Below are positions 1 to 64,000 of a stretch of DNA of 64,000 bases, in pieces. Each line of letters starts with the position of its first letter. Positions within the stretch are counted from its first letter, which is position 1. The position numbers and the translations under genes are program-made. Source of the DNA: Hymenobacter sp. YC55. GTDB lineage: Bacteria; Bacteroidota; Bacteroidia; Cytophagales; Hymenobacteraceae. The notes under the pieces are model-generated. The model did no database searches and was not told where the DNA came from. It was given only the letters and a program-made list of their open reading frames with translations. The DNA lies in the NCBI RefSeq assembly GCF_029433095.1, contig NZ_JARNTX010000013.1, positions 1-64,000 on the forward strand, written 5' to 3'.

Positions 1-1
1 C

Positions 2-2458
2 GCCGAGCAGGCCGCCCGCGCCGAGGCCGAGCGGCAACGCGGGGAGTTGGAGCGCGTTTTCGAGCAGGCGCCGGTGGCCATCGCCGTCTACCGGGGGCCC
101 AAGTACACCATCGAGCTGGCCAACGCCACCGTTGCCCGCCTCTGGGGCCGCACCCGCGAGCAGCTTCTGGGCAAGGGGTTGTTCGAGGCGCTGCCCGAGG
201 TGGCGGGCATGGGCTACGAGCAGCTGCTGGACGGGGTCATGGCCACCGGCATCCCGCACGTGGCCCACGCCATGGAAGCCCAGCATGACCGCAACGGGCA
301 GCGCGAAACGGTGTACTGGGATTTTGTGTACGTGCCCCTGTACGGTGCCGAGGAGCAGATCAACGGCGCCATGGTCGTGGCCACCGAAGTCACGGCCCAA
401 GTGCGGGCCCGTCAGCAGATCGAGCAGCTCAACCAGGAACTGGAAGCGCGGGTGCAGGCGCGCACCCGGGAACTAGCCGAACAAGAGCGCCTGCTGCAGC
501 AGATTCTGGCGCAGGTACCGGCCGCCATTACCACCCTGCGGGGCCCCGAGCACCGCTATACGTTTGCCAACGCCCGCTACCAACAGCTGGTGGAACACCG
601 GGTGCAGGTCGGCCAGACGGTGGCCGAAACGCTGCCCGAAGTGGCCGAACAAGGGTTTATGGAACTGCTCGACAACGCCTACAACAGCGGGCAGTTCTTC
701 GAGGGCAAGGAAATTGCCGTGCTGCTGGCCCAGCCCGCCGGCCCGCCCGCGCAGCACTACCTCGACTTCACCTACCAGCCCATGCCCGACGAGCACGGCC
801 AGCCGCAGGGCATCCTGGTGTTTGCCGTCGACGTCACGGAGCAGGTGCGCACCCGGCGGCAGGCCGAAACCATGCAAGCCGCCTTGCTCGCGGTGGCGCA
901 GCGGCGGGCCCAGGAGCGGCAGGACCGGCAGGCCCTGTTCGAGCAGGCCCCGGTGGCCGTGGCCCTGCTGCGGGAGCCCGACCACCAGCTCGATTACTAC
1001 AACTCCCGGTTCGCGCAGCTTTTTCCCGGCACCGACCTGAAAGGCCGTACCGTGCAGGCGGCCTACCCCACGCTGGCTTCCATGGCCCTGTTTGCCCAGC
1101 TGGACCACGTGTATCAAACGGGCGAAACCTACCAGGGCACCGAAGTGGTACTGCCCACGACGACGGCAGGACCGGCCCGCTACATTACGTTTACGTGCCA
1201 GGCGTATTACGAGCACGGCCACATTGTGGGGGTGGCCGTGTTCGTTCACGAGGTGAGCGAGCAGGTGCGCGCCCGCCAGGCCGTGGAGGCGACGGCGCGT
1301 CAGTTGCGGCTGATCACCGATGCCCTGCCGGTGCTCATCGGCTACCTGGACCGCCAGCACATCTACCGCTTTGCCAACCGGGCCTACCAGGACTGGTTTG
1401 GGCAGACCCCGGCCGCGCTGATCGGTCAGCCGGTGCGCGAGGTGGTGGGGGAGGCGGCCTACCAGACGGCACTTCCCCACATGCAGCAGGCGCTAACCGG
1501 CGAACGGGTGGACTTCGACGCGCGCATGCCCTACCGGGCCGATTTTGTCAAGCACATCCACACCAGCTACATCCCCGACGAACAGGCGGGCGAGGTGGTT
1601 GGCTTTTACACCTTGGTGGTGGATATTACCGAGCAGGTGCTGGCCCGCCAGCAGGTGCAGGAGCTGAATCAGGAACTGGCGGCTATCAACCAGGAGCTGG
1701 CCGCCATCAACGAGGAGCTGACGGCCACCAACGAAGAACTGCACGCGAGCAACGCCCAGCTGCTGCGCACCAACGCCGACCTGGACACGTTCGTGTACGC
1801 CGCCTCCCACGATTTGAAGGCCCCCATCGCCAACATCGAAGGGCTGCTCGACGTCTTGGCCGAGTACCTGCCCCCCGGCGAGCAGCAGCCCCTGGTGCCG
1901 CGGCTGGTAGCCATGATGCAAGGGGCCATCCACCGGTTTCAGCAAACGGTAGGCCACCTCACCGACGTGGCCCGCCTGCAACACGCCGCCGACTCGGAAG
2001 CCCACGAGGTGGACGTTCCCCGCTTGCTGGAAGACGTGCGCCTGGATGTGTTGCCCCTGCTGGAAAGCACGCAGGCCCAGCTGCACACGCAGGTGGCGCG
2101 CTGTCCCCGCGTGCGCCTGCCGGCCAAGAACATGCGCAGCATTCTCTTCAATCTGCTCAGCAACGCGCTTAAGTACCGGGCCCCCGACCGCCCCCCCGTG
2201 GTGCAGGTCCGCTCCTTTTGCACGGCGACGCACTTCACGCTGACGGTGCAGGACAATGGCCTGGGTTTGAGCGAGGAGCAGCAGGGCAAGCTGTTTACGA
2301 TGTTTCGCCGGCTGCACACCCACGTCGAGGGCTCGGGGGTCGGCTTATATTTGATCCGCCGCATGATCGAGCTGGCCGGCGGCCACATTGCCGTGCAGAG
2401 CCAGCTCGGGGTGGGTTCCACCTTCACCGTTACCTTGCCCCGCACCGACCCCTTCTAA
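2..2458 (+). CDS. multi-PAS sensor histidine kinase, N-terminus outside window
   Basis: Cytoplasmic-type sensor kinase that would autophosphorylate and pass phosphate to a response regulator, probably the next gene. The frame is open from base 2 with no stop, so the true start lies upstream; the TTG near base 47 is not a convincing start. Four PAS-like repeats are visible, each with an 'EQAPVAxA' opening and a 'VTEQVRARQ' exit helix. They are followed by a coiled coil rich in 'INEEL/TNEEL', the HisKA H-box 'ASHDLKAP' with the phospho-His codon at 1808-1810, and a HATPase domain with the N-box 'NLLSNALKYR' and G-boxes 'DNGLGL' and 'GSGVGLYL'. There are no membrane segments in the visible part. 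PAS ligands cannot be predicted. Family assignment is firm; the signal sensed is unknown. Confidence 0.95.
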   Translation, partial: AEQAARAEAERQRGELERVFEQAPVAIAVYRGPKYTIELANATVARLWGRTREQLLGKGLFEALPEVAGMGYEQLLDGVMATGIPHVAHAMEAQHDRNGQRETVYWDFVYVPLYGAEEQINGAMVVATEVTAQVRARQQIEQLNQELEARVQARTRELAEQERLLQQILAQVPAAITTLRGPEHRYTFANARYQQLVEHRVQVGQTVAETLPEVAEQGFMELLDNAYNSGQFFEGKEIAVLLAQPAGPPAQHYLDFTYQPMPDEHGQPQGILVFAVDVTEQVRTRRQAETMQAALLAVAQRRAQERQDRQALFEQAPVAVALLREPDHQLDYYNSRFAQLFPGTDLKGRTVQAAYPTLASMALFAQLDHVYQTGETYQGTEVVLPTTTAGPARYITFTCQAYYEHGHIVGVAVFVHEVSEQVRARQAVEATARQLRLITDALPVLIGYLDRQHIYRFANRAYQDWFGQTPAALIGQPVREVVGEAAYQTALPHMQQALTGERVDFDARMPYRADFVKHIHTSYIPDEQAGEVVGFYTLVVDITEQVLARQQVQELNQELAAINQELAAINEELTATNEELHASNAQLLRTNADLDTFVYAASHDLKAPIANIEGLLDVLAEYLPPGEQQPLVPRLVAMMQGAIHRFQQTVGHLTDVARLQHAADSEAHEVDVPRLLEDVRLDVLPLLESTQAQLHTQVARCPRVRLPAKNMRSILFNLLSNALKYRAPDRPPVVQVRSFCTATHFTLTVQDNGLGLSEEQQGKLFTMFRRLHTHVEGSGVGLYLIRRMIELAGGHIAVQSQLGVGSTFTVTLPRTDPF

Positions 2459-2475
2459 GCTTGCTTGGCGCCGTT

Positions 2476-2889
2476 ATGGAAAAACTACCGCACATCCTGC
2501 TCGTCGATGACGACGAGACCACCAACTTTCTCAACGAGACCCTCTTCCACAAGCTGCAGGTCAGCCACCACATCCAGACGGTCACCAGCGCCGAGCAGGC
2601 GCTGGCCCTGCTCACGCAGCCCCCGCCCTACGCGCCCACGCTGCTGCTGCTCGACCTGGCCATGCCCGGCATGGGGGGCATGGCCTTTCTCGAAGCCTAC
2701 GGGCGCCTGCCCCAAGCCCAGCAGGCAGCGACCGTCATCATTGTGCTGACCACGTCCATGGACGCGCGGGACCTGGCCCGCATCAACGAGCTGCCCATTG
2801 CCGGGCTGGCCAGCAAGCCGCTCAACCGCGACAAAATCAACACCCTGCTTCAGCTGCACTTTCAGCGGCAGTTGCCCCCCGCTACCTAA
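2476..2889 (+). CDS. CheY-like single-domain response regulator
   Basis: Receiver domain alone (137 aa) with no output domain, so it probably works by protein contact or in a phosphorelay. It shows the acidic pocket 'VDDDE' near residue 10, the phospho-Asp in 'LLLLDLAMPGMGG', the conserved Thr in 'VLTTSMD' and the Lys in 'LASKPL'. The ATG at 2476 lies 17 bp after the stop of the upstream PAS kinase, and the protein starts directly at the first receiver strand, which supports this start. Its position makes it the likely partner of that kinase. It resembles the Rcp1-type regulators that pair with hybrid-free PAS kinases in Bacteroidota. Confidence 0.93.
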   Translation: MEKLPHILLVDDDETTNFLNETLFHKLQVSHHIQTVTSAEQALALLTQPPPYAPTLLLLDLAMPGMGGMAFLEAYGRLPQAQQAATVIIVLTTSMDARDLARINELPIAGLASKPLNRDKINTLLQLHFQRQLPPAT

Positions 2890-2899
2890 CCCCGCGGGC

Positions 2900-3553
2900 C
2901 TACCAGACCCCGCCAAGGGCCGGCTTTGGCAGTCGACTTCGTGGGGGACGACGCGCCGGGAAGCGAGCTAGCTCCGGGTCGACTAAATGAAATGCGCGAA
3001 TGAGGGTTTGCAGGTGCGGATCGGTGATAAGCTCGGGCACAGTCGCCTGCGTTTGCACCGCCCCAAGCACCTGCTCCAGCACCAGTGGCTCAACCAGGCC
3101 CCAGGCCATGCTCCACTCGGCAAACCAACGCTGCGGCCCCGGGCCCTCGCTGAGCGTGACGACCTGCTGGTGGCGCGTATCCTGCTGAATCCGGGCAAAA
3201 AGCGCCCGTACAACGGCTTCTTCGCCTTCCACTACTTGCACAAACTGCTCGCTACTGTAGAGCAACAGCCCCGTGAGCTGGTGCTGCGCGTTGTAGTGGC
3301 GCGACCAGTCCACCAGCGCCTCAATGTCGGGTAGTGCCAGGCCGGGCGCGGCCTGGCTGCGGTAAAAGACGTGGTAGGTACTCGTATCCAGCAAGGCCAG
3401 CACCTGGTCGATGCTCAATTCGCCCACTTGGTAGCGCGCCAGCAGCTGCCGTTCGTAACGCGGCGGGGCCAGCGGGGTACCCGCCGTAAAGCGAATAATG
3501 GAGGCGACGGCGCGACGGCGCACTGCCTCGTTGGGTACGGAGTGGTCACTCAT
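2900..3553 (-). CDS. BLUF-domain blue-light sensor with N-terminal VbhA-like helix region
   Basis: 217-aa protein. Residues about 58-150 match the BLUF flavin photoreceptor fold: the flavin-proximal Tyr in 'HVFYRSQA' (Y64), 'SRHYN' (N88), 'LTGLLLYS', the key Gln in 'FVQVVEG' (Q106), 'RIQQDTRH' and 'WSMAW'. BLUF domains bind FAD and respond to blue light. Residues about 11-56 ('RRRAVASIIRF' then 'RYQVGELSIDQVLALLD') form a helical region resembling the VbhA-type antitoxin fold, an unusual partner. There is no enzymatic output domain, so signalling is presumably by protein-protein contact. It converges on the kinase/regulator pair with a 10-bp gap. The BLUF call is strong; the VbhA resemblance is by motif only. 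Confidence 0.9.
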   Translation of the reverse strand: MSDHSVPNEAVRRRAVASIIRFTAGTPLAPPRYERQLLARYQVGELSIDQVLALLDTSTYHVFYRSQAAPGLALPDIEALVDWSRHYNAQHQLTGLLLYSSEQFVQVVEGEEAVVRALFARIQQDTRHQQVVTLSEGPGPQRWFAEWSMAWGLVEPLVLEQVLGAVQTQATVPELITDPHLQTLIRAFHLVDPELARFPARRPPRSRLPKPALGGVW

Positions 3554-3960
3554 GAAGACAATATACGCCTAGCCGATACCGGATAAACCCGGATTTTATG
3601 CGCTAAAACTACGGATTTACGATTTTGCCTTTGCTGGCCGGGGAGTTCCGAGAAGGAGCGCATGCGTGCTGCTTCGTTCTCACTCCTCGACCGCTAGGGC
3701 CAGGATATGTGCCCGGCTACTGGTGCCCGCCACTCAAGCACCCTGCATCAGTAAGCCTAAGTCCACGTCTGAATTACGTTCGCCGTTGTTGCGCCTGTGT
3801 CGGTTGCTTTTCCAGTGGTTATCGGGGTAGCAAGTGCTCTAATGGAGGAGTGAATGACTTTTGTTCGGCAAGTGACGAGCGGCCTTATTGGGAGCAGAGG
3901 TTGATCATTAGCACAGGCAGTTCTTGAATTATCTAATTTACAGGCGGTTTTCTGCCTGCT
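3554..3960. other. gene-free stretch
   Basis: No convincing gene. Short open frames here lack family motifs and the local codon pattern. It presumably holds the promoter of the BLUF gene (minus strand) and the former promoter of the PAS relic at 3961, but I see no clear TAnnTTTG box. Confidence 0.5.
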
Positions 3961-4569
3961 ATGCCTGCACAACTCCTTCCCCAACGGTCGGTAGCGTTGC
4001 TTGACGCGCTGCTGGATATTTCGCTTACGGCCGTGGCCCTGCTGCGGCCGCTCTACTCGGAAGACAACGTTCTAATCGACTTTGCCTGGGTGTACCTGAA
4101 CCCCGCTGGCCAGCGCATCTTGCAGCAGCCCGAAGAGCCTGCCGCATCCCTGCTGACGTTGTTTCCTACTGCCATAGAGGACGGCGTGTTTGCCAAATGC
4201 CGCCACGCGTTTCTCGCGGCCGCAACCCAATACAACGAAACCAATTATCAGGCCGACGGCCTGGACGGGTACTTCCTGCTCACGGCCCAGCGAAGTGGCG
4301 ACTTGCTGGTAGTTAACTTTACCGACACGAACAACCACCCTCGCCCGCCCGTGGAGGAGGCGTTGCGCACCCGCCAGAAACGGGAGCAGGCCCAGCGGGC
4401 GGAAACGGAGCGCCTGAACCAGGAGCTGCGCGCAGCCGTGCAGGTAGCGAAGCAGGCCCAGGTTGCCGGGGAGCGCGAGCGGGCCCAACTCTAGGCGCTG
4501 CTGGCGCCGGCGCCGGTGGGCATGGCCTTGTTCAGCAACAGCTACTGGTTTTTCGCTACGGCTTCCTGA
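3961..4569 (+). pseudogene. truncated PAS histidine kinase relic
   Basis: The 177-aa N-terminal piece (ending at the TAG at 4492-4494) matches the N-terminal PAS of the kinase at 25191-28235: both begin with a 'LLDISLTAVALLRPLY'-type stretch, then 'YLNPAGQRIL', and later 'YFLLTAQRSGDLLVVNFTDT'. A coiled coil leads to the stop. Reading on in the same frame past the TAG gives 'ALLAPAPVGMALFSN', the usual opening of the next PAS repeat, before a TGA at 4567. No HisKA or HATPase follows. It is therefore a kinase gene broken by a nonsense mutation and loss of its 3' part. A short free PAS protein could still be made, but the in-frame continuation argues for decay. Confidence 0.75.
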
Positions 4570-4603
4570 CCTGAACGGGAAGGATGCTGTGGCGAAAAAC
4601 CAG
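4545..4603. repeat. 12-bp inverted repeat at relic boundary
   Basis: CTGGTTTTTCGC (4545-4556) is repeated as its exact reverse complement at 4592-4603, with a 35-nt spacer. It sits where PAS homology of the upstream relic ends, so it may mark a deletion or insertion scar. A plain hairpin is equally possible. Confidence 0.5.
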
Positions 4604-4840
4604 CGCTTGTCAATCCCACGGTTGGTTTGTGATTAGGCCCGGGTAATGTACTTCCCAGGCCTTAAAATCAACACGCCAGCCAGAGAACGACCACCACCAC
4701 CAGTATTGCCCCCGACAGTGGCCCGCTGCAAACCGAAGGCAAGCAAGTAGCCGACCGGCCCCGTACCCAATTTATCTGGGTGCTACCCATGGTCTTTCCG
4801 CGCCCTACGCCGTGGTGCCCACCACTACGGAAGCTCAAGA

Positions 4841-5173
4841 TGCACCTCGCTCGACGACTACCGCTATTGTGCGCCACCAGTTGGTTGGCCCCAGCACCAC
4901 CCCCGACCGGCAGTACGTGGCTTCTACCGTTTTTCTGACCCCGCCGTTTGCCCACGTCGGCTTGCGGGAGCGGGAAGTCCACACCCCGGGCTACCAGGTG
5001 CGCGTGGCGAAGCTGCCCGCCGCCATCACGCGGGCGCAAGTGCAGCAGCAGACTGCCGGCCTGCTCAAGGCGGTAGCGGAAGTAAACTCGGGTTGCATTG
5101 TAGGGGGCAGCCTGTGCCGCGCCGATGCGGGCGAAGTTTATCACTACCGTACAAGTGGCCATGCAAACCGGAG
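4841..5173 (+). pseudogene. pyridine nucleotide-disulfide oxidoreductase, C-terminal relic
   Basis: The translation resembles the C-terminal dimerisation domain of mercuric-reductase/LPD-like FAD enzymes. 'CTSLDDYR' in one frame continues as 'IVRHQLVG' in the next, then 'STVFLTPPFAHVGLREREV', 'YQVRVAKLPAA' and 'ADAGEV' followed, after a second shift, by 'TTVQVAMQTG'. Intact homologues run through this stretch in one frame, so at least two frameshifts are present (near 4862 and 5140). The FAD- and NAD-binding N-terminal parts and the redox Cys pair are missing. It ends against the convergent hydrolase gene. I infer a dead gene fragment; the family call rests on motif similarity only. Confidence 0.7.
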
Positions 5174-5179
5174 TGTATT

Positions 5180-6118
5180 CTACACCCCAGGCGAGGCCTT
5201 GTCGAGCTTATCGATTTCCTGCCGCACCTCCGCCAGCCGTTCCCTGCTGCCGTGCGGGGCACCGGCCAGAAACGCTAAGAGCACGCGCTGCAGGTGCTCG
5301 GGCTGCTCTTCCTGCACCACGTGGCCGCACTCGGGCACGAGATGGGTTTCCAGCGAATCAGTAACCGGTCCCAATTGGTTGAAGAGCACTTCGCCTACCA
5401 CGTTGCCGCACACAGCCAGGGTGGGGCAGGTCAGGCGCAAGCCCTGCGCCAGGGCCTCGGCAACTTGCCGGCGGTTTTCCGGAAAGGCGCGGTAGTGTTG
5501 AAAGGCGCCCCGCAAGGCGTCGGTGCCGGTGTAGGCCGCCACGTATTCAGCGCGGGCCTCGGGGGCAATGCCGCGCTGCTGGTAGGTGCTGTGCTGGTAG
5601 AACCAGTTCAGGTAGAGCTCCTCCTGGCCCGGAATCACTTGTTCGGGGAGGTCGGGCACGGCGTGAAAGCTAAACCACCAGGGCGCCCTTTGCAAGAACT
5701 CTTCGGCCCCCGGCAGTCCCCCCACGATGGCCTCGCTGAGCACGAGCTTGCGCACGAGCTGCGGGTAAACTAACGCCGTCATGAAGGCGATTTCTACGCC
5801 CAGGTCGTGCCCCATCACGTAGGCCTGCTCGAAGCCAAGGTAGTGCAGCAGGCCGGCCGCGTCGGCCGCGCGGGTACGGCTGTCGTAGCCGGTGGCGGGC
5901 CGGCTGGTTTGGCCGATGCCGCGCAGGTCGGGCATGACAACGGTGTAGTGCTGGGCCAGGGCGGGCAGCACCAGCCGCCAGGTGTACCAGGTGAAGGGCC
6001 AGCCGTGCAGCAGCAGCAGCGCCTCGCCCCGCCCCGCCATTGCGTAGTGCAGACGAATGCCGTTGACGTCGGCAACCTGGTGGCGGATGGCGGGGGAGGG
6101 GATAGAAAGAGGGGTCAT
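5180..6118 (-). CDS. alpha/beta hydrolase, epoxide hydrolase/haloalkane dehalogenase type
   Basis: 312-aa alpha/beta-fold hydrolase, predicted cytoplasmic. It has the oxyanion motif 'HGWP', the strand 'VVMPDLRGIGQTSRP', the nucleophile elbow 'GHDLG' with Asp instead of Ser, and a C-terminal catalytic His in 'ECGHVVQEEQPE'. Asp at the nucleophile position is typical of epoxide hydrolases and haloalkane or fluoroacetate dehalogenases, not esterases. A cap region lies between about residues 140 and 220 and contains 'WFYQHSTY'. The gene is divergent from an HxlR regulator 133 bp away, which may control it. The exact substrate cannot be told. The last 25 or so residues are charged and extend past the usual fold end. 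Confidence 0.9.
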   Translation of the reverse strand: MTPLSIPSPAIRHQVADVNGIRLHYAMAGRGEALLLLHGWPFTWYTWRLVLPALAQHYTVVMPDLRGIGQTSRPATGYDSRTRAADAAGLLHYLGFEQAYVMGHDLGVEIAFMTALVYPQLVRKLVLSEAIVGGLPGAEEFLQRAPWWFSFHAVPDLPEQVIPGQEELYLNWFYQHSTYQQRGIAPEARAEYVAAYTGTDALRGAFQHYRAFPENRRQVAEALAQGLRLTCPTLAVCGNVVGEVLFNQLGPVTDSLETHLVPECGHVVQEEQPEHLQRVLLAFLAGAPHGSRERLAEVRQEIDKLDKASPGV

Positions 6119-6251
6119 TAGGCAGGGCGTTGACTGTCAGTAGTAATGCGCCGCAAACCTATTTAAGGGCCCAGTGCTTTTACAAGTGGTTACTGGTTGG
6201 TAAGGCACTATACCAGCAGGAAGTTTCACTCAGTATCAGCGAGAAAAGTTT

Positions 6252-6581
6252 ATGGCGCCTGCCCCTTTTTCCTGCCCCGTCGACCTGAGCCTGACCTTGC
6301 TCAGCGGTAAATGGAAGCTCTTGACCCTGCACCACTTGCTGCACGGCACGCGCCGCTTCAGCGAGCTGGAGCAGCTCTTGCCGGCCATTAGCCCGCGCAT
6401 GCTGGTCAAGGTGCTGCGCGAGTTGGAAGCGTATGGGCTGGTGCTGCGCACCGTGTACGGGGTAGTCCCACCCCGGGTCGAGTACTCGCTGACCGAGTTG
6501 GGGCATTCGGTGGCGCCGCTGATTGAGAGCCTGCGCGCCTGGGGCCAGCACTACCGCGCCGAACAGCCACAAGCTTTCTGA
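6252..6581 (+). CDS. HxlR-family transcriptional regulator
   Basis: 109-aa winged-helix DNA-binding protein of the HxlR/MarR-like family. It shows the family signature: an N-terminal Cys in 'FSCPVDLSLTLL', then 'GKWKLLTLHHLL', 'RFSELEQLLPAISPRML', 'LRELEAYGLV', 'VPPRVEYSLTELG' and a final 'WGQHY'. Several HxlR members (YodB, QorR, HypR) use an N-terminal Cys to sense quinones or disulfide stress, so a redox or electrophile role is plausible, but this is inference. It is divergent from the epoxide-hydrolase-like gene and is the best candidate to control it. Confidence 0.92.
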   Translation: MAPAPFSCPVDLSLTLLSGKWKLLTLHHLLHGTRRFSELEQLLPAISPRMLVKVLRELEAYGLVLRTVYGVVPPRVEYSLTELGHSVAPLIESLRAWGQHYRAEQPQAF

Positions 6582-7187
6582 GCAGAGTAACCCCCAAGGT
6601 CTGGTCTGTCCCAGCCGTCCGCTTAGGGGAGCGGCCCGCAGTGGTAGTTGTGTAGGCCCGCGGTTAGAACAGGCTTTCGGAAGGCGATTTTTGATGTCAA
6701 GCTCCCAAGGCAAGCCCCTAACTTCGGCGCGCACCCGCCGCATCTCTACGCGCTCATTTTCTTCACGGACCACCTCCGCGCCGGCGGGCCGGCTTTTGCC
6801 ACTCGTAAAGCAATTGCGCGGGAGTTATTATGCGCAACAGAAACCGATATATGACCTATGAACACGACGGAGGGGACTAGGGCGAACCACCCGTTTATCC
6901 GGCTTCGGTAGAACAGAGAAAAATAGCTCTACTCTTTACTCGGCCGCTTTCCGAACCTGCTAAAAAGGCTCTGAAGGCAGTACTACCCTGGCGGCGGCGC
7001 GCACCCGAACGCCAGACACTCGCCCTGCTGGTCGTCCCGACACGGCGCCGCAACGTACCCCGCCCGCCGTGGTACGTTGCCGGGTGGGAGGCCTCCTTTT
7101 CGGCATGGGGTTTCGACTAGCGCGGCCACGGTCAGCGCCAGGTTTTAAGCGTTTAGCGAGATGGATTTGGCGCCGGCGCTCGGCCGC
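6582..7187. other. gene-free stretch between two HxlR genes
   Basis: About 600 bp with no recognisable gene. Short open frames have no family motifs. The only structure noted is the inverted repeat at 7050-7080. Confidence 0.5.
7050..7080. repeat. 10-bp inverted repeat
   Basis: GCAACGTACC (7050-7059) and GGTACGTTGC (7071-7080) are exact reverse complements with an 11-nt loop. There is no T-tract, so a terminator is doubtful. It lies downstream of the minus-strand HxlR gene ending at 7188. Confidence 0.45.
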
Positions 7188-7559
7188 TCAGCTTTGCGGG
7201 GAAAACTCCAAGTTCTTTACAATGAGCATGCGCAGCCGCTCCTCGTGCTGGTCGGCCCACTGGCCGATTGCGCCGATAACGGGAATCAGTGATTGGCCGA
7301 AATCGGTGAGGTAGTATTCCACTTTCGGCGGCAGCACCGGGTAAATCACCTTGGCTACCAGCTCGTGACTTTCCAGTTCCTTTAGCTGCACGTTCAGCAC
7401 CCGGCGGGAGGCATCCGGAATTTTGCGCTGCAGCTCGCTAGGACGCTGAAAGCCCTGGTGGATAAACCACAACAGACGCATCTTCCATTTGCCGTACAGC
7501 ACTTCCCCCATCAGGTCCAGCCCACACTGCAAGTTGGGCATCGTCTTTCGTTCGTACAT
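7188..7559 (-). CDS. HxlR-family transcriptional regulator
   Basis: 123-aa HxlR-type winged-helix regulator. Motifs in order are 'NLQCGLDLMGEVLYGKWK' with an N-terminal Cys (C12), 'QRPSELQRKIPDASRRVL', 'LKELESHELV' and 'LPPKVEYYLTDFG'. It is divergent from an SDR gene 128 bp away that probably forms its target together with the NTF2-like gene. A Bacteroidota promoter (7564-7594) sits directly in front of the start codon, so the transcript would have almost no leader and an operator overlapping this promoter would give autoregulation. Redox sensing through the Cys is inference from family members such as YodB. Confidence 0.92.
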   Translation of the reverse strand: MYERKTMPNLQCGLDLMGEVLYGKWKMRLLWFIHQGFQRPSELQRKIPDASRRVLNVQLKELESHELVAKVIYPVLPPKVEYYLTDFGQSLIPVIGAIGQWADQHEERLRMLIVKNLEFSPQS

Positions 7560-7563
7560 AAGG

Positions 7564-7594
7564 CAAATATATCCGTATGTTCCGCTTATTGCAA
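7564..7594 (-). promoter_or_regulatory. Bacteroidota-type promoter of the HxlR gene
   Basis: Read on the minus strand, TTG at 7592-7594 is followed after exactly 20 nt by TATATTTG (7564-7571), matching the Bacteroidota -33/-7 arrangement (TTG, 19-21 nt, TAnnTTTG). The -7 box ends only 4 nt from the ATG. Confidence 0.6.
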
Positions 7595-7687
7595 TAGGGC
7601 TAAATTGGTCCCTATGTGAATCGTAAGTCCGTACTTGTAGGCATGTGCCGTACTGCAGAATTTTGTCGTAAACAAATAACCTACAGG

Positions 7688-8476
7688 ATGGACTTCAACT
7701 TTGAAAACGAACTGGCCGGCAAGACCGCGCTGGTAACGGGCGGCACGAAAGGTGCCGGCAAAGCCATTGCCACTCGCTTGTTGCAAGCAGGGGCAACCGT
7801 GATTACAACCGCCAGAAACAAGCCGGAAAAGCAGCAGGACCGGCTTTATTTCATTGCGGCTGATCTGAGCAAACCGGAAGGCACCCAGCAGGTAGTCAAC
7901 CAGGTGCTCCACGAGTTTGGCCAGTTGGATATTCTGGTCAATAACTTGGGCGGGTCGGAAACGCCCGGCGGCGGCTTTGCCGCGCTGTCCGACCACGACT
8001 GGGAAACCACCATTCAAACGAATCTGTTAGCCCCCGTGCGGCTGGATCGGGGTTTCTTGCCCGGGATGGTCGAACGGGGCAGCGGCGTGATTATCCACAT
8101 TGCGTCCATTCAGGCCAGGCTGCCGCTCTACGACGCAACCCTGCCCTACGCGGCCGCCAAAGCCGGGCTGGTCAATTACAGCAAAAGCCTGTCCAACGAA
8201 GTTGCCCCGAAGGGCGTGCGGGTACTCACGGTTTCGCCCGGCTGGATTAAAACGGAAAATGGCCAAGCCTTCCTGGAAATAATCAGCAAGGCCCGGAACA
8301 TTTCGATTGAGGAAGCGCGACAAAGTGTGATGGATGGTTTGGGGGGCATCCCCTTCGGACGACCGGCCGAACCAGAAGAAGTAGCGGAACTAGTTGGGTT
8401 TCTGGTTTCCCCGCGCGCCGGTTACTTGACCGGGACGGAATACGTAATCGACGGCGGGACCATTCGCACGATTTAA
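7688..8476 (+). CDS. SDR-family NAD(P)-dependent oxidoreductase
   Basis: 262-aa short-chain dehydrogenase/reductase. It has the cofactor motif 'TGGTKGAGKAIA', the 'NNLGG' motif (NNAG variant), the catalytic Ser in 'IHIASIQ', the 'YAAAK' Tyr-Lys pair and a C-terminal 'GTEYVIDGGT'. The start at 7688 places the cofactor strand at the usual distance; a GTG at 7616 would add an unlikely 24-residue leader. It is followed by an NTF2-like gene 61 bp downstream and is divergent from an HxlR regulator, a common layout for inducible detoxification genes. The substrate, likely an aldehyde, ketone or quinone, is unknown. Confidence 0.93.
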   Translation: MDFNFENELAGKTALVTGGTKGAGKAIATRLLQAGATVITTARNKPEKQQDRLYFIAADLSKPEGTQQVVNQVLHEFGQLDILVNNLGGSETPGGGFAALSDHDWETTIQTNLLAPVRLDRGFLPGMVERGSGVIIHIASIQARLPLYDATLPYAAAKAGLVNYSKSLSNEVAPKGVRVLTVSPGWIKTENGQAFLEIISKARNISIEEARQSVMDGLGGIPFGRPAEPEEVAELVGFLVSPRAGYLTGTEYVIDGGTIRTI

Positions 8477-8537
8477 AACAGGCCGAGCCTTCGTTTCTAA
8501 AAACAACCACAGTCAAGCAAGCCGAACACGCTCAAAA

Positions 8538-8861
8538 ATGCAACTACCAGCCACTATCGAAGGGTTTGTGCAGGCCCAAAACGAAGGAGACAGCACGGGC
8601 TTTGCCCACTACTTCACGGCCGACGCTACCGTTTCCGACGAGGGACATACCTATGCGGGGCGGGCCGCAATCCGGGATTGGATTCAGCAGGCAACGGACA
8701 AGTATCACATGCACACCAACCCCGTTGCCTACCAGCAAGCGGGCGCCTCGGCCATTTTGACCGCGGAAGTAACGGGCACATTTCCCGGTAGCCCGGCCGT
8801 GCTGCAGTACCACCTGGAGCTGGACGAGGCCTTGATCAGTTCCTTGCGCATCACCGGGTAA
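8538..8861 (+). CDS. NTF2-like / SnoaL-type small protein
   Basis: 107-aa protein with the cone-like NTF2 fold pattern: 'FVQAQNEGDSTGFAHYFTAD', 'DEGHTYAGRAAIRDWIQQA' and alternating strands ending 'LDEALISSLRITG'. SnoaL-like proteins include small isomerases, cyclases and ligand-binding proteins; no catalytic dyad can be assigned with confidence. It lies just after the SDR, probably in one transcript that ends at the terminator at 9070-9128. Function is unknown beyond fold. Confidence 0.85.
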   Translation: MQLPATIEGFVQAQNEGDSTGFAHYFTADATVSDEGHTYAGRAAIRDWIQQATDKYHMHTNPVAYQQAGASAILTAEVTGTFPGSPAVLQYHLELDEALISSLRITG

Positions 8862-9574
8862 ACGGTTAACGCCCGGGTGGCACCCCGGAGTACTAAAGCA
8901 AACCCCAGCACCCACCGGAAAAATATAGCGGCCCTGTAGTGCCAGCGCTCCTGCGCGGCTGCGCGCCGGGCGGGCGTAGTCAGGGCCGCCGACAGCAGCC
9001 GGGCGGTGGCTATGCTACGGGAGGGCGCTCAGGGAACCCTGCTTCCTTTCAGGTCTGAAACGGGGCGTGACAACCGGCGGGATAGGTAAGCGGCGCAAGG
9101 CCGGTTCACTTATCCCGCCGGTTGTTTTTCGGCCGTTCCCGGTAGGCGAGGAGGTGAAAGGGGCTCTCAGGTTTGGCGGTGGCCGCCTGCACCCTTCGCC
9201 AAGCGGCCCTCGTGCGCTCGCAGCAGCCCATTGCGCAAGTGGCTTCACGCACTTTCGGCGGGCCGCGACTTGTTTGTAGACCGTGCGCGAAGGGGTAAAT
9301 TGTGGGGCAGCAGGTAGTAGGCGCTGCCGGCCCGGCCCTGAAAAACGGCATTGCGTAGCTCGCGCTAGGTTACGGAAGTTGACCGGAGCCGATGGTGCGC
9401 CCCCAGTGCTTAACCAACAACCACTCAGTATCTTTCCAATCAGCTGGATGGGGCAGTCCTGGCGCCGATAAAGTCAGGCTTCTCGCTTCTCTATCCTCTC
9501 TCTGAGGGGCTTGCTGTATTGCGCTGCCTGCCGGCTGGTGTATCTTGCCAGCCGTTTCCCATCGAAGCCCCACT
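8862..9574. other. gene-free stretch containing a terminator
   Basis: About 710 bp without a convincing gene. It holds the strong hairpin at 9070-9128 and, near its end, the presumed promoter region of the nucleotidyltransferase gene. Other open frames in it look like chance. Confidence 0.5.
9070..9128 (+). terminator. intrinsic terminator after SDR/NTF2 genes
   Basis: A 15-bp perfect stem, ACAACCGGCGGGATA (9070-9084) pairing with TATCCCGCCGGTTGT (9111-9125), is followed by TTTT. The inner loop can pair further (GTAAG/CACTTAT region). The distance from the NTF2-like stop (about 210 nt) is longer than usual. Confidence 0.65.
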
Positions 9575-10516
9575 ATGAAAGTAAAAAAAGCCGTCATTAC
9601 GGCGGCCGCCCGCGGCGAGCGGCTCTACCCCGTGGCCGATACCATTCAGAAGGCGATGCTGCCCGTTATCGACCTCGATGGCCTGCACAAGCCCGTTATT
9701 CAAATCATTGCCGAAGAAGCTTTCAACAGCGGCATCGAGGAGCTGTGCGTGGTTTGCGCCCCCGGCGACGGCGAGCGTTACCTCAGCGCCTTTGCCTCCC
9801 TGCGCGACAACCTGGTGCGCTCGTACCAAGGCAGCGACTGGGCCACCCAGCAGGCCGATAAAATCGACTTTCTGGTGAGCCGGCTGCACTTTGCCGAGCA
9901 GGTCGAGCCGTTGGGCTACGGCCACGCCGTGGCTTGCGCCCGCGATTTTGTGCAGAATGAGCCGTTTTTGCTGCTGCTCGGCGACTACCTCTACGTATCG
10001 GCCCGGCCGGGGCAGCGCTGCGCGGCGCAGCTGCTGGCCCTGGCCGCCCAGGAAGACTGCGCCGTGTCGGCCGTCAACCCCACGATCGAGCACCAGATTG
10101 GGCGCTACGGCACCCTTACCGGCCGGCTCGTGGGCGGGCGGGCGGGCACCTATGAAATCGAGAAAATCATCGAAAAGCCCTCGCTGAGCACCGCCGAGCT
10201 CGAGCTGCCCACGCCGGGCCTGCGGGCGGGTTACTACCTGTGCTTTTTCGGCATGCACGTGCTCACGCCCAACGTTTTCGACATTCTGGCGCGCCACCAG
10301 GCGAGCAGTAGCGGCAACCTGCTGCTTACGCCGGCCCTGCAGGAACTGGCGGAAACCGAAAAATACCTGGCCCTCGAAATTCAAGGCACGCGCTACGACT
10401 TAAGCCGCCGCCACGGCCTGCTGCGGGCCCAACTCGCCCTGGGTTTGGCCGGCGAGGCTCGCGGGGAAACGCTCAGCACCATGGTCGAACTCTTGGCCGA
10501 AGCCAATGGCCGCTAA
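9575..10516 (+). CDS. sugar nucleotidyltransferase (UTP-glucose-1-phosphate uridylyltransferase-like)
   Basis: 313-aa nucleotidyltransferase that would form an NDP-sugar from a sugar-1-phosphate. It matches the GalU layout: the nucleotide loop 'ITAAARGERLYP' then 'QKAMLPVID', 'EPLGYGHAV', the metal-binding Asp in 'LLLLGDYLY', and 'IIEKPS'. The loop is a variant of the usual 'PAAGLGTRFLP', with one Gly replaced, so substrate choice may differ from GalU. The ATG at 9575 starts right at the first strand. The next gene starts 25 bp later and also has pyrophosphorylase homology, so the two likely act in one sugar-activation pathway. Confidence 0.9.
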   Translation: MKVKKAVITAAARGERLYPVADTIQKAMLPVIDLDGLHKPVIQIIAEEAFNSGIEELCVVCAPGDGERYLSAFASLRDNLVRSYQGSDWATQQADKIDFLVSRLHFAEQVEPLGYGHAVACARDFVQNEPFLLLLGDYLYVSARPGQRCAAQLLALAAQEDCAVSAVNPTIEHQIGRYGTLTGRLVGGRAGTYEIEKIIEKPSLSTAELELPTPGLRAGYYLCFFGMHVLTPNVFDILARHQASSSGNLLLTPALQELAETEKYLALEIQGTRYDLSRRHGLLRAQLALGLAGEARGETLSTMVELLAEANGR

Positions 10517-10541
10517 GCACGGAGGCATTGCTGCATTTCCC

Positions 10542-13500
10542 ATGAATATTCTTATCGAGACGATAACCTCGACCGACCCCGCCAAGCGGGACCGGTCGTT
10601 TTACGAGCTGGCCAAAGCCCTGCCCGCGAAAGCCTTGCTGCAAAGCCTGCGCGAGCTCGACAACTTCCGCAAGGCTACGCCGAGCCTCTACGACAAGGTG
10701 CGGGCCATCCTGTTTTTGTACGCGGGGTTCCGGTTTTTCCTGCAGGAAGCGCCCGCCACGCCGGTGGTGGGCAAGATTCCCTACGCCGGCTTCGAGGACT
10801 TGCTGGCGCGGCGCTTCGAGCAGGCCATCAGCACCTTCCTGGCCGAGCTGGACGCGCACGGACCCAACGCCATGCTCTTCAGCGCGCTGGCCGACAGCTA
10901 CCACCAGCTGTCCTTCCAAACGCTGGCCAACCAGGTGCGCAAGAGCGTGCGCTCGACCAAGGGCAACCAGTGGATGTTCCGGGTGGGGCACCAGGACGAG
11001 CACCCCATTCACATCCACAAAGCCTTGTTGCAGAAGCAGGAAGGCGTGCTCTTCTACCCGGTGCTGCACGAGCACACGGCCGTGCGCATGGATTTGACGC
11101 ACAGCGGCTGGTCGGATATTTTCTTTCTGGGCATGGACTACCCCGAGGGCGCGCGGGTGGTTAATTTGTCGATAAACCTGGGCATGTTTGGGCGCGACAA
11201 GGACATCCGGCCGCCGCTGCACGCCTACGTGCGCGTCATCCCCGAGCCGGTGCTGCGCCTGACCAGCATCGACTTGAACACCACCAAGGACGTGACCGAC
11301 CTGGCCGACTTGTTTAACTTCGGCAACGACTACCTGAGTTTGGTGAAAGCGGGCGTCATTGCCTCGGGCCTGATTCCGCCCTCCTTCGAGGGCACCGGCC
11401 ACTCCTTGCCGCAGCTGCTGGCCCGCATCGTGGCCCCGGGCATGGGCCTCGAGCTCGTTACCAAGGTCAACGACATTCCCAAAGGCTCCCGCTTTGCCGT
11501 GTCCACCAACCTGCTGGGCTGCATTATCAGTTTACTGATGCGCGCGACCGGCCAAACCAAAAGCCTCACCAACGGCCTCACCGAAGACGAGCGCCGCCTA
11601 GTGGCCTCGCGGGCCATTCTGGGCGAGTGGATTGGCGGCTCGGGCGGCGGCTGGCAGGATTCGGGCGGCGTGTGGCCGGGCATCAAGGCCATTCAGGGCA
11701 CCTTTGCCCAGGCCGACGACCCCGAGTTCGGCATCAGCCGGGGCACGCTGCTGCCCCGCCACCGCGTGCTGGCCGGGGACGACATTCACCCCGAAATGGG
11801 CGAGCGCATCCGCAACTCACTCGTGCTGTTTCACGGCGGCATGGCCTCCAACGTGGGCCCGATTCTGGAGATGGTGAGCGAGAAATACCTGCTGCGGGGC
11901 GAGAAGGAATGGGTTGCCCGGCAGTTCACCAACCAGGTGTTCGACAACATCCTGGGCGCGCTCAAAGAAGGCGACGTGCGCAAGCTGGCCGCCAACACCG
12001 CCCGCAACTGGGAGTACCCGATTAAAACGATTATTCCCTGGGCCTCGACCCACTTCACGGAGGAGATTATTGCCCGCGCCAAGCAGCAGTTCGGGGTTGA
12101 TTACTACGGCTTTCTGATGCTGGGCGGCATGTCGGGCGGCGGCATGGGCATGTTTGTAAACCCCGACCGCTACGAGGACTACAAGGTGCGGGTGCTGGAA
12201 TTGCTGCGCTCGACCAAGCAGGAGCTGTCGGCGGCGCTGCCCTTCGCCATGGAGCCGGTGGTCTACAACTGGGACATCAACTACCAGGGCAGCTGGGCCA
12301 CGCTGCACGAGGGCGCTCAAGCGCTCATGCCCGAGCAATACTACGCCATTCACGTCTCGCAACTCGTCAAGCAAGACCCGGCTACCATCTCGTATCTGCG
12401 CCGGGCGGAGGTGGATTTCTTCACCACCCACTGCGAGCAAAACAACCTGGCGTACCCGCTACTGCGCACCATCGTCAGCAACCTGTTCCAAGTGTCGGAC
12501 CCCGGCGCGCAGGGCAACCGCGGCGTTGAAAACGAAAAAGCCGAGCGCATCAAGCAGGAAAACGGCTTCGACTACATTCAGCACGAAGACATCCGGACGG
12601 ACTTGCAGAAGGGCCGCATCGGCCTCTCCCGCAACCAGTTGCCGCTCGAAACCACCATTGCCGACGTGCTGCCCGGCGACGCGGCGGACCTGGCCGAGTT
12701 GCAGGAATACGCGCCCGGCGGGGAGGCAGCCATCCGGGCGGGTAAGGTGGGCGTGTTGAGTTTGGCGGCCGGCGTGGGCAGCCGCTGGACCAAGGGCGCG
12801 GGCGTCATCAAGGCCCTGAACCCGTTTGTGGAGATGGACGGCCGGATGCGGAGCTTTCTTGAGATTCACCTGGCCAAAACCCGCCGCTCGGCCGCGCGCT
12901 ACCAGGCCGTGATTCCGCACCTGGTGGCCACGAGCTACCTCACGCACGCCCCCATCCAGGCGCACCTAGCCCAAACCGGCAACCTCGGCTACGCTGGGCC
13001 GGTGTACCTGTCGGAGGGCCGCTCCATCGGCCAGCGCTTCGTGCCCATGGCCCGCGACCTGCGCTTTCTGTGGGAGGAAATGCCCCAGGAGACGCTCGAC
13101 GAAAACAAGCAGAAAGTGCGCGACGCCGTGCGCAATACCATGATAGGGTGGGCCACCGGCAAAGGCGAAGGCACCGACTACGTGGATAACATCGCGGCCC
13201 AGCGCTTCTCGCCGCTCGGCCACTGGTACGAGGTGTCGAACCTGCTGCGCAACGGCATCCTGGCCCGCCTGCTGCGCGAGCAGCCCCAGGTGGAAACCCT
13301 GCTGCTGCACAACATCGACACCCTCGGCGTCGACCTCGACGCGGCCGCGCTGGGCTACCATTTGGCCTCGGCCAACGTGCTGACCTTCGAGGTAGTGGCC
13401 CGCCGCATCGAGGACCGCGGCGGCGGCCTGGCCCGGGTGAACGGCCAGCTGCGCCTGCTCGAAGGCCTGGCCCAGCCCCGCGAACAAGACGAGCTTAACC

Positions 13501-13874
13501 TGAGCTACTACAACACCATGACCACCTGGGTGCAAATCGACCCGCTGCTGGCCCTCTTCGGCCTGACCCGCGCCGAGCTGCAAACCGCCGACGACACCCG
13601 CCTGGCCCGCGCCGTGCGCAGCGTGGCCCAGCGCATCCCCACCTACGTTACCATCAAGGAAGTGAAGTACCGGTGGGGCCACGGCCAGGAAGACATCTAC
13701 CCCGTAACCCAAATCGAAAAGCTCTGGAGCGACATGTCGGCTTTGCCCGAGGTGCCCTGCGGCTACCTGGTAGTGCCGCGCCCCCGGGGTCAGCAAATGA
13801 AAGACCCCGCCCAGCTGGATGCCTGGGTGACGGATGGCAGCAAGGACTACGTAATGGGACTGGCGGCCTTCTAA
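10542..13874 (+). CDS. fused GHMP sugar kinase and UDP-sugar pyrophosphorylase-like protein
   Basis: 1110-aa cytoplasmic protein. Residues 1-170 have no domain I recognise. Residues about 180-590 look like a GHMP kinase of the L-fucokinase branch: 'HSGWSDIFFLGMDYPEGARV', the ATP loop 'DIPKGSRFAVSTNLLG' near residue 311, 'GGSGGGWQDSGGVWPGIK' near 365 and 'LGGMSGGGMGMF'. Residues about 735-1100 resemble eukaryotic-type UGPases: 'LAAGVGSRWTKGAG', 'LLHNIDTLGVDLD' and 'EDIYPVTQIEKLW'. The protein may phosphorylate a free sugar at C1 and then make the UDP-sugar. The order is the reverse of Bacteroides Fkp (pyrophosphorylase first). An ATG at 10506 would overlap the upstream gene; ATG 10542 fits better. 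Its transcript ends at the terminator at 13898. Confidence 0.85.
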   Translation: MNILIETITSTDPAKRDRSFYELAKALPAKALLQSLRELDNFRKATPSLYDKVRAILFLYAGFRFFLQEAPATPVVGKIPYAGFEDLLARRFEQAISTFLAELDAHGPNAMLFSALADSYHQLSFQTLANQVRKSVRSTKGNQWMFRVGHQDEHPIHIHKALLQKQEGVLFYPVLHEHTAVRMDLTHSGWSDIFFLGMDYPEGARVVNLSINLGMFGRDKDIRPPLHAYVRVIPEPVLRLTSIDLNTTKDVTDLADLFNFGNDYLSLVKAGVIASGLIPPSFEGTGHSLPQLLARIVAPGMGLELVTKVNDIPKGSRFAVSTNLLGCIISLLMRATGQTKSLTNGLTEDERRLVASRAILGEWIGGSGGGWQDSGGVWPGIKAIQGTFAQADDPEFGISRGTLLPRHRVLAGDDIHPEMGERIRNSLVLFHGGMASNVGPILEMVSEKYLLRGEKEWVARQFTNQVFDNILGALKEGDVRKLAANTARNWEYPIKTIIPWASTHFTEEIIARAKQQFGVDYYGFLMLGGMSGGGMGMFVNPDRYEDYKVRVLELLRSTKQELSAALPFAMEPVVYNWDINYQGSWATLHEGAQALMPEQYYAIHVSQLVKQDPATISYLRRAEVDFFTTHCEQNNLAYPLLRTIVSNLFQVSDPGAQGNRGVENEKAERIKQENGFDYIQHEDIRTDLQKGRIGLSRNQLPLETTIADVLPGDAADLAELQEYAPGGEAAIRAGKVGVLSLAAGVGSRWTKGAGVIKALNPFVEMDGRMRSFLEIHLAKTRRSAARYQAVIPHLVATSYLTHAPIQAHLAQTGNLGYAGPVYLSEGRSIGQRFVPMARDLRFLWEEMPQETLDENKQKVRDAVRNTMIGWATGKGEGTDYVDNIAAQRFSPLGHWYEVSNLLRNGILARLLREQPQVETLLLHNIDTLGVDLDAAALGYHLASANVLTFEVVARRIEDRGGGLARVNGQLRLLEGLAQPREQDELNLSYYNTMTTWVQIDPLLALFGLTRAELQTADDTRLARAVRSVAQRIPTYVTIKEVKYRWGHGQEDIYPVTQIEKLWSDMSALPEVPCGYLVVPRPRGQQMKDPAQLDAWVTDGSKDYVMGLAAF

Positions 13875-13897
13875 AGGTAAAAGAGCCATCAGCAGCC

Positions 13898-13936
13898 CGG
13901 GGAGCAGGAGCGACAAGCTTCTGCTCCCCGTTTTTT
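13898..13936 (+). terminator. intrinsic terminator of the nucleotidyltransferase operon
   Basis: A CGGGGAGCAG-rich stem pairs with CTGCTCCCCG across a short loop and is followed by TTTTTT. It lies 24 bp after the fusion gene's stop codon, as expected for a rho-independent terminator. Confidence 0.85.
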
Positions 13937-14509
13937 ACGGCCGTAACGGCGGTGGTCTAGCAGTACCGATTGCAATCAGACCCAACCGGAACCTTGTTTG
14001 CCGGTGGGGTTTCAAGTGGCTGGGGGCCGCACAGCCCGCGCGCACCTGCGTCCATCCTAGCAGTCCGAACTGGCCCACAGCGGGAAGCAGCAGGTTTGTG
14101 CCTTTCTTCGCGTGCTTGAGCACGTTAGAGCCGGTGCTGACGGAGTCGGGTTAGCGCCTAGCTCTGCGCGCAAGCACGAAGCGGAAAACAGCAGCAACTG
14201 CCCCCGGTCCGGCTAAGACTACTCGTTCTTCGGCCGGGGGCCAGCTGAATACCGGATTCAGCTCGCGCAGCAAGGGCGTGTTCCCTTGCCGCCTTGACTC
14301 GAGGTCGCTTTCTCTGTTTAGAGCACGTATTGCGATAGAATGCTGAAGCGCAGGCAAGCTACTCAGCTTGCAGGTACTGGCCCTTTTTTAAAGCAGCCAG
14401 TACGCTAATCAGTTTGCCCAGAGTGTTTTGCCGCTGCGCTTCGGGATGGGACCCCGTAAGCAGAAAGTAGGAACTTTGCTTTTGTTGCAGGCTCGCTACG
14501 GGCCGGAGC
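13937..14509. other. gene-free stretch
   Basis: About 570 bp between the terminator and the M1 peptidase gene end. Small open frames on the minus strand have no recognisable motifs. Nothing else seen. Confidence 0.5.
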
Positions 14510-16534
14510 CTACTCGGCCAGCTTGGGCGCCCGCCAGGTGTTGTTGCCCTTGTTTACGTCGGGCAGGATGTTGCTCGGGTTCAGCACCACCAACGTGAGC
14601 GGCGAGGTGGTGTTGGTGCGGAAGGTCCAGGTGCCGCCGCGCTGCCAAATTTCGACGGGCAGGCGCACGGTGGTTTTCTGGCCGTTGGTTTCCGTGATTT
14701 CGGCCGTGACGGGCATGGCGGCCTGGCTCTTGTTTTCAATGGTGACGAGTGCGCCCTTGGTGGGGTCCTGATTCACGTAGGCTACCGAAGTCACGGCTTG
14801 GTCGAGCAGCCAGTTTTCGAAAAACCACTCTTGGTAAAACCAGCTCAAATCTTCGCCGGCCACCTCGTTCATGGTGCGGAAAAAGTCGCGCGGCTGCGGG
14901 TGCTTGAAGGCCCAGCGCTTGATGTAGGTGCGGAAGGCGTAGTCGAAGCGCTCGGGGCCGAGGATTTCCTGGCGCAGCAGGTACAGGCCGTAGCCGGTCT
15001 TGGAGTACGCCGCGTAGCCCAGGTTGCGCGACTGCGTCACGTCGGGCACGGTGTAGGGCACGTCCATGTTGGCTAGCTGCATCGAGAGCGTAATGCTGGC
15101 GGCCAGACCCCGGGGGGCCGTCACGTCGCCCTGCTCTTTGTACTCGCCGTTGTTGAAGCTCTGGCTGCTCAGAATATTGAGAAAGGTGTTGAACCCCTCG
15201 TCCATCCACGGGTATTTGCGCTCGTTGGAGCCCACGATCATCGGAAACCAGTTGTGGCCAAACTCGTGGTCGGTTACGCCCCACAAACTGCCTTTTTTGG
15301 CCTTCACGCCGCAAAACACGATGCCCGGATACTCCATGCCGCCCACCACGCCGGCCACGTTGGTAGCCACCGGGTAGGTGTATTCAAACCACTGCTTGGA
15401 ATTGTATTCGATGCTCTTCTTCACGTATTCGGTGCTGCGGCCCCAGGCCGAGTCCTGCGCTACCTCGGCCGGATACAGCGACATGGCCAGCGCCTTGCGG
15501 CCGCTGGGCAGGTTCATTTTAGCGGCGTCCCAGACGAAGGCGGCCGAGGCGGCCCAGGCCACGTCGCGGGCCCGCTGGCACTTGAAATGCCAGGTCAGGC
15601 GGCCGTTGCGGCCGGCCGGGCGCGAGCTGGCCTGGGTCACCTCGGCGGCGCCGCGCACGACCACCGTTTTGTCGGAGCCGGCGGCCTGGGCCAGGCGCTT
15701 TACCTGCGTGGTGGTCAGCACTTCGGTGCCATTCACGAGCTCGCCCGAGCCGCCCACCAGGTAGTTGGCGGGCACGTTCACGGTGTAGTCGAAGTTGCCG
15801 TAGTCGAGGTAAAACTCGGCCGACATATAAGGCAACGTGTTCCAGCCCGAAATGTCGTCGTACACGGCCATGCGCGGGTACCACTGCGCCACCTCGAAGA
15901 TTTCGCCATTCGGCGTTTTGAGGCGACCCAGACGGTCGGCGCCGTACTCGGGGATGTTGAAGGCGTAGGCGATGTTGATTTTAAGCTTCTCGCCCTTGGG
16001 CTTCAGCGCCTCGGGCAAGATGATTTGCATCCGCGTATCGGTCACGCGGTAGTTGGCTTTCAGCTTCTTGCCGTGCAGCTCGATGGTTACGGTTTGCAGC
16101 GAGTCGCCGCCCCGGAAGCCCCGCGCCGCATTGCCGAAGCGCCCGCCCGCCGGGGGCGTGGCCGCCGCCCCGCGCGAGTCACTGCGGAACAGGTTCTGGT
16201 CGACTTGCAGCCACACGAAGGGCAGCTCGTCGGGGCTGTTCTTGGTGAAGGTGCTGGCCACGGTGGCCGTTACGCGGGCAGTTTTTTCGTCGAGGCTAGC
16301 GGTTATCTGGTAGTCGGCCGCGTTTTGCCAGTAGGTGGCGCCGGGCTTGCCGCCGCCGGTGCGGGTGCTGGGGGCGGGCTGGTTCAGGTAGTCGGGCTGA
16401 AACAGCACGCGGGCATCGTAGGGCGGCAGGGTGGCGGGCGGCAGCACGATCGGCAGGTTCTGCTGGGCCTGAGTTGTAGCCGCGCCGAGTAGCGCCGCCG
16501 CCGCCGCTAGGAACTTAGTAAAAGAATTTTTCAT
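14510..16534 (-). CDS. secreted M1-family metallopeptidase
   Basis: 674-aa gluzincin aminopeptidase, likely exported: residues 1-23 form a Sec signal peptide ending near 'TTQAQQ'. Zinc ligands are clear in 'HEFGH' (H423, E424, H427) with the third ligand E446 in 'WMDEGFN', the spacing expected for M1. The usual GAMEN exopeptidase motif appears as 'GGMEYPG', common in the bacterial branch found in Bacteroidota. A beta-sheet N-terminal domain precedes the catalytic core. After about residue 590 there is a C-terminal part with '[13 protein letters not shown]'. It would trim N-terminal residues from peptides in the periplasm or outside the cell. It appears to be a single-gene unit. Confidence 0.94.
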
Positions 16535-16560
16535 CCTGAAAAAGTGAAAGACAGTTTCAC

Positions 16561-16568
16561 CAAAAGTA
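16561..16568 (-). promoter_or_regulatory. -7 box of the M1 peptidase promoter
   Basis: Minus-strand TACTTTTG matches TAnnTTTG and lies 26 nt before the ATG. No clear -33 TTG is seen at the proper distance. Confidence 0.45.
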
Positions 16569-16978
16569 AGGAGGAGGGTAGAGACCTTACGGAAAATTTT
16601 CCGGCAAATTTCAAGTCGGTACGCGGGCGGCGCTGCCCCCGCCTCTGTGCGGATGCCGATACCGGTCTGGCCAACCAGGCGGCCGGGTGGCCCGCTACTA
16701 GGTGGAGCTTTCTTTCCGTTGTTTACTCCCCTGCTATCTTCTAGCCTGGAAGGGGAATTTGCAATCCCTTGAGGGGGCCTAGCTGCCCGGCGCGTTGCAA
16801 GACTTGCTTGTCGTAGGGGTTACTGCCTCACGGGGAACGACACAACTATTCTACGTTCTTGTTGTACGAAATTGCGTATAATCCGAAGTCGAGTTTTCGT
16901 ATAATCCGAAGTGGGTTGCGGTTTTTCTACCTGCACCTTTGGCATAGCGTATCTCTGCGCTCCTTACCGGTTCTTTGG
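16569..16978. other. gene-free stretch with a short direct repeat
   Basis: No gene recognised. It contains the 15-bp direct repeat at 16875-16912 shortly before the small ORF at 16979. Confidence 0.5.
16875..16912. repeat. 15-bp direct repeat upstream of a small ORF
   Basis: CGTATAATCCGAAGT occurs at 16875-16889 and again at 16898-16912, a 23-bp period, about 70 bp before the ATG at 16979. It could be a pair of operator sites or a small duplication. Confidence 0.7.
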
Positions 16979-17191
16979 ATGGTATACGATGCCCGCTTTG
17001 GCTCCCATGCCCAAACACCCGCTCAACGTAAGTGGGTGCTAGCCCAGATGCAAGCCTTCCTGCCCCGCTTGAAAGCTAGAAATTCCCCTTCCGCGCAGCA
17101 GCTCTACGCCCGCTACGTGGCGGGCGAGCTAAGCTGGGCAGCTATGCGCCAAGCCCTCGACGCGGCTTTCGAAGCCGGCCGAGTCGGCTAG
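16979..17191 (+). CDS. small protein with VbhA-like 'RYVAGELS' helix motif
   Basis: 70-aa predicted all-helical protein. Its C-terminal half, 'LYARYVAGELSWAAMRQALD', is close to the N-terminal segment of the BLUF protein at 2900-3553 ('LLARYQVGELSIDQVLALLD'), and both resemble the VbhA-type antitoxin helix pair. The open frame extends upstream to a TTG at 16859, but that part contains the direct repeats and has an unlikely composition, so I prefer ATG 16979. There is no toxin gene such as a Fic protein nearby. It could be a stand-alone regulator or a relic. Codon usage looks genuine. Confidence 0.5.
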   Translation: MVYDARFGSHAQTPAQRKWVLAQMQAFLPRLKARNSPSAQQLYARYVAGELSWAAMRQALDAAFEAGRVG

Positions 17192-17409
17192 CTGCGCCGC
17201 CTCTTTATCGCCCCGTTGTTTGTGGGCCCTTAACTGAAAACGACCTTGTTGCCGTGGCTTTGCGGCCCGGGGCCACCGCTCCCGGGGCCACGGAGCCTGG
17301 CCGGGAGTAACAATGGGTTAAGCGTTTCGCGTTTTGCCGCTCCTTTGGCCAGATCAGTGCGGAACCAGCAAATCGCAATTTTAATAGAAGTTTTATTTCC
17401 CTGTTGGGC

Positions 17410-17802
17410 ATGAATAGTTTCACTTCGGTCCCCGCATACTTGCTGCTGAAGCTGTGCAGCTACGACGAACAGCCCCTGGTCGTCGTGCACGTCGTACTGG
17501 CCTGGCACCAGGCCCTGCTGAGCCTGCCCCTGCTAGGCCGGGTAGATCTGGCCGTGCCCGACCTCGGTTCGCGCCGGCTGGTTCTGTTATCGATCAAGCC
17601 CGCTCCGGAAGAGCACTCCCCCCGCCTCATCGTCTTCGACGGGGTAGATGGGCCCGGATGTAGGACTGGGCGGGAGTTACCAGTGGATCTGACGTGCTCG
17701 TTCGAGCAAGCGCCCATGGTGGCCGCCGAAGCCCGCCAGCACCTGCTGGCCGTGGCTTCCGTTATTTTGGCCGCGGGCCACGAGCGCCGCTCCTTGAATT
17801 GA
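17410..17802 (+). CDS. hypothetical protein
   Basis: 130-aa protein of unknown function. It starts 'MNSFTSVPAYLLLKLCSYDE', has hydrophobic strands ('PLVVVHVVLAWHQ', 'RLVLLSIKP') and ends with a helix rich in Ala and Leu. No signal peptide or complete membrane segment is evident. Third-position GC and codon choice match the neighbouring genes, and the ATG is unambiguous, which is why it is kept. A long opposite-strand frame overlaps it but has poor composition. It stands alone between the small ORF and the large PAS kinase; no function can be offered. Confidence 0.5.
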   Translation: MNSFTSVPAYLLLKLCSYDEQPLVVVHVVLAWHQALLSLPLLGRVDLAVPDLGSRRLVLLSIKPAPEEHSPRLIVFDGVDGPGCRTGRELPVDLTCSFEQAPMVAAEARQHLLAVASVILAAGHERRSLN

Positions 17803-17986
17803 CGGCGGTAGCAAGCAAGGGCTTGGCTAATAAGCGACCTGCCCGCAAGCGCTGCTGCCCGCAACCAGTCTAAGGCCCGGTAGTGCTTTGCTCTGGCGTA
17901 CACTTTCTCGCTTAGTCTAAAACGTACACGCTTGCGTAAACCTTGGTAACAGGCCACTAACCGCTTCCTGTTGGCACCTCTCGTGC

Positions 17987-20900
17987 ATGCGCAAACCCAC
18001 CTCCCGTAACGATGCTCCGCCGGGGCGGCCCGCTACCCCAGCCCCCGTGGGCGATGCCGCGGGAGGGGGGCCAGACGCGGAATCTTTGCTCGAGACCCTG
18101 CCCTGGGGCGTGGTGGTGCTGGACGCGCACGGGACGGTGCTGCGCCTCAATCAGCTGGCCGCCCATTGGTGGGGCGTTCCGCCACTGGACCTGCTGGGCA
18201 AGCCCGTGGGGCAACTGCCGGGTGGGACGCTACCGGCTGCGCTCCAGCAGGCCTTGCAACAGGTAACGGTAACGAGCAGCCCGCAGTCCCTGAGCGAGTT
18301 TTTTTTGCCTCACCACCAGCAGTGGATTACCATGGCCACGGCCCGGCAAGCCGACGCTTGGGTGGTATACTGGCAGGACATCACCGCGCAGAAGGAGGGG
18401 GAACGGCAGCACCAGGCCCAACAAACTGCCAGCGATACCTTGCTCCGGCGCACCGAAGCCGTGGCCCACACCGGCAGCTACGAGCTGGAACTAGCCACGG
18501 GCTACCTGCATTTTTCCGATGGCCTGTTCCGCTTGTTTGGCGAACAGCCCGGCGCCTTTACGCCCAGCTCATCGTTCATTGATTCCCGTTCCCACCCCGA
18601 CGACATCCCGCTGATAGCGCAGGTACTGACCCAAGCCATTGCGGGCCGCCAGCCCTACTCCTACCGGCGCCGCATCTACCACTCCGACGGCCACCTGCGC
18701 CTACTCGAAGCCCACGGCCGGGTGGAGTGCGACGCCGCGGGCCAGCCCGTCAAGCTCCTCGGCCTGATCCAGGATATCACCGAGCGCCAGCAGGCCGCCG
18801 AGGAACTGCTGCGAGTGAAAGACGAGTTAACCCAGCGCGCCACCGAAAGCTACGCCGCGCTCTACAACTCGATGGACGAAGGCTTCTGCGTGCTGGAAGT
18901 TCTCTTCGACGAAGCGCAACGTCCCGTCGACTACCGCTTCCTGGACGTCAACCCGGCGTTTGAAAAGCATACCGGCCTGCGCGTGGCCCCGGGGCAAACC
19001 ATGAACGAGTTGGTGCCCGCCAGCGCGCCCTTCGCCGCTGACCTGTACGGCCGGGTGGCCCGCACCGGGGAGCCCACGCGCTTTGAAGGCTACGCCGAAT
19101 CGGTGCACCGCTGGTTTGACGTGAATGCCTTTGCCGTGGGGTTCCCGCCCGCCCAGCACGTGGCCGTGCTTTTCAGCGACATCACGGCCCGCAAGCAAAC
19201 CGAGCAAGCCCTGCGCGAATCCGACGACCGCCTGCGGCAGGCCATCGGGCTGGCCCACCTGGGCATTTGTACCTGGGACTACCGCCAGGACGTGATGTGG
19301 GGCAACGACGAGCGGTTTCTGATGCTGGGCCTCGACCCCGCGCAGGGCGTGCTACCCGTGGCGCAGGCCATAGCCCTAACGCACCCCGAGGACCGCGACG
19401 CGACGTGGGCGGGTATTCGCCAGCAGGTGGAGGCGCACGGGGAATTCCAAGCCGACTACCGCATCGTCCGCCCCGATGACGGGGCGGTCCGCTGGCTGTC
19501 CGAAGTCGGCCGGGTGGTGGAATGGGAGCGGAAAAAGCCGGTGCGCGTCAGCAGTGTACTCCTCGACGTTACGGCCCACCACGAAGCTGCCGAAGCCCTG
19601 CGCCAAAGCGAGGAGCAGTTCCGCTTGCTGGTCACGGCTACGTCGGATACCGTGTACCGGGTGAGCGCCGACTGGACGCGCATGGAACTGCTGATTGGCA
19701 AGGATTTTCTGGCTGATGCCTTGCGCCCGACCCCCACTTGGACCGAAGAGTACATCCCGGCAACGGACCGGCCCCGGGTGCAGGCCGCCATCGCCGAGGC
19801 CATTGGCCGCAAACTTCCCTTTGAACTCGAGCACCGCGTGCGGCGGGTCGACGGCACCGAGGGCTGGACGCACTCGCGGGCCATTCCGGTGCTCGACGCG
19901 CAGGGCAGGCTCACGAGCTGGTTGGGCGCCGCCAGCGACGTGAGCGTCCGCAAGCAGGCCGAACAAGTGCTGCTCGCGTTCAATGCCGGGTTGGAGCAGC
20001 AAGTCGCGGAGCGCACCCGGGCCCTGGGCGACAGCCAGGACCGGCTGCAATCGGTGTTTGATTCCAGCACCAATGCCGTCATGCTGCTGCAAGCCGTACG
20101 CGACGCCGGGGGCCGCATCCTGGATTTCGAGTACGTGCTGGTCAACCCCGTTACGCAAGCGTATCACCCCGGTCAATCCCTGATTGGCCAGCGCCACAAC
20201 GAATTGCACCCGGGCGCGCTAAGCACGGAGATTTTCGAGCAGTTCAAGGCCGTCGTGGAAACCGGCCGGCGAGCTGACTTCGAGGTGTATTACAACCACG
20301 AAGGGTACAACCACTGGTTTCGGCTGGTGGGAGTGAAGCTAAACGACGGATTGCTGTACAGCGCCGAAGACGTTACGGCGCGCAAGCTGCTCGAGCAGGC
20401 GCAAATAAAGAGTTTGACGCTGCTGCAGGAGTCCGAGGCGGTGGCCGGCATGGGTAGTTGGGACTACGACTTGGGCACTCAAGTGCTAACCTGGTCCGAC
20501 GGCTTGTACCGCCTCTTGGGCCGCCCGGTAGGCAGCGCCGTTAGTCTCCAGCACTTTCTCGATGTCGTGCTCGACGACGACCGGGGCACCGCGGCGCGGC
20601 TACTGCGCATCATAACTGCCGGCACGAGCAGCTTTGCCGCCCGACTGCGGCTGCGCGTGGGCGACGCAGTGAGGACCGTGGACTTTAAAGCCGTGCTGCT
20701 TCCCGCCGCGCCCGGCACGCCGGAGCGGGTGCTCGGCGTATGCCTGGACGTGAGTGACGTCGAGCGGCTGGAAGCCGAGAACCTAGCCCTGAAGCTGGAC
20801 CGGCACAAGGAATTGCTACTAGCCATTCTGCAAGCGCAAGAAAACGAGCGGCAGCGCCTGGCGGAAGTGCTGCACAACGGCTTAGGCCAAGTGCTGTACG

Positions 20901-21445
20901 CCACCAAGCTGCACCTCGACCAGCTGGACACGCCCGCGTTGCAGGCCTTGCCCGCCCTGGCCGGCCTGCACCAGCAAACCGCCCGCCTGCTGGCCGACGC
21001 CATGCACCAAACCCGCACGCTGGCCCACGAGCTGGTGCCGACCTCCCTCACCGAGTTTGGCTTGGCGGCCGCCGTGCGCGATGTCTGCCGGGATTTATCG
21101 ACGCCGCAGTTGCGCGTGGACTGCCAGGTTTGGGGCGAGGAACGGGAGCTGCCGCCGCCCATCCAAGTGACCCTCTTCCGCCTGGCCCAGGAGCTGGCCC
21201 ACAACATCGTGCGGCACGCCGGCGCCACGCAGGCGACGCTGGAGCTGGAAACCTTGCCGAACTGGGTTAGCTTGCGGGCCGAAGACAATGGCCATGGGTT
21301 CGATACGCAGACCGCCGCCGAAGGCCTGGGCCTGCGCACCGTGCGCGACGCCGTGGCGCTGCTCGGCGGCACCGTGGCCATCGACTCCTCCCCCGAATTC
21401 GGCACGCACGTCCGCCTGCGCATTCCCCTGCCCTTATTTTCCTAG
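17987..21445 (+). CDS. multi-PAS sensor histidine kinase with HisKA_3 core (NarX/DesK class)
   Basis: 1152-aa sensor kinase without membrane segments. After a Pro-rich N-terminus come about seven PAS/PAC units, marked by exits such as 'LIQDITERQQ', 'LFSDITARKQ', 'VLLDVTAHHEA' and 'ASDVSVRKQAE'. The C-terminal core has the HisKA_3 box 'NERQRLAEVLHNGLGQVL' with His at residue 963, then a HATPase with 'RLAQELAHNIVRHAGA' and 'EDNGHGF'. This class pairs with LuxR-type response regulators, and one follows 2 bp after the stop, so they are almost certainly partners. The many PAS units suggest several ligands or redox inputs, which cannot be identified here. Confidence 0.95.
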   Translation: MRKPTSRNDAPPGRPATPAPVGDAAGGGPDAESLLETLPWGVVVLDAHGTVLRLNQLAAHWWGVPPLDLLGKPVGQLPGGTLPAALQQALQQVTVTSSPQSLSEFFLPHHQQWITMATARQADAWVVYWQDITAQKEGERQHQAQQTASDTLLRRTEAVAHTGSYELELATGYLHFSDGLFRLFGEQPGAFTPSSSFIDSRSHPDDIPLIAQVLTQAIAGRQPYSYRRRIYHSDGHLRLLEAHGRVECDAAGQPVKLLGLIQDITERQQAAEELLRVKDELTQRATESYAALYNSMDEGFCVLEVLFDEAQRPVDYRFLDVNPAFEKHTGLRVAPGQTMNELVPASAPFAADLYGRVARTGEPTRFEGYAESVHRWFDVNAFAVGFPPAQHVAVLFSDITARKQTEQALRESDDRLRQAIGLAHLGICTWDYRQDVMWGNDERFLMLGLDPAQGVLPVAQAIALTHPEDRDATWAGIRQQVEAHGEFQADYRIVRPDDGAVRWLSEVGRVVEWERKKPVRVSSVLLDVTAHHEAAEALRQSEEQFRLLVTATSDTVYRVSADWTRMELLIGKDFLADALRPTPTWTEEYIPATDRPRVQAAIAEAIGRKLPFELEHRVRRVDGTEGWTHSRAIPVLDAQGRLTSWLGAASDVSVRKQAEQVLLAFNAGLEQQVAERTRALGDSQDRLQSVFDSSTNAVMLLQAVRDAGGRILDFEYVLVNPVTQAYHPGQSLIGQRHNELHPGALSTEIFEQFKAVVETGRRADFEVYYNHEGYNHWFRLVGVKLNDGLLYSAEDVTARKLLEQAQIKSLTLLQESEAVAGMGSWDYDLGTQVLTWSDGLYRLLGRPVGSAVSLQHFLDVVLDDDRGTAARLLRIITAGTSSFAARLRLRVGDAVRTVDFKAVLLPAAPGTPERVLGVCLDVSDVERLEAENLALKLDRHKELLLAILQAQENERQRLAEVLHNGLGQVLYATKLHLDQLDTPALQALPALAGLHQQTARLLADAMHQTRTLAHELVPTSLTEFGLAAAVRDVCRDLSTPQLRVDCQVWGEERELPPPIQVTLFRLAQELAHNIVRHAGATQATLELETLPNWVSLRAEDNGHGFDTQTAAEGLGLRTVRDAVALLGGTVAIDSSPEFGTHVRLRIPLPLFS

Positions 21446-21447
21446 TT

Positions 21448-22098
21448 ATGATTCGCGTTTTTATCGTCGACGACCACGTCCTGATCCGCGACGGCCTCCG
21501 CACGCTGCTCACCGACAATCCCCTCTTTGAAGTGGTGGGGGAAGCGGCCAACGGGCAGGACTTGCTCGATCAGCTGCCGAACGTGGCCGCCGACGTGGTG
21601 CTGCTGGACTTGAACATGCCGGTACTCGACGGGCTGGCCACCACCCACCGCCTGCGGGAAGAGCACCCGCACCTGCGCATCCTGCTGCTCTCGATGATGA
21701 CCCACGAGCGGACCATCGGGGAAATCCTGGCGGCCGGGGCCCACGGGTACGTGCTCAAAAACGCGGCGAAGCACGAAGTAGTCGCGGCCTTGCAGAGCGT
21801 GGCCGCGGGCCAGCGGTTTTTGTGCTCGGAAATCGGGTTGGGCCTGCTGGATAAACTCCTGCTGCTCGAGCCCAGCCAACCCAAGGCAGCCGCGGGCGCC
21901 GGGGCGCTCCTCACGCACCGGGAGCGCGAAATACTCCAACTGGTGGCCGCCGGGCTCACCAACCAGCAGATTGCCGACAAGCTCTTTACCAGCCGGCGCA
22001 CGGTCGAGTCGCACCGGCAGAACCTGCTGGAAAAAACCGGGGTCAGCAATACGCCGGCCCTGGTCAAGTACGCCATGGAGCAGGGGTGGCTCCAGTAA
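21448..22098 (+). CDS. NarL/FixJ-family response regulator
   Basis: 216-aa DNA-binding response regulator. The N-terminal receiver has 'IVDDHVLIRDGL' and phospho-Asp D54 in 'LLDLNMPVLDGL', with Lys in 'YVLKNA'. The C-terminal LuxR helix-turn-helix is 'LTHREREILQLVAAGLTNQQ' followed by 'RRTVESHRQNLLEKTG'. It is expected to be phosphorylated by the HisKA_3 kinase directly upstream and then bind promoters. Target genes are not evident from the window. Confidence 0.96.
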   Translation: MIRVFIVDDHVLIRDGLRTLLTDNPLFEVVGEAANGQDLLDQLPNVAADVVLLDLNMPVLDGLATTHRLREEHPHLRILLLSMMTHERTIGEILAAGAHGYVLKNAAKHEVVAALQSVAAGQRFLCSEIGLGLLDKLLLLEPSQPKAAAGAGALLTHREREILQLVAAGLTNQQIADKLFTSRRTVESHRQNLLEKTGVSNTPALVKYAMEQGWLQ

Positions 22099-22391
22099 GA
22101 GTTCGGTTCGCGCCCTCGCTAGGCTTTCGGAATGGAGCTAGTTAAAGCCTCGCGGCTTAGGGCAGTGGCTTGAAGTTAAATCTGGACACCGTATAAACAC
22201 GGACATGCAATTGGGTATCGACCCCCGTAAAACCCGTAAATCTGCGGGGCGCGTAAGGTGTTGGAAACGGTTCCTTTGCAGGAAACCCGCAGTTCTGGTT
22301 TCGGGGGAGCACTGGAGCAAGCAACCGTAGGTAACAACTCCCTTGACTTCCCCGCCTGTGCGCTAGCCCTCCCTCTGTTCCCCGAAACGCC

Positions 22392-23456
22392 ATGCCTACG
22401 TCCCCGTCCGCCAAAAGCGGCAAGCATTACCGGGATATTATCGTCATCGGGGCGTCCGCCGGCGGCGTCACGGCGCTAGTAGCCCTGGTGAAAACGCTGC
22501 CGCCCACCTTCCCGGCCCCCATCTTTATTGTGCAGCACGTACCGGCCGATTCGCCCAGCATCCTGCCGCAGTTGCTGGGCTCGGCGTCGGCGCTGCCCGT
22601 GCGGCACCCGCAGGACGGGGAAGTAATCGAAGCGGGCGTCATCTACGTGGCCCGCCCCGACCACCACTTGCTGCTCGAAGCCGACCGGGTGCTGGTCACG
22701 CGGGGCCCGAAAGAAAACCGGTTCCGGCCCTCCATCGACGCGCTGTTTCGGTCGGCGGCCTACACGCACGGGCCGCGGGTTATCGGGATAGTGCTCACCG
22801 GCTACCTCGATGACGGCACGTCCGGCCTCTGGTCGGTGCAGCGCATGGGCGGGTGCACCATCGTGCAGGAGCCCCTCGATGCCGAGCAGCCCTCCATGCC
22901 CGCCAACGCCCTCGAATTCGTGGCGGCCGACTACATCGTGCCGCTGGCCCAACTCGGCACCCTGCTGGTGCGCCTGACCCAGGAGCGGGCGCCCGCCAAA
23001 ACCCGGCTGTCGGCCGCCGAGCTGGACTTGCTGAAAATCGAATTCACCATTGCCAAGCAGGGCGGCGGCTTCGAGCTGGGCATCATCGAGAAAGGCAAGC
23101 TTACGCCCTTCACCTGCCCGGATTGCCACGGCGCGCTCACCCAGCTGGTGGATGGCAACCTGATTCGCTACCGCTGCCACACGGGCCACGCCTACACCGT
23201 CAGCGCCTTGCTCAGCGAAGTCACCGAGTCGGTGGAAAGTATGCTCTACCAGTCCATGCGCGGGCTGGAGGAAACCAAGATGCTGCTCCACAACCTGGGC
23301 CTGCATTTCGGGGAAAACGGGCAGGATACCGTGGCCCAGCTCTTTTTCAAAAAGGCCGACGAAACCGGCCGCCAGGCCCGCGTGGTGCACGAGTCCATCT
23401 TAAAGCAGGAGGCGTTGAGCGGCGACTTGCAATTCGAGCGCAAAAAGCTGCCCTAA
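22392..23456 (+). CDS. CheB-type protein methylesterase domain protein with zinc-ribbon tail
   Basis: 354-aa protein. Residues about 15-200 are a CheB C-terminal methylesterase/deamidase domain: Ser in 'IGASAGGV', His in 'VQHVPAD' and Asp in 'LTGYLDDGTSGL' form the triad, and 'MPANAL' is typical. It lacks the CheB receiver domain, so activity is not controlled by direct phosphorylation. Residues about 235-275 hold a Cys-His ribbon ('CPDCHGALTQL', 'YRCHTGHAYT') and the end is helical. No CheR, MCP or flagellar gene is in the window. Such proteins occur beside PAS kinases in Bacteroidota, where the role appears to be signalling other than classical chemotaxis; that is inference. Confidence 0.93.
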   Translation: MPTSPSAKSGKHYRDIIVIGASAGGVTALVALVKTLPPTFPAPIFIVQHVPADSPSILPQLLGSASALPVRHPQDGEVIEAGVIYVARPDHHLLLEADRVLVTRGPKENRFRPSIDALFRSAAYTHGPRVIGIVLTGYLDDGTSGLWSVQRMGGCTIVQEPLDAEQPSMPANALEFVAADYIVPLAQLGTLLVRLTQERAPAKTRLSAAELDLLKIEFTIAKQGGGFELGIIEKGKLTPFTCPDCHGALTQLVDGNLIRYRCHTGHAYTVSALLSEVTESVESMLYQSMRGLEETKMLLHNLGLHFGENGQDTVAQLFFKKADETGRQARVVHESILKQEALSGDLQFERKKLP

Positions 23457-23582
23457 GCCGAAGTAGCCCGCCGCTTTGAACCCCGAAGCCGGTCCCGCCC
23501 ACCAGTTCTGCCGGGAAAAGCAAGGCGCTGCGCTCCCGGTGAAAAGAGGTACTTGCCCGCTTCTCTACCTACTTGCTTTATC

Positions 23583-24869
23583 ATGTCTGATCTGCCCCCG
23601 GCTACACGCCATACTCTCGAAGCGGAAAACACCACCTTGCGGGCCGAGGTGGCGCGCTTGCAGGCCCACGAAAGCCAGCTGGTGCACGTCGAGCGCTACC
23701 AGCAAAGCCAGGTCCGCTTTCATACGATCTTCGAGCACTCGCCCTTGGGCCACAAGATCATTGATGCCGACTTGATTATTCGCCAGGCCAACACGACCAT
23801 AGTGGGGATGCTCGGCTTGGCGTCTCCCCTGGAATTGCTGGGCCACCGCATCATGGAATTTGCGCATCCGGATTACGTGGCCGACTGGACCCGTTTGCAA
23901 CAGCAGCTCTGGGCGCACCGGCTGCCCTGGTTTGCCCTCGATACCTGTTTGCTGCGCGCCGACGGCCAGCCCCTCTGGTGCCGGGTCACGTCGGTGTTGT
24001 TTCCCGACGAGGGCGGCGAGCTCGGCTACACCACGCTGGAAGACATTTCCGTGCGCCACGAGCTCGAAGCCCAAGTGCAGGATGTGGCCCAGCAGCTGCA
24101 GCGCGCCAACGAGGACCTGGATGTGCTGATCGAAGAGTTGCGCGTCACCAACGAAGAACTGCTCGAAGCCAACTCGCAGCTGGGGCACGCCAACTCGGAA
24201 CTTGATACGTTCTTCTACGCGGCCTCCCACGACCTTCGTTTACCGATTTCCAACCTGCAAGGCCTGGTGGAAGTGCTCGTTGAGCAGTTGCCGCCGGAGG
24301 CCCGGCGGGCAGAGCAGGTAGAGCCTGTTCTACGCATGATGCAGGAATCGATGACGCGCTTTCGGCACACGCTCGACCGCCTGGCCGACTTCAACTCCAG
24401 CCGCCTGGCCGCGGACGCACCCCGCGAAGTTGTAGAACTGGCCGCCGTACTCGAGGAAGTGCGCCGGGAAGTAGCCCCGCTGTTGCTAGCAGCCGACGGG
24501 CAGCTCCTGGTGGAGTTGGCGGGGAGCGCCAGAATCTCGTTTGCAACCAAATACGCACACTCCGTGGTGCTGAATTTGGTGAGCAATGCCCTCAAGTACC
24601 GGCACCCCGACCGCGCGCCCGTGGTGCAAGTGCGCAGCTATTACGAATTAGGCCAAGTGGTGCTGCGGATTCAAGACAACGGTTTGGGTTTGAGCGAGGT
24701 GCAGCAGCAGCAACTCTTCCGCCCCTTCAAACGCCTGCACAGCCACGTGGAGGGCACCGGAATGGGCTTGTATCTGGTGAAGAAGATTCTCGATAATGCG
24801 GGCGGCAAGATCCGGCTCGAGAGTGAACTAGACCGGGGCTCTACGTTCATTGTCTTTTTTCCGGCCTAA
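23583..24869 (+). CDS. single-PAS sensor histidine kinase
   Basis: 428-aa soluble kinase. A short coiled coil precedes one PAS domain ('FHTIFEHSPLGHKIID' to 'YTTLEDISVRHELEAQVQ'). Another coiled coil with 'TNEELLEANSQL' leads to HisKA with phospho-His H216 in 'ASHDLRLPISNL' and a HATPase domain ('NLVSNALKYR', 'DNGLGLSEVQ', 'GTGMGLYLVKKI'). The ATG at 23583 follows the AT-richer leader and gives a natural N-terminus. It follows the CheB-like gene by 126 bp. No response regulator is adjacent, so its partner is unknown. Its kinase core resembles those at 2-2458 and 25191-28235, suggesting local paralogy. Confidence 0.94.
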   Translation: MSDLPPATRHTLEAENTTLRAEVARLQAHESQLVHVERYQQSQVRFHTIFEHSPLGHKIIDADLIIRQANTTIVGMLGLASPLELLGHRIMEFAHPDYVADWTRLQQQLWAHRLPWFALDTCLLRADGQPLWCRVTSVLFPDEGGELGYTTLEDISVRHELEAQVQDVAQQLQRANEDLDVLIEELRVTNEELLEANSQLGHANSELDTFFYAASHDLRLPISNLQGLVEVLVEQLPPEARRAEQVEPVLRMMQESMTRFRHTLDRLADFNSSRLAADAPREVVELAAVLEEVRREVAPLLLAADGQLLVELAGSARISFATKYAHSVVLNLVSNALKYRHPDRAPVVQVRSYYELGQVVLRIQDNGLGLSEVQQQQLFRPFKRLHSHVEGTGMGLYLVKKILDNAGGKIRLESELDRGSTFIVFFPA

Positions 24870-25190
24870 GCCACGGCTCGGCATAGGCTGGTTCTGCTGC
24901 TAAACACAGCCAGCGGGTAGCGGACTGCGCGGGGGCGCCGGCCGGAGCGTGCCGGGAAACGGTACTTTTTTAGGCGGCAGCACCTGATGAAGTTAAAAGC
25001 CAAACGGCGCCCGGAAGTACGGGCATTGTTCTGGGGGGCTAGTTGCCGTGCGCGCCGAGGTTACCGGCACATCCTGCGCGGCGTTGACCGAGCTGTGCAT
25101 GCTGTAGGGCCCCTGGCCCTGCGCCTCGCACACGGGGAAGACCTTTGCTTGAGTCTGGGGCTTGGTGGTATATAGCGCGGGGTGGGTGCT
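24870..25190. other. gene-free convergent gap
   Basis: About 320 bp between two convergent kinase genes. No gene or clear terminator hairpin recognised. Confidence 0.5.
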
Positions 25191-28100
25191 TCAGAGAAGG
25201 AAGGTAACGGTGAAGGTGGTGCCCACGTTCGGCTGGCTTTCCACGGCAATGGTGCCGCCCGCGTTTTCAATCAAGCGCTTGGTGATGTAGAGGCCCACGC
25301 CGGTGCCCTCCACGTGGGTGTGCAGGCGCTGAAACAGGCCGAAGAGCTGGCGCTGCTGCACCGCGCTCATGCCGAGCCCATTGTCCTGCACGGTGAGCAC
25401 GACGGCCGCCTCCGTAGCAACGGCCTGCACCCGCACCCGCGAGGGGCGGTCCACCGCGCGGTACTTGATGGCGTTGCTAAGCAGGTTATACACCACCGAG
25501 CGCAGGTTAGCCGGGGAGAAAGAAACCAGCAAGTCGGTCGCCACCTCGACCGTGAGCTGCGTGCCCGCCGCCGTGAGCAGGGAGGCCAGGTCGAGGCGCA
25601 CGTCCTCGACCACCGCCGCGAGGGCGACCGGCTCGGCCGGCCCGATGTGCGCCAGTTGCAGGCGCGAGATATCGGTGAGCTGGCCAATGGTGAACCGGAA
25701 GCGTACCACCGTGGTGTCAAACAGCCCCAGTAGGTGGGCGATTAACTCGTCTTGCTGCACCTCGGCGGGCAGGGTGTCGCGCAGGGCCAGGGCAATGCTT
25801 TCGATGTTGGTGATGGGCGCTTTCAGGTCGTGCGAGGCGGTGTAGACGAACGTGTCCAAATCCACGTTGGTGCGCAGCAGCTGGGAGTTGCTTTCGTTGA
25901 GTTCCTCGTTGGTGGCCGTCAATTCTTCGTTGATGGCCGCCAGTTCCTCGTTCAGACTCTGCACCTGCTGGCGAGCCAGCACCTGCTCGGTTTCCTCCTG
26001 GGCCACGCACATGATGTCCGTTAGCTGCCCCTGGGCATCAAACAGCGGCTGGTACACGAAAGTGAAATAGCCGATTTCGTCGGCTTGGTGGTGCCGCAGC
26101 TTGGCCGGCTGCTCGCGGGCCGTGAAGGACTGGCGCGAGTGCCAGACCTGGTCCATAAACTCGGCGTAGCCCTGGGTAGCCAACTCGGGCATGGCCTCAA
26201 AGTAGGGCCGGCCCAGCAGCTCCTCGGGCGTCCGGCCCAGTATGGTAGCCATGGGCGGGTTAACCACGTCCAGGATGTACGTGGGGCCGTGCAGCACGAA
26301 GATGGCCACCGGCGCCTGCTCGAAAAGGGCTTGCAGCCGGACGCGCTGGGCTTCGCGCTCTTGCCGGGCCAGCACCTGCTCGGTGGCATCGAAGGCGAAA
26401 ATGGAGATGCCCGCGACCTGGCCGGCTTCGCGGTAAGCTTGAAAAGTGAAATTGAAATAGCTGGTTCGCGGCGGCTGGCCTACGGCCGGCGTTGGCGTGA
26501 ACGGCAACTCGTTGCCAAAAAACGTTTCGCCGGTCTGGTACACCTGGTCCAGCAGCTTCACAAAGCCCTGCGTTGCCGCCTCGGGCAGGGCCGTACCGTA
26601 CGCCTGGCCTATCAAAGAACGACCTGCGAAGAGCTGCTGGTAGGCCGGGTTGACATATTCGAAGCGGTGCGCCGGGTTGCGCAGCAGCGCCACCGGGGCA
26701 GGAGCTTGCTCGAACACTTCATAAAACGCTTCGCGCTCGGCCACCTGGCGCTGGGCGGCGGCCAGCATATCGGCTTGCAAAGCCAGGGCGGCCTGTGTGC
26801 GCTCGGCCACGCGCCCTTCCAGTTCTTGGTTGAGTTGCTGCAGTTGCTGCTGCGTCTCGCCGAGCGCCGCGTTGGTTGCCAAATACTCCTCGTTGCTGGC
26901 CCGTAGCTCTTCGTTGATGGCGGCCAGTTCCTCGTTGAGCTCTTGCACCTGCTGCCGGGCCCGCACCTGGTCGCTCACTTCTATGGCCGAAGCTATCAGG
27001 CCCGTAATGTGGCCCTCCCCGTCGTAGGCGGGCTGGTAGGTGATGTTGAAGTAGCCTTGGTAGGACTGCTGGGCCTGCGCGATGGTGACGAGCAGTTCCC
27101 GGAAATAGTAGGGCTCGCCGGTTTGCAGCACGCCAGCAAAGACGGCTTCAAAACCCTGGCCCCTTAAGTCGGGCAGGGCTTCAAAGTGCGGGCGGCCCAC
27201 AATCTGGTCCAGGGGGCGACCCCAGATCTGCGCCATGCGGGTATTGGCAAATTCCACCACGAAGTCCGGGCCACGCAGGCGGGCCAGGGCAATGGGCGCC
27301 TGCGCGAAAACGCGCTGCAGCTCGCTGCGCTGCGCCTCTGCTTCGGCCCGGGCGGCCTGCGCCACCAGGTGGAGCTGCTCGACCTGCCGCCGGGCCTCCA
27401 CTTGGGTTGTCACGTCCACGGCGAAGTTGAGTACCTCCGTTACTTCGCCCTGCGCGTTGCGGATGGGCTCGAACGAGGTGTGATAATAGCGGCATTGCAG
27501 TTCGCCCGTGCCCGCAAAGTCGGCCCAGGCTTCGGTTTCCGCCTCGTAGAAGGGTTCCCCGGTCTCATACACCCGGTCGAAGAGTTCGTAGAACCCCTGG
27601 CCTTCGAGCTCGGGAATAACTTCGCGCAGAGGCCGCCCCAGCGGAATGCGGGCCGGAAACAGGCGTTCGTACGCGGGATTAACTAAGTCGTAGACGTGGT
27701 CGGGGCCGCGCAGCAAGGCGATGTTGGCGGGCATGCGCATGAGCACCTGGTAGAGGCGCTGCCGCTCGGCTTCGGCTTCCGCACGGGCCGCTTGCTCGCG
27801 GGCCTGGCTATGGCGCAGCGACACCGCCGCTACGGATTGCTGCTCGGCCGTGTCCGAGAAACTCACCAGCAGCAACTCACCGCTGCGCTGCGCCGCGAGC
27901 AGAAAGAAATTATCCAGCCCGTCGTAGGAGTAGTTTACCTCGTACTGGCCCGGCTGGCCCGAGAGGAAGGTATCGCGGTAGAAAGCAAAAATGCCCGTGC
28001 TCAGCGCGTTGGGGTACAGGGTGCGAAACGTCTCGCTGGGATAGGCGGGCAGCCCAAGCATACGCTGCGCGGCGGGGCTGAGCTGCACGTAGGCCAGGTC

Positions 28101-28235
28101 TACCAGTTCACTTCCTTCCCCCGCCGCATACACGGGCCGAAACAGAATAATGCCCGTTAAGGAAACGGCGAGCAGCGCGTGCAGCAGTTCGTGGCTAGCG
28201 CTGAGGTCGGTCGGTAGGCCAGCAGGAGGAGGCAT
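25191..28235 (-). CDS. multi-PAS sensor histidine kinase
   Basis: 1014-aa soluble sensor kinase. The N-terminal PAS ('LLAVSLTGIILFRPV' to 'ELLLVSFSDT') is the intact relative of the relic at 3961-4569. Four more PAS units follow, each with an 'RGPD/RNPA' entry and a 'QVxARQQVQ' exit. Two coiled-coil blocks with 'AAINEEL' are seen, the second leading to HisKA with phospho-His H802 in 'TASHDLKAPITN' and a HATPase ('NLLSNAIKYR', 'DNGLGMSAVQ', 'GTGVGLYITKRL'). Conserved Glu/Arg patterns of PAC motifs are present. It is a single gene with no regulator beside it. Ligands are unknown. Confidence 0.95.
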   Translation of the reverse strand: MPPPAGLPTDLSASHELLHALLAVSLTGIILFRPVYAAGEGSELVDLAYVQLSPAAQRMLGLPAYPSETFRTLYPNALSTGIFAFYRDTFLSGQPGQYEVNYSYDGLDNFFLLAAQRSGELLLVSFSDTAEQQSVAAVSLRHSQAREQAARAEAEAERQRLYQVLMRMPANIALLRGPDHVYDLVNPAYERLFPARIPLGRPLREVIPELEGQGFYELFDRVYETGEPFYEAETEAWADFAGTGELQCRYYHTSFEPIRNAQGEVTEVLNFAVDVTTQVEARRQVEQLHLVAQAARAEAEAQRSELQRVFAQAPIALARLRGPDFVVEFANTRMAQIWGRPLDQIVGRPHFEALPDLRGQGFEAVFAGVLQTGEPYYFRELLVTIAQAQQSYQGYFNITYQPAYDGEGHITGLIASAIEVSDQVRARQQVQELNEELAAINEELRASNEEYLATNAALGETQQQLQQLNQELEGRVAERTQAALALQADMLAAAQRQVAEREAFYEVFEQAPAPVALLRNPAHRFEYVNPAYQQLFAGRSLIGQAYGTALPEAATQGFVKLLDQVYQTGETFFGNELPFTPTPAVGQPPRTSYFNFTFQAYREAGQVAGISIFAFDATEQVLARQEREAQRVRLQALFEQAPVAIFVLHGPTYILDVVNPPMATILGRTPEELLGRPYFEAMPELATQGYAEFMDQVWHSRQSFTAREQPAKLRHHQADEIGYFTFVYQPLFDAQGQLTDIMCVAQEETEQVLARQQVQSLNEELAAINEELTATNEELNESNSQLLRTNVDLDTFVYTASHDLKAPITNIESIALALRDTLPAEVQQDELIAHLLGLFDTTVVRFRFTIGQLTDISRLQLAHIGPAEPVALAAVVEDVRLDLASLLTAAGTQLTVEVATDLLVSFSPANLRSVVYNLLSNAIKYRAVDRPSRVRVQAVATEAAVVLTVQDNGLGMSAVQQRQLFGLFQRLHTHVEGTGVGLYITKRLIENAGGTIAVESQPNVGTTFTVTFLL

Positions 28236-29093
28236 AGGTAGCCGATAAGGAGGTTAGCCGATAAGTAAGAGTAGCCGAAGGTACTACGTTCCGCTCGCCC
28301 GCGGCGGATTGCTGCTGCTCTCTACCGCTCGCCTGCTGGCTCGCTAGCGGCCGCCGCTCGCCGCTTACCTGACCAACTACAGGGAATGGAACAACGGGGT
28401 GCCCATGCATTAAGCAAGCCAGCGGCCCGACTCGTGGTACGCTCCGACCAGGGCAGCCAGGACACGGCCCCGCTTCCAAGGCCTGGTTGCCCAACCCTCA
28501 TTCTTAATTTCCAGCGCGGAGCAGGGCCCCGCCACTGATAAAAACTTGCCATTCATTTAAAGTCGATCCCATCGCTGCTAAAGGGTATATCTTATCCCGC
28601 TTTAGTATAAAAACCTGAGTATTTAAAAACTGTCAACCCCCGGCCCACTAGCAATTCTCGAGAGCACATAAAAGTATATTTCTTGAATAATGGCTTTTGT
28701 GCGTTTTTATACTCTTATTGTTAAACTATTTTGTAAAGCTTCTAACTTGGTACAGTCGATATTAGGAACGCCTTTCTTATTCAATAAATAGGAAGTCGCT
28801 GGGGATTGGTCGCCACAAAACTTAACTGCGAATAATGCGACAATATCCTATTGGGTTGGGGGCGTTGCGTCAAGCCATTTACCCCATGTATTGAACTCGA
28901 AGCGCAGTCTTTGCTAGCGAGCACAGGGTGAAGCCAGATCGCCCAGTAAGATTCTTCGACTTGGTCAGGTAGCGCCGTTTCTTGCCTGCGGCGCTACCTA
29001 ACCAAGTGGGCTTTGCGGTTTCCACGTAACTAGCACTGGCCTCGCCTCGCACTGGCAGCGTAATGCTGTTGCCAGCACGGCAGCCCGACTGGG
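28236..29093. other. gene-free, partly AT-rich stretch
   Basis: About 860 bp upstream of the PAS kinase (minus strand). Bases about 28555-28870 are distinctly AT-rich against the GC-rich surroundings and carry no recognisable gene. The part after 28900 holds the hairpin at 28960-29006. Regulatory DNA or remains of transferred sequence are both possible. Confidence 0.5.
28960..29006. repeat. 18-bp imperfect inverted repeat
   Basis: CTTGGTCAGGTAGCGCCG (28960-28977) pairs with CGGCGCTACCTAACCAAG (28989-29006) with one mismatch and an 11-nt loop. A terminator-like hairpin, but no T-tract and no gene clearly ending at it. Confidence 0.6.
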
Positions 29094-29440
29094 CTACCAG
29101 CGCCCCCACACTACCATTAGCGCGGCGGCCAGCAGTACCAGCAGCAAGGGCAGGCAGTTGTACTCGCGTTGCTTGCTGTGCACGAGCGCGGCCGCGGCGA
29201 GCACCAGGGCCAGCGCCCCGGCGGCCAGGGCCGTCATTTGGGGCCAGTAGCCGCTTATAGTCGGCAGCACTACCCCCGCCGCCCCGAGCAGCTCTAAGGC
29301 GCCCAGCGTCCGCAAAAACGCCAGGGAGAAAAAACCGGGGCCAGGGGGCGCACCCGGGTTGCCGGCTGGGTGAGCTTCACGCCGCCGGCCAGCACAAACA
29401 CGGCGGCCAGGGACCCGTAGCGATGTAGCGATGGAACCGT
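29094..29440 (-). pseudogene. DoxX-like membrane protein, frameshifted
   Basis: Two adjacent minus-strand frames together give a DoxX-family protein. The first, 'YGSLAAVFVLAGGVKLTQP', is the usual first membrane helix. The second frame then continues 'FFSLAFLRTLGALELLGAAG', 'VVLPTISGYWPQMTALAAGA' and ends 'LMVVWGRW'. The join near 29345 needs a frameshift. The upstream side lacks an ATG and contains a tandem 8-bp duplication (ATCGCTAC twice, near 29416-29432). DoxX proteins are small inner membrane proteins linked to redox homeostasis. A sequencing error could mimic the shift, but the missing start also argues for a pseudogene. Confidence 0.65.
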
Positions 29441-29493
29441 GGAGTTGGCCGATAAAGCGGGATAATCGTAGAATAAATGTGCCAAAGGGTACC

Positions 29494-30075
29494 TCAACGG
29501 TATTGCAGGTAAGCGGCCGTGGCGGCGGCGACCGGTTCACCAAGCAACTTGCCCACGATGTGCAGTGAGGCCTCAATGCCCGCGGCGGCGCCCGCAGCCG
29601 TCACAATGCGGCCATGCTCCACAAAGCGCGCGGGATACTCGATAGTGGCGGTAGGTACTAATTGGGCCAGTTCCTGCACAAAGAACTGGTGCGTGGTGGC
29701 CCGGTGGTAGTTTAGCAGCCCGGCCTGCCCGAGAATGAAAGCTCCAGTGGACACCGATAATACCATTTCCGCCTGCTGGGCGCGGCTGTGCAGCCAGTGC
29801 AGCACCGCTTGGTTGCGCATAATTCGCTGAATGCCCACCCCTCCCGGTATCACGAGCAAATCGGCCCTCGGGTGATTGTTAAGGTGATAAGCGGGCAGCA
29901 GGCGCAGGCCCTTGCCCGTGCGGACGGACTTGATTGCGCCCACGGTGAAAACTTGGAAGGGAGGCTCGTAAAACAAACCTACCGTGTTGACCCCAGCTAG
30001 CCTAAACACTTCCGCCGGGCCGGAAAAGGCCAGTAAATCGACTTGGTTGAACAGCAATACCGCAACAGTACGCAT
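29494..30075 (-). CDS. DJ-1/PfpI-family protein with Ser at the nucleophile position
   Basis: 193-aa protein of the DJ-1/PfpI (class I glutamine amidotransferase-like) fold, close to the GlxA N-terminal domain: 'VAVLLFNQVDLLAFSGPAEV', 'ADLLVIPGG' and 'HGRIVTAAGAAAGIEASLHI'. At the nucleophile elbow the usual 'SVCTGAF' reads 'SVSTGAF': codon TCC at 29749-29751 gives Ser109 in place of Cys. Classical activity of the family would be lost or altered. There is no AraC DNA-binding domain attached. ATG 30075 is preferred over an upstream TTG. The broken DoxX gene follows within about 50 bp, suggesting a former operon. Confidence 0.88.
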   Translation of the reverse strand: MRTVAVLLFNQVDLLAFSGPAEVFRLAGVNTVGLFYEPPFQVFTVGAIKSVRTGKGLRLLPAYHLNNHPRADLLVIPGGVGIQRIMRNQAVLHWLHSRAQQAEMVLSVSTGAFILGQAGLLNYHRATTHQFFVQELAQLVPTATIEYPARFVEHGRIVTAAGAAAGIEASLHIVGKLLGEPVAAATAAYLQYR

Positions 30076-30323
30076 GGTGGGGTGGGATAGAGGCAAACCG
30101 AGTGTACAGCAACGCTAACGTAGAGGCCGGAACAACTTGGTTGAGGGACAAGGCTTACCCAAGCAGTTGCTACTTGCCAGCGAAGTCGCCATTTCTTCTG
30201 TGCCGCTACATGCCGGAAGCACAAGTCCGAACTGGCAGTTACTGCTTCCTGCCCGAATAAGGAAGATTTTTGCTGTGTTCCCGGCTAACAGCAGCGGAAG
30301 CTCCAAGGGCAGATCGCCAGGGG

Positions 30324-31991
30324 TTAGTGGCTGTTTTTGGGGGTGACATTTGCCCTTGATGGAACTGCTAGCTGGTGGGACGGGGCATAATAGGCTAGGT
30401 GGAATAGCTTTTCTTCCTCCAAGTCGAGTTGGCCTTCCAGATATCGGATAACTTCCGCGTCGTAGTGCCCCAAGCGCCTCAGCTTGTGCAATTCCAGCCG
30501 TTGGGCCCGGAGCAAGTCGCTAAAGATGTGGTGGTATTGCGCTACTTCCGCTTCCACGCGGTTATCGGTGAGTAAGGCCAGGCGCTGGCTGGTGAGTTGT
30601 ACTTCTTTTTCCAGCTTCCTGCCCAGCGAGTTCACTAGGCTGTTGTGCTGCTTTTCGCGGCGGTAATGCCGCTGCAAATAGCCTAGCGAAGTTTGCGCCA
30701 GGTGCTGACGCAAAGCCATCTGTTGCTCGTGTTCGGGCCGCGCCGCGTCGCGGTCCTCCACCCCAATCCAGCGGATAAGCAGCGGCAACGTGAGGCCCTG
30801 CCCCACGAGGGTGAGCAAAATAACCACGAAAGTGATAAACAGAATTAAGTTACGCTGAGGAAAAGGCTGACCACCCGGGGTAAGCAGGGGGATGGACAGG
30901 GCCGCGGCCAGCGACACCACCCCGCGCATGCCCGCGTAGCCTACGATCAGCGGACCCCGCCAGCCGGGGTTGGCATCGCTCACCGCAATGAAACGGCTCA
31001 TAAAGTGGCTGAAGGGCGAGGCCAGCAGCAAAAAGGCAATGCGGGTCAGCACGAGTACGGCCGTAACCAGCACGCCGTAGCCCATGGCCTCGAGCTTGGA
31101 AAACGCGCCGAGCTCGTTGACAATGACGGGGAGCTGCAAGCCGATAAGCACGAACACGGCCCCGTTCAAAATAAAGCCCAGCGAGGCCCAGGTGCTCAAC
31201 CCTTGCCGACGGTTGCCGGGGCTAAAGAGGTGGGAACTGTGGTAGGACAGTAGCAGCCCCCCGCTAACCACGGCCATCACGCCCGAAACGTGGAGCGTTT
31301 CAGCCGCTACGTAAAGCAGGTGGGGCGTAATGAGCGTCAACACGGTATGGGCGCTCGGGGAAGTAGGCAGCCAGCGGTGCAAAGCGTAGAAAAGCAGCGC
31401 CACCCCGAGCCCTACCGCAATACCGAGCAAGGTCACCAATAGAAAGCTAGTGGCCGCCTGCTGCCAGCTAAAGACGCCGGAAAGCACGGCCGCCAAGGCA
31501 AACCGAAACACTATCAAGCTGCTAGCATCGTTGACCAGACTCTCCCCTTCGAGAATGGCCGTGATGCGCCGGGGCAGCTTCATCGTCCGCATGACGGACG
31601 TGGCGGCCACCGCATCCGGGGGGGACACCACCCCGCCGAGTAAAAAGCCCAACGCCAGCGTGAAACCCGGGATTACGGACCAGGCAACCAGGGCCACGAC
31701 GCCGGAGGTGAGCAGCACCAAACCGAAAGCTAAAAAGCCAATTAAACGGCGCCAGCGCCAGAATTCCTGCCAGGAAGTAAACCAGGCGGCTTCGTAGAGC
31801 AGGGGCGGCAGGAAGATCAGAAAAATCAGATCCGGCTCCACCTTCAACGGGGGCAGGCCCGGAATAAAACTGATGGTGAGCCCGCCCACTACCAGCAAAA
31901 TCGGATACGGCAGGCGCAGACGCTCACTGAGCATCACCAGTAAGCATACTGCCATCGTCAGACCCAAGCACAGCAAGAGGACGTGGTGCAT
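30324..31991 (-). CDS. CPA1-family Na+/H+ antiporter
   Basis: 555-aa inner membrane cation/proton antiporter with about twelve hydrophobic helices in residues 1-420. Family motifs are 'PPLLYEAAWFTSW', 'SPPDAVAATSVM' (SPTDAVAA-like), 'EGESLVNDASSLIVFRFAL' with the transport Asp, and 'GMRGVVSLAAALSIP'. The C-terminal 130 residues are a charged cytoplasmic tail with helices such as 'RREKQHNSLVNSLGRKLEKE'. It would exchange Na+ (or K+/Li+) for protons in pH and salt homeostasis. It is a single gene with its own promoter region after 31991; no regulator is obvious. Confidence 0.95.
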   Translation of the reverse strand: MHHVLLLCLGLTMAVCLLVMLSERLRLPYPILLVVGGLTISFIPGLPPLKVEPDLIFLIFLPPLLYEAAWFTSWQEFWRWRRLIGFLAFGLVLLTSGVVALVAWSVIPGFTLALGFLLGGVVSPPDAVAATSVMRTMKLPRRITAILEGESLVNDASSLIVFRFALAAVLSGVFSWQQAATSFLLVTLLGIAVGLGVALLFYALHRWLPTSPSAHTVLTLITPHLLYVAAETLHVSGVMAVVSGGLLLSYHSSHLFSPGNRRQGLSTWASLGFILNGAVFVLIGLQLPVIVNELGAFSKLEAMGYGVLVTAVLVLTRIAFLLLASPFSHFMSRFIAVSDANPGWRGPLIVGYAGMRGVVSLAAALSIPLLTPGGQPFPQRNLILFITFVVILLTLVGQGLTLPLLIRWIGVEDRDAARPEHEQQMALRQHLAQTSLGYLQRHYRREKQHNSLVNSLGRKLEKEVQLTSQRLALLTDNRVEAEVAQYHHIFSDLLRAQRLELHKLRRLGHYDAEVIRYLEGQLDLEEEKLFHLAYYAPSHQLAVPSRANVTPKNSH

Positions 31992-32068
31992 TCGCAGCGA
32001 AAAGGGAATGAGCTAGGAGCAATCAAAAAGAAACCACCTCGTAGGGATTCTAGGCACGCGGGGCAGCT

Positions 32069-32362
32069 TTAGGGCGCAGGTTCTTCTCGGTACAAGACCA
32101 TGCCGGCGTGGTAGAGCACGCCCCGGCGAAAGTCACCTTCGGCAGTGAAGCCCGTGTCATCGACGTAGTCGATGTGGTGACCGGTGATGGTATAGTAACC
32201 TTGATAGGCGCTTTTTCGGTGGCCGCGCGCCTCGTCGTAACGGCCGTTAGGCAGTAGTTCGTGGCGGATGTGCCCGTCCTGCGTGACCCACATACCCACG
32301 TAGGGATGAGCTAGCGGGGCAGCGGCAGGGGTACCGGTTGCGTTCTGGGGAGCTTGTTTCAT
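32069..32362 (-). CDS. Atu4866-domain protein
   Basis: 97-aa protein matching the Agrobacterium Atu4866 family pattern: 'HPYVGMWVTQDGHIRHELLP', 'NGRYDEARG', 'AYQGYYTITG', 'HIDYVDDTGFTAEGDF' and 'VLYHAGMVLYRE'. It is a small beta-barrel-like fold of unknown function often found near oxidoreductase genes. The ATG at 32362 begins the conserved part; the frame extends upstream but only overlaps the aldehyde oxidoreductase gene. It lies 40 bp after that gene on the same strand, so it is probably the last gene of the operon. Confidence 0.88.
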   Translation of the reverse strand: MKQAPQNATGTPAAAPLAHPYVGMWVTQDGHIRHELLPNGRYDEARGHRKSAYQGYYTITGHHIDYVDDTGFTAEGDFRRGVLYHAGMVLYREEPAP

Positions 32363-32402
32363 AGGGTTAGCTAGGCGGTCAGGGTAGCGTATTTGCGCAG
32401 CC

Positions 32403-34637
32403 TTAAAGCAGCTTGTCGCGGGTGATGGGCAGCTCGCGCAGGCGGCGGCCAGTGGCGTGGTACACCGCATTGGCAATGGCCGCCGATACGCCCAAAATGC
32501 CGATTTCTCCGACGCCTTTAGCGCCCAGGGGGTTAACGATATCATCTTCCTCCTCCACGAATATGACTTCCAACTCGCGGATGTCGGCGTTGACGGGCAA
32601 GTGGTATTCGGCCAGGCTGTGGTTCATAAAGCGGCCGAAGCGGTGGTCCATCACGGTTTCTTCCATCAAGGCCGCCCCAATACCCCAAACCATGCCGCCG
32701 AGCACTTGGTTGCGGGCCGTTTTGGGATTAAGAATGCGCCCCGCGGCCACGCCTTCCACGAGGCGGGTAACCCGGACGGTGCCGATTACCGGGTCCACCT
32801 GCACTTCCACGAAGACTGCGTTGTGGACGTTCACCGAGTACTGCTGCTGCCGCTTGGCATCGGGGGAGGCCGTTACTTCCGCTTCCAAGTGGGGTAGGCG
32901 ATGGGCCCGCAGCACCTCGGAAAAGCTGATTTGAGTTTCCGGCTGACCAAGCAGGCCGAGCTTGCCGTCGGTGAACTCTATTTCACTGGGACCCGCTTGG
33001 CGCCAAGGCGAATCGGGTAGTTGCTGGGCCAGCGTCAGTAGTTGCTCGCGCAATTGCCGACAGACTTTCTGCACCGCCGTTCCCACCGAGCCTGCGGTCC
33101 AGGAAGCGCCTTGCACGGGTGCCGCGGGCATCGTGGACTCGCCCTGCCGGAACGTTACCGCGCTCAGGGGCAAGCCAAGGGTTTCGGCGGCAATCTGGCA
33201 GATCACTGTGGCCGTGCCGGTGCCAATATCACCGTTGACGCCGTTGACGACCGTTAGTTTCCCGTCCGCCGTAAGGGTGGCCTGGGCGCCGGCCTCCGCT
33301 TGCGAGGAGTCCCACACGCCGCTGGCCATGCCCCAGCCTACCAGCAAGTCACCGTGGCGCATGGAGCGAGGCTCGGGGTTGCGCTGCGCCCAGCCGAACC
33401 TTGCCGCAGCCTGCTGGTAACACTCGCGCAGCTTTTTGCTGGAAAAAGGCTTGTCCATCAGGCCATTACGGTCGGCGTAGCTGCGCAGGCGCAGCTCCAC
33501 GGGGTCGAGGCCGGTTTCGTAGGCCAGCTCATCTAGCGCCACTTCCAGGGCAAACAGGCCGGAAGTAGGGCCCGGGGCCCGCATGGAAACGGGCGTCATC
33601 ACATCCAGCGGGGCCAGCAGGTGCTCCAGCTTTACGTTGTCGCAGCGGTAGAGCACCCCCGACCAGTGGGTGACGGTTTCCGCGTAGGGCTCGAACTGGG
33701 ACGTGGCCTGCAGGGCTTCGTGGTGCAAGGTGGCCAGGGAGCCGTCGGGGTTGGTGCCTAACTTCACGTGCTGCAACGCCAGGGGGCGGTAGCTGAGGCT
33801 GAACATCTGCTGGCGGGTGAGCGTTACGCGCACCGAGCGTTTGAGGGCCAGCGCCGCCATAACCGCCAATGGCACCTGGTAGTTGGGCCGCAACGCCAGC
33901 CCAAAGGCGCCCCCCACAAAGTAGGAGTGCACCTGCACGTTCTCTTTCTTCAAGTTGAATACGTTGCAGATATACTGCTGGCTGTTGAAAGTGCCCTGGG
34001 TTTTGTCGTACACCGTCAACTGGCCGTCGCCGCGCCATTCCACCGTGGTAGCGAAGGTTTCCATGGGGTTGTGGTGCTGGGTGGGGTGGGCGTAGTCGCC
34101 CGCCACCCGGTGGGTGGCGCTAGCCCAGGCCTGCTCGGGTAGACCCCGGCTGGGCGGGTAGTCGTAGAAGCCGTTGGCTTGGTGCGGGGCTTTGAAAGCC
34201 GCCCCCCGCTGCTTACTAAGGTCAGTTTGATGGGGCTCCTGCTCGTAGTCTAGGCGCAGCACGGCCGCCGCGTAGCGAGCCAGCTCGTACGTTTCGGCCA
34301 CTACCAAAGCCACGGGCTGCATGTTGAACTTGATGGTGGCGTCGAAGAGCGGCCGGAAAGGAGAGCCGCCCGGGGCCAACTGGTCCATGTAGCAGTTGTC
34401 GTCGTCCGGCAGGGGCAAACGATTCTCGTGGGAAAACACAGCCAGCACTCCCGGCAGCGCGAGTACCTCGGCGCTGTGCACCTGGGTGATGCGACCCTTG
34501 GCAATAGGACTGTTGACGACGTAACCGTACGCGAGGCCTGGCACCACAAACTCGCCGGCGTAGGTAGCCGCGCCCGTCACTTTAATTGCGCCGTCGACGC
34601 GGCTCGTGGGCTGGCCAATCAGAGTGGTTGAACTCAT
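32403..34637 (-). CDS. paoC: aldehyde oxidoreductase molybdenum-binding subunit, PaoC-like
   Basis: 744-aa large subunit of a xanthine-oxidase-family enzyme. It binds the molybdopterin cofactor and oxidises aldehydes to acids. Motifs include 'TGAATYAGEF', 'VSMRAPGPTSGLFALEVALD' and near the end 'GAKGVGEIG' with the catalytic Glu711. The length and the PaoAB neighbours fit the YagTSR/PaoABC periplasmic heterotrimer more than xanthine dehydrogenase. No signal peptide is seen on this subunit. It follows PaoB by 66 bp. The exact aldehyde substrate is unknown; PaoABC of E. coli favours aromatic aldehydes. Confidence 0.92.
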   Translation of the reverse strand: MSSTTLIGQPTSRVDGAIKVTGAATYAGEFVVPGLAYGYVVNSPIAKGRITQVHSAEVLALPGVLAVFSHENRLPLPDDDNCYMDQLAPGGSPFRPLFDATIKFNMQPVALVVAETYELARYAAAVLRLDYEQEPHQTDLSKQRGAAFKAPHQANGFYDYPPSRGLPEQAWASATHRVAGDYAHPTQHHNPMETFATTVEWRGDGQLTVYDKTQGTFNSQQYICNVFNLKKENVQVHSYFVGGAFGLALRPNYQVPLAVMAALALKRSVRVTLTRQQMFSLSYRPLALQHVKLGTNPDGSLATLHHEALQATSQFEPYAETVTHWSGVLYRCDNVKLEHLLAPLDVMTPVSMRAPGPTSGLFALEVALDELAYETGLDPVELRLRSYADRNGLMDKPFSSKKLRECYQQAAARFGWAQRNPEPRSMRHGDLLVGWGMASGVWDSSQAEAGAQATLTADGKLTVVNGVNGDIGTGTATVICQIAAETLGLPLSAVTFRQGESTMPAAPVQGASWTAGSVGTAVQKVCRQLREQLLTLAQQLPDSPWRQAGPSEIEFTDGKLGLLGQPETQISFSEVLRAHRLPHLEAEVTASPDAKRQQQYSVNVHNAVFVEVQVDPVIGTVRVTRLVEGVAAGRILNPKTARNQVLGGMVWGIGAALMEETVMDHRFGRFMNHSLAEYHLPVNADIRELEVIFVEEEDDIVNPLGAKGVGEIGILGVSAAIANAVYHATGRRLRELPITRDKLL

Positions 34638-34703
34638 AGCAAAGAAGGCTAGGGCCTGGTCGCGGCCAGGCAGATGTTGGAAATAAGTGGCAGGGCAGAG
34701 TCG

Positions 34704-35717
34704 CTAGGCCCAGGGGAGGGCCCGCGGCCCGCGGGGCTCGGCAGCGGCTTGCTGCAGGGCGCGCACGATACCGCGCTTGGCCAGCTCGATTTTAAAGTCG
34801 TTGTGCCCGTAGCCCCGCGCCCCGCGCAGCAAGTAGCTGGCGGCTTTGGTGAAGGTCGCTTCCGTGGTGGGCTGGCCAATCAGCAACTCCTCGGCTGCCC
34901 GCTCGCGCCAGGGCTTGTGGGCCACCCCGCCCAGCGCCACCCGGGCCTCGGTGATGGTGTCGCCGTCGAGCTCGAGGACCGCCGCAATGGAAACCAATGC
35001 AAAAGCGTAGGAAGCCCGGTCGCGGATTTTCAGGTAGTGGTAGTGCTGGGCGAAGCCTTGTTTGGGCAGTTCGAGGGCCGTAATCAGCTCGCCCGGCTTG
35101 AGGTTGTTGTCCTGGTGCGGCGTGGAGCCGGGCAGCCGGTGAAAATCGGCGAAGGGCAGCACCCGCTCGCCCTGGGGCCCCTGCACGCACACCAAGGCAT
35201 CGAGAGCGGTCAACGCCACGCACATGTCGGAAGGGTGGGTGGCAATGCACTGCTCACTAGCGCCCAGGATGGCGTGAATGCGGTTGAACCCTCCAAGCGC
35301 CGAGCAGCCCGAGCCGGGCTCGCGCTTGTTGCAGGGCGTAGTCAGGTCGTAGAAATAGTAGCACCGGGTGCGCTGCATCAGGTTGCCGCCGTTGGTGGCC
35401 ATGTTGCGCAGCTGAGCGGTGGCTCCCGACAAGATGGCCTGCGAAAGCAGGGGGTAGCGCTTTTCCACTTCGGGGTGGTAGGCGGTATTGGCGTTGGTGG
35501 CCAAAGCGCCCAGCCGCAGGCCCCCTTCCGGGGTGTCTTCGACAAAAGCCAAAGGCAGTTGGTTTAAACCAATCAGGTGGGCCGGGCGGGCTACGTTTTC
35601 CTTCATCAGGTCCAGCAGGTTGGTGCCCCCGGCTATGAAAGTTGAGTGCGAATGGGTTGCCTGCTCGCGCACGGCTGCCGCCGCGTCGTTAACGCTCGAA
35701 TACGAAAAGGGGTGCAT
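34704..35717 (-). CDS. paoB: aldehyde oxidoreductase FAD-binding subunit, PaoB-like
   Basis: 337-aa FAD subunit that passes electrons between the iron-sulfur and external acceptor. It shows the FAD motifs 'FIAGGTNLLDLM' and 'GATAQLRNMATNGGNLMQRT', then the Cys-containing insert 'TRCYYFYDLTTPCNKREPGS' followed by 'GCSALGG', which in PaoB binds an extra [4Fe-4S] cluster. 'HPSDMCVALTALDA' is also conserved. The C-terminal domain ends the protein. The start ATG lies 3 bp from the PaoA stop, indicating translational coupling. Assignment to PaoB rather than a generic CoxM relies on the Cys insert. Confidence 0.92.
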   Translation of the reverse strand: MHPFSYSSVNDAAAAVREQATHSHSTFIAGGTNLLDLMKENVARPAHLIGLNQLPLAFVEDTPEGGLRLGALATNANTAYHPEVEKRYPLLSQAILSGATAQLRNMATNGGNLMQRTRCYYFYDLTTPCNKREPGSGCSALGGFNRIHAILGASEQCIATHPSDMCVALTALDALVCVQGPQGERVLPFADFHRLPGSTPHQDNNLKPGELITALELPKQGFAQHYHYLKIRDRASYAFALVSIAAVLELDGDTITEARVALGGVAHKPWRERAAEELLIGQPTTEATFTKAASYLLRGARGYGHNDFKIELAKRGIVRALQQAAAEPRGPRALPWA

Positions 35718-35720
35718 ATG

Positions 35721-36326
35721 CTAGGCGGTTTGGGCGTCCACTACTTCCTTGACGGCCGCCAAAATGTTGACGTAAGCGCCGCAGCGGCACAGGTTGCCGC
35801 TCATCTGTTCCCGAATCTCATCCTCGGTGTGCGCTTTGCCTTCGTAGAGCAAACCCTGGGCCGAGCAAATCTGGCCGGGCGTGCAGTAGCCGCACTGAAA
35901 CGCGTCGTGGTCGATAAACGCCTGTTGCAAAGCACTCAGGCTGGTTGCCGTGCCCAGGCCTTCGATGGTGGTAATCTGCTGACCTTGCTGCATCACGGCC
36001 AGCGTTAGGCAGGAGTTGATGCGCGTGCCATTCACCAGCACCGTGCAGGCCCCGCACTGGCCGTGGTCACAACCTTTTTTGGTGCCCATGAGGCCGGCGT
36101 ACAGGCGCAACGCGTCGAGTAGGGTAGTCCAGGGGGCGAGGTGGAATTCCCGCGGCTGGCCGTTGATGGTCAGGTGGACGCTGCTCGTTTCGACGGGGCT
36201 TGTCAAGCCGAAAGCTGCGCGGGTTGGAGCTCGGTACTTCCCGAAAGCGGCGGGCGCGGCAGTGATTTCCGAAGCGGCAGGCAGGGTTGATTGCCCGGTG
36301 GAAGGAGAGTCTTGATCGTCGTTCAT
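35721..36326 (-). CDS. paoA: aldehyde oxidoreductase [2Fe-2S] subunit, PaoA-like
   Basis: 201-aa iron-sulfur subunit. It has the plant-type ferredoxin cluster 'GCDHGQCGACTVLVNG' with the fourth Cys in 'INSCLTLA', and the second cluster in 'FQCGYCTPGQICSAQG' and 'NLCRCGAY'. It relays electrons from the molybdenum site to FAD. The N-terminal 50 residues are Ala/Thr/Pro-rich; no convincing twin-arginine signal is visible, unlike E. coli PaoA. ATG 36326 is preferred to a TTG at 36368. It is the first gene of the operon; the promoter and AraC-type repeats lie at 36402-36468. Confidence 0.92.
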   Translation of the reverse strand: MNDDQDSPSTGQSTLPAASEITAAPAAFGKYRAPTRAAFGLTSPVETSSVHLTINGQPREFHLAPWTTLLDALRLYAGLMGTKKGCDHGQCGACTVLVNGTRINSCLTLAVMQQGQQITTIEGLGTATSLSALQQAFIDHDAFQCGYCTPGQICSAQGLLYEGKAHTEDEIREQMSGNLCRCGAYVNILAAVKEVVDAQTA

Positions 36327-36401
36327 AAGGCTATCAGCTTGTGAAGTGGATACTGCTGCTGCCTGCAACCCGCGGTACGAGTGCGGTACAGCTCAGGTAA
36401 G

Positions 36402-36468
36402 CAAAAGTAGATTCCCCCGGAAAGCGATGCTCTCGCATTCTTGCGCAGGTCAGCCGGATTCTTGCGCA
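36402..36468 (-). promoter_or_regulatory. pao operon promoter with AraC-type direct repeats
   Basis: Minus-strand TACTTTTG (36402-36409) matches the -7 consensus TAnnTTTG. No -33 TTG is found at 19-21 nt. Instead, ATTCTTGCGCA occurs twice (plus strand 36437-36447 and 36458-36468) with a 21-bp period, two helical turns, just upstream. This is the usual arrangement for an AraC-dependent promoter. Two AraC genes lie directly upstream. Confidence 0.6.
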
Positions 36469-36546
36469 ATCAGCTGCTTCACTTCCTGTGAGCCACCAGT
36501 AAACTACCAGTAACCTTGCCCTGCTGCCCTGGCCCTGGAAAGCCCG

Positions 36547-37479
36547 CTAAACTTTGTCGGCAGCTCTAGGCCACCGCTGAAATTCGGTGGGCGCGCAACC
36601 AGTATGGCGCTGAAAAAGCTGGGCGAAGTGGCCCAGGCTGCGGTAGCCCACCGCGTAAGCCACTTGCGTGACGCTGTGGTCGGTACTGCGCAACAAGTGC
36701 ACGGCCCGTTCCATGCGCTGCTGAATTACGTACTGGTTGGGACTTTGGCCCGTGGTCTGTTTGAAAAGCCTACAGAAGTGGTAAGGACTCAGGCAAGCCT
36801 CCGCCGCCAAGCTTTCCAGCAAAATGGGTTCGGCTAGGTGCGCCTGCACATAGTCCCGCACCAGACTCAGGCGCTGGGGTAGCAGCTTGCCCCGGTACTC
36901 GGGCACTTGGTAGCTCCGGGCGCAATGCTGGCGCACCAGCTGCACGGCCAGCATGCGGGCAGCCGTATCGGCATACAGCTCGCTCTGATTTTCCGGAGTC
37001 TCCAACTCCTGCGCCAAGGACAAGCTTAGTTGCCGCAAAAGCGGGTCCGGAATGCAAGATCCCTCCCGAAGCTTCACTTGCGCGGCATCGGCCCCGCTTT
37101 CAGTTGCGGCCGTAAGGGCCAGCAGCTGGTTGCTTAAATACAAAGAAACGCAGCGGGGCGCTTGCGCCACCAAGCTGGTCCAGCTTTGCTCGTAGGCTTG
37201 CCCGTGCGGGCCCGTCAGAAATAAATCGCCTGTTTGCGCCTGGTAGCTGCGCCGGGGGCCGTCATCCTGAAGTTCCATGCGCATGGCGCCGGCCGTGAGC
37301 ACAATTATCTGCGTTTCCGCGACGGGCTGTACCTGAGTGGGGGGCAGGTGCAGGGCTTCCTGGCAGGTGCGCACTTCCAGGTGCGCGTAGCGGCGGCGGC
37401 GCAGTACGTGCGACTCCGTAGTAGGAAGGACAAGCGGCTGGGCAGTAGGCGGCAAAGCAGGAGAATGGGAATGGGCCAT
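36547..37479 (-). CDS. AraC-family transcriptional regulator
   Basis: 310-aa regulator. The N-terminal part (to about residue 200) is a cupin-like sensing region close to the AraC_N type ('LFLTGPHGQAYEQSW'). The C-terminal two helix-turn-helix units are 'LESLAAEACLSPYHFCRLFK' and 'HSVTQVAYAVGYRSLGHFAQ'. It is a clear paralogue of the next gene upstream. Placed right before the pao operon on the same strand, it likely activates that operon through the direct repeat at 36437-36468. The inducer is unknown but could be an aldehyde. Confidence 0.93.
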   Translation of the reverse strand: MAHSHSPALPPTAQPLVLPTTESHVLRRRRYAHLEVRTCQEALHLPPTQVQPVAETQIIVLTAGAMRMELQDDGPRRSYQAQTGDLFLTGPHGQAYEQSWTSLVAQAPRCVSLYLSNQLLALTAATESGADAAQVKLREGSCIPDPLLRQLSLSLAQELETPENQSELYADTAARMLAVQLVRQHCARSYQVPEYRGKLLPQRLSLVRDYVQAHLAEPILLESLAAEACLSPYHFCRLFKQTTGQSPNQYVIQQRMERAVHLLRSTDHSVTQVAYAVGYRSLGHFAQLFQRHTGCAPTEFQRWPRAADKV

Positions 37480-37512
37480 AGGGTTGTAGTTCTCTTCTTG
37501 ATGTAGCGCACC

Positions 37513-38463
37513 CTAGCGATGAAGCTGCTGGAACTCAACGGGTGAGCATTTGGTGTGGCGCTGAAAAAGCTGGGCGAAATGACCGGGGCTGCGGTAGCCC
37601 ACCGCGTAAGCTACTTGCGTGACGCTGCACTCCGGCAAGCGCAACAGCTCCATGGCCCGGGCCATGCGCTGTTGAATAACGTACTGGTTGGGACTGAGCT
37701 TCGTCGTTTGCTTGAACACCCGGCAGAAGTGGTAGGGGCTCATACAAGCTACCGCGGCGAGGTCTTCCAGCAGAATGGGCTCCTCTAAATGGGCCTGCAC
37801 GTAGTCGCGCAGCATGCCGAGCCGCGCAGGAGAAAGTTTACCCCGGAAAGTAGGGAGGCGGTAGGAGCGAGTGCAATGCTGGCGGACCATCTGCACGGCC
37901 ATCATCTGGGCGATGGTGTCGACGTACAGGTCGTTGGAGGCTTCCGTCTTTTTCAGCTCCTGGGCCAGCGCAAAGCTTAACTGCAGCAGCAGCGGGTCGC
38001 TAATGTAGGCTCCGCCTAGCATTTCTATCTGGGTTACGTCCACTTCCATTTCGGTGGCTGTCCGGGCCAGCAGCTCATTGCTCAGGTACAGGTGCATCGT
38101 GTGCAGCGGGTCTTTGCTCAGGGGCATCCATTCCACGTCGAAGCCTTCCCGCTGCACCCCCGTTAGGATCATGGTGCCGGGTTTCGTTTCGTGGCGCTCC
38201 TGCCGGTCCCGGTGCGTAACCCCGACCCGTTGGGCGCCGGAAAGCTGTACAATCAATTGGGTTTGCTCGACCGGGTTAATGGAAACCGGCGCGACCAGCA
38301 ACGGTTCCCGGTGCAGCTGGGCGCTCAAGTGCTTCCACTGCTGCTTGGCCAGCACCTGGGTTTCCATTATGTCCACCAAGCTTTTGTCGGGCTTCCAAAG
38401 CCAGCCCGGGGTGCGGCGGTGCCCAAGCCCGCTGCTCATTTTCGTGCTGTTACCTAGCTGCAT
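37513..38463 (-). CDS. AraC-family transcriptional regulator, paralogue
   Basis: 316-aa regulator paralogous to 36547-37479, with nearly the same HTH units: 'LEDLAAVACMSPYHFCRVFK' and 'CSVTQVAYAVGYRSPGHFAQ'. The N-terminal sensing region differs more ('MILTGVQREGFDVEWMP'), so the two may sense different ligands but bind related DNA. ATG 38463 is preferred to the TTG at 38487. It is 33 bp upstream of the second AraC gene, so they may be cotranscribed. A palindromic ATTGCGCAAT, sharing the pao repeat core, lies at 38503-38512 in its upstream region and may allow autoregulation. Confidence 0.93.
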   Translation of the reverse strand: MQLGNSTKMSSGLGHRRTPGWLWKPDKSLVDIMETQVLAKQQWKHLSAQLHREPLLVAPVSINPVEQTQLIVQLSGAQRVGVTHRDRQERHETKPGTMILTGVQREGFDVEWMPLSKDPLHTMHLYLSNELLARTATEMEVDVTQIEMLGGAYISDPLLLQLSFALAQELKKTEASNDLYVDTIAQMMAVQMVRQHCTRSYRLPTFRGKLSPARLGMLRDYVQAHLEEPILLEDLAAVACMSPYHFCRVFKQTTKLSPNQYVIQQRMARAMELLRLPECSVTQVAYAVGYRSPGHFAQLFQRHTKCSPVEFQQLHR

Positions 38464-38981
38464 GACGAAGTCTGATTCGTGTACCAACGCAAATTATCGA
38501 ACATTGCGCAATCTGTATATTTGTTTCCTGCTATCCCTTTCGGGCAACTAACTAGCGCTGACCACTAACCGGCGCGTTTTCAGGCCTCAGGCCAGAAAGT
38601 ACGCCAGGCAGCCTGGTGTAGGAGCGCAAGAATCCGGCGGTGTTTAGCAAGGATCGGAAGTTGGGGCGGGCGTACTTGCCGCCCTGCAACTCAGTGACTG
38701 GTCTTAGGGGGGAGAAGCCAGCCAAGCAGGAAGCGCAGAGTGATACCGAGTCCCTAAATACTATCGTTCTGCTTGCTTTTGCAAGCGCAAGAGCTAGTAC
38801 GACCCGCCTTGCGGGCTAAGACGAGGCTACTTTCTTGCTGCTGACTGTCGGGGCACTGGCTCCGGGGCCTTGTGCCCTAGTGCCAGCATCCGCTACCCTT
38901 GGCCTACCCTTGGTGCTGCCCACCCCTGGTTGGCTGTTTTACGGCCTTGCCTATTTTCACCTTTTCACTGCTTTACTACTT
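38464..38981. other. gene-free region with candidate operator sites
   Basis: About 520 bp between divergent AraC and Crp/Fnr genes. It contains ATTGCGCAAT (38503-38512), a plus-strand TATATTTG -7-like box (38516-38523) and GCGCAAGAATCCGGC (38624-38638), which is the reverse complement of sequence in the pao promoter repeat. No gene recognised. Confidence 0.55.
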
Positions 38982-39596
38982 ATGTCCTGCTACGAAGCAC
39001 TCCGCATCTATATTGAAAGCTACTGCCGGGCTACCATGGACGCCACGGAATACCAACTCATCCAGCAAGTGTTTCAAGTCCGAAAAATTCGCAAAAAGCA
39101 GTTTTTGCTGCGCTCCGGGGATATCTGCTGCCACACCGGCTTTATTGTGCGGGGCGCCATGCGGCAATACCGCATCGACCGCCGGGGAGGTGAGCATATC
39201 GTGCAGCTAGCCATCGAAAACTGGTGGATCAGTGACCGGGAAAGCTTTTACCGGGGGGTTCCTTCGGCCTATACAATCGATGCCTTGGAAGACACGGATC
39301 TGCTGGTGTTCACGCAGGAAGGCTTCAACACCCTGCTCAAGCAGGGCCCGTGCTTTGCCCGCATGGTAACGTTGTTGGACGAGCGCAACACCATTGCCAT
39401 TCAAAAGCGTCTGCTGGCCGCCCTAAGCCACTCGGCGGAAAGCCGTTACCTGGATTTCCTTGACCAGCACCCCTGCTTTGCGGGTCGCTTTCCTCAGCAC
39501 ATGCTTGCGTCTTACCTGGGCATTTCCCCCGAGACGCTGAGCCGAATTCGCAGGAGCATCGAAGACAGAGCCCCGGAACTACAACCCGGGCTTTAG
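38982..39596 (+). CDS. Crp/Fnr-family transcriptional regulator
   Basis: 204-aa regulator with a cyclic-nucleotide-binding-like beta-roll ('RKKQFLLRSGDICCHTGFIV' to 'ENWWISDRESF') and a short C-terminal winged helix ('HMLASYLGISPETLSRIRR'). This is the common Bacteroidota type that lacks an obvious cAMP pocket, and has no Fe-S Cys cluster at the N-terminus. I chose ATG 38982; the frame is open further upstream, but that part is not conserved in style, and ATG 39036 is also possible. The alginate-export-like barrel follows 43 bp later, likely in the same transcript. Confidence 0.9.
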   Translation: MSCYEALRIYIESYCRATMDATEYQLIQQVFQVRKIRKKQFLLRSGDICCHTGFIVRGAMRQYRIDRRGGEHIVQLAIENWWISDRESFYRGVPSAYTIDALEDTDLLVFTQEGFNTLLKQGPCFARMVTLLDERNTIAIQKRLLAALSHSAESRYLDFLDQHPCFAGRFPQHMLASYLGISPETLSRIRRSIEDRAPELQPGL

Positions 39597-39639
39597 TAAC
39601 CGTTATCGCCGTCGAGCGCTTCGTTTACCTGCTTACAAT

Positions 39640-41058
39640 ATGCCCAACCTAGCCTTGCTTTTTTCGCCGAGAGGGCAGCTTTTCCGCACGGTCAGCGGTC
39701 TGCTGATGGCCAGCTTCCTGCCGGCGAGACTTCAGGCGCAAGGGCTACCCCTAACTTCGACTGGTTTCCTGCCCGACGCGGCCGAAGAGCAGTGGCCGAT
39801 GCGCCCAGACACGCTTGGTCGCTTACCAGCAAAGTCGCGGCCGTGGCGAGCCGCCAAGGGTGCTTTCACTTGGGGAGGGCAGTTGCGGGAAACCTACGAA
39901 AACTACCAAGGCTATTATTGGGGCTTAGGCCAACAAGACCGTAACGGGTACTTTTTGCAACGGATTCTTGTGCACGCGGACGGGCGCTGGAACGCGCGCT
40001 TGCGCCTGTACGGGGAATTGCAAAGCAGCTTGCTGTGGGGGCGCAACGGCGGCCCTCGGCCGGTGCAGGATCTAAACCAACTCGCCGTTCAGCAGCTCTT
40101 CGGAGAAGTACGGGTATGGGAAACCGGACCAACGAGCGTAGACCTGCGCTTCGGCAAGCAGGTGCTGCACTACGGCCAAGGCACGCTGCTCGATCTTCGC
40201 GACGCCAACGTTCGGCGTTCTTTTGTGGGGGTGAAGGCCATCCTTCGGCGCCGAGCTCTGCGCGTCGATGCCTTTCTGATGCGTGCGGTGCAAACCCAGC
40301 CCGGCCTGTTCGATGACCAGGCGGATGCCACCCAGCAAGTGGGTGGTATTTGGGTAACCCAACGCAAAAGCAAAGCCACGAGCGCGCTTTTCCATGCGTA
40401 TTACCTGGTGGTGCGCCGAGTGCAAAGCCGCTTCACTCAAGGGGTGGGGCCGGAAACCCGGCACACGGTAGGAGCAGCCTGGCAGTATCGCCAAGGAGTC
40501 TGGAGTGGCTATTCGGAAGTTGACGGGCAAGCAGGAACTTTTGCCGGTCACCCACTTGCGGCCTGGAAAGCCGCTCAGCAAGTGACTTACACGGTGCCGG
40601 CTCGTTTTGCCCCGGCTTTTTCCTTGCAGGCCGCCATTTCCAGCGGTGACGCCAACGCCCAGCACAAAGAACTGCAAACGTTTAATCCCCTCTATCCCAA
40701 AGCCATTTACTACGGCTTCATCGACAATATTGGCTCGGCTAATGTGGTATTGGTACACCCCAAAGCAGAAGTGGCATTTCTGCCGCGGCTAAGGGTAGTG
40801 GCTGGCTACTACCGGTTCTGGCGGCAAAGCACACAGGATGGCCTGTACGCCCCCAATGGCGCCTACCTACTGCCTGCCCTCACCCAGGAGCGCGCCATTG
40901 GCCAGATGCTGGATGGGGTGGTTAGCTATGGTCCCTCAGCGGCTTGTGCTCTACAGCTAACCAGTAGCTACTTTATCCGCGGGCCTTACCTGCGCGGGCA
41001 ACCTGGCCTTAAAGCCAATATCTTCTTTACGGGCCTGCGGGCGACGCTCACTTTCTAG
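39640..41058 (+). CDS. alginate-export-type outer membrane beta-barrel
   Basis: 472-aa predicted outer membrane protein. Residues 1-34 act as signal sequence, ending near 'PARLQAQG'. The body is built of alternating amphipathic strands with many Tyr/Trp/Arg, matching the alginate export family pattern: 'RLRLYGELQSSLLWGRNGG', 'LRFGKQVLHYGQGTLLDLRD', 'SALFHAYYLVV' and a C-terminal 'FTGLRATLTF' ending in Phe. It would form a pore for anionic or small solutes. No alginate biosynthesis genes are present, so the substrate is unknown. It appears coupled to the Crp/Fnr gene before it. Confidence 0.85.
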   Translation: MPNLALLFSPRGQLFRTVSGLLMASFLPARLQAQGLPLTSTGFLPDAAEEQWPMRPDTLGRLPAKSRPWRAAKGAFTWGGQLRETYENYQGYYWGLGQQDRNGYFLQRILVHADGRWNARLRLYGELQSSLLWGRNGGPRPVQDLNQLAVQQLFGEVRVWETGPTSVDLRFGKQVLHYGQGTLLDLRDANVRRSFVGVKAILRRRALRVDAFLMRAVQTQPGLFDDQADATQQVGGIWVTQRKSKATSALFHAYYLVVRRVQSRFTQGVGPETRHTVGAAWQYRQGVWSGYSEVDGQAGTFAGHPLAAWKAAQQVTYTVPARFAPAFSLQAAISSGDANAQHKELQTFNPLYPKAIYYGFIDNIGSANVVLVHPKAEVAFLPRLRVVAGYYRFWRQSTQDGLYAPNGAYLLPALTQERAIGQMLDGVVSYGPSAACALQLTSSYFIRGPYLRGQPGLKANIFFTGLRATLTF

Positions 41059-41297
41059 TGTTCCGCACAGCCAGATCAACACCGGAATCTAGTTGCTTGG
41101 GGGCCCCTGTTTCTTGGGATTCGGTTAGCTGGCAGCAGTGCTAGCCCAGCCTATCTGATGAGGCCAAGCTCGGCAGGAGATAGGGGTGGCGGAAAAGGGC
41201 AACCGTACCCATCCTCTTGAGCACGATTACCCCGAGCAAACCGCTGCTTTCTTAACGTAGGAAGTGCTGCCGCACCCCGCTAGAGAGCTTCGTCAGG

Positions 41298-41957
41298 TTA
41301 AGCCCCGGCCCCGACACTACCGAGCAGCTGCCACTCCCAAGCTAGGGCAACCCCGCCGCCGCCGCCATGCTCAAGCATGATCTTCGCCACTGCCGGTACC
41401 GTTTCTTCCCGGGCCCAGTCGCGCTGCAATTCTGCTAGCACGGCAAACCAGGTGATTGGTACGGCCCCAGCCTGAATCATGCGTTGCACGGCCATGTCGT
41501 GGGCTTCCTTGGTTACCCCACCCGAAGCGTCGGTTACGAAGAACACGTCGTAGCCGTCGGCTAGAGCCTGGATAACCGGCATCGCCAGGCAGATTTCGGT
41601 GTAAAGACCAGCCATGATCAGGGTTTTGCGGCCGGTCTTTTCAACTGCTTCCACTACGCGCTCGTCCTCCCAGGTATTGATGGTAGTGCGGTTGATAGGT
41701 TTCTGCTCAGGAAACACCTCCTGCAGTTGCTTGAGCAAATAGCCCCCGCGCTCTTCTACCACCGTCGTCAGCAGGGTAGGGATGCCGAATGCTTCGGCCG
41801 TTTTAGCTAGGCCCACCACGTTGTTGATGATCAGCGTCGTGTCGTGGCTGTGCAGGTTGGCAAATTGGAACGCTTGGTGATCGATAAGTACCAGGGCGCA
41901 GTTGTCAGGAGAGAGTAGGGCTTCCAGGCCCGTTTTGGCGGCACGTACAGTTGTCAT
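41298..41957 (-). CDS. isochorismatase-family hydrolase (YcaC-like)
   Basis: 219-aa cysteine hydrolase. The catalytic Asp lies in 'ALVLIDHQAFQFAN', and the nucleophile Cys in 'MAGLYTEICLAMPVIQALAD' followed by 'VTDASGG', the YcaC pattern. Substrates of this group are often amides or unknown aldehyde/amine adducts. ATG 41957 is chosen because upstream sequence holds the operators at 42030-42067. A tandem of Crp/Fnr-like palindromes 73-110 bp before the start indicates control by one of the two nearby Crp/Fnr proteins. It is the only gene in its unit. Confidence 0.9.
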   Translation of the reverse strand: MTTVRAAKTGLEALLSPDNCALVLIDHQAFQFANLHSHDTTLIINNVVGLAKTAEAFGIPTLLTTVVEERGGYLLKQLQEVFPEQKPINRTTINTWEDERVVEAVEKTGRKTLIMAGLYTEICLAMPVIQALADGYDVFFVTDASGGVTKEAHDMAVQRMIQAGAVPITWFAVLAELQRDWAREETVPAVAKIMLEHGGGGGVALAWEWQLLGSVGAGA

Positions 41958-42029
41958 TCGAAAAAAGAGTTGGAGGTGAAAGGCTATTTTCTTCGGTTCA
42001 AAGGTGCCACCAACCTGCCGCCGCATGCA

Positions 42030-42067
42030 TTGACTCACATCAAGGAATACCCTTGACATAAGTCAAG
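42030..42067. promoter_or_regulatory. tandem Crp/Fnr-type palindromes
   Basis: TTGACTCACATCAA (42030-42043) and CTTGACATAAGTCAAG (42052-42067) both follow the FNR-like layout of 5-bp half-sites with a 4-bp spacer. A weak minus-strand -7 candidate CACCTTTG lies at 42000-42007, placing the nearer box close to -42, the class II activator position. Confidence 0.6.
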
Positions 42068-42156
42068 AGTCCTGAAACTGCGTACCATATTCATTTGAAA
42101 AAAAGCGAAGCGTAAGGTGCAAACTCGGTTGCAGGAGCGCGAGCTGTCTGGTTGAG

Positions 42157-42738
42157 CTACTGCCGCGTCGCTTTTTGTCGTACCCGGCTCAGCGTTTCGG
42201 CGGTCACCCCTAAGTAGGAGGCAATCATGTGCTGCGGAAAGCGCTGCAAAAAATCAGGGTGCTGCTGCTGCAACTCCGCGTACCGTTCTTCGGCCGTAGA
42301 GCCAAAAGAGGCATGTAGCCGGCGCTGGGTGGCGATAAAGTTCCGCTGGTCCAACTCGCGCACCAGCCGCGTCATGGCGGGCACAGTAAGCATAAGTTCT
42401 TGAAGCTGCGGGTGGGTAATCAACAGCAAGTGAGAGTCCTCCAGCGCGTCGATGTTGTAGGGCGAGGGCGTAAGCATTACGAAACTCTCCCGGTCGCCAA
42501 TCCACCAATTCTCGACCGCAAAATGAAGGATATGTTCCACGCCCTTGTTGTTCACGCTGTATTGGCGCAGTGCGCCTTCAAGCACGAACGCGAAATACTT
42601 GCACACCTCTCCCTCCTGCAGCAGGTACTGCCGCCTACGCAACCGTTTGGGGGTGAACGCCGCTGCCACCAAGGCAAAATCATTATCCGATAAAGTTGTC
42701 GACGTATAGTTTTCGATGTGGGTCCGAAGTGCGAGCAT
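42157..42738 (-). CDS. Crp/Fnr-family transcriptional regulator
   Basis: 193-aa regulator of the same type as 38982-39596: beta-roll with 'RRRQYLLQEGEVCKYFAFVL' and 'ENWWIGDRESFVML', then the C-terminal DNA-binding part 'HMIASYLGVTAETLSRVRQ'. No Fe-S cysteines are seen, so oxygen sensing in the manner of FNR is not supported. It lies next to the palindromes at 42030-42067 and convergently near the redox cluster, and is a candidate binder of the TTGAC-N4-GTCAA sites. The end of the beta-roll carries the usual 'DSHLLLITHPQLQELM'. Confidence 0.92.
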   Translation of the reverse strand: MLALRTHIENYTSTTLSDNDFALVAAAFTPKRLRRRQYLLQEGEVCKYFAFVLEGALRQYSVNNKGVEHILHFAVENWWIGDRESFVMLTPSPYNIDALEDSHLLLITHPQLQELMLTVPAMTRLVRELDQRNFIATQRRLHASFGSTAEERYAELQQQHPDFLQRFPQHMIASYLGVTAETLSRVRQKATRQ

Positions 42739-42895
42739 GCAGTAGTAGGCCGAACAAATTCTACGGTTTTTTGACTGGTTTACGAGCAGTCTATCGTCCA
42801 GCGCTAGCTGGTTTGAACCTGCTAATATATCCCTGCCGCAATAATAGCAGTGCTATTACCCGTAAAAGCCAGAAGGCACCAACCCGTCCCCGGTA

Positions 42896-42929
42896 GCTTG
42901 TCAGGCAGCCGAACGACTGCCTGACAAGC
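42896..42929. repeat. 13-bp perfect hairpin
   Basis: GCTTGTCAGGCAG (42896-42908) pairs exactly with CTGCCTGACAAGC (42917-42929) over an 8-nt loop. It lies in the gap (42739-43094) between the Crp/Fnr gene start and the wrbA end; apart from this and the larger hairpin I see no gene there. Confidence 0.65.
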
Positions 42930-43024
42930 AAGGCCTCAGCACGCTTCGTACTTCGACCAGCAACGTAGCAGAGCCCCATAGGCTGCGTACATCCCGGCCT
43001 ACTGCTACTTTTCCTTTAGAACCC

Positions 43025-43080
43025 GCAACAAAGGCGCAGGCCGGGTACCCAATAGGGTGCCCGGCCTGCGCCTTTGTTGC
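43025..43080 (-). terminator. wrbA: long hairpin after wrbA
   Basis: Two 26-nt arms (43025-43050 and 43055-43080) are complementary except one position that can form G-U, around a 4-nt loop. It lies 14 bp beyond the wrbA stop. It lacks a U-tract but its length and position suggest a terminator or transcript-stabilising structure. Confidence 0.55.
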
Positions 43081-43094
43081 TGACAAGTAAGAAC

Positions 43095-43709
43095 TTAGAT
43101 TGCTGCTAGTTTACGGGCTATTTCGGCCGTGTGCCGGCCTTGAAAGCGGGCGCCTTCTAGTTCATTCTCACTGGGTTGCCGCTCCCCCTGGCCCCCGGCT
43201 ACGGTGCTGGCCCCGTAGGGGGTGCCGCCGGTTACCTCGTGGTGGCCCATCTGACCCTGCCAGGCGTAGGGCAAACCTACGAGTACAAAGCCGTGGTGCA
43301 GCAGTTCCGTGTGCAAAGAGCGGATAGTAGTTTCCTGGCCCCCGTGCTGAGTGGCCGTGCTAACAAAAGCTCCGCCCACCTTGCCAATCAGCTTTCCTTG
43401 GGCCCAGAGTCCACCGGTCGCATCCAGAAAACTTTGCATCTGCCCGCACACGTTACCGTAGCGGGTTGGCGTGCCGAAGATGATGGCGTCGTAATCCGCT
43501 AATTCGCCCGGCGCGGCAACTGGCACATGCTCGAAAACTTTTTGCGCAGCGGTAGCTCCCATCTGGTCGAGTAGGGCGGGCGGTAAGGTCTCGGGCACCC
43601 GTTTAATATAAACTTCGTTGCCGGCAACTTCGCGGGCCCCGCTGGCAACGGCCTCGGCCAAGTGATAAACGTGCCCGTAAGTGGAATAGAAGAGGATGAG
43701 CGTTTTCAA
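43095..43709 (-). CDS. wrbA: NAD(P)H:quinone oxidoreductase WrbA
   Basis: 204-aa flavodoxin-like FMN enzyme that reduces quinones by two electrons, avoiding semiquinone radicals. It shows the FMN loop '[15 protein letters not shown]', '[17 protein letters not shown]', '[12 protein letters not shown]' and 'YGASTVAGG', all typical for WrbA, and the length is standard. The start codon appears to be TTG at 43709, giving '[12 protein letters not shown]'; no in-frame ATG fits. It belongs to a run of redox genes (SDR, Rossmann reductase, pirin) on the same strand and is followed by a very long hairpin. Confidence 0.94.
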
Positions 43710-43858
43710 AGGAAAAGAAGCTTGTAAAGGGTAGAAAGAATTACTCGCGGGCTAGGCTGTCGTAAGGCCAGTAGCAAAGGGGGCTCCTTTCAGTAGACAG
43801 CACGGTATCGGAAAGGAGCGTTGGCAACAATAAAGCGTCGGCATGCTGCTCCGTGGCT

Positions 43859-44611
43859 CTAGAAAGCTGTGAAGCCCCCGTCGATGACGAGTTCGGCCCC
43901 CGTGATGTAAGAGGCTTCCGGACTAGCCAGAAATAAGATGCCCTGCGCTACTTCGTTTGGGGAGCCGCCGCGGCCGAGCGGGGTATGGCTAACGGCCATC
44001 TGCTTGAAGTCGTCGGCTCCGGCCATGTCGCGCACCATGGGAGTGTCTATAAAGCCGGGGTGCACTGAATTAACGCGAATCCCCTGGGCTGCCAGCTCCA
44101 CGGCCGCGCCCTTGGAAAGCAGGCGAGAACCACCCTTGGAAGCCGTGTAGGCGTTGGCCCCGGCGTTCCCAGTGATGCCGGCAATCGATGACACATTCAC
44201 AATGGACGCGCCCAATGGGAGGTAAGGGGCCGCCGTTTTCAAGCCCAGAAACTGCCCCGTCAGGTTGACACTCAGCACCCGAGTAAACTCTTGTTGGGTT
44301 CTTTCCGCCAGCGGCAGGGCCAGGTTGCCGGAGATGCCCGCGTTGTTGACCACAATGTCGAGCTGCCCATAGAGCGCCACGGTTTCTTGCAGCGCCCGGT
44401 TCCAGTCTGCTTCCTGGGTTATATCGAGCAGGGTATACGCGGCCGTGCCCTGGCTTTGGTTGATGGCCTGCGCCACCTCCTCAATACTAGTTTTCTGGTT
44501 GCCGGTAATCATTACTTTGGCGCCTTCCTGAGCAAATAGCGCCGCCGTGGCGGCCCCGATACCCGTGCCGCCGCCCGTAATAAGAGCCACTTTGTCTCGT
44601 AATCTGTTCAT
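43859..44611 (-). CDS. SDR-family oxidoreductase
   Basis: 250-aa classical short-chain dehydrogenase. Cofactor motif 'TGGGTGIGAATA', 'NNAGISGN', the catalytic Ser in 'NVSSIAG' and 'YTASKGG' (Tyr-Lys), with the ending 'GAELVIDGGFTAF'. It is likely NAD(P)-dependent on an alcohol or ketone. A perfect palindrome (44619-44636) sits just before the ATG and the next gene upstream ends at 44647, so the site could be an internal operator. WrbA lies 149 bp downstream. Substrate unknown. Confidence 0.94.
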   Translation of the reverse strand: MNRLRDKVALITGGGTGIGAATAALFAQEGAKVMITGNQKTSIEEVAQAINQSQGTAAYTLLDITQEADWNRALQETVALYGQLDIVVNNAGISGNLALPLAERTQQEFTRVLSVNLTGQFLGLKTAAPYLPLGASIVNVSSIAGITGNAGANAYTASKGGSRLLSKGAAVELAAQGIRVNSVHPGFIDTPMVRDMAGADDFKQMAVSHTPLGRGGSPNEVAQGILFLASPEASYITGAELVIDGGFTAF

Positions 44612-44618
44612 AGATGCT

Positions 44619-44636
44619 CTGTAAGAGGTATTACAG
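44619..44636. promoter_or_regulatory. palindrome directly upstream of SDR start
   Basis: CTGTAA and TTACAG are exact inverted half-sites separated by GAGGTA, ending 8 bp before the ATG. This would suit a repressor site overlapping the start region; the binding protein is unknown. Confidence 0.45.
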
Positions 44637-44646
44637 AAAAGGGATC

Positions 44647-45243
44647 CTAAGCTAATTGCAGCAAATTTTTACCGATGAGGGGGCCCCCAACCTGCTGCAA
44701 GGCCGCGCCCGTCACCAGGTCGCCCAGGTCGATGCCGGCAAACCCGAGGGTGCCGAGCAAGTGCAAGACTTCCGTTTTGGCAGTTGCGTCGTCACCGGAG
44801 ATAAACACCACCCGCTTACCATTTCCTTCGGCGGGGTCAGCCGCCAGCGTAGCCGCGAACAGGGTGTTGAAGGCTTTCACCACCCGGGCACCGGGGGCAC
44901 GTTCGGCCACGAGCTGGGTGGAAGTTTTGCCCCCCAAATCAAGGGGCTGGAAGTCGGGAAAGGAAGCGGCGTTGGTGGTATCCAGAATGATTTGCCCCCG
45001 CCAAGACGGAATTCTACGAAGGACGTCCTCCACCTCAGTCCATGGTACCGTGAGTAACACTAAGTCAGCTTGGGCAGCTTGTTCTACGGTACCGGCCGTA
45101 ACGGTTGAGCCAAACGATTGAGTGAGCTCGGTCAAGGATTCCGGACCGGTTCGGTTGCTTACCACAACCTCAAAGCCAGCTTTAGCGACGTGTTTGATAA
45201 ACGCTTGGGCGATGCGCCCTGCGCCGATAGTTCCAATTTTCAT
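44647..45243 (-). CDS. NADP-binding Rossmann reductase (F420-dependent NADP reductase-like)
   Basis: 198-aa oxidoreductase. N-terminal Rossmann 'MKIGTIGAGRIAQAFIKHVA' with 'VSNRTGPES' suits NADP. Then come 'ADLVLLTVPWTEVEDVL', 'ILDTTNA', 'ARVVKAFNTL' and 'VFISGDDATAK', the pattern of F420H2:NADP oxidoreductase-like proteins. Bacteroidota generally lack F420, so the partner is probably another small reductant or it acts as a general reductase. ATG 45243 starts exactly at the cofactor strand; the upstream frame is not conserved. It lies 35 bp upstream of the SDR on the same strand. Confidence 0.88.
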   Translation of the reverse strand: MKIGTIGAGRIAQAFIKHVAKAGFEVVVSNRTGPESLTELTQSFGSTVTAGTVEQAAQADLVLLTVPWTEVEDVLRRIPSWRGQIILDTTNAASFPDFQPLDLGGKTSTQLVAERAPGARVVKAFNTLFAATLAADPAEGNGKRVVFISGDDATAKTEVLHLLGTLGFAGIDLGDLVTGAALQQVGGPLIGKNLLQLA

Positions 45244-45344
45244 GACGGGAGAGTGAAGGGTGAAGAGATGATGCGTAAAGAAGTGTTGCCAGGCAACGTT
45301 TGGCATGGGATAGCTAACTCGGTGCAACAAGGCGGTACTACTCA

Positions 45345-45552
45345 CTACTCAGAGTAGCGCAGGAGGTAGCTTGCCCCGCAGGGGCATTGCGGGATCAGCT
45401 TTAACGGTTGCTGTGTAATTTCCTGCCGGGCTTTTTCCACAATGGCCATCCCCGCGTCCTGTCCTGCCAGCCGCCGCGGCACCTGCCGTTCACTCGAAGC
45501 GCTGGTCGCAGGCGTTGTCGAGAAAGAGGAGGGCCCGGTTTGCGTCTTTCAT
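45345..45552 (-). pseudogene. YjdJ-type GNAT acetyltransferase relic
   Basis: The ATG at 45552 overlaps the pirin stop (ATGA), implying translational coupling. The piece starts 'MKDANRALLFLDNACDQRFE', like the N-terminus of small YjdJ-type acetyltransferases ('...QRFELxVDG'), then hits a stop. In another frame follow 'EVPRRLAGQDAGMAIVEKAR' and 'LKLIPQCPA', matching the acetyl-CoA region of the same family, and in a third frame 'SYLLRYSE' before a TAG at 45345. About 30 residues in the middle are missing. So this is a once-coupled gene broken by deletion and frameshifts. Confidence 0.7.
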
Positions 45553-46439
45553 GATTGGATTGCCAGGGGCTGGTAATGAATCTGGCCGTACTTGCCAGCA
45601 AAAAAATCCTCGTAGGCCTCGGCGATTTCTGCGTGGCTGTTCATGATGAAGGGGCCCTGCGCCACCATGGGCTCGGTGTAAGGCTCCCCGCCGAAGAGCA
45701 GCACATCGGTGGGGGTGATGCTGGTGCTGGTAAACGTAAGCACGGTTTCGTTGGGCGCCACGACCAGCAGTTCACTCTGGCCGTAGGCGCGGCCGTTAAC
45801 CAGCACGGCATCACCCGGCACGAAGGCGGCGTATTCGAGGCCGGGTTTCATAAGCCAGCGAAAGCTAGCTTTGGGGTTGAGCTGCAGGTGGTAAAGATAC
45901 TGCTGGCTGAAAGTTTTCACGGGCGAAGCAGTATCGCCGAACGAGCCGATAACAATGCGCAGCCGCCCAGCTTCCGCGGGCAAGTCAACTACGGGAATGT
46001 CCTGCGGGTGCAGGGCTAGGTATTCCGGCGCCTCCGCCTTGACACTGCTGGGTAGGTTGATCCAGAACTGCACGGCGTGCAGCACGCCCCCTTCCGCTTG
46101 AAAGCGGGGGCTGGGATTTTCGTCGTGCATGACGCCGCGGCCCGCTTTCATCCACTGGGCTCCGCCTGCCTCCACTATCCCGTGCTGGCCGTTGCTGTCG
46201 TAATGCTCCAGAGACCCACTGAACAGGTAAGTGAAGGTGGCAATGCCCCGGTGCGGGTGAGCAAACTCGCCCGTAGGCGCTTGGGGGGCTTTCGCCTGAT
46301 GGCTAGTTGGGTAGAGGTGATCCAGAAATACAAAGTGGCCGACCGATTGCAAGGCTTGGCTTGGCAGGAGGCGGTTAACCAGCAGGTCGCCCACTTTGGC
46401 ATTCACGCCACTATAACGAGTTACGCTTGCCTTTTCCAT
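45549..46439 (-). CDS. pirin-family protein
   Basis: 296-aa bicupin of the pirin family. The N-terminal cupin has metal ligands in 'FAHPHRGIATFTYLFSGSLE' and 'GRGVMHDENP'. Some pirins act as quercetin dioxygenases, others bind regulators; which applies here is open. The length and double-cupin layout fit the family. A TTGAC-N4-GTCAA palindrome lies 97 bp before the start, and a -7-like minus-strand CATCTTTG at 46482-46489. The downstream coupled GNAT gene is decayed. Confidence 0.93.
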   Translation of the reverse strand: MEKASVTRYSGVNAKVGDLLVNRLLPSQALQSVGHFVFLDHLYPTSHQAKAPQAPTGEFAHPHRGIATFTYLFSGSLEHYDSNGQHGIVEAGGAQWMKAGRGVMHDENPSPRFQAEGGVLHAVQFWINLPSSVKAEAPEYLALHPQDIPVVDLPAEAGRLRIVIGSFGDTASPVKTFSQQYLYHLQLNPKASFRWLMKPGLEYAAFVPGDAVLVNGRAYGQSELLVVAPNETVLTFTSTSITPTDVLLFGGEPYTEPMVAQGPFIMNSHAEIAEAYEDFFAGKYGQIHYQPLAIQS

Positions 46440-46535
46440 TCTCTTTGTTGGTTGTTAGCCTGAACGAAGCCGTTGACCCTGCAAAGATGAGGGGGCACCC
46501 TGCCCGTTTTCCTTGATGAATGCCAGGAAATTACC

Positions 46536-46549
46536 TTGACTTACGTCAA
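46536..46549. promoter_or_regulatory. Crp/Fnr-type palindrome upstream of pirin
   Basis: TTGACTTACGTCAA has perfect 5-bp arms with a 4-bp spacer, like the sites at 42052 and 50613. It lies 97 bp before the pirin start codon. Confidence 0.6.
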
Positions 46550-46978
46550 TGAAATGACCAGGGTAGGCCATCACGTAGGTGGTTTAGTTTAACCTTGCTG
46601 GGTTGGCCGCGGGGCAGACGCTCACTGCTTTGGCATACGGGCTGGAGAACCCGGCAGCAGCAGGGACGCCTACCTTGGCGGCTAGCCAAGAATACTTCGT
46701 AGCGTTGATGAGTTAACTTTTCCGGCAGCAGCTGGACAATTGCTCTTTACAAGGATGCAAAGGCTTACCCTAAAGCGAGGCAGTGGTAGGGAACATTAAT
46801 GCTCGGGCTTCGACAAGCCGACTGCTATCGGTGACAAAAGTAATGTTGCCGTCCGCATGGAAAGAACATGACAAGGAGTACGGCACCCAGTTTGTGGTTT
46901 CAAAGACGGTGGTGCTGGCGGATAAGTCATGCAGGTGCGACAAGCGTTTCTAACGCCACGAAACGGGTTGGGTTGCTT

Positions 46979-47017
46979 CTAGGTGGGGTAGCGCCTCCCG
47001 TCCCTCCCCCCACCTAG
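46979..47017 (-). terminator. hairpin downstream of the kinase-like/barrel gene
   Basis: CTAGGTGGGG (46979-46988) and CCCCACCTAG (47008-47017) are exact reverse complements, 34 bp beyond the stop at 47052. No U-tract follows on the minus strand, so this is a weak terminator candidate. Confidence 0.45.
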
Positions 47018-47051
47018 AGTACCTTTCAACGGAGAATAGCGCGTCCGAAAA

Positions 47052-49646
47052 TCAAAAGAAGAAGCCAACCCGTACCAAGGGTAGTCGGTCCTCGCGGGAG
47101 AAGCCATAAATCCCCACTACAATAACTCGTGGGAAGGGCTGCAACCATACGCCGCCGCCGTAGCCGCGGTGCCAGGTGGTGGACTGCTCCCCTTCTTGCC
47201 ATACCCGGCCCGTGTCATGGAAGCCCAGCACCCCCACATCAGCCGAGAGCAGCACCGTATGGAAGCTGCCGAGGCGGGCGCGCACTTCCGCGTTATGATA
47301 CAAGGCGCTAGCGCCGGCAAAGCGGGTGCGGCGGAAGCCCCGCAGGTTACTAAGGCCGCCTAGGGTAGCGGCCTGAAAAAACTCGTACTGGCGAAAGTTT
47401 ATGGTGGCGCCCACTCGTGTTGCTAGGGTCAGGCGGGGCCAGGGCGTCCAGAAACCTGTGGCTTCCGAGTTCAGCCGCGAAACCGGCCGGGCGGCGGAGT
47501 TGAGGGCGCCAAGCCCGGTGTATTCGGTGCGCCAGTACACTCCTCTGGTTGGTTGCCAAGCAGCATCGCGGCTATCGTAGCGGTAGCCTAGCTGCACCCC
47601 GGCGTAATGCTGGGCATGGTACAGCGGGTTCGAATGGTCTGCCGGAAAGTTCTGATCGAGGTAGCGGCCGGGGGTGCGCTCGACTTCCACTGACTGGTAG
47701 AGGGGGCCGGCGTACACTTGCTGGTGCACCCCAATTTGCCGGCGCAGCTGCGCCTGCAACGCAACGTTGCGAAACCGCACTCGGTAGTAGCTGATGTTCT
47801 GGGACTGATCCAGGCGGGTATCGTTGCCAAGGCCAAAGAAGTTGCGCACATAGTTGGGCGCCTGCACCTCGGCCTTGAGTTGCACGTCCTGACGACCTAG
47901 CAAGTGGCGAAAGTCGCCTTGGTAGGAAAAGCTGAAGGCCCCGGTTTGCAGGGCCACGTTGCCTTGCAGACGGTGCACGCTGGCCCAGGGCTCTTTGCGA
48001 AAACCCGGTCGCCGCACTTCCAGGCCCAGCCCGAGAAAGACGCCGTCATCGAGGTTATAGCCCCAGGGCAACAAGGGTGCGAGGTAGGGGTAGCGGTACG
48101 CCCGCCGGTTGTACTGGTTGACAGTTGAATCGGTGGCCGTGCGGTTTTGGGCTTCCGGTCCGAGCTGCAAGTCGTTGTTGGTACGCGTATCATATACCAC
48201 TGTTTTGCGCGCCAGCCCCCGGACCCGGGAGCTGTCGGTGATGAGGTCGTGGCCCGGGCCCCCGATCAGGCGGACGCGGATGCCCCGGGACACCTGACCC
48301 CGCACTTGCACTACATCGTCGCCGGCTCCGGCATACAGGCGGATTTCCCGGGTCTCGGCTGCTAGAAACACCCGGTCGTAGAGGGGCGGGGCCATCGGCT
48401 CGGTTAACGCATAAGAGCGCACACGCGTGCGTTCTTCATCCAGCCGCTCGACCTGGAACCGCTCGGCTTGATCGGAACCCGTGACGTCCACTTCCTGGGC
48501 CAGGAAGGAGTAGTACTGCTCAGCGTAGCTGGGCAGGGCGTTGCGGTGCGTTTTGAGCTGGGTTGCAATCCTGGGGCCCGACCAGCGGTACACGGAATCC
48601 GGCAAGCAATGCAGGGCCTGGCTTATAACGGAATCGGAGAGGCGGGTTTGCAGCTCCCGGGCCAGGGCCACCCACTCGGTGCGGGATAGCTCATTGAGAA
48701 AGCTGCGGTCGAAGTAGCGCCCGTTGAACATAAAGGTATTGACGTTGCGCAAGGTCCCGTCGAAGCCCTGGATTTTGGGCAGAATCCACTCCCGGCTGGC
48801 GATATTGGGGATCAAGCCCTGGTTAACAAAGTACACCTGGTCCCGGTCGCGGGGCAAGGCCCGCAGCAGCAGCCCGCCTTGGGGCTGGGGGTAGGCCAGC
48901 CAACGCCACTGGTCGTCGTGCCGGTCCCAGTCTCCGAGTACCAGGTCGAGCAGACGCGCCCGCAGCAGTTCACGCTGATCGACCCGGTTGTGCGGATCTT
49001 GACGGAGCAGCGCTAGCACGTGCTCAGTGCTGTAGCTTTTCACCCGCGTGGAGTTACCAAACTGAGCGGGCGCCCCGGGGTCACGCTCCTCTAGCAAGGC
49101 CAAGGTGTTAGCAAAGTCGGTTCGAAACTCGCCTAGGCGGGCATCGTCGGGCACGTACACCAGCACCGGATTGGTGTGCCCTACGCCCGCCGCTTGAGCG
49201 AGCAGCGGCACGGTCAACGCCCCGTAGGGGTGCGAGGCCGATATCTGGTCCTGCACTACTTTGGCGGCCAAGGTATGGCGGAGCTCCTGCTGGATAACCT
49301 GCTCGGTGCTTTTCTCCACCGAGCGCAGCACGTATTCCTGCCCATTAGCAGCCCGCAACCGCAAGGATTTGGTTTGCTGCCCACCCCCCCGGCGGAGCGG
49401 GGTTAGGCCTCCCTGGGAGGTAGCCAAATTCAGCAGAGGCACATGCACGGGCTGTTGCCATTCCTGGCGATAGTTGGCACCCAGCAGCAGGGTCTTGAAG
49501 CCGGTGGCTTGATACTGCGAGCTGGCGCGCACCACCACACTATCCTGGACTTGAAAAGGCGCCGAAGGCGTCGGCCCTTGGCCCCACGCAACGCCGGGGC
49601 ACGCGAGGCCGCACCAGGCAAAAAAAACGAACAGACGAGTGGCCAT
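47052..49646 (-). CDS. outer membrane protein joining a kinase-like domain to an Omp85-type barrel
   Basis: 864-aa exported protein. The signal peptide is residues 1-25 (ends near 'VAWGQG'; ATG 49646 preferred to a TTG at 49673). Residues about 75-360 carry a pattern like Fam20/HipA/PI-kinase folds: a beta-3-like Lys in 'EYVLRSVEK' (K112), 'DLVLGDWDRHDDQW' (D241, H243), and 'PRDRDQVYF' (D267/D269) at the metal-binding position. Residues about 520-864 look like a BamA/TamA surface-antigen barrel with 'LSNLRGFRRTRFAG' and the C-terminal 'RVGFFF'. A bridging part has 'GAGDDVVQVRG' and 'GGPGHDLITD'. Function unknown; a periplasmic kinase tethered to a barrel is possible. It forms an operon with the adaptor before it. 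Confidence 0.8.
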   Translation of the reverse strand: MATRLFVFFAWCGLACPGVAWGQGPTPSAPFQVQDSVVVRASSQYQATGFKTLLLGANYRQEWQQPVHVPLLNLATSQGGLTPLRRGGGQQTKSLRLRAANGQEYVLRSVEKSTEQVIQQELRHTLAAKVVQDQISASHPYGALTVPLLAQAAGVGHTNPVLVYVPDDARLGEFRTDFANTLALLEERDPGAPAQFGNSTRVKSYSTEHVLALLRQDPHNRVDQRELLRARLLDLVLGDWDRHDDQWRWLAYPQPQGGLLLRALPRDRDQVYFVNQGLIPNIASREWILPKIQGFDGTLRNVNTFMFNGRYFDRSFLNELSRTEWVALARELQTRLSDSVISQALHCLPDSVYRWSGPRIATQLKTHRNALPSYAEQYYSFLAQEVDVTGSDQAERFQVERLDEERTRVRSYALTEPMAPPLYDRVFLAAETREIRLYAGAGDDVVQVRGQVSRGIRVRLIGGPGHDLITDSSRVRGLARKTVVYDTRTNNDLQLGPEAQNRTATDSTVNQYNRRAYRYPYLAPLLPWGYNLDDGVFLGLGLEVRRPGFRKEPWASVHRLQGNVALQTGAFSFSYQGDFRHLLGRQDVQLKAEVQAPNYVRNFFGLGNDTRLDQSQNISYYRVRFRNVALQAQLRRQIGVHQQVYAGPLYQSVEVERTPGRYLDQNFPADHSNPLYHAQHYAGVQLGYRYDSRDAAWQPTRGVYWRTEYTGLGALNSAARPVSRLNSEATGFWTPWPRLTLATRVGATINFRQYEFFQAATLGGLSNLRGFRRTRFAGASALYHNAEVRARLGSFHTVLLSADVGVLGFHDTGRVWQEGEQSTTWHRGYGGGVWLQPFPRVIVVGIYGFSREDRLPLVRVGFFF

Positions 49647-49677
49647 CAGCAGGCGAGACGTAGAGGTAGGCAATAGC

Positions 49678-50376
49678 TTAATTTTTAGAAATTAACGGCC
49701 GCGCTGGCAACTTCACAAAAGCATGCATTTGCGGGGTAATCAGCACACGGCCATGGTTAGGGATCCGCATCAGCAGGGTAGGATGGGAAGCAACGGAAGC
49801 AACTTGTACTACGCTGCCGCGAAAGCGCTGCGTGGGCAGCTCCGCCACGTAAACCGCCAGGGTATCGTGGTCATTCAGGGCCTGAGCTTGGGCAAGGGAC
49901 AGGGGCACTGCTAGGTGCACCGCCGACCAATCCTGCAGCATTGCCACGGATTGTCTCTGGTGCACCGGGCGGCCCACCTCTACGCGGCGGGCCGTGATGA
50001 TGCCGGCCGCCGGGCTAAAGATAAATCCGCGGGTTAACTGCCGCGCAGCTAACTGTGAGTCAGCGTCGAGCTTCACCAGGATTTGGCCAGCTTGCACCGC
50101 CTGCCCATCCTGAAAATACACTTGCTTGACATAACCTGAAAGAGGGGATACCACGGGCCAGCTTCGTTGCGGTTGGGGAGTGCCAGCGGCCACATACCCC
50201 GTAGGACAAGACCGCTGGGCAAGTTGATTTGCTGTCTCAGTCGGGGAAAGCGACGGGGAGCTGGGAGGCAGCTTGTGGCGCGCGATGCGCTTCTCCTGGC
50301 AGCAACAAGCCACTACGCCAAGCCAACCGAGTGCAACGAGCTTAAGAAAAAGCGAGTGAAGCAGGTGATATCGCAT
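49678..50376 (-). CDS. HlyD/MFP-like periplasmic adaptor lipoprotein
   Basis: 232-aa protein with a lipoprotein signal ('LGVVAC', Cys24) and the barrel-sandwich of membrane-fusion proteins: 'PLSGYVKQVYFQDGQAVQAG' then 'QILVKLDADS', and a returning half 'GIITARRVEVGRPVHQRQSV'. The long alpha-hairpin of efflux adaptors is replaced by a very short link, so it probably cannot reach a TolC partner. The tail has 'VLITPQMHAFVKLP'. The kinase-like/barrel gene starts 31 bp later, so they probably work together in the envelope. A Crp/Fnr-type site lies about 240 bp upstream. Confidence 0.8.
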   Translation of the reverse strand: MRYHLLHSLFLKLVALGWLGVVACCCQEKRIARHKLPPSSPSLSPTETANQLAQRSCPTGYVAAGTPQPQRSWPVVSPLSGYVKQVYFQDGQAVQAGQILVKLDADSQLAARQLTRGFIFSPAAGIITARRVEVGRPVHQRQSVAMLQDWSAVHLAVPLSLAQAQALNDHDTLAVYVAELPTQRFRGSVVQVASVASHPTLLMRIPNHGRVLITPQMHAFVKLPARPLISKN

Positions 50377-50924
50377 ACAATTCGTCTGGCCAATGCAGGA
50401 CGCCCATCCACTGCCTATTTAACGCGGGGTTGGCAGATGCCGCGGGGACGGCGCTAAGTACCAGCGTAACTTATTAGCCTTTCTATTAGCCTGATGCGGA
50501 CCGGACAGTAACCATAAAGCCACTAAGGCCTTGCCACTGCTAGGGTGAGCCTCTAGCCCAAATTTCAAGTAAAACTGCCTGGTAAAGATGTCGGTAAACC
50601 CGCAGCCAAGCGTTGACATAAGTCAAGAAATTATCTCTAGTTACGCCCCGGTTTAGCACTTAAACATTCTTTCTCCTCCCGGCTGCTATTTATCTACAAG
50701 GTCAAGTGAGCGTCAATAAACAGGTTGCCTTAGCAGCGGCCAGTACCCCTGGACCAGTAGCTTGGTTAAGTGATTACCTCCTTAGGCAGCCATGTGTAAA
50801 CTTGCCTTGTTACCTATAGGATGCAGAATTGGATGGCGGCGTTGGGTCCGTAATCACCACTTCAACATTAGGTCCGATACCTGTTCCGGTGGATTCTACA
50901 AGCCGAGGAACTTGGCGGCATTGC
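50377..50924. other. gene-free region with a Crp/Fnr-type site
   Basis: About 550 bp. It contains the palindrome at 50613-50626. Small open frames look like chance. Confidence 0.5.
50613..50626. promoter_or_regulatory. Crp/Fnr-type palindrome
   Basis: TTGACATAAGTCAA, the same 14 bp as the core of the site at 42052-42067. It may serve the adaptor/kinase-barrel operon (minus strand), with a poor -7-like GAAATTTG at 50562-50569. Confidence 0.55.
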
Positions 50925-51058
50925 AGCGCTTGACGTCATCGAGGGCCTTGTTAAAAAACGGCCAAAAAGAAGAAGCGCTCCGAACCTATCAACAATCTGT
51001 CGATCTCAATCCGGCGAATCAGAATGGGAAAAAAGTGCTAGAGCGAATGGAAAACTAG
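50925..51058 (+). pseudogene. C-terminal TPR relic
   Basis: The frame ends 'ALLKNGQKEEALRTYQQSVD' then 'LNPANQNGKKVLERMEN' and a stop, the typical end of a TPR unit as found at the C-terminus of many Bacteroidota serine hydrolases. The preceding sequence in frame has no domain, and no proper start is seen, so I read it as the tail of a lost gene. A tiny functional TPR protein is unlikely. Confidence 0.55.
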
Positions 51059-51912
51059 TTGGGGCTAGGCAGCTGGGGGATAAGGAAGAAGTTGCATCTT
51101 TCCCAATTGAATGATCTAGCCGACCGCAAGCTAGGAGTTCAGTTTGTGGCTTACCAAAGTGCTCACCAGTCTTCCCCTTACGAACGGCACCTTCGGCGTA
51201 CAGACGCACTTGCCGGCCTTCTGCCTTATTGGAAGGAAGAAGCGCTTACCATTGGCGACCAGCCCCTAGCACAGAAGTAATCGGCTCCCAGCTTAGCGGT
51301 AATCTTACAAATTCTATCTTATATCATTTACTTGAACGCCCGTGACTGTTGCAGAACTGCAGCAATGGATCAAATTGCTCGCAGCAGCGAATAAAGCAGG
51401 TTAACAAGTCTGTTTAGCGCTACAATTTTTGGTGAAACAGTGTTCGGCAGATAGGGTTCTGCAACAACCACGGGGGCTCTAGAAAAGATACAGCGAGCAA
51501 CCCAAGGGTTATTAACCGAATCGGCTGCCCGTCCCGCTTTCTAGTAAAAACGCGGGCATCTAATCTGGCGGCGGCAACCCGCTGGGCTATCTGATGCGCT
51601 TGCCAGGCGAGAAGGTAATGCTCGACAAGGAGATGATTCCTATCAACTAAACCCTCTTGGCTGCTGCAGAGCATTGAGCACAAGACCTACCTACTGCGAA
51701 AGTGGATTGATAAGGAAGTGGAAGCGGGAAAAAAGCGCTTTTCCTGTCTCTTATTCGCTGCTTTGCCGCCTCCAGAGACGGAATGAAACTTCTGCGACTG
51801 CCCCTGCCAGTAAAAAGACGGGCAAAACAAAAATCTAAAGTGGTAGGTGAGCCCACCTTGGAGGGCAGGGCAGCAGAAAAGGTAAGAGTTGGGAGAGCGA
51901 GGGCGTGATTTT
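51059..51912. other. gene-free region
   Basis: About 850 bp between the TPR relic and eboF. No recognisable gene on either strand; several short frames but none with family motifs. Confidence 0.5.
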
Positions 51913-51922
51913 TCACGCTCGC
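51897..51922 (-). terminator. eboF: hairpin over the eboF stop codon
   Basis: On the minus strand GCGAGCGTGA, a 4-5 nt A-loop and TCACGCCCTCGC form a stem that includes the TGA stop of eboF. It lacks a U-tract, but its position suggests the end of the ebo transcript. Confidence 0.4.
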
Positions 51923-53286
51923 AGGTGCGCCAGAATAACATCAAATACATCGGGGGCTATCAACGTATCGCCGGGAAGCAACTGCTTGCTGCGGCTCATC
52001 AGCAGCGGTCCTTCGGCAGGCGTATCGGGCGGGCGGCCGTGCGATCCTTTTACCAACGTGGCATCGAGGGGAATGATATCCATCAGCATGCGAAAGCCTA
52101 GCTTTTTGCGCAGCACTTTGAGCCCCACTTTCGGCAGCAGGAACTTGATGTTGGGGTCGGTAAACATCTCGACCGGGTCGTAGCCGGGTTTACGATGAAT
52201 GTCCACGATGCGGGCAAAATCCGGCGCTTTGGCGTCGTCCAGCCAGTAATAATACGTAAACCAAGCCCCTTTTTCGGCTATAGCGACTAGTTCCCCGGCC
52301 CGGGAATGGTCTAGGTGATAAGTTGCTTTTTCTTCGGGACCAATAACCTTTTCCACGCCGGGCACCTTTTCTAGCAACTGCCGGACCGCGGCGAGCTTAG
52401 ATAAATCGTTGACGTAGATATGGGCTAACTGGTGGTCAGCCAGGGCAAACGCCTGGCAGGTGCCGGCGTCCAAAAGTTCCAAGCCTCGCTCTTCGCGAAT
52501 CGACAAGTACCCGTTTTCGCGCAGCACGCGGTTCAGGTGTACCGGCCGCGAAGCCGCGGCAATGCCGTACTCGGACAAAAATATTACCTGGGCGCCTCTG
52601 CCCTCAAAGTAAGTGGCTAGCTTCTCGCATTCCTGATCGATTTCGCGCAGGTCCCTCGCAACGCGGGCGTCGGCAGGGCCGTAGCGCTGGGCATTATAGT
52701 CGAGGTGGGGCAGATACACCAGCGTCAGGGTCGGGTCGTAGAGTTTGTCGGTCTCGATGGCGGCCTCGGCAATCCAGCGGCTGGAGTTGATGGTGGTGCG
52801 CGGCCCCCAGAACTCGAATAGCGGGAACGTACCTAGTTTGGCTTCCAATTGCGTACGTAGCTCCATTGGATACGTGTAGCAATCGGGCATTTTGCGCCCA
52901 TCGGACAAGTACTGCGGTCGGGGGGTAACCGTGTAGTCGGCTGAACTATACATGGCATACCACCAGCAGATATTGGCGCAGGTAAACGTCGGGTCTTCGG
53001 CCTTGGCTACTTCCCAAATCTTGGTGGCTTCTACTAGCTTGTTGGATTGGCGCCAGAGCTTGGGCTCACACTCGTCGCGGAAATACCACCCGTTGGCTAC
53101 AATGCCGTGCTCGGAAGGCCATTTGCCCGTGAGGTAGGTGGCTTGTACCGAGCAGGTTACCGCTGGCAGCACGTGTCCAACCGGTACTATCTTGGCAGCT
53201 TCGGACCACTTTTTTAGGAACGGAGTGTTTTCTCCTATGCTCGCGGGCGTTAAGCCCACAACATCAATCACGACTGTTTTACGCAT
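51913..53286 (-). CDS. eboF: EboF, alkaline-phosphatase-fold phosphodiesterase/pyrophosphatase
   Basis: 457-aa enzyme of the nucleotide pyrophosphatase/phosphodiesterase superfamily. It has the metal Asp in 'VVIDVVGLTP' (D8), the Thr nucleophile in 'PAVTCSVQATYLTG', 'WPSEHGIVANGWYF', 'YLPHLDYNAQRYGP', 'FLSEYGI' and 'DHQLAHIYV'. No signal peptide is seen, unlike many NPPs. It is the last gene of an operon in the order eboA-B-C-D-E-F known from cyanobacteria, eustigmatophyte plastids and Bacteroidota. ATG 53286 is chosen as it begins the first strand. The ebo pathway's product is not established; in cyanobacteria the cluster helps move the scytonemin monomer to the periplasm. Confidence 0.9.
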   Translation of the reverse strand: MRKTVVIDVVGLTPASIGENTPFLKKWSEAAKIVPVGHVLPAVTCSVQATYLTGKWPSEHGIVANGWYFRDECEPKLWRQSNKLVEATKIWEVAKAEDPTFTCANICWWYAMYSSADYTVTPRPQYLSDGRKMPDCYTYPMELRTQLEAKLGTFPLFEFWGPRTTINSSRWIAEAAIETDKLYDPTLTLVYLPHLDYNAQRYGPADARVARDLREIDQECEKLATYFEGRGAQVIFLSEYGIAAASRPVHLNRVLRENGYLSIREERGLELLDAGTCQAFALADHQLAHIYVNDLSKLAAVRQLLEKVPGVEKVIGPEEKATYHLDHSRAGELVAIAEKGAWFTYYYWLDDAKAPDFARIVDIHRKPGYDPVEMFTDPNIKFLLPKVGLKVLRKKLGFRMLMDIIPLDATLVKGSHGRPPDTPAEGPLLMSRSKQLLPGDTLIAPDVFDVILAHLRA

Positions 53287-53336
53287 ATAACCTTGAAAAT
53301 CTACTAGGGAATGCCCCAGCGCCACCGGCTTCGGGT

Positions 53337-54617
53337 CTAACCCCGGGACGGAAGAGCGGCCAAATTTGGGGGATTGGAAGCCGGGGGCTCGGGAGTGGAA
53401 AGAGCAGGAAAGTTTTGCTTTACCCACGTCAGCTCCCGGGCAATAGAAGTTACCAGGTCCTGCTTGATGGCAACCGGCAGCACGTCCCAGGTGTACGTTT
53501 CCACTTCCAAGTAACTAGTGAGGGGGTGAGCGGCGAGCAGCCGCAGCACTTTTTGGATTTCCAGCTGGGTGGATTGCAGCAAGTGGTAACGCTCTAAAAA
53601 CACCGGCACGTGAAAGTGGGAGCGCCACTCTCGGGCCGTGCTGGTTAGCAAGTGGGGCAGGGCGGCCGGCAAGTCGGGGTACTGGGTGATGCTCTCATCC
53701 TGGTTGCGGATCAGCACCTGGTGCAAGTAGGTGGACTCGGTGAAGGCCTCGAACTCACTTAGCACCACCTGCCGCTCTGGCAGAGCCGCGGGCAAATCAA
53801 CTTTAAGAGCCGCGCTGATTTGCACCCGGCCCACCTTGATACCCCGGGCAGCCAGCTCCGCAAAAACGGCCGCCGGCTCCTCGTAAGCCAAGGCGAAGTG
53901 ACACACGTCGTAGCACAGCTGCACGCAGTCGAGCACGGCTTGGGTGGCTTCTTGCGAGCTCAGCCCCAAGCGGGATTGCAGACGAGAGGAAACCTGGGGC
54001 AGCAGGTAGAGTTCGTAGAAGTTGATGAACTCCTGGGAGTTTTCCAGCACGCCATCTGGCTCCGGCTCGATATCGAGGTGGATAAGTTGCCCAGTTTGCT
54101 GCCGCAGGCGCACTAGGTCCTCTACCAGTTCCGCCAGATGCTGCGTGCTGTCCTGCAATACAGTTTCGGTTTGCGCAGCGTCTTCAGCGTGCCAAAGTTT
54201 GTAGGAAAGCGGAGACGTGGAAATACCGCCATCCAGCCCCGGAGGGAGCAAAGCCGCTAGCAGCCGGGCTAGGCGCCTAGTGTAGGCCAAGCGCGCGGGA
54301 GTGGTCCAGTCGGGGCGGTGCACGTCGTCTTTCACCTTTTCCCCGTGGAAGCTGCCGAAGGGAAAACCGTTGATAATGGGCACGTACAGGTCGTGCTTCG
54401 CTAACCAAGCCTTGAACTCGGTTAAATTCTCGCCTTGCTCTAGCTCCCGGCTGGCCACATCGGACAAGCGCAAACCCACGGCAAAAGGCGCAGTCGGCGA
54501 TACCCGGGCCCTGACGGGCAGCAGGTACGTTTTCAAGCTCTCGAAAACCGCCGCCCAGGTTTCGCCCGGGTGGATGTTGGTGCAGTAAGTGAGGTGGTAG
54601 CCCGGCCTAATATTCAT
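53337..54617 (-). CDS. eboE: EboE, TIM-barrel metabolite traffic protein
   Basis: 426-aa protein with a xylose-isomerase-like TIM barrel: 'GYHLTYCTNIHPGETW' at the N-terminus, 'IINGFPFGSFHGEKVK', 'GGISTSPLSYK', 'HLDIEPEPDGVLEN' and 'YDVCHFALAYE'. The paired acidic residues and His suit a metal-binding site. It is always found with eboD and eboF. It starts 30 bp after eboD and ends 50 bp before eboF. The C-terminus is Pro-rich and variable. The reaction is unknown. Confidence 0.9.
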   Translation of the reverse strand: MNIRPGYHLTYCTNIHPGETWAAVFESLKTYLLPVRARVSPTAPFAVGLRLSDVASRELEQGENLTEFKAWLAKHDLYVPIINGFPFGSFHGEKVKDDVHRPDWTTPARLAYTRRLARLLAALLPPGLDGGISTSPLSYKLWHAEDAAQTETVLQDSTQHLAELVEDLVRLRQQTGQLIHLDIEPEPDGVLENSQEFINFYELYLLPQVSSRLQSRLGLSSQEATQAVLDCVQLCYDVCHFALAYEEPAAVFAELAARGIKVGRVQISAALKVDLPAALPERQVVLSEFEAFTESTYLHQVLIRNQDESITQYPDLPAALPHLLTSTAREWRSHFHVPVFLERYHLLQSTQLEIQKVLRLLAAHPLTSYLEVETYTWDVLPVAIKQDLVTSIARELTWVKQNFPALSTPEPPASNPPNLAALPSRG

Positions 54618-54647
54618 GGCGTGAGGGTGGCAATAAGCGGAAAAGAG

Positions 54648-55841
54648 TTATTTAAAGCTGGCCAGTTCCACTAAACTAGGGTACTGCTGCAGCTCTTGCA
54701 CGGCGGCCACTACAAGCTGGTCGTTTATCTCGTGCACTTCCACGCCGCGGCCGATTTGCGTCAGCAACGTAATAGTTAACCTGCCGCCAAGGTGCTCACG
54801 GAACTCCTGCAAGCCGTGCAGCAAACTATTTGGGTGGGTGGCGTCGGTGAGGTGGAAGGCCAGTTCGGGAACGTACAAAGCAAAGCCCAGCGTGCGAATC
54901 ACCTCGATAATCCGCACCAGTTCCGTCGCGCTTAGCCATCCCAGTAGGTGCGAGTACACCGAGTCCAGCGCAATACCGATGGCGACGGCCTCGCCGTGCC
55001 GGATGCGGTAGTTGCTAAGCTGTTCCAGCTTGTGAGCCGACCAGTGGCCAAAGTCCAGGGGCCGAGAAGAGCCCTGCTCGAACGGGTCGCCGCCGGCAAT
55101 GTGCTGCAGGTGCATCTCGGCGCAGCGATGAATCAAGTACTGCATGGCCGGCATGTCGCGGGCGGCCAGCTTGGTGGCGTTTTCTTCGAGGAAGTGAAAA
55201 AACGTGGCATCTTTGATGAGCGCCACTTTTAGGGCTTCGGAAATGCCACTGCGCCAGTCGCGGTCCTCTAGGGTAGGCAGAAAATTGAAATCGTTGAAGA
55301 CGGCGTAGGGCGGAGCGAAATTGCCGAGGAAATTTTTCTTGCCGAAAGCGTTGACGCTGTTTTTCACGCCGATGCCGGAGTCATTCTGCGACAACACCGT
55401 GGTGGGAATGCGCAAGTGCCGAATCCCGCGGTGGGCCACCGACGCCACGTAGCCCGCCATATCCAGCACGGCCCCGCCGCCGAGCGCGACAAAGTAGGAA
55501 TGTCGGTCGAGGTGGTGAGTGTTGACGGCCGTGAGCAACTGCTGAAGCAGCGCGGGGTCGTTCTTGCACTGCTCGCCGCCGGCTATCACCATGATGGGCC
55601 CACTGAGCTGCAGCACGGCAGCATGCACTTGGGCGTAGTGAGTAATGGCCGCCACCAGCTGCGGGTGCTGATCGGCTACACCGCTGTCAACAACGAAAAA
55701 GATCTTGCGTGCCCCCTCGCCCCCGTCCTGCGCTAGCACGTTGCGCAGCAAGTGGTTGGCTGGGTCGAACAGGTTTTCTGTAAAATGAACGGGGTAGGAA
55801 AACGCAACCTGAAACTGCTGCTGCAACGAAGAAATAGGCAT
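54648..55841 (-). CDS. eboD: EboD, 3-dehydroquinate-synthase-like enzyme
   Basis: 397-aa member of the sugar phosphate cyclase superfamily. It shows NAD-binding 'FVVDSGVADQHPQLV', 'YFVALGGGAVLDMAGYVAS', 'RIPTTVLSQNDSGIGVKNSV' and metal ligands in 'DFGHWSAHKLEQL' and 'IRHGEAVAIGIALD'. These keep the catalytic pattern, so the protein is probably active, but its place among ebo genes points to a specialised cyclase and not to the shikimate pathway. ATG 55841 is chosen; the open frame extends upstream into the eboC gene region. The gap to eboC is 104 bp. Confidence 0.92.
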   Translation of the reverse strand: MPISSLQQQFQVAFSYPVHFTENLFDPANHLLRNVLAQDGGEGARKIFFVVDSGVADQHPQLVAAITHYAQVHAAVLQLSGPIMVIAGGEQCKNDPALLQQLLTAVNTHHLDRHSYFVALGGGAVLDMAGYVASVAHRGIRHLRIPTTVLSQNDSGIGVKNSVNAFGKKNFLGNFAPPYAVFNDFNFLPTLEDRDWRSGISEALKVALIKDATFFHFLEENATKLAARDMPAMQYLIHRCAEMHLQHIAGGDPFEQGSSRPLDFGHWSAHKLEQLSNYRIRHGEAVAIGIALDSVYSHLLGWLSATELVRIIEVIRTLGFALYVPELAFHLTDATHPNSLLHGLQEFREHLGGRLTITLLTQIGRGVEVHEINDQLVVAAVQELQQYPSLVELASFK

Positions 55842-55945
55842 AAAACTATATTTATCACGCGCAAGAGGGACCGGATGGGGCTGTTTCAATTCCCGAAAAA
55901 CCATGCAATCAACAGGGTAGGGGACAGCCCTTAAAATTGCTGCTG

Positions 55946-56857
55946 TCAAGTGACGGCGAACAGGTTGGCCAGCAGCCGAGACACTGGAAACAAGGCCAGC
56001 ACTAGCAGCCCATACCACCAACCGGCAAAGCCCGCGGCCACAGTAGCATCGAGCAAAATCAGGGCCATGACGCCCGCTTTGACGGCCAGCCGAATATCAA
56101 GCGGCTTAAGCGAGGAAATAGCTTTCAGCAGAGGCGGAAAAATCAGGTAGCTGAACAAAGCCAGAAACGGCACTGAATACCACCCGTGCATTTGGGGCAG
56201 GCCCAGCAGCACCAGAATGCCGCCAATCACCAGCCCATATAAGCCCAGCGACCCGAGCAAAATTCTTTTATCGCCGCCGTGCACTTCCCCCCGGCTGATA
56301 CTGGTGATGGCCGCAATGTAAACCACCGGTAGCAACGCCAGATACCAGTACGCGCCAACCGCGGCGGGTACGGCGCTTAAGCCCAGCAGCAAATTGCCAC
56401 CCCGGCAGGCGCCCATATTCAACGGGCCCAGCACCGGGTGGTGCTTGGCTACGGCATTGTAGAGCAAGGCCAGCCCCGCCACTACGCCCGCTACCAGGCC
56501 GCTGGTGTTGTTCACTTGAAATGCGGCGGCTACGCCGCCCAACAGCAGCGTGGCCCCGAGTAGGGTCGCGCTCAGACGGCTGGCAGCCCCGCTCGGAATC
56601 GGGCGCTCGGGCCGCTCCAGCCGGTCGAGGTCGGCGTCGAAGACGTCGTTGAACACCACGCCGCCGCCGTATAAGCCGATAGTTGCCGCCACCAGCCAGT
56701 ACAGGGCTTGCAGTTGCGGGTGCGTGGCTACTACTGGACGGCTCTGCAACAGCAATTGTACCGAGCCCGAGGCGGCAAAGCCAAGCAGAATATCGGCAAT
56801 GGCCGTGATGATGTTGGCGGGCCGCATCAGCACTAAGTGGGCAAAAAACCGATTCAT
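55946..56857 (-). CDS. eboC: EboC, UbiA-family prenyltransferase
   Basis: 303-aa integral membrane prenyltransferase with eight to nine hydrophobic helices. The first Asp-rich motif is 'NDVFDADLDRLERPERPIPS' (NDxxDxxxD) and the second is 'EVHGGDKRILLGS'. These bind prenyl diphosphate through Mg2+. It would attach a prenyl group to an acceptor made or modified by the other Ebo proteins, giving a lipid-linked intermediate at the membrane. ATG 56857 is preferred to a GTG two codons earlier. EboB ends 12 bp upstream, so the genes are cotranscribed. Confidence 0.93.
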   Translation of the reverse strand: MNRFFAHLVLMRPANIITAIADILLGFAASGSVQLLLQSRPVVATHPQLQALYWLVAATIGLYGGGVVFNDVFDADLDRLERPERPIPSGAASRLSATLLGATLLLGGVAAAFQVNNTSGLVAGVVAGLALLYNAVAKHHPVLGPLNMGACRGGNLLLGLSAVPAAVGAYWYLALLPVVYIAAITSISRGEVHGGDKRILLGSLGLYGLVIGGILVLLGLPQMHGWYSVPFLALFSYLIFPPLLKAISSLKPLDIRLAVKAGVMALILLDATVAAGFAGWWYGLLVLALFPVSRLLANLFAVT

Positions 56858-56869
56858 ACGCACTAGAAA

Positions 56870-57775
56870 CTAACGAATAATGCTGCTGTCGGTCTCCACT
56901 TTCGGGGTTTGCCCGCCGCGCAGGATGGAGTTGCCGGAAAATTTCTGGCTTTGGTCGATGGCGCTGGCCGTCAGCCAGTCGCTTTCCGGCATTTGGCCGC
57001 TTTGCCCGAAGGCTACCAGCGCATTCTGATACGCCACGAGCTGCACCGCCTCCGCCGAAATGCCGCGCTCGAGCATGAGCTGAGCCGTTTTGGGCACGGC
57101 CAGCGGGTCGCTGATGCCCCAATCGGCGGCGCTGTTGATAATAATGCGCTCGGGGCCGTACTGCTTGACGATTTCCGTCATGCGCTCGTTGCCCATCTTA
57201 GTGTGCGGGTAAATAGTGAAAGCGGCCCAAAAACCCCGGTCGAGCACATCCTGCACGGTTTCCTCGTTGTTGTGGTCGACGATAACCATGCTTGGCTCCA
57301 GGCCGTGTTCCAGGGCCACTTCCATGCTGCGCAGGGTGCCCTTTTTCTTATCGCGGTGGGGGGTATGAATCTGCACCGGCAAATTCGCTTCCTTGGCTAA
57401 CTCCAGCTGCAGGCGATAGTACTTGTCTTCGGCGGCAGTTTGGTCGTCGTAGCCGATTTCGCCGACCCCGACCACGCCCTCTTTGTAAACAAACAACGGC
57501 AGCAGCTCCATCACTTCTTCGGCTAGCGCTTCGTTGTTGGCTTCTTTGGAATTCAAGCCAATAGTGCAGTAGTGCTTGATGCCGAACTGGCTGGCGCGAA
57601 AACGCTCGAAGCCAATCAAATGACTGTAGTAATCCTGAAAAGTACCGACTTGCGTCCGGGGCTGGCCCATCCAGAACGCCGGTTCGATAACGGCCACTAC
57701 GCCCGCGTTGCGCATGGCTTCGTAGTCATCGGTGGTGCGCGAAGTCATGTGTACATGCGGATCAATAAAGAGCAT
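56870..57775 (-). CDS. eboB: EboB, TatD-family metal-dependent hydrolase
   Basis: 301-aa amidohydrolase-fold enzyme. Metal ligands fit TatD: 'FIDPHVHMTSRT' (HxH), Glu in 'GVGEIGYDD', His in 'VQIHTPHRDK', His in 'MVIVDHNNEET' and Asp in 'INSAADWG'. ATG 57775 begins right before the HxH strand; the longer frame overlaps the intergenic gap and is not supported. It lies 52 bp after eboA. TatD itself is a nuclease; the ebo version has an unknown substrate. Confidence 0.93.
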   Translation of the reverse strand: MLFIDPHVHMTSRTTDDYEAMRNAGVVAVIEPAFWMGQPRTQVGTFQDYYSHLIGFERFRASQFGIKHYCTIGLNSKEANNEALAEEVMELLPLFVYKEGVVGVGEIGYDDQTAAEDKYYRLQLELAKEANLPVQIHTPHRDKKKGTLRSMEVALEHGLEPSMVIVDHNNEETVQDVLDRGFWAAFTIYPHTKMGNERMTEIVKQYGPERIIINSAADWGISDPLAVPKTAQLMLERGISAEAVQLVAYQNALVAFGQSGQMPESDWLTASAIDQSQKFSGNSILRGGQTPKVETDSSIIR

Positions 57776-57827
57776 AGGAAGAGGTATTAGGAGGTGCGAA
57801 AAGAAGGGGTAAGCCGGGATAAGCTGT

Positions 57828-58700
57828 TTAGCTAGCGTAGGCGCTTTCGCCGATGCTTTGCCAGGAAACGACTTCCGGCTCATTGATTTGCCGGGCGACC
57901 GGGTGCTGATTAAGCAGCTCGGTTGCCCAAGAAGTGTTGCTCTCCGTCAAAGCCAGTGCGGCCGCTTGGGCTTCCAGCAAGTTGTCGCTGCGCAGCAGCC
58001 GCTGCATGTCGGCTCGATGATCGTCGGTTAGATACGGCCCGACTAGTCGCCACACTTCGGGCGTGAGGGTGCGTCCAGCCGCCCAGCGTTCGTGGGCGTA
58101 GTCGAAAAGTATGCGGGCGAGGGGCGCGTTACGGCGCTCCTCCAAGCCGTAAATCTGGTGCAAGGGCCGCGCGTTGAACACAGCTTTCAAAACCAGCTGG
58201 TTCCAAGCTTCCTCGGACAAGTAATCGTGCGGATACGGGTTGCGCAGCGCAATGGCATCAAACACGGCGGTCATGGTTGTGCGCACTCCTTCCGCTGCTC
58301 GCTTGACGTGAATTTGCGGGTGCGGTAACAGCGGCAGGGCGGCGTAGAGCGCTACCAATTCGCCTAGATCGGCCGTGCTAAAGAGTCGGTCTAGCCGAGC
58401 CGTCAAGTCGTGGGGGCTGGCAGGCAAAGCTTGCAGCAGCAGCGCCGTGCGGGCCAGCTGGTCGGCCGTCCAATTTTGCGGGTTGAATCCGGTTCGTAAG
58501 CGGTTGGCCTCGGCTACTTGCTTGGTTGTTACCCGCAGGGGGAGCTTGCCGACAAAGCGGGGAGCACCAGTGAAAGCGAGGTAAAAAACTTGGTCAGAGG
58601 GTTCGGCAGTTAGTTGCTTCCGAATCCAGGCCTGGCCGCCTTCCGACAGCTGCGGCAGTAGCAACTCGAGTAGGAATGGTTGATAAGCTTCTACCGGCAT
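57828..58700 (-). CDS. eboA: EboA-domain protein
   Basis: 290-aa soluble, mostly helical protein. It resembles EboA in pattern: 'AWIRKQLTAEPSDQVFYLAF', 'AFTGAPRFVGK', 'WTADQLARTALLL', 'LYAALPLLPHPQ' and 'MTAVFDAIALRNPYPHDYLS'. No catalytic motif is known for the family. As the first gene of the operon it has the promoter region upstream; a weak -7-like TTCTTTTG lies at 58720-58727 on the minus strand. The call depends on gene order as much as on sequence. Confidence 0.88.
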   Translation of the reverse strand: MPVEAYQPFLLELLLPQLSEGGQAWIRKQLTAEPSDQVFYLAFTGAPRFVGKLPLRVTTKQVAEANRLRTGFNPQNWTADQLARTALLLQALPASPHDLTARLDRLFSTADLGELVALYAALPLLPHPQIHVKRAAEGVRTTMTAVFDAIALRNPYPHDYLSEEAWNQLVLKAVFNARPLHQIYGLEERRNAPLARILFDYAHERWAAGRTLTPEVWRLVGPYLTDDHRADMQRLLRSDNLLEAQAAALALTESNTSWATELLNQHPVARQINEPEVVSWQSIGESAYAS

Positions 58701-59002
58701 GAAAGACAGGGTATGGAAACAAAAGAATACGAGGGTAAGCTGAGCCGCTGGCTACCGGCACTGCTTGCGCTTTACTACCACACAAAATTCACGTAAAATG
58801 AGTTATATGGCAACCTTATTTGTAACTATATAATATTTTTTTGGATCAAAAGCCTTTAACGCAGCTTTAAGCGGGTTGTTACCATCCATCGGGCAGTGAG
58901 TATAGTACAGAAAGTTTTTTACTGCTGCCGAGTAGTTCGGTTCGCTGACAATCGTCAGCAAACCGAAGATTTGGCCATTGAGCAGGTTACCTCTTAGCGC
59001 CA

Positions 59003-59608
59003 CACCCGGGAAAATCAGCTTCTTGTTATCAATATTGCAACTTGGGCTACTTTAAGCTGCCCGATATCATCCGCCAGCGCTCGCACTGCTCGTTTCCTGA
59101 GTTTATGCAGGAGCGCCTGTTTGCCCCCTATGGGTTACGCCATACCCGCACATCCACTGCCGGGATCGTGCCGAACCGCGCCGCTGGGTACGTGCGCAAG
59201 GAAACCCAGGGGTTATCCAACGCCAAAAAGTACTTGGCTCTGCGCCCGAGCGGCGCTTTTCCTACTGGTGTGGAGGATTTGGTGCGCTGGGAACTGCTCA
59301 TCCAACACCAGCAAGTACTCTCGGCAAGCTACTGGGCGAAAATGTGGCAGGATACCGTCCCGACCGCTGTTGCCGGCCAAGGCCCGGTGAAATACTACGG
59401 CTCTGGCTGGGACGTCAGCGAGTATAAGCAACGGCGCGTGGTGCACCACGAGGGCACTATCCCCGGCTTTACGAGCAGCTACTTTCGCTTTATGGATAGC
59501 CACACGGCCATCATCGTCTTAACCAATGCCGATAACGCCTACCCGAAAACCGTAGCCTTGCGCATCGCCGATATTTTGTTGGAGCAGAAAACCGGCAGCC
59601 TCCCGTAG
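59003..59608 (+). pseudogene. beta-lactamase-family serine hydrolase, 5'-truncated
   Basis: The C-terminal half of a class C beta-lactamase-like serine hydrolase. 'CYQYCNLGYFKLPDIIRQ' carries the Tyr-x-Asn motif (normally 'YSNLGYFLLG'), followed by 'FMQERLFAPYGLRHTRTS', 'AAGYVRK', 'HHEGTIPGFTSSYFRF' with the H-x-G motif, and 'IIVLTNADNAYPKT'. The N-terminal half with the nucleophilic S-x-x-K is missing, and the upstream sequence is not readable as this family in any frame. A plus-strand gene beginning divergently from eboA would also lack a start. I infer a remnant. Confidence 0.8.
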
Positions 59609-59789
59609 GATCTAGAGCAGGCAGTAGGGGATTCTTTCCGATTGCCAACTTCGCGAGGACGGCGAAAGGACCCACCGACAAGCGCTGAAAAGGGAAGAGG
59701 TGAAAAGAAAGCAGCAAAACTTGACAACTGCTAAACAAAGCAAGTTACTTGAACTGACCACCTCCGACTAGTTGCTTAACGTAATCGTT

Positions 59790-59914
59790 GTGGCTATTGC
59801 AAAAGCGATACCCACTCCGGTTGGCCTCAGAAATAGTCATTAGTTGGTTGTTCAGCTGCCAGAAAGGGGCTGATTTAGTCAAGGCTCTGCCTGTCAAACT
59901 TTTGCAACAGCCAC
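59790..59914. mobile_element. MITE-like or IS-end remnant
   Basis: GTGGCTATTGCAAAAG (59790-59805) and CTTTTGCAACAGCCAC (59899-59914) are terminal inverted repeats with one mismatch, 93 bp apart. GGCTGTTGCAAAAG-type ends resemble those of IS5-like elements. The interior codes for nothing recognisable, and no clear target duplication is seen. It is either a short non-autonomous element or two ends left after internal deletion. Confidence 0.5.
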
Positions 59915-60224
59915 GGTAGTATGGTAAATATGGTTTCAAGAGGTGAAAATGGAGAAAGACACCCCTTGCCTCGTCTAAAGTCCTATTTACCTATCCTGCT
60001 TGAGATAGAACTTGCTGCCCAAGAAACCGCGCCTTGACCACTTGCGCCCGGTCCTTGCGTACCTGCTGACGCAATGCTGCCGCCCGGCCCAATGACCGAC
60101 CACGGTGTAGCAAGGAACCAGCGCCAGCAATAGCTTTTCGCGTACGCTGTTCAGGGCGACAATAGCCGGTTTAACTTTTGCACCACTGTTTTGCAAAAAC
60201 TAGCACTGTTCATTCGGGGACAGC

Positions 60225-60242
60225 ATGTCCGGTAATGGACAT
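60225..60242. promoter_or_regulatory. palindrome upstream of the broken adaptor
   Basis: ATGTCC and GGACAT half-sites are separated by GGTAAT, 117 bp before the adaptor relic start. A regulator site for the former efflux operon is possible. Confidence 0.35.
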
Positions 60243-60358
60243 ATTTCACTGAACTATATTCACCCACTTTGGCGCCTAAATATTATAAATCAGTTACTTA
60301 TAGATATGGTACGGGGTTTGGGTTTCATGGCAAGAACGCCCCTATTTGCTGCTCGAAA

Positions 60359-61075
60359 ATGGACAGAGCCGTTTCCACCACCCTTACCAAGCAGCGCCAA
60401 CGGCGGTGCTGGCTGCTGGCCGCCACCGCCGTTGGCGCTTGACTTTGGGCGGGGGGTGGGCGTTTCGGGCGGTGCTGCGGCCGCGAAGGCGACGCGCCAA
60501 TTTGCGGCTGACCCGTGTTGGAACCGGTAATAAGAAGGTGGCCCTGGCCGCTGCCGGCACCGTGAGTGCGGACCAGCAAGAAGTTATCGTCTCTGCGATT
60601 CAGAGTACCATCCGACGGGCGTCTATAGGCCTGAACGCGACCGTGCAGCCGGGCCAGACACTGGTCGACCTCGACAAAGAGCAGGCCGCGCCGGAACTAG
60701 CCCGCTTTCCGGACGAGCAGTTGCGCAACCAGAACAAGAAAGTGCAGCTTAGAATGAGCCTAAAGCGCAGCCTCAATGATGTACAGAGTCCGGCGCAGGC
60801 CCAACAGGTACAAGTGAATAGTCGCGAGTCGGCGAGATGCAACGAGTGCCCCCTGCTACAAGTTGACGGCACCCCCAAGGCCATGCGCCAGGCGGGGCGG
60901 AGGCTCCCCGTGGCCTGCCTCGACACCAAGCGCCAGCAACTGCGCGCAGCATCGCGCCAACGCGGTCGACTGCCGTGAGCTGGGCTACACCGTCGCTATG
61001 CAGCACAGCAGTCACGAGCTGGCCACTCGGCTGCAGCATGCCGTGTTTGTTTTGGCCAAACGACTTCAAGGCTAA
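60359..61075 (+). pseudogene. HlyD/RND-type efflux adaptor, frameshifted and truncated
   Basis: The ATG at 60359 opens 'MDRAVSTTLTKQRQRRCWLL', a plausible adaptor N-terminus, but the frame stops after about 26 codons. The next frame carries on with 'VGTGNKKVALAAAGTVSAD', 'QEVIVSAIQSTIRRASI', 'VQPGQTLVDLDKEQA', 'ELARFPDEQLRNQNKKVQLR' and 'SLKRSLNDVQS', the usual order in periplasmic adaptors. After another shift near 60945 comes 'DCRELGYTVAMQHSSHELAT', also family-typical, and then a stop. The second lipoyl half and C-terminal domains are missing. So the adaptor of the following permease genes is dead. Confidence 0.8.
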
Positions 61076-61112
61076 GCCGCTATCCCACCACCGCACGAAT
61101 TCACCGTTTCCC

Positions 61113-62360
61113 ATGCTTCTCTCTTATCTGAAAATCGCCTGGAAAATCTTGCTGCGGCGCAAGTTCTTCACCCTCATTAGCCTATTTGGTAGTAGCATTA
61201 CGCTCATGGTGCTGCTGGTAATTGTGGCCATGAGCGACCACATTCAGGGTGCCCACGCGCCCGAGTCGCGCATCAAGCGCATGGCGTTTATCACGTTTTT
61301 GAGCCAAGATTTGAAGGATGGAGGGCAAATGAATACCCCGCCCAGCCCTTACTTTCTGGAGAAGTATGTGCGCCCGATGAAGACGCCCGAGAAAATAGCG
61401 TTTTACTCGCTATTCGATACCACGCCCAGCTACATCGGGAACAAGAAGCTGGAGCTGGATCTGAAATTCACCGACCACGTCTTCTGGGACGTATTCGACT
61501 TCCACTTTCTCGACGGCAAGCCCTACAACGCTACCGACCTGCGCGATGCGAATCGCGTCGTGGTTATTTCGGAAACCACGGCGCGCGAATACTTCGGCAC
61601 GGCCCAGGGGGTGGTGGGCCGCCACATTGAAGTAGACCAGCGCAGGTTCCGGGTGATGGGCGTGGTGAGCGACGTGCCCATTCTGCGCCTCAATTCCTAC
61701 GCCGAAGTGTGGGCTCCCATGACCACGACCAAGGCCGACATTGGCGACCCTGCGCTGGAGGGCGAATACTTCGCGGCCCTGCTGGCCCCGGAAGGCACCG
61801 ACTTGGCAACGCTCGACGCGGAGTATCAGCAGGTGCTCAAGCGCGTGGTCAATCCTAATCCCGACGTAAAGACGCTGACCACCCACGCCGACGGTCTGCT
61901 GGCCACGTTTACCCGCCAACTCTTGGGGCAGGGCGAGTCGGAATCATCCAAAATCACCGTTTTCTACTTTATCGTCTGTGGTCTGGCGGTGCTATTCATG
62001 GCGTTGCCGGCGCTGAACCTAGTGAACATCAACCTGAGTCGTATCCTGGACCGCAGTTCGGAAATAGGCGTGCGCAAAGCATTTGGCGCGACCAGCAATA
62101 CGCTGGTGGGGCAATTTTTGATTGAGAATATCTTCCTCACGCTTCTCGGCGGACTGCTCGGGCTGCTGTTGGCGTACGTCGTCTTGCAGTTTATCAACGA
62201 CTCCCACTTTATTCCTTACGCCCACTTCACCCTGAATCTGCGGGTGTTTGCCTGGGCCCTGCTGGCGGCGGTGTTTTTTGGGGTGCTGTCGGGGGTGTAT
62301 CCGGCCTTTAAAATGTCCCGGGTGCAGCCCGTTCAAGTCCTGAAAGGCGGGACCAACTAA
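61113..62360 (+). CDS. ABC transporter permease, FtsX/MacB type
   Basis: 415-aa inner membrane protein with the MacB/FtsX plan. One N-terminal helix ('FFTLISLFGSSITLMVLLVI') is followed by a large periplasmic domain (about residues 45-280) and three C-terminal helices with 'RSSEIGVRKAFGATSNTLVG' and 'GLLLAYVVLQF', ending 'AFKMSRVQPVQVLKGG'. It needs an ATPase, which is not in the window. The ATG at 61113 directly precedes 'MLLSYLKIAWKILLRRKFF'. It lies 37 bp after the adaptor relic and 26 bp before a second permease. It would export peptides, lipoproteins or drugs. Confidence 0.93.
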   Translation: MLLSYLKIAWKILLRRKFFTLISLFGSSITLMVLLVIVAMSDHIQGAHAPESRIKRMAFITFLSQDLKDGGQMNTPPSPYFLEKYVRPMKTPEKIAFYSLFDTTPSYIGNKKLELDLKFTDHVFWDVFDFHFLDGKPYNATDLRDANRVVVISETTAREYFGTAQGVVGRHIEVDQRRFRVMGVVSDVPILRLNSYAEVWAPMTTTKADIGDPALEGEYFAALLAPEGTDLATLDAEYQQVLKRVVNPNPDVKTLTTHADGLLATFTRQLLGQGESESSKITVFYFIVCGLAVLFMALPALNLVNINLSRILDRSSEIGVRKAFGATSNTLVGQFLIENIFLTLLGGLLGLLLAYVVLQFINDSHFIPYAHFTLNLRVFAWALLAAVFFGVLSGVYPAFKMSRVQPVQVLKGGTN

Positions 62361-62386
62361 TCGTCTTTTCCTAGCCTCTGCCTCCC

Positions 62387-63583
62387 ATGCTACATCATCT
62401 GTTTACCCTGATTTGGAACCGTAAGCGGTCCAACCTGCTGCTGATTGTAGAAATCATGCTTTCCTTTTTCGTGCTCTTTGCGGTGAACAGTCTGCTCCTC
62501 TACAACCTGTACTACTACCGCCAGCCCCTCGGCTTCAATTACCAGAACGTGTGGAAAATCCACCTTAGCCCCGGTGCTGATACGACCAACTTCCCCCTAA
62601 AGCTACAGCATACGATGCAGCGCTTGAAAGCCACCAAAGGCGTGGTTGCCCTAAGCAAAACGAGTAGTAACACCCCCTTCTCCTTTAGCGGGATGAGCGG
62701 CCGCCTGCGCTACCAAGGCAAGCCCAGCCTGTTCACCAAAAACTACGACGCCGATGATGCGTTTCAGGAGGTGCTTAAGCTACATATGATAGAAGGTCGC
62801 TGGTTTGACAAGCGCGATATGGCCAGCACCCGCCAGCCCATTATTATCAACCAAGCCTTCCAAAACGCCCTGTTTCCGGGAGAGAAGGCGGTGGGCAAAA
62901 TTTTGACCGACGCGAAAGGCGAAAATGAATCCCAGGTGATCGGCGTGGTAGACTACTACCGTAGAACCAATGATTTTGCCGAAGATGAGCCCGCCAACTT
63001 TCGGCGCAGGGCGCTGGACTACGACGTTTCCCCTGTAAAAAATTCTTATGAGCGACCCACCTTTCTGGTGCGCGTGCAGCCGGGCAGCGGGGCCCGGCTG
63101 GAGCAGCAATTGATTAAGGAAATAGCTAGCGTGGCCAAGGGCTGGACGGTGACGGTAAACTCGTTGGCCCAGGACCGCGTGTCGCAGCTGAAAGTCGTGC
63201 TCACGCCATTCATCGTATTGGGCTTGGTGTGCGGATTTCTGATTCTGAATGTGGGGCTGGGTCTGTTGGGGGTCTTATGGCTGAACATCAGTAGGCGCCG
63301 GTCCGAAATCGGAATACGCCGGGCGATGGGAGCCACGGCCAGCGCTATTAGCAGCCAAATTGTGGGCGAGATTGTGGTCGTTACTACGCTTGGCCTGCTG
63401 GTGGGGCTGCTGGTGGCGGTGCAGTTTCCGTTGCTGGGCGCGCTGGGCGTGCCGGCCAGCGTGTATCTGACGGCCATCGGGTTTGCGACCGCCCTTATTT
63501 ACGGGCTTGCGGTGCTCTGCGCGCTCTACCCGAGCCGACTGGCGGCCGGCATTCACCCAGCGGTGGTCCTACGGGAAGAGTAA
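62387..63583 (+). CDS. ABC transporter permease, FtsX/MacB type
   Basis: 398-aa permease with the same plan as its neighbour: N-terminal helix 'LLLIVEIMLSFFVLFAVNSL', periplasmic domain with 'EGRWFDKRDMAST' and 'VIGVVDYYRRTNDF', and three C-terminal helices with 'RRRSEIGIRRAMGATASAIS' and the ending 'RLAAGIHPAVVLREE'. Two different permeases in a row suggest a heterodimer. No ATPase gene follows within the window, so its energising subunit is outside or lost. Confidence 0.93.
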   Translation: MLHHLFTLIWNRKRSNLLLIVEIMLSFFVLFAVNSLLLYNLYYYRQPLGFNYQNVWKIHLSPGADTTNFPLKLQHTMQRLKATKGVVALSKTSSNTPFSFSGMSGRLRYQGKPSLFTKNYDADDAFQEVLKLHMIEGRWFDKRDMASTRQPIIINQAFQNALFPGEKAVGKILTDAKGENESQVIGVVDYYRRTNDFAEDEPANFRRRALDYDVSPVKNSYERPTFLVRVQPGSGARLEQQLIKEIASVAKGWTVTVNSLAQDRVSQLKVVLTPFIVLGLVCGFLILNVGLGLLGVLWLNISRRRSEIGIRRAMGATASAISSQIVGEIVVVTTLGLLVGLLVAVQFPLLGALGVPASVYLTAIGFATALIYGLAVLCALYPSRLAAGIHPAVVLREE

Positions 63584-64000
63584 GGCACCACTGGCCGGCC
63601 CGGCGGCTTTTTCGCGTGCTTCCCTCTTTTTACCACCGCCTTTGTGCGCTGAAGGGCCAGTTGACGGGTCGGTGCAGATCCTGCCCTGGGCATCTCGCTC
63701 TCCGACCAAGTCTGGTTGCACCGCACGCCTCCGGCCACCCTCCAGTAGCGTTTCCCCGTCAAAGATGGCGTGGCGGGCGGGCCCAGCGAGTCATAGGCCC
63801 GCGTATCCCGGGGATGGTCGGCCGGGTTCGGCAATCCGTACGCTACACCTCCACCAAGTGCCCTTGCGGCGAGGAGGTGTAGCAAACTCTGGTGCGCTGC
63901 TCCGAACGCCGGTGCCGCGCCCAGTCGCTGAGGCCACTCAGGTCCGTCCCCCGCTGCCGCGCCCCATTGCAGGTCTCGCTTGACCGGATGCTTGAAGCAT
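63584..64000. other. no gene recognised to window end
   Basis: About 415 bp after the second permease. Open frames on both strands have no motifs I recognise; the composition is coding-like in places, so it may be a decayed gene. Confidence 0.4.

Follow-up and report, generated by a model that had tools for sequence, protein, structure and literature searches.

A predicted atypical kinase-fold domain tethered to an Omp85 barrel in Hymenobacter sp. YC55 and its relatives in Bacteroidota

Can a domain with a kinase fold work in the bacterial envelope, given that the periplasm is not expected to contain free ATP? The question is raised by a gene of Hymenobacter sp. YC55 (RefSeq assembly GCF_029433095.1), located within positions 1–64,000 of contig NZ_JARNTX010000013.1; this whole stretch of 64,000 nucleotides is referred to below as the window. 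An initial annotation of the window, made from its sequence alone, had proposed an exported 864-aa protein in which motifs of kinase-like folds precede a BamA/TamA-like barrel.

The coding sequence (CDS; 47052..49646, minus strand) encodes 864 aa, laid out as a putative signal peptide, a kinase-fold domain, an all-beta domain, and an Omp85 barrel. The start codon is an ATG at 49646 and the stop codon ends at 47052; an upstream extension of the frame to a TTG at 49673, giving 873 aa, is possible. All motifs quoted initially were recovered on the minus strand: YVLRSVEK at residues 105–112, GDWDRHDDQW at 238–247, PRDRDQVYF from 265, and LRGF at 768–771. The predicted C-terminal aromatic residue was also present, the last residue being Phe. 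By-eye inspection of the hydrophobic N-terminus, which ends in ...GVAWGQ, points to a putative signal peptide (residues about 1–22; 49581..49646, minus strand), so that the Omp85 fusion is probably exported. Besides the barrel family, Pfam matches of the whole protein at E up to 10 included two sub-threshold ones (ShlB and HTH_23), NCBIfam gave a sub-threshold match to an Omp85 family, and PADLOC returned nothing for the window protein. Residues 25–400 had no convincing Pfam family match, either in the window protein (E up to 10) or in 69 members of its family.

For structure prediction, an alignment of the window domain and 68 public-genome relatives was used, from which AlphaFold2 modelled residues 25–400 with a mean pLDDT of 90.3 and a pTM of 0.90. 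In the Foldseek search of this model against PDB, Helicobacter CtkA was the top match (E 1.5e-4), followed, among the best matches listed, by HipT, HipA, RIO2, Golgi casein kinase, and type II phosphatidylinositol 4-kinase (PI4KII); five matches, namely three CtkA and two HipT chains, had an E value of 0.001 or less. Among the best matches listed by VIA-align, Z values were 15.4 for PI4KII (253 residues, rmsd 4.3, 10% identity), 14.0 for CotH (256 residues, rmsd 4.3), 13.3 for CtkA (236 residues, rmsd 4.6), 11.1 for HipA (216 residues, rmsd 4.2), and 10.8 for Golgi casein kinase (246 residues, rmsd 5.5), with the model judged by its scores and secondary structure. Since CotH and CtkA were tied and the PI4KII rows spanned Z 15.4 to 13.9, no single closest family is claimed. 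An atypical kinase fold of the PI4KII/CotH/HipA/CtkA type is thus well supported by the predicted model for the N-terminal domain (residues about 36–383; 48498..49541, minus strand), in agreement with the kinase-like fold proposed at the outset. The unrelated fold that would speak against this proposal did not appear, and such a reading is ruled out by the Foldseek and VIA-align matches together with the CotH profile controls given below.

Sequence profiles provided evidence apart from the model. A profile of 69 sequences searched against PDB returned five sequences at E up to 10, CtkA being the best of them (E 0.0092); in this alignment, GDWDRHDDQW lies opposite FDRHNGNW with DRH shared, while the metal Asp is off by one column. 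An HMM–HMM comparison of alignment A1 (25 rows) with 24 CotH proteins scored 30.9, versus a mean of 15.1 and a maximum of 24.5 for shuffled columns (0 of 150 as high) and at most 20.2 in a control with 12 unrelated families. Alignment A2 gave a much weaker result with CotH (25.8; shuffle maximum 24.0, 0 of 100), and A1 against HipA was barely above its control (23.0; shuffle maximum 22.7, 0 of 100). The probability reported by hhalign itself for the CotH pair was low, 10.7 with A1 and 3.0 with A2, and the CotH relationship was judged by the shuffle and unrelated-family controls, not by this probability. In the CotH alignment, D241 fell on the Asp of GxWD and D267 on the Asp of PxD; the CotH counterparts are NWDxY for the catalytic loop and PWDxN, PYDYD, or IPxDxD for the metal-Asp motif.

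The window domain thus has its fold and two Asp motifs in common with CotH (PF08757; PDB 5jd9 and 5jda), but an ordinary CotH protein was ruled out as family membership. With E values as high as 1 allowed, the 69 members matched none of the Pfam families of CotH, HipA, PI3/PI4-kinases, or protein kinase domains, and in the window protein neither CotH (PF08757) nor HipA (PF07804) was matched with E values as high as 10. CotH proteins of the phylum are separate genes (46 of 118 genomes). One such gene is present in the genome of strain YC55 at a separate place (G000:C14), and one of the 69 members showed a stray Pkinase_C match (E 0.34). The passages of PMC7821199 on CotH call it distantly related to Fam20C and describe its D228Q mutant as inactive; the spacing of D224 and D247, counted in the 5jd9 alignment, suggests that D228 is equivalent to D241 of the window protein. 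CtkA of Helicobacter pylori (PDB 3akj and 3akk), the best match of both Foldseek and the PDB profile search, shares the DRH loop but has no barrel and carries Asn where the window family has Gln. Type II PI4-kinases had the highest VIA-align Z, yet they are eukaryotic lipid kinases with 10% identity and were not among the five PDB chains found with the sequence profile. Fam20C and Golgi casein kinase, secretory-pathway kinases of the same fold class, had a lower Z (10.8) and were likewise absent from these five chains, the likeness observed being at the level of fold.

The C-terminal part of the protein was also consistent with the initial proposal of a BamA/TamA-like barrel. The Omp85 barrel (residues about 521–864; 47055..48086, minus strand) was recognised by PF01103 at residues 588–831 with 36.7 bits versus a curated cut-off of 24. 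Residues 385–864, modelled from a 44-row alignment, had a pLDDT of 91.2 and a pTM of 0.83, and residues 521–862 of this model matched BamA with Z 25.6 (302 residues, rmsd 3.3) and TamA with Z 25.0. The model contains 15 long strands and a short first one, in accordance with the 16-strand plan of BamA and TamA, and the R and G of the LRGF loop motif (47334..47345, minus strand) are invariant in alignment A4 (44 rows). A Pfam search of the window protein that admitted E values up to 10 gave no POTRA family; the barrel is preceded instead by the kinase fold and then by an all-beta domain consisting mainly of predicted strands (residues about 386–520; 48087..48491, minus strand). The tether of the kinase-fold domain to an Omp85 barrel is well supported at the level of predicted structure.

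Conservation was counted in 141 domains, comprising the window copy, 5 paralogues, and 135 others, aligned without selection for any motif; removal of the partial rows L260, L267, and L272 left 138 domains for the tree and the rankings. The 69-row A2 (69 of 81 available rows) was not used for counts of DRH or QW, its loci having been fetched by a pattern with that motif. Residue roles are named here as in canonical kinases. The glycine-rich GGGQQT (residues 87–92; 49371..49388, minus strand) lies between strands 1 and 2 of the predicted N-lobe hairpin and is kept in most domains (G87 in 130, G88 in 132, and Q91 in 126). It is followed by R108-S-V-E-K112 (49311..49325, minus strand), located at or just past the next predicted strand, with R108 in 131 and K112 in 136 domains. 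A conserved Glu, E186 (49089..49091, minus strand), was found in 134 of the 141 between R108/K112 and the catalytic-loop-like GDWDRHDDQWRW (residues 238–249; 48900..48935, minus strand). In this loop D241, the candidate catalytic Asp, occurred in 129 domains, H243 in 126, and Q246 in 130. The metal-Asp-like PRDRDQ (residues 265–270; 48837..48854, minus strand), assigned by the CotH alignment and by conservation, had D267 in 132 domains and D269 in 130. The Lys, Asp, and His positions pointed out initially are thus conserved. Together, R108, K112, E186, D239, D241, R242, H243, Q246, D267, R268, and D269 all ranked within the top 40 of 376 columns in 138 homologues, a ranking that also includes a few mostly-gap columns; the motifs are therefore not a product of chance.

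Two features of the candidate active site depart from a usual kinase. The position five residues after the catalytic-loop Asp, usually Asn, is Gln in 130 and Asn in 6 of the 141 domains, and this unusual Gln may alter metal binding. The strand predicted here runs from residue 104 to residue 109, with R108 inside it and K112 just after; judging by this position, R108 and not K112 probably holds the slot of the ATP lysine. K112, the Lys named initially, is conserved and probably lies outside that slot. Altered chemistry or a binding role is possible, given the loop Gln and the Arg at the place of the ATP lysine.

K112, D241, and D267 were jointly kept in 122 of the 138 homologues, which had been picked by overall similarity, and at least one of them was missing in 16. 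Some copies are therefore probably inactive as judged from their residues, and the kinase fold can probably persist without catalysis. Two degenerate groups belong to the genus of the window: long forms whose loop reads ADFGKHEDNW (L004, L017, and L174) and solo forms whose loop reads GDWSRRED, with SRR in place of DRH (L006, L013, and L173); both are extra paralogues beside intact copies. Four copies outside this genus have Arg in place of D267.

The kinase-fold domain is not confined to the window protein but is found widely across the phylum, most often in longer proteins. A search with residues 25–400 found relatives in 110 of 296 genomes of the phylum, and all 81 genomes searched from the window's genus, its own included, carry the family; the best-matching records for the window domain were from Hymenobacter. 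By frame length, 82 of the 141 relatives were classed as long (at least 1190 aa), 43 as mid, and 16 as solo, the solo class including one contig-end fragment. The two solo copies in the window's own genome have a lipoprotein-like N-terminus and no Omp85 match.

Pfam searches of three long relatives revealed, ahead of the kinase fold, the calcineurin-like phosphoesterase family PF00149, with 30.4 versus a cut-off of 21.5 in L046 and values below the cut-off in L084 (21.4) and L113 (18.2); PF00149 was absent from the Pfam matches of the window protein. The phosphatase motif GNHD was found in 43 of the 64 long proteins examined. All 11 long Hymenobacter-type relatives with 53–62% identity to the window copy (L038–L040 and L282–L289) lack it and keep the DRH loop; of twelve long forms in the genus that stand further off (L294–L305), 11 have it. 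Near the window copy, the phosphatase thus decays while the kinase fold stays. The triad of K112, D241, and D267 was retained by 79 of 82 long, 31 of 41 mid, and 12 of 15 solo forms, and its lower retention in mid than in long forms, in a comparison uncorrected for relatedness, may reflect a partial coupling of the two activities. In a quick tree of the 138 domains, made without bootstrap and with several long branches, the window copy grouped with its paralogue of 64% identity, and its starred clade of 14 brought together six long forms, seven mid forms, and one solo form; the long label would have had to change six times or more along starred branches of this tree.

Known Omp85 groups offer a partial counterpart. 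The literature compared comprised passages of PMC4104836, PMC7821199, PMC12045153, and PMC12611786. The passages on Omp85 subfamilies in PMC4104836 (Heinz and Lithgow 2014) describe a "Metallo" group with an N-terminal PF00149, called there a metalloprotease domain, as against the phosphoesterase of Pfam's own name, and a "noNterm" group whose barrels are said to resemble those of the Metallo group. The same passages left open the functions of the Metallo proteins and of those with no recognised N-terminal domain. The long-form relatives found here match the Metallo architecture, a barrel without POTRA joined to PF00149, whereas the window protein shares the POTRA-less barrel but not the PF00149 domain. 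Window-type proteins plausibly fall in the noNterm group, because their kinase fold has no Pfam profile. A term search did not find "kinase" in the main text of PMC4104836, and in open-licence PMC full text we failed to find a description of an Omp85 protein with a kinase-fold domain.

The reading that we prefer, to which residue conservation and the predicted model lend about an even chance, is that the window protein is an active outer-membrane-anchored phosphotransferase. The exported protein would hold its N-terminal domain by the barrel on the periplasmic side of the outer membrane, where the domain would act as a metal-dependent phosphotransferase (or nucleotidyltransferase) with D241 as the catalytic base and D267 and D269 as metal ligands. 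Its target would be an envelope molecule, whether a lipid, a glycan, or a protein. Where a long form has kept its phosphatase motif intact, the phosphatase fused to it could take the added group off again; the window lineage seems to have retained just the kinase step, because its nearest long relatives have lost this motif. It is appreciably less probable, though a serious alternative, that the domain is non-catalytic and binds a phospholigand or nucleotide as a sensor or substrate-presenting module serving the barrel or the phosphatase domain. The Gln for the loop Asn and the Arg at the lysine slot fit such a module, as do the degenerate copies (the ADFGKHEDNW and SRR groups and the four copies with Arg for D267) and the 10 of 41 mid forms lacking K112, D241, or D267. 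However, retention of the triad in 122 of 138 homologues across the phylum sample seems to exceed the needs of a binding pocket, and both degenerate groups of the window's genus are paralogues that stand beside intact copies.

Two further explanations concern the role of the barrel. An improbable one is that the N-terminal domain replaces POTRA in an outer-membrane assembly or secretion factor, the kinase fold being an inherited scaffold: the Z values of 25.6 with BamA and 25.0 with TamA and the invariant R and G of LRGF in A4 agree with this, and assembly or translocation is named as the most conservative hypothesis for unknown Omp85 subfamilies in the passages of PMC4104836 on them. It is opposed by the existence of the domain without a barrel (16 of 141 short-frame rows, one of them a contig-end fragment) and by the place of the candidate active-site residues among the most conserved columns. 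The other, which we regard as very unlikely, is that the barrel displays the kinase-fold domain on the cell surface, within reach of the nucleotides available outside the cell. It has a model in PlpD, a patatin–Omp85 fusion described in the PlpD passages of PMC4104836 as carrying its enzyme domain out to the cell surface, and lipoprotein-like forms of the domain exist; the barrel fold alone, however, does not show export of an N-terminal domain.

Extended from the preferred phosphotransferase reading to the whole family, a rather doubtful proposal is that these proteins form a bifunctional outer-membrane kinase/phosphatase family of Bacteroidota, in which a "writer" and an "eraser" on an Omp85 barrel would use an extracytoplasmic donor to set envelope phosphorylation, the eraser having decayed or been lost in window-like lineages. 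Omp85 proteins whose function had been left open gain a testable chemistry from the atypical kinase fold that sits between phosphatase and barrel. If active, the family would place outer-membrane-tethered kinases in a phylum with major members in the gut, in soil, and in water, and would directly pose the question of what phosphate donor is available beyond the cytoplasm; if inactive, it would constitute a large family of exported pseudokinases.

Regarding the genomic neighborhood, the gene directly upstream of the window CDS (49678..50376, minus strand) encodes a 232-aa HlyD/RND-adaptor-like protein (PF16576 and PF13437) and is possibly co-transcribed with it. An adaptor homologue was found upstream in 7 of the 8 window-type copies (the window copy, L002, L037, and L278–L281), but none within 1.5 kb upstream of L277, the closest copy (80% identity). 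Weak adaptor-like matches were also located near three long forms: just upstream of L282, just downstream of L287, and 1.7 kb upstream of L038. The adaptor therefore does not mark phosphatase loss, and the idea that its gene replaces the lost phosphatase was dropped in view of L277 without an adaptor and of the long forms L282, L287, and L038 with adaptor-like frames. Among 79 loci, counted with L102 excluded and with neighbor clusters Pfam-typed from one member each, recurrent neighbors encoded HD-PycTM (41), a protein with a GAF hit (17), polyphosphate kinase (15), and a probable adenylate-cyclase-like protein (15). The typed flanking frames of the window copy held none of these recurrent genes and no SdiA-regulated/phytase-like gene, and the counts are inflated by related genomes, so that no substrate is drawn from the neighborhood. 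In other genera, an SdiA-regulated/phytase-like gene often directly precedes the family gene; it lay directly upstream on the same strand in 26 of the 79 loci, and in 24 of these it was within 44 nt or overlapping.

In the genome of strain YC55, the kinase-fold domain also occurred without a barrel, in two divergently oriented, lipoprotein-like copies (G000:C1:2026856-2030161; L005, L006, and L273). The catalytic-loop motif DRH was intact in one copy and replaced by the degenerate form SRR in the other. Adjoining solo copies were also present in two further genomes of the same genus (G166, n = 2; G072, n = 3). Such side-by-side copies resemble a kinase/pseudokinase pair.

A Pontibacter genome (L055:7908-10490) encoded the kinase-fold part in one reading frame (420 aa) and the Omp85 barrel in a neighbouring one (435 aa), an arrangement reflecting either gene fission or a frameshift. 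In the window protein, the all-beta domain preceding the barrel (48087-48491, residues about 386-520) contained, by eye, two RTX-like turns, GAGDD and GGPGHD; a sub-threshold HemolysinCabind match was obtained for one of the seven relatives scanned, the window-type copy L037.

Among 79 loci, recurrent neighbours of the kinase-fold gene, with one member of each type typed, had a phosphate and nucleotide theme: HD-PycTM protein (41 loci), SdiA-regulated/phytase-like protein (31), GAF-hit protein (17), probable adenylate-cyclase-like protein, and polyphosphate kinase (15 each). L046:4749-6867 is an example, with similar loci elsewhere.

The window also harboured an ebo-type cluster (51913-58700, minus strand) encoding an EboA-domain protein (NF035938), EboC (NF035940), EboE (NF035939), TatD-like and 3-dehydroquinate-synthase-like proteins, and a type I phosphodiesterase/nucleotide pyrophosphatase.
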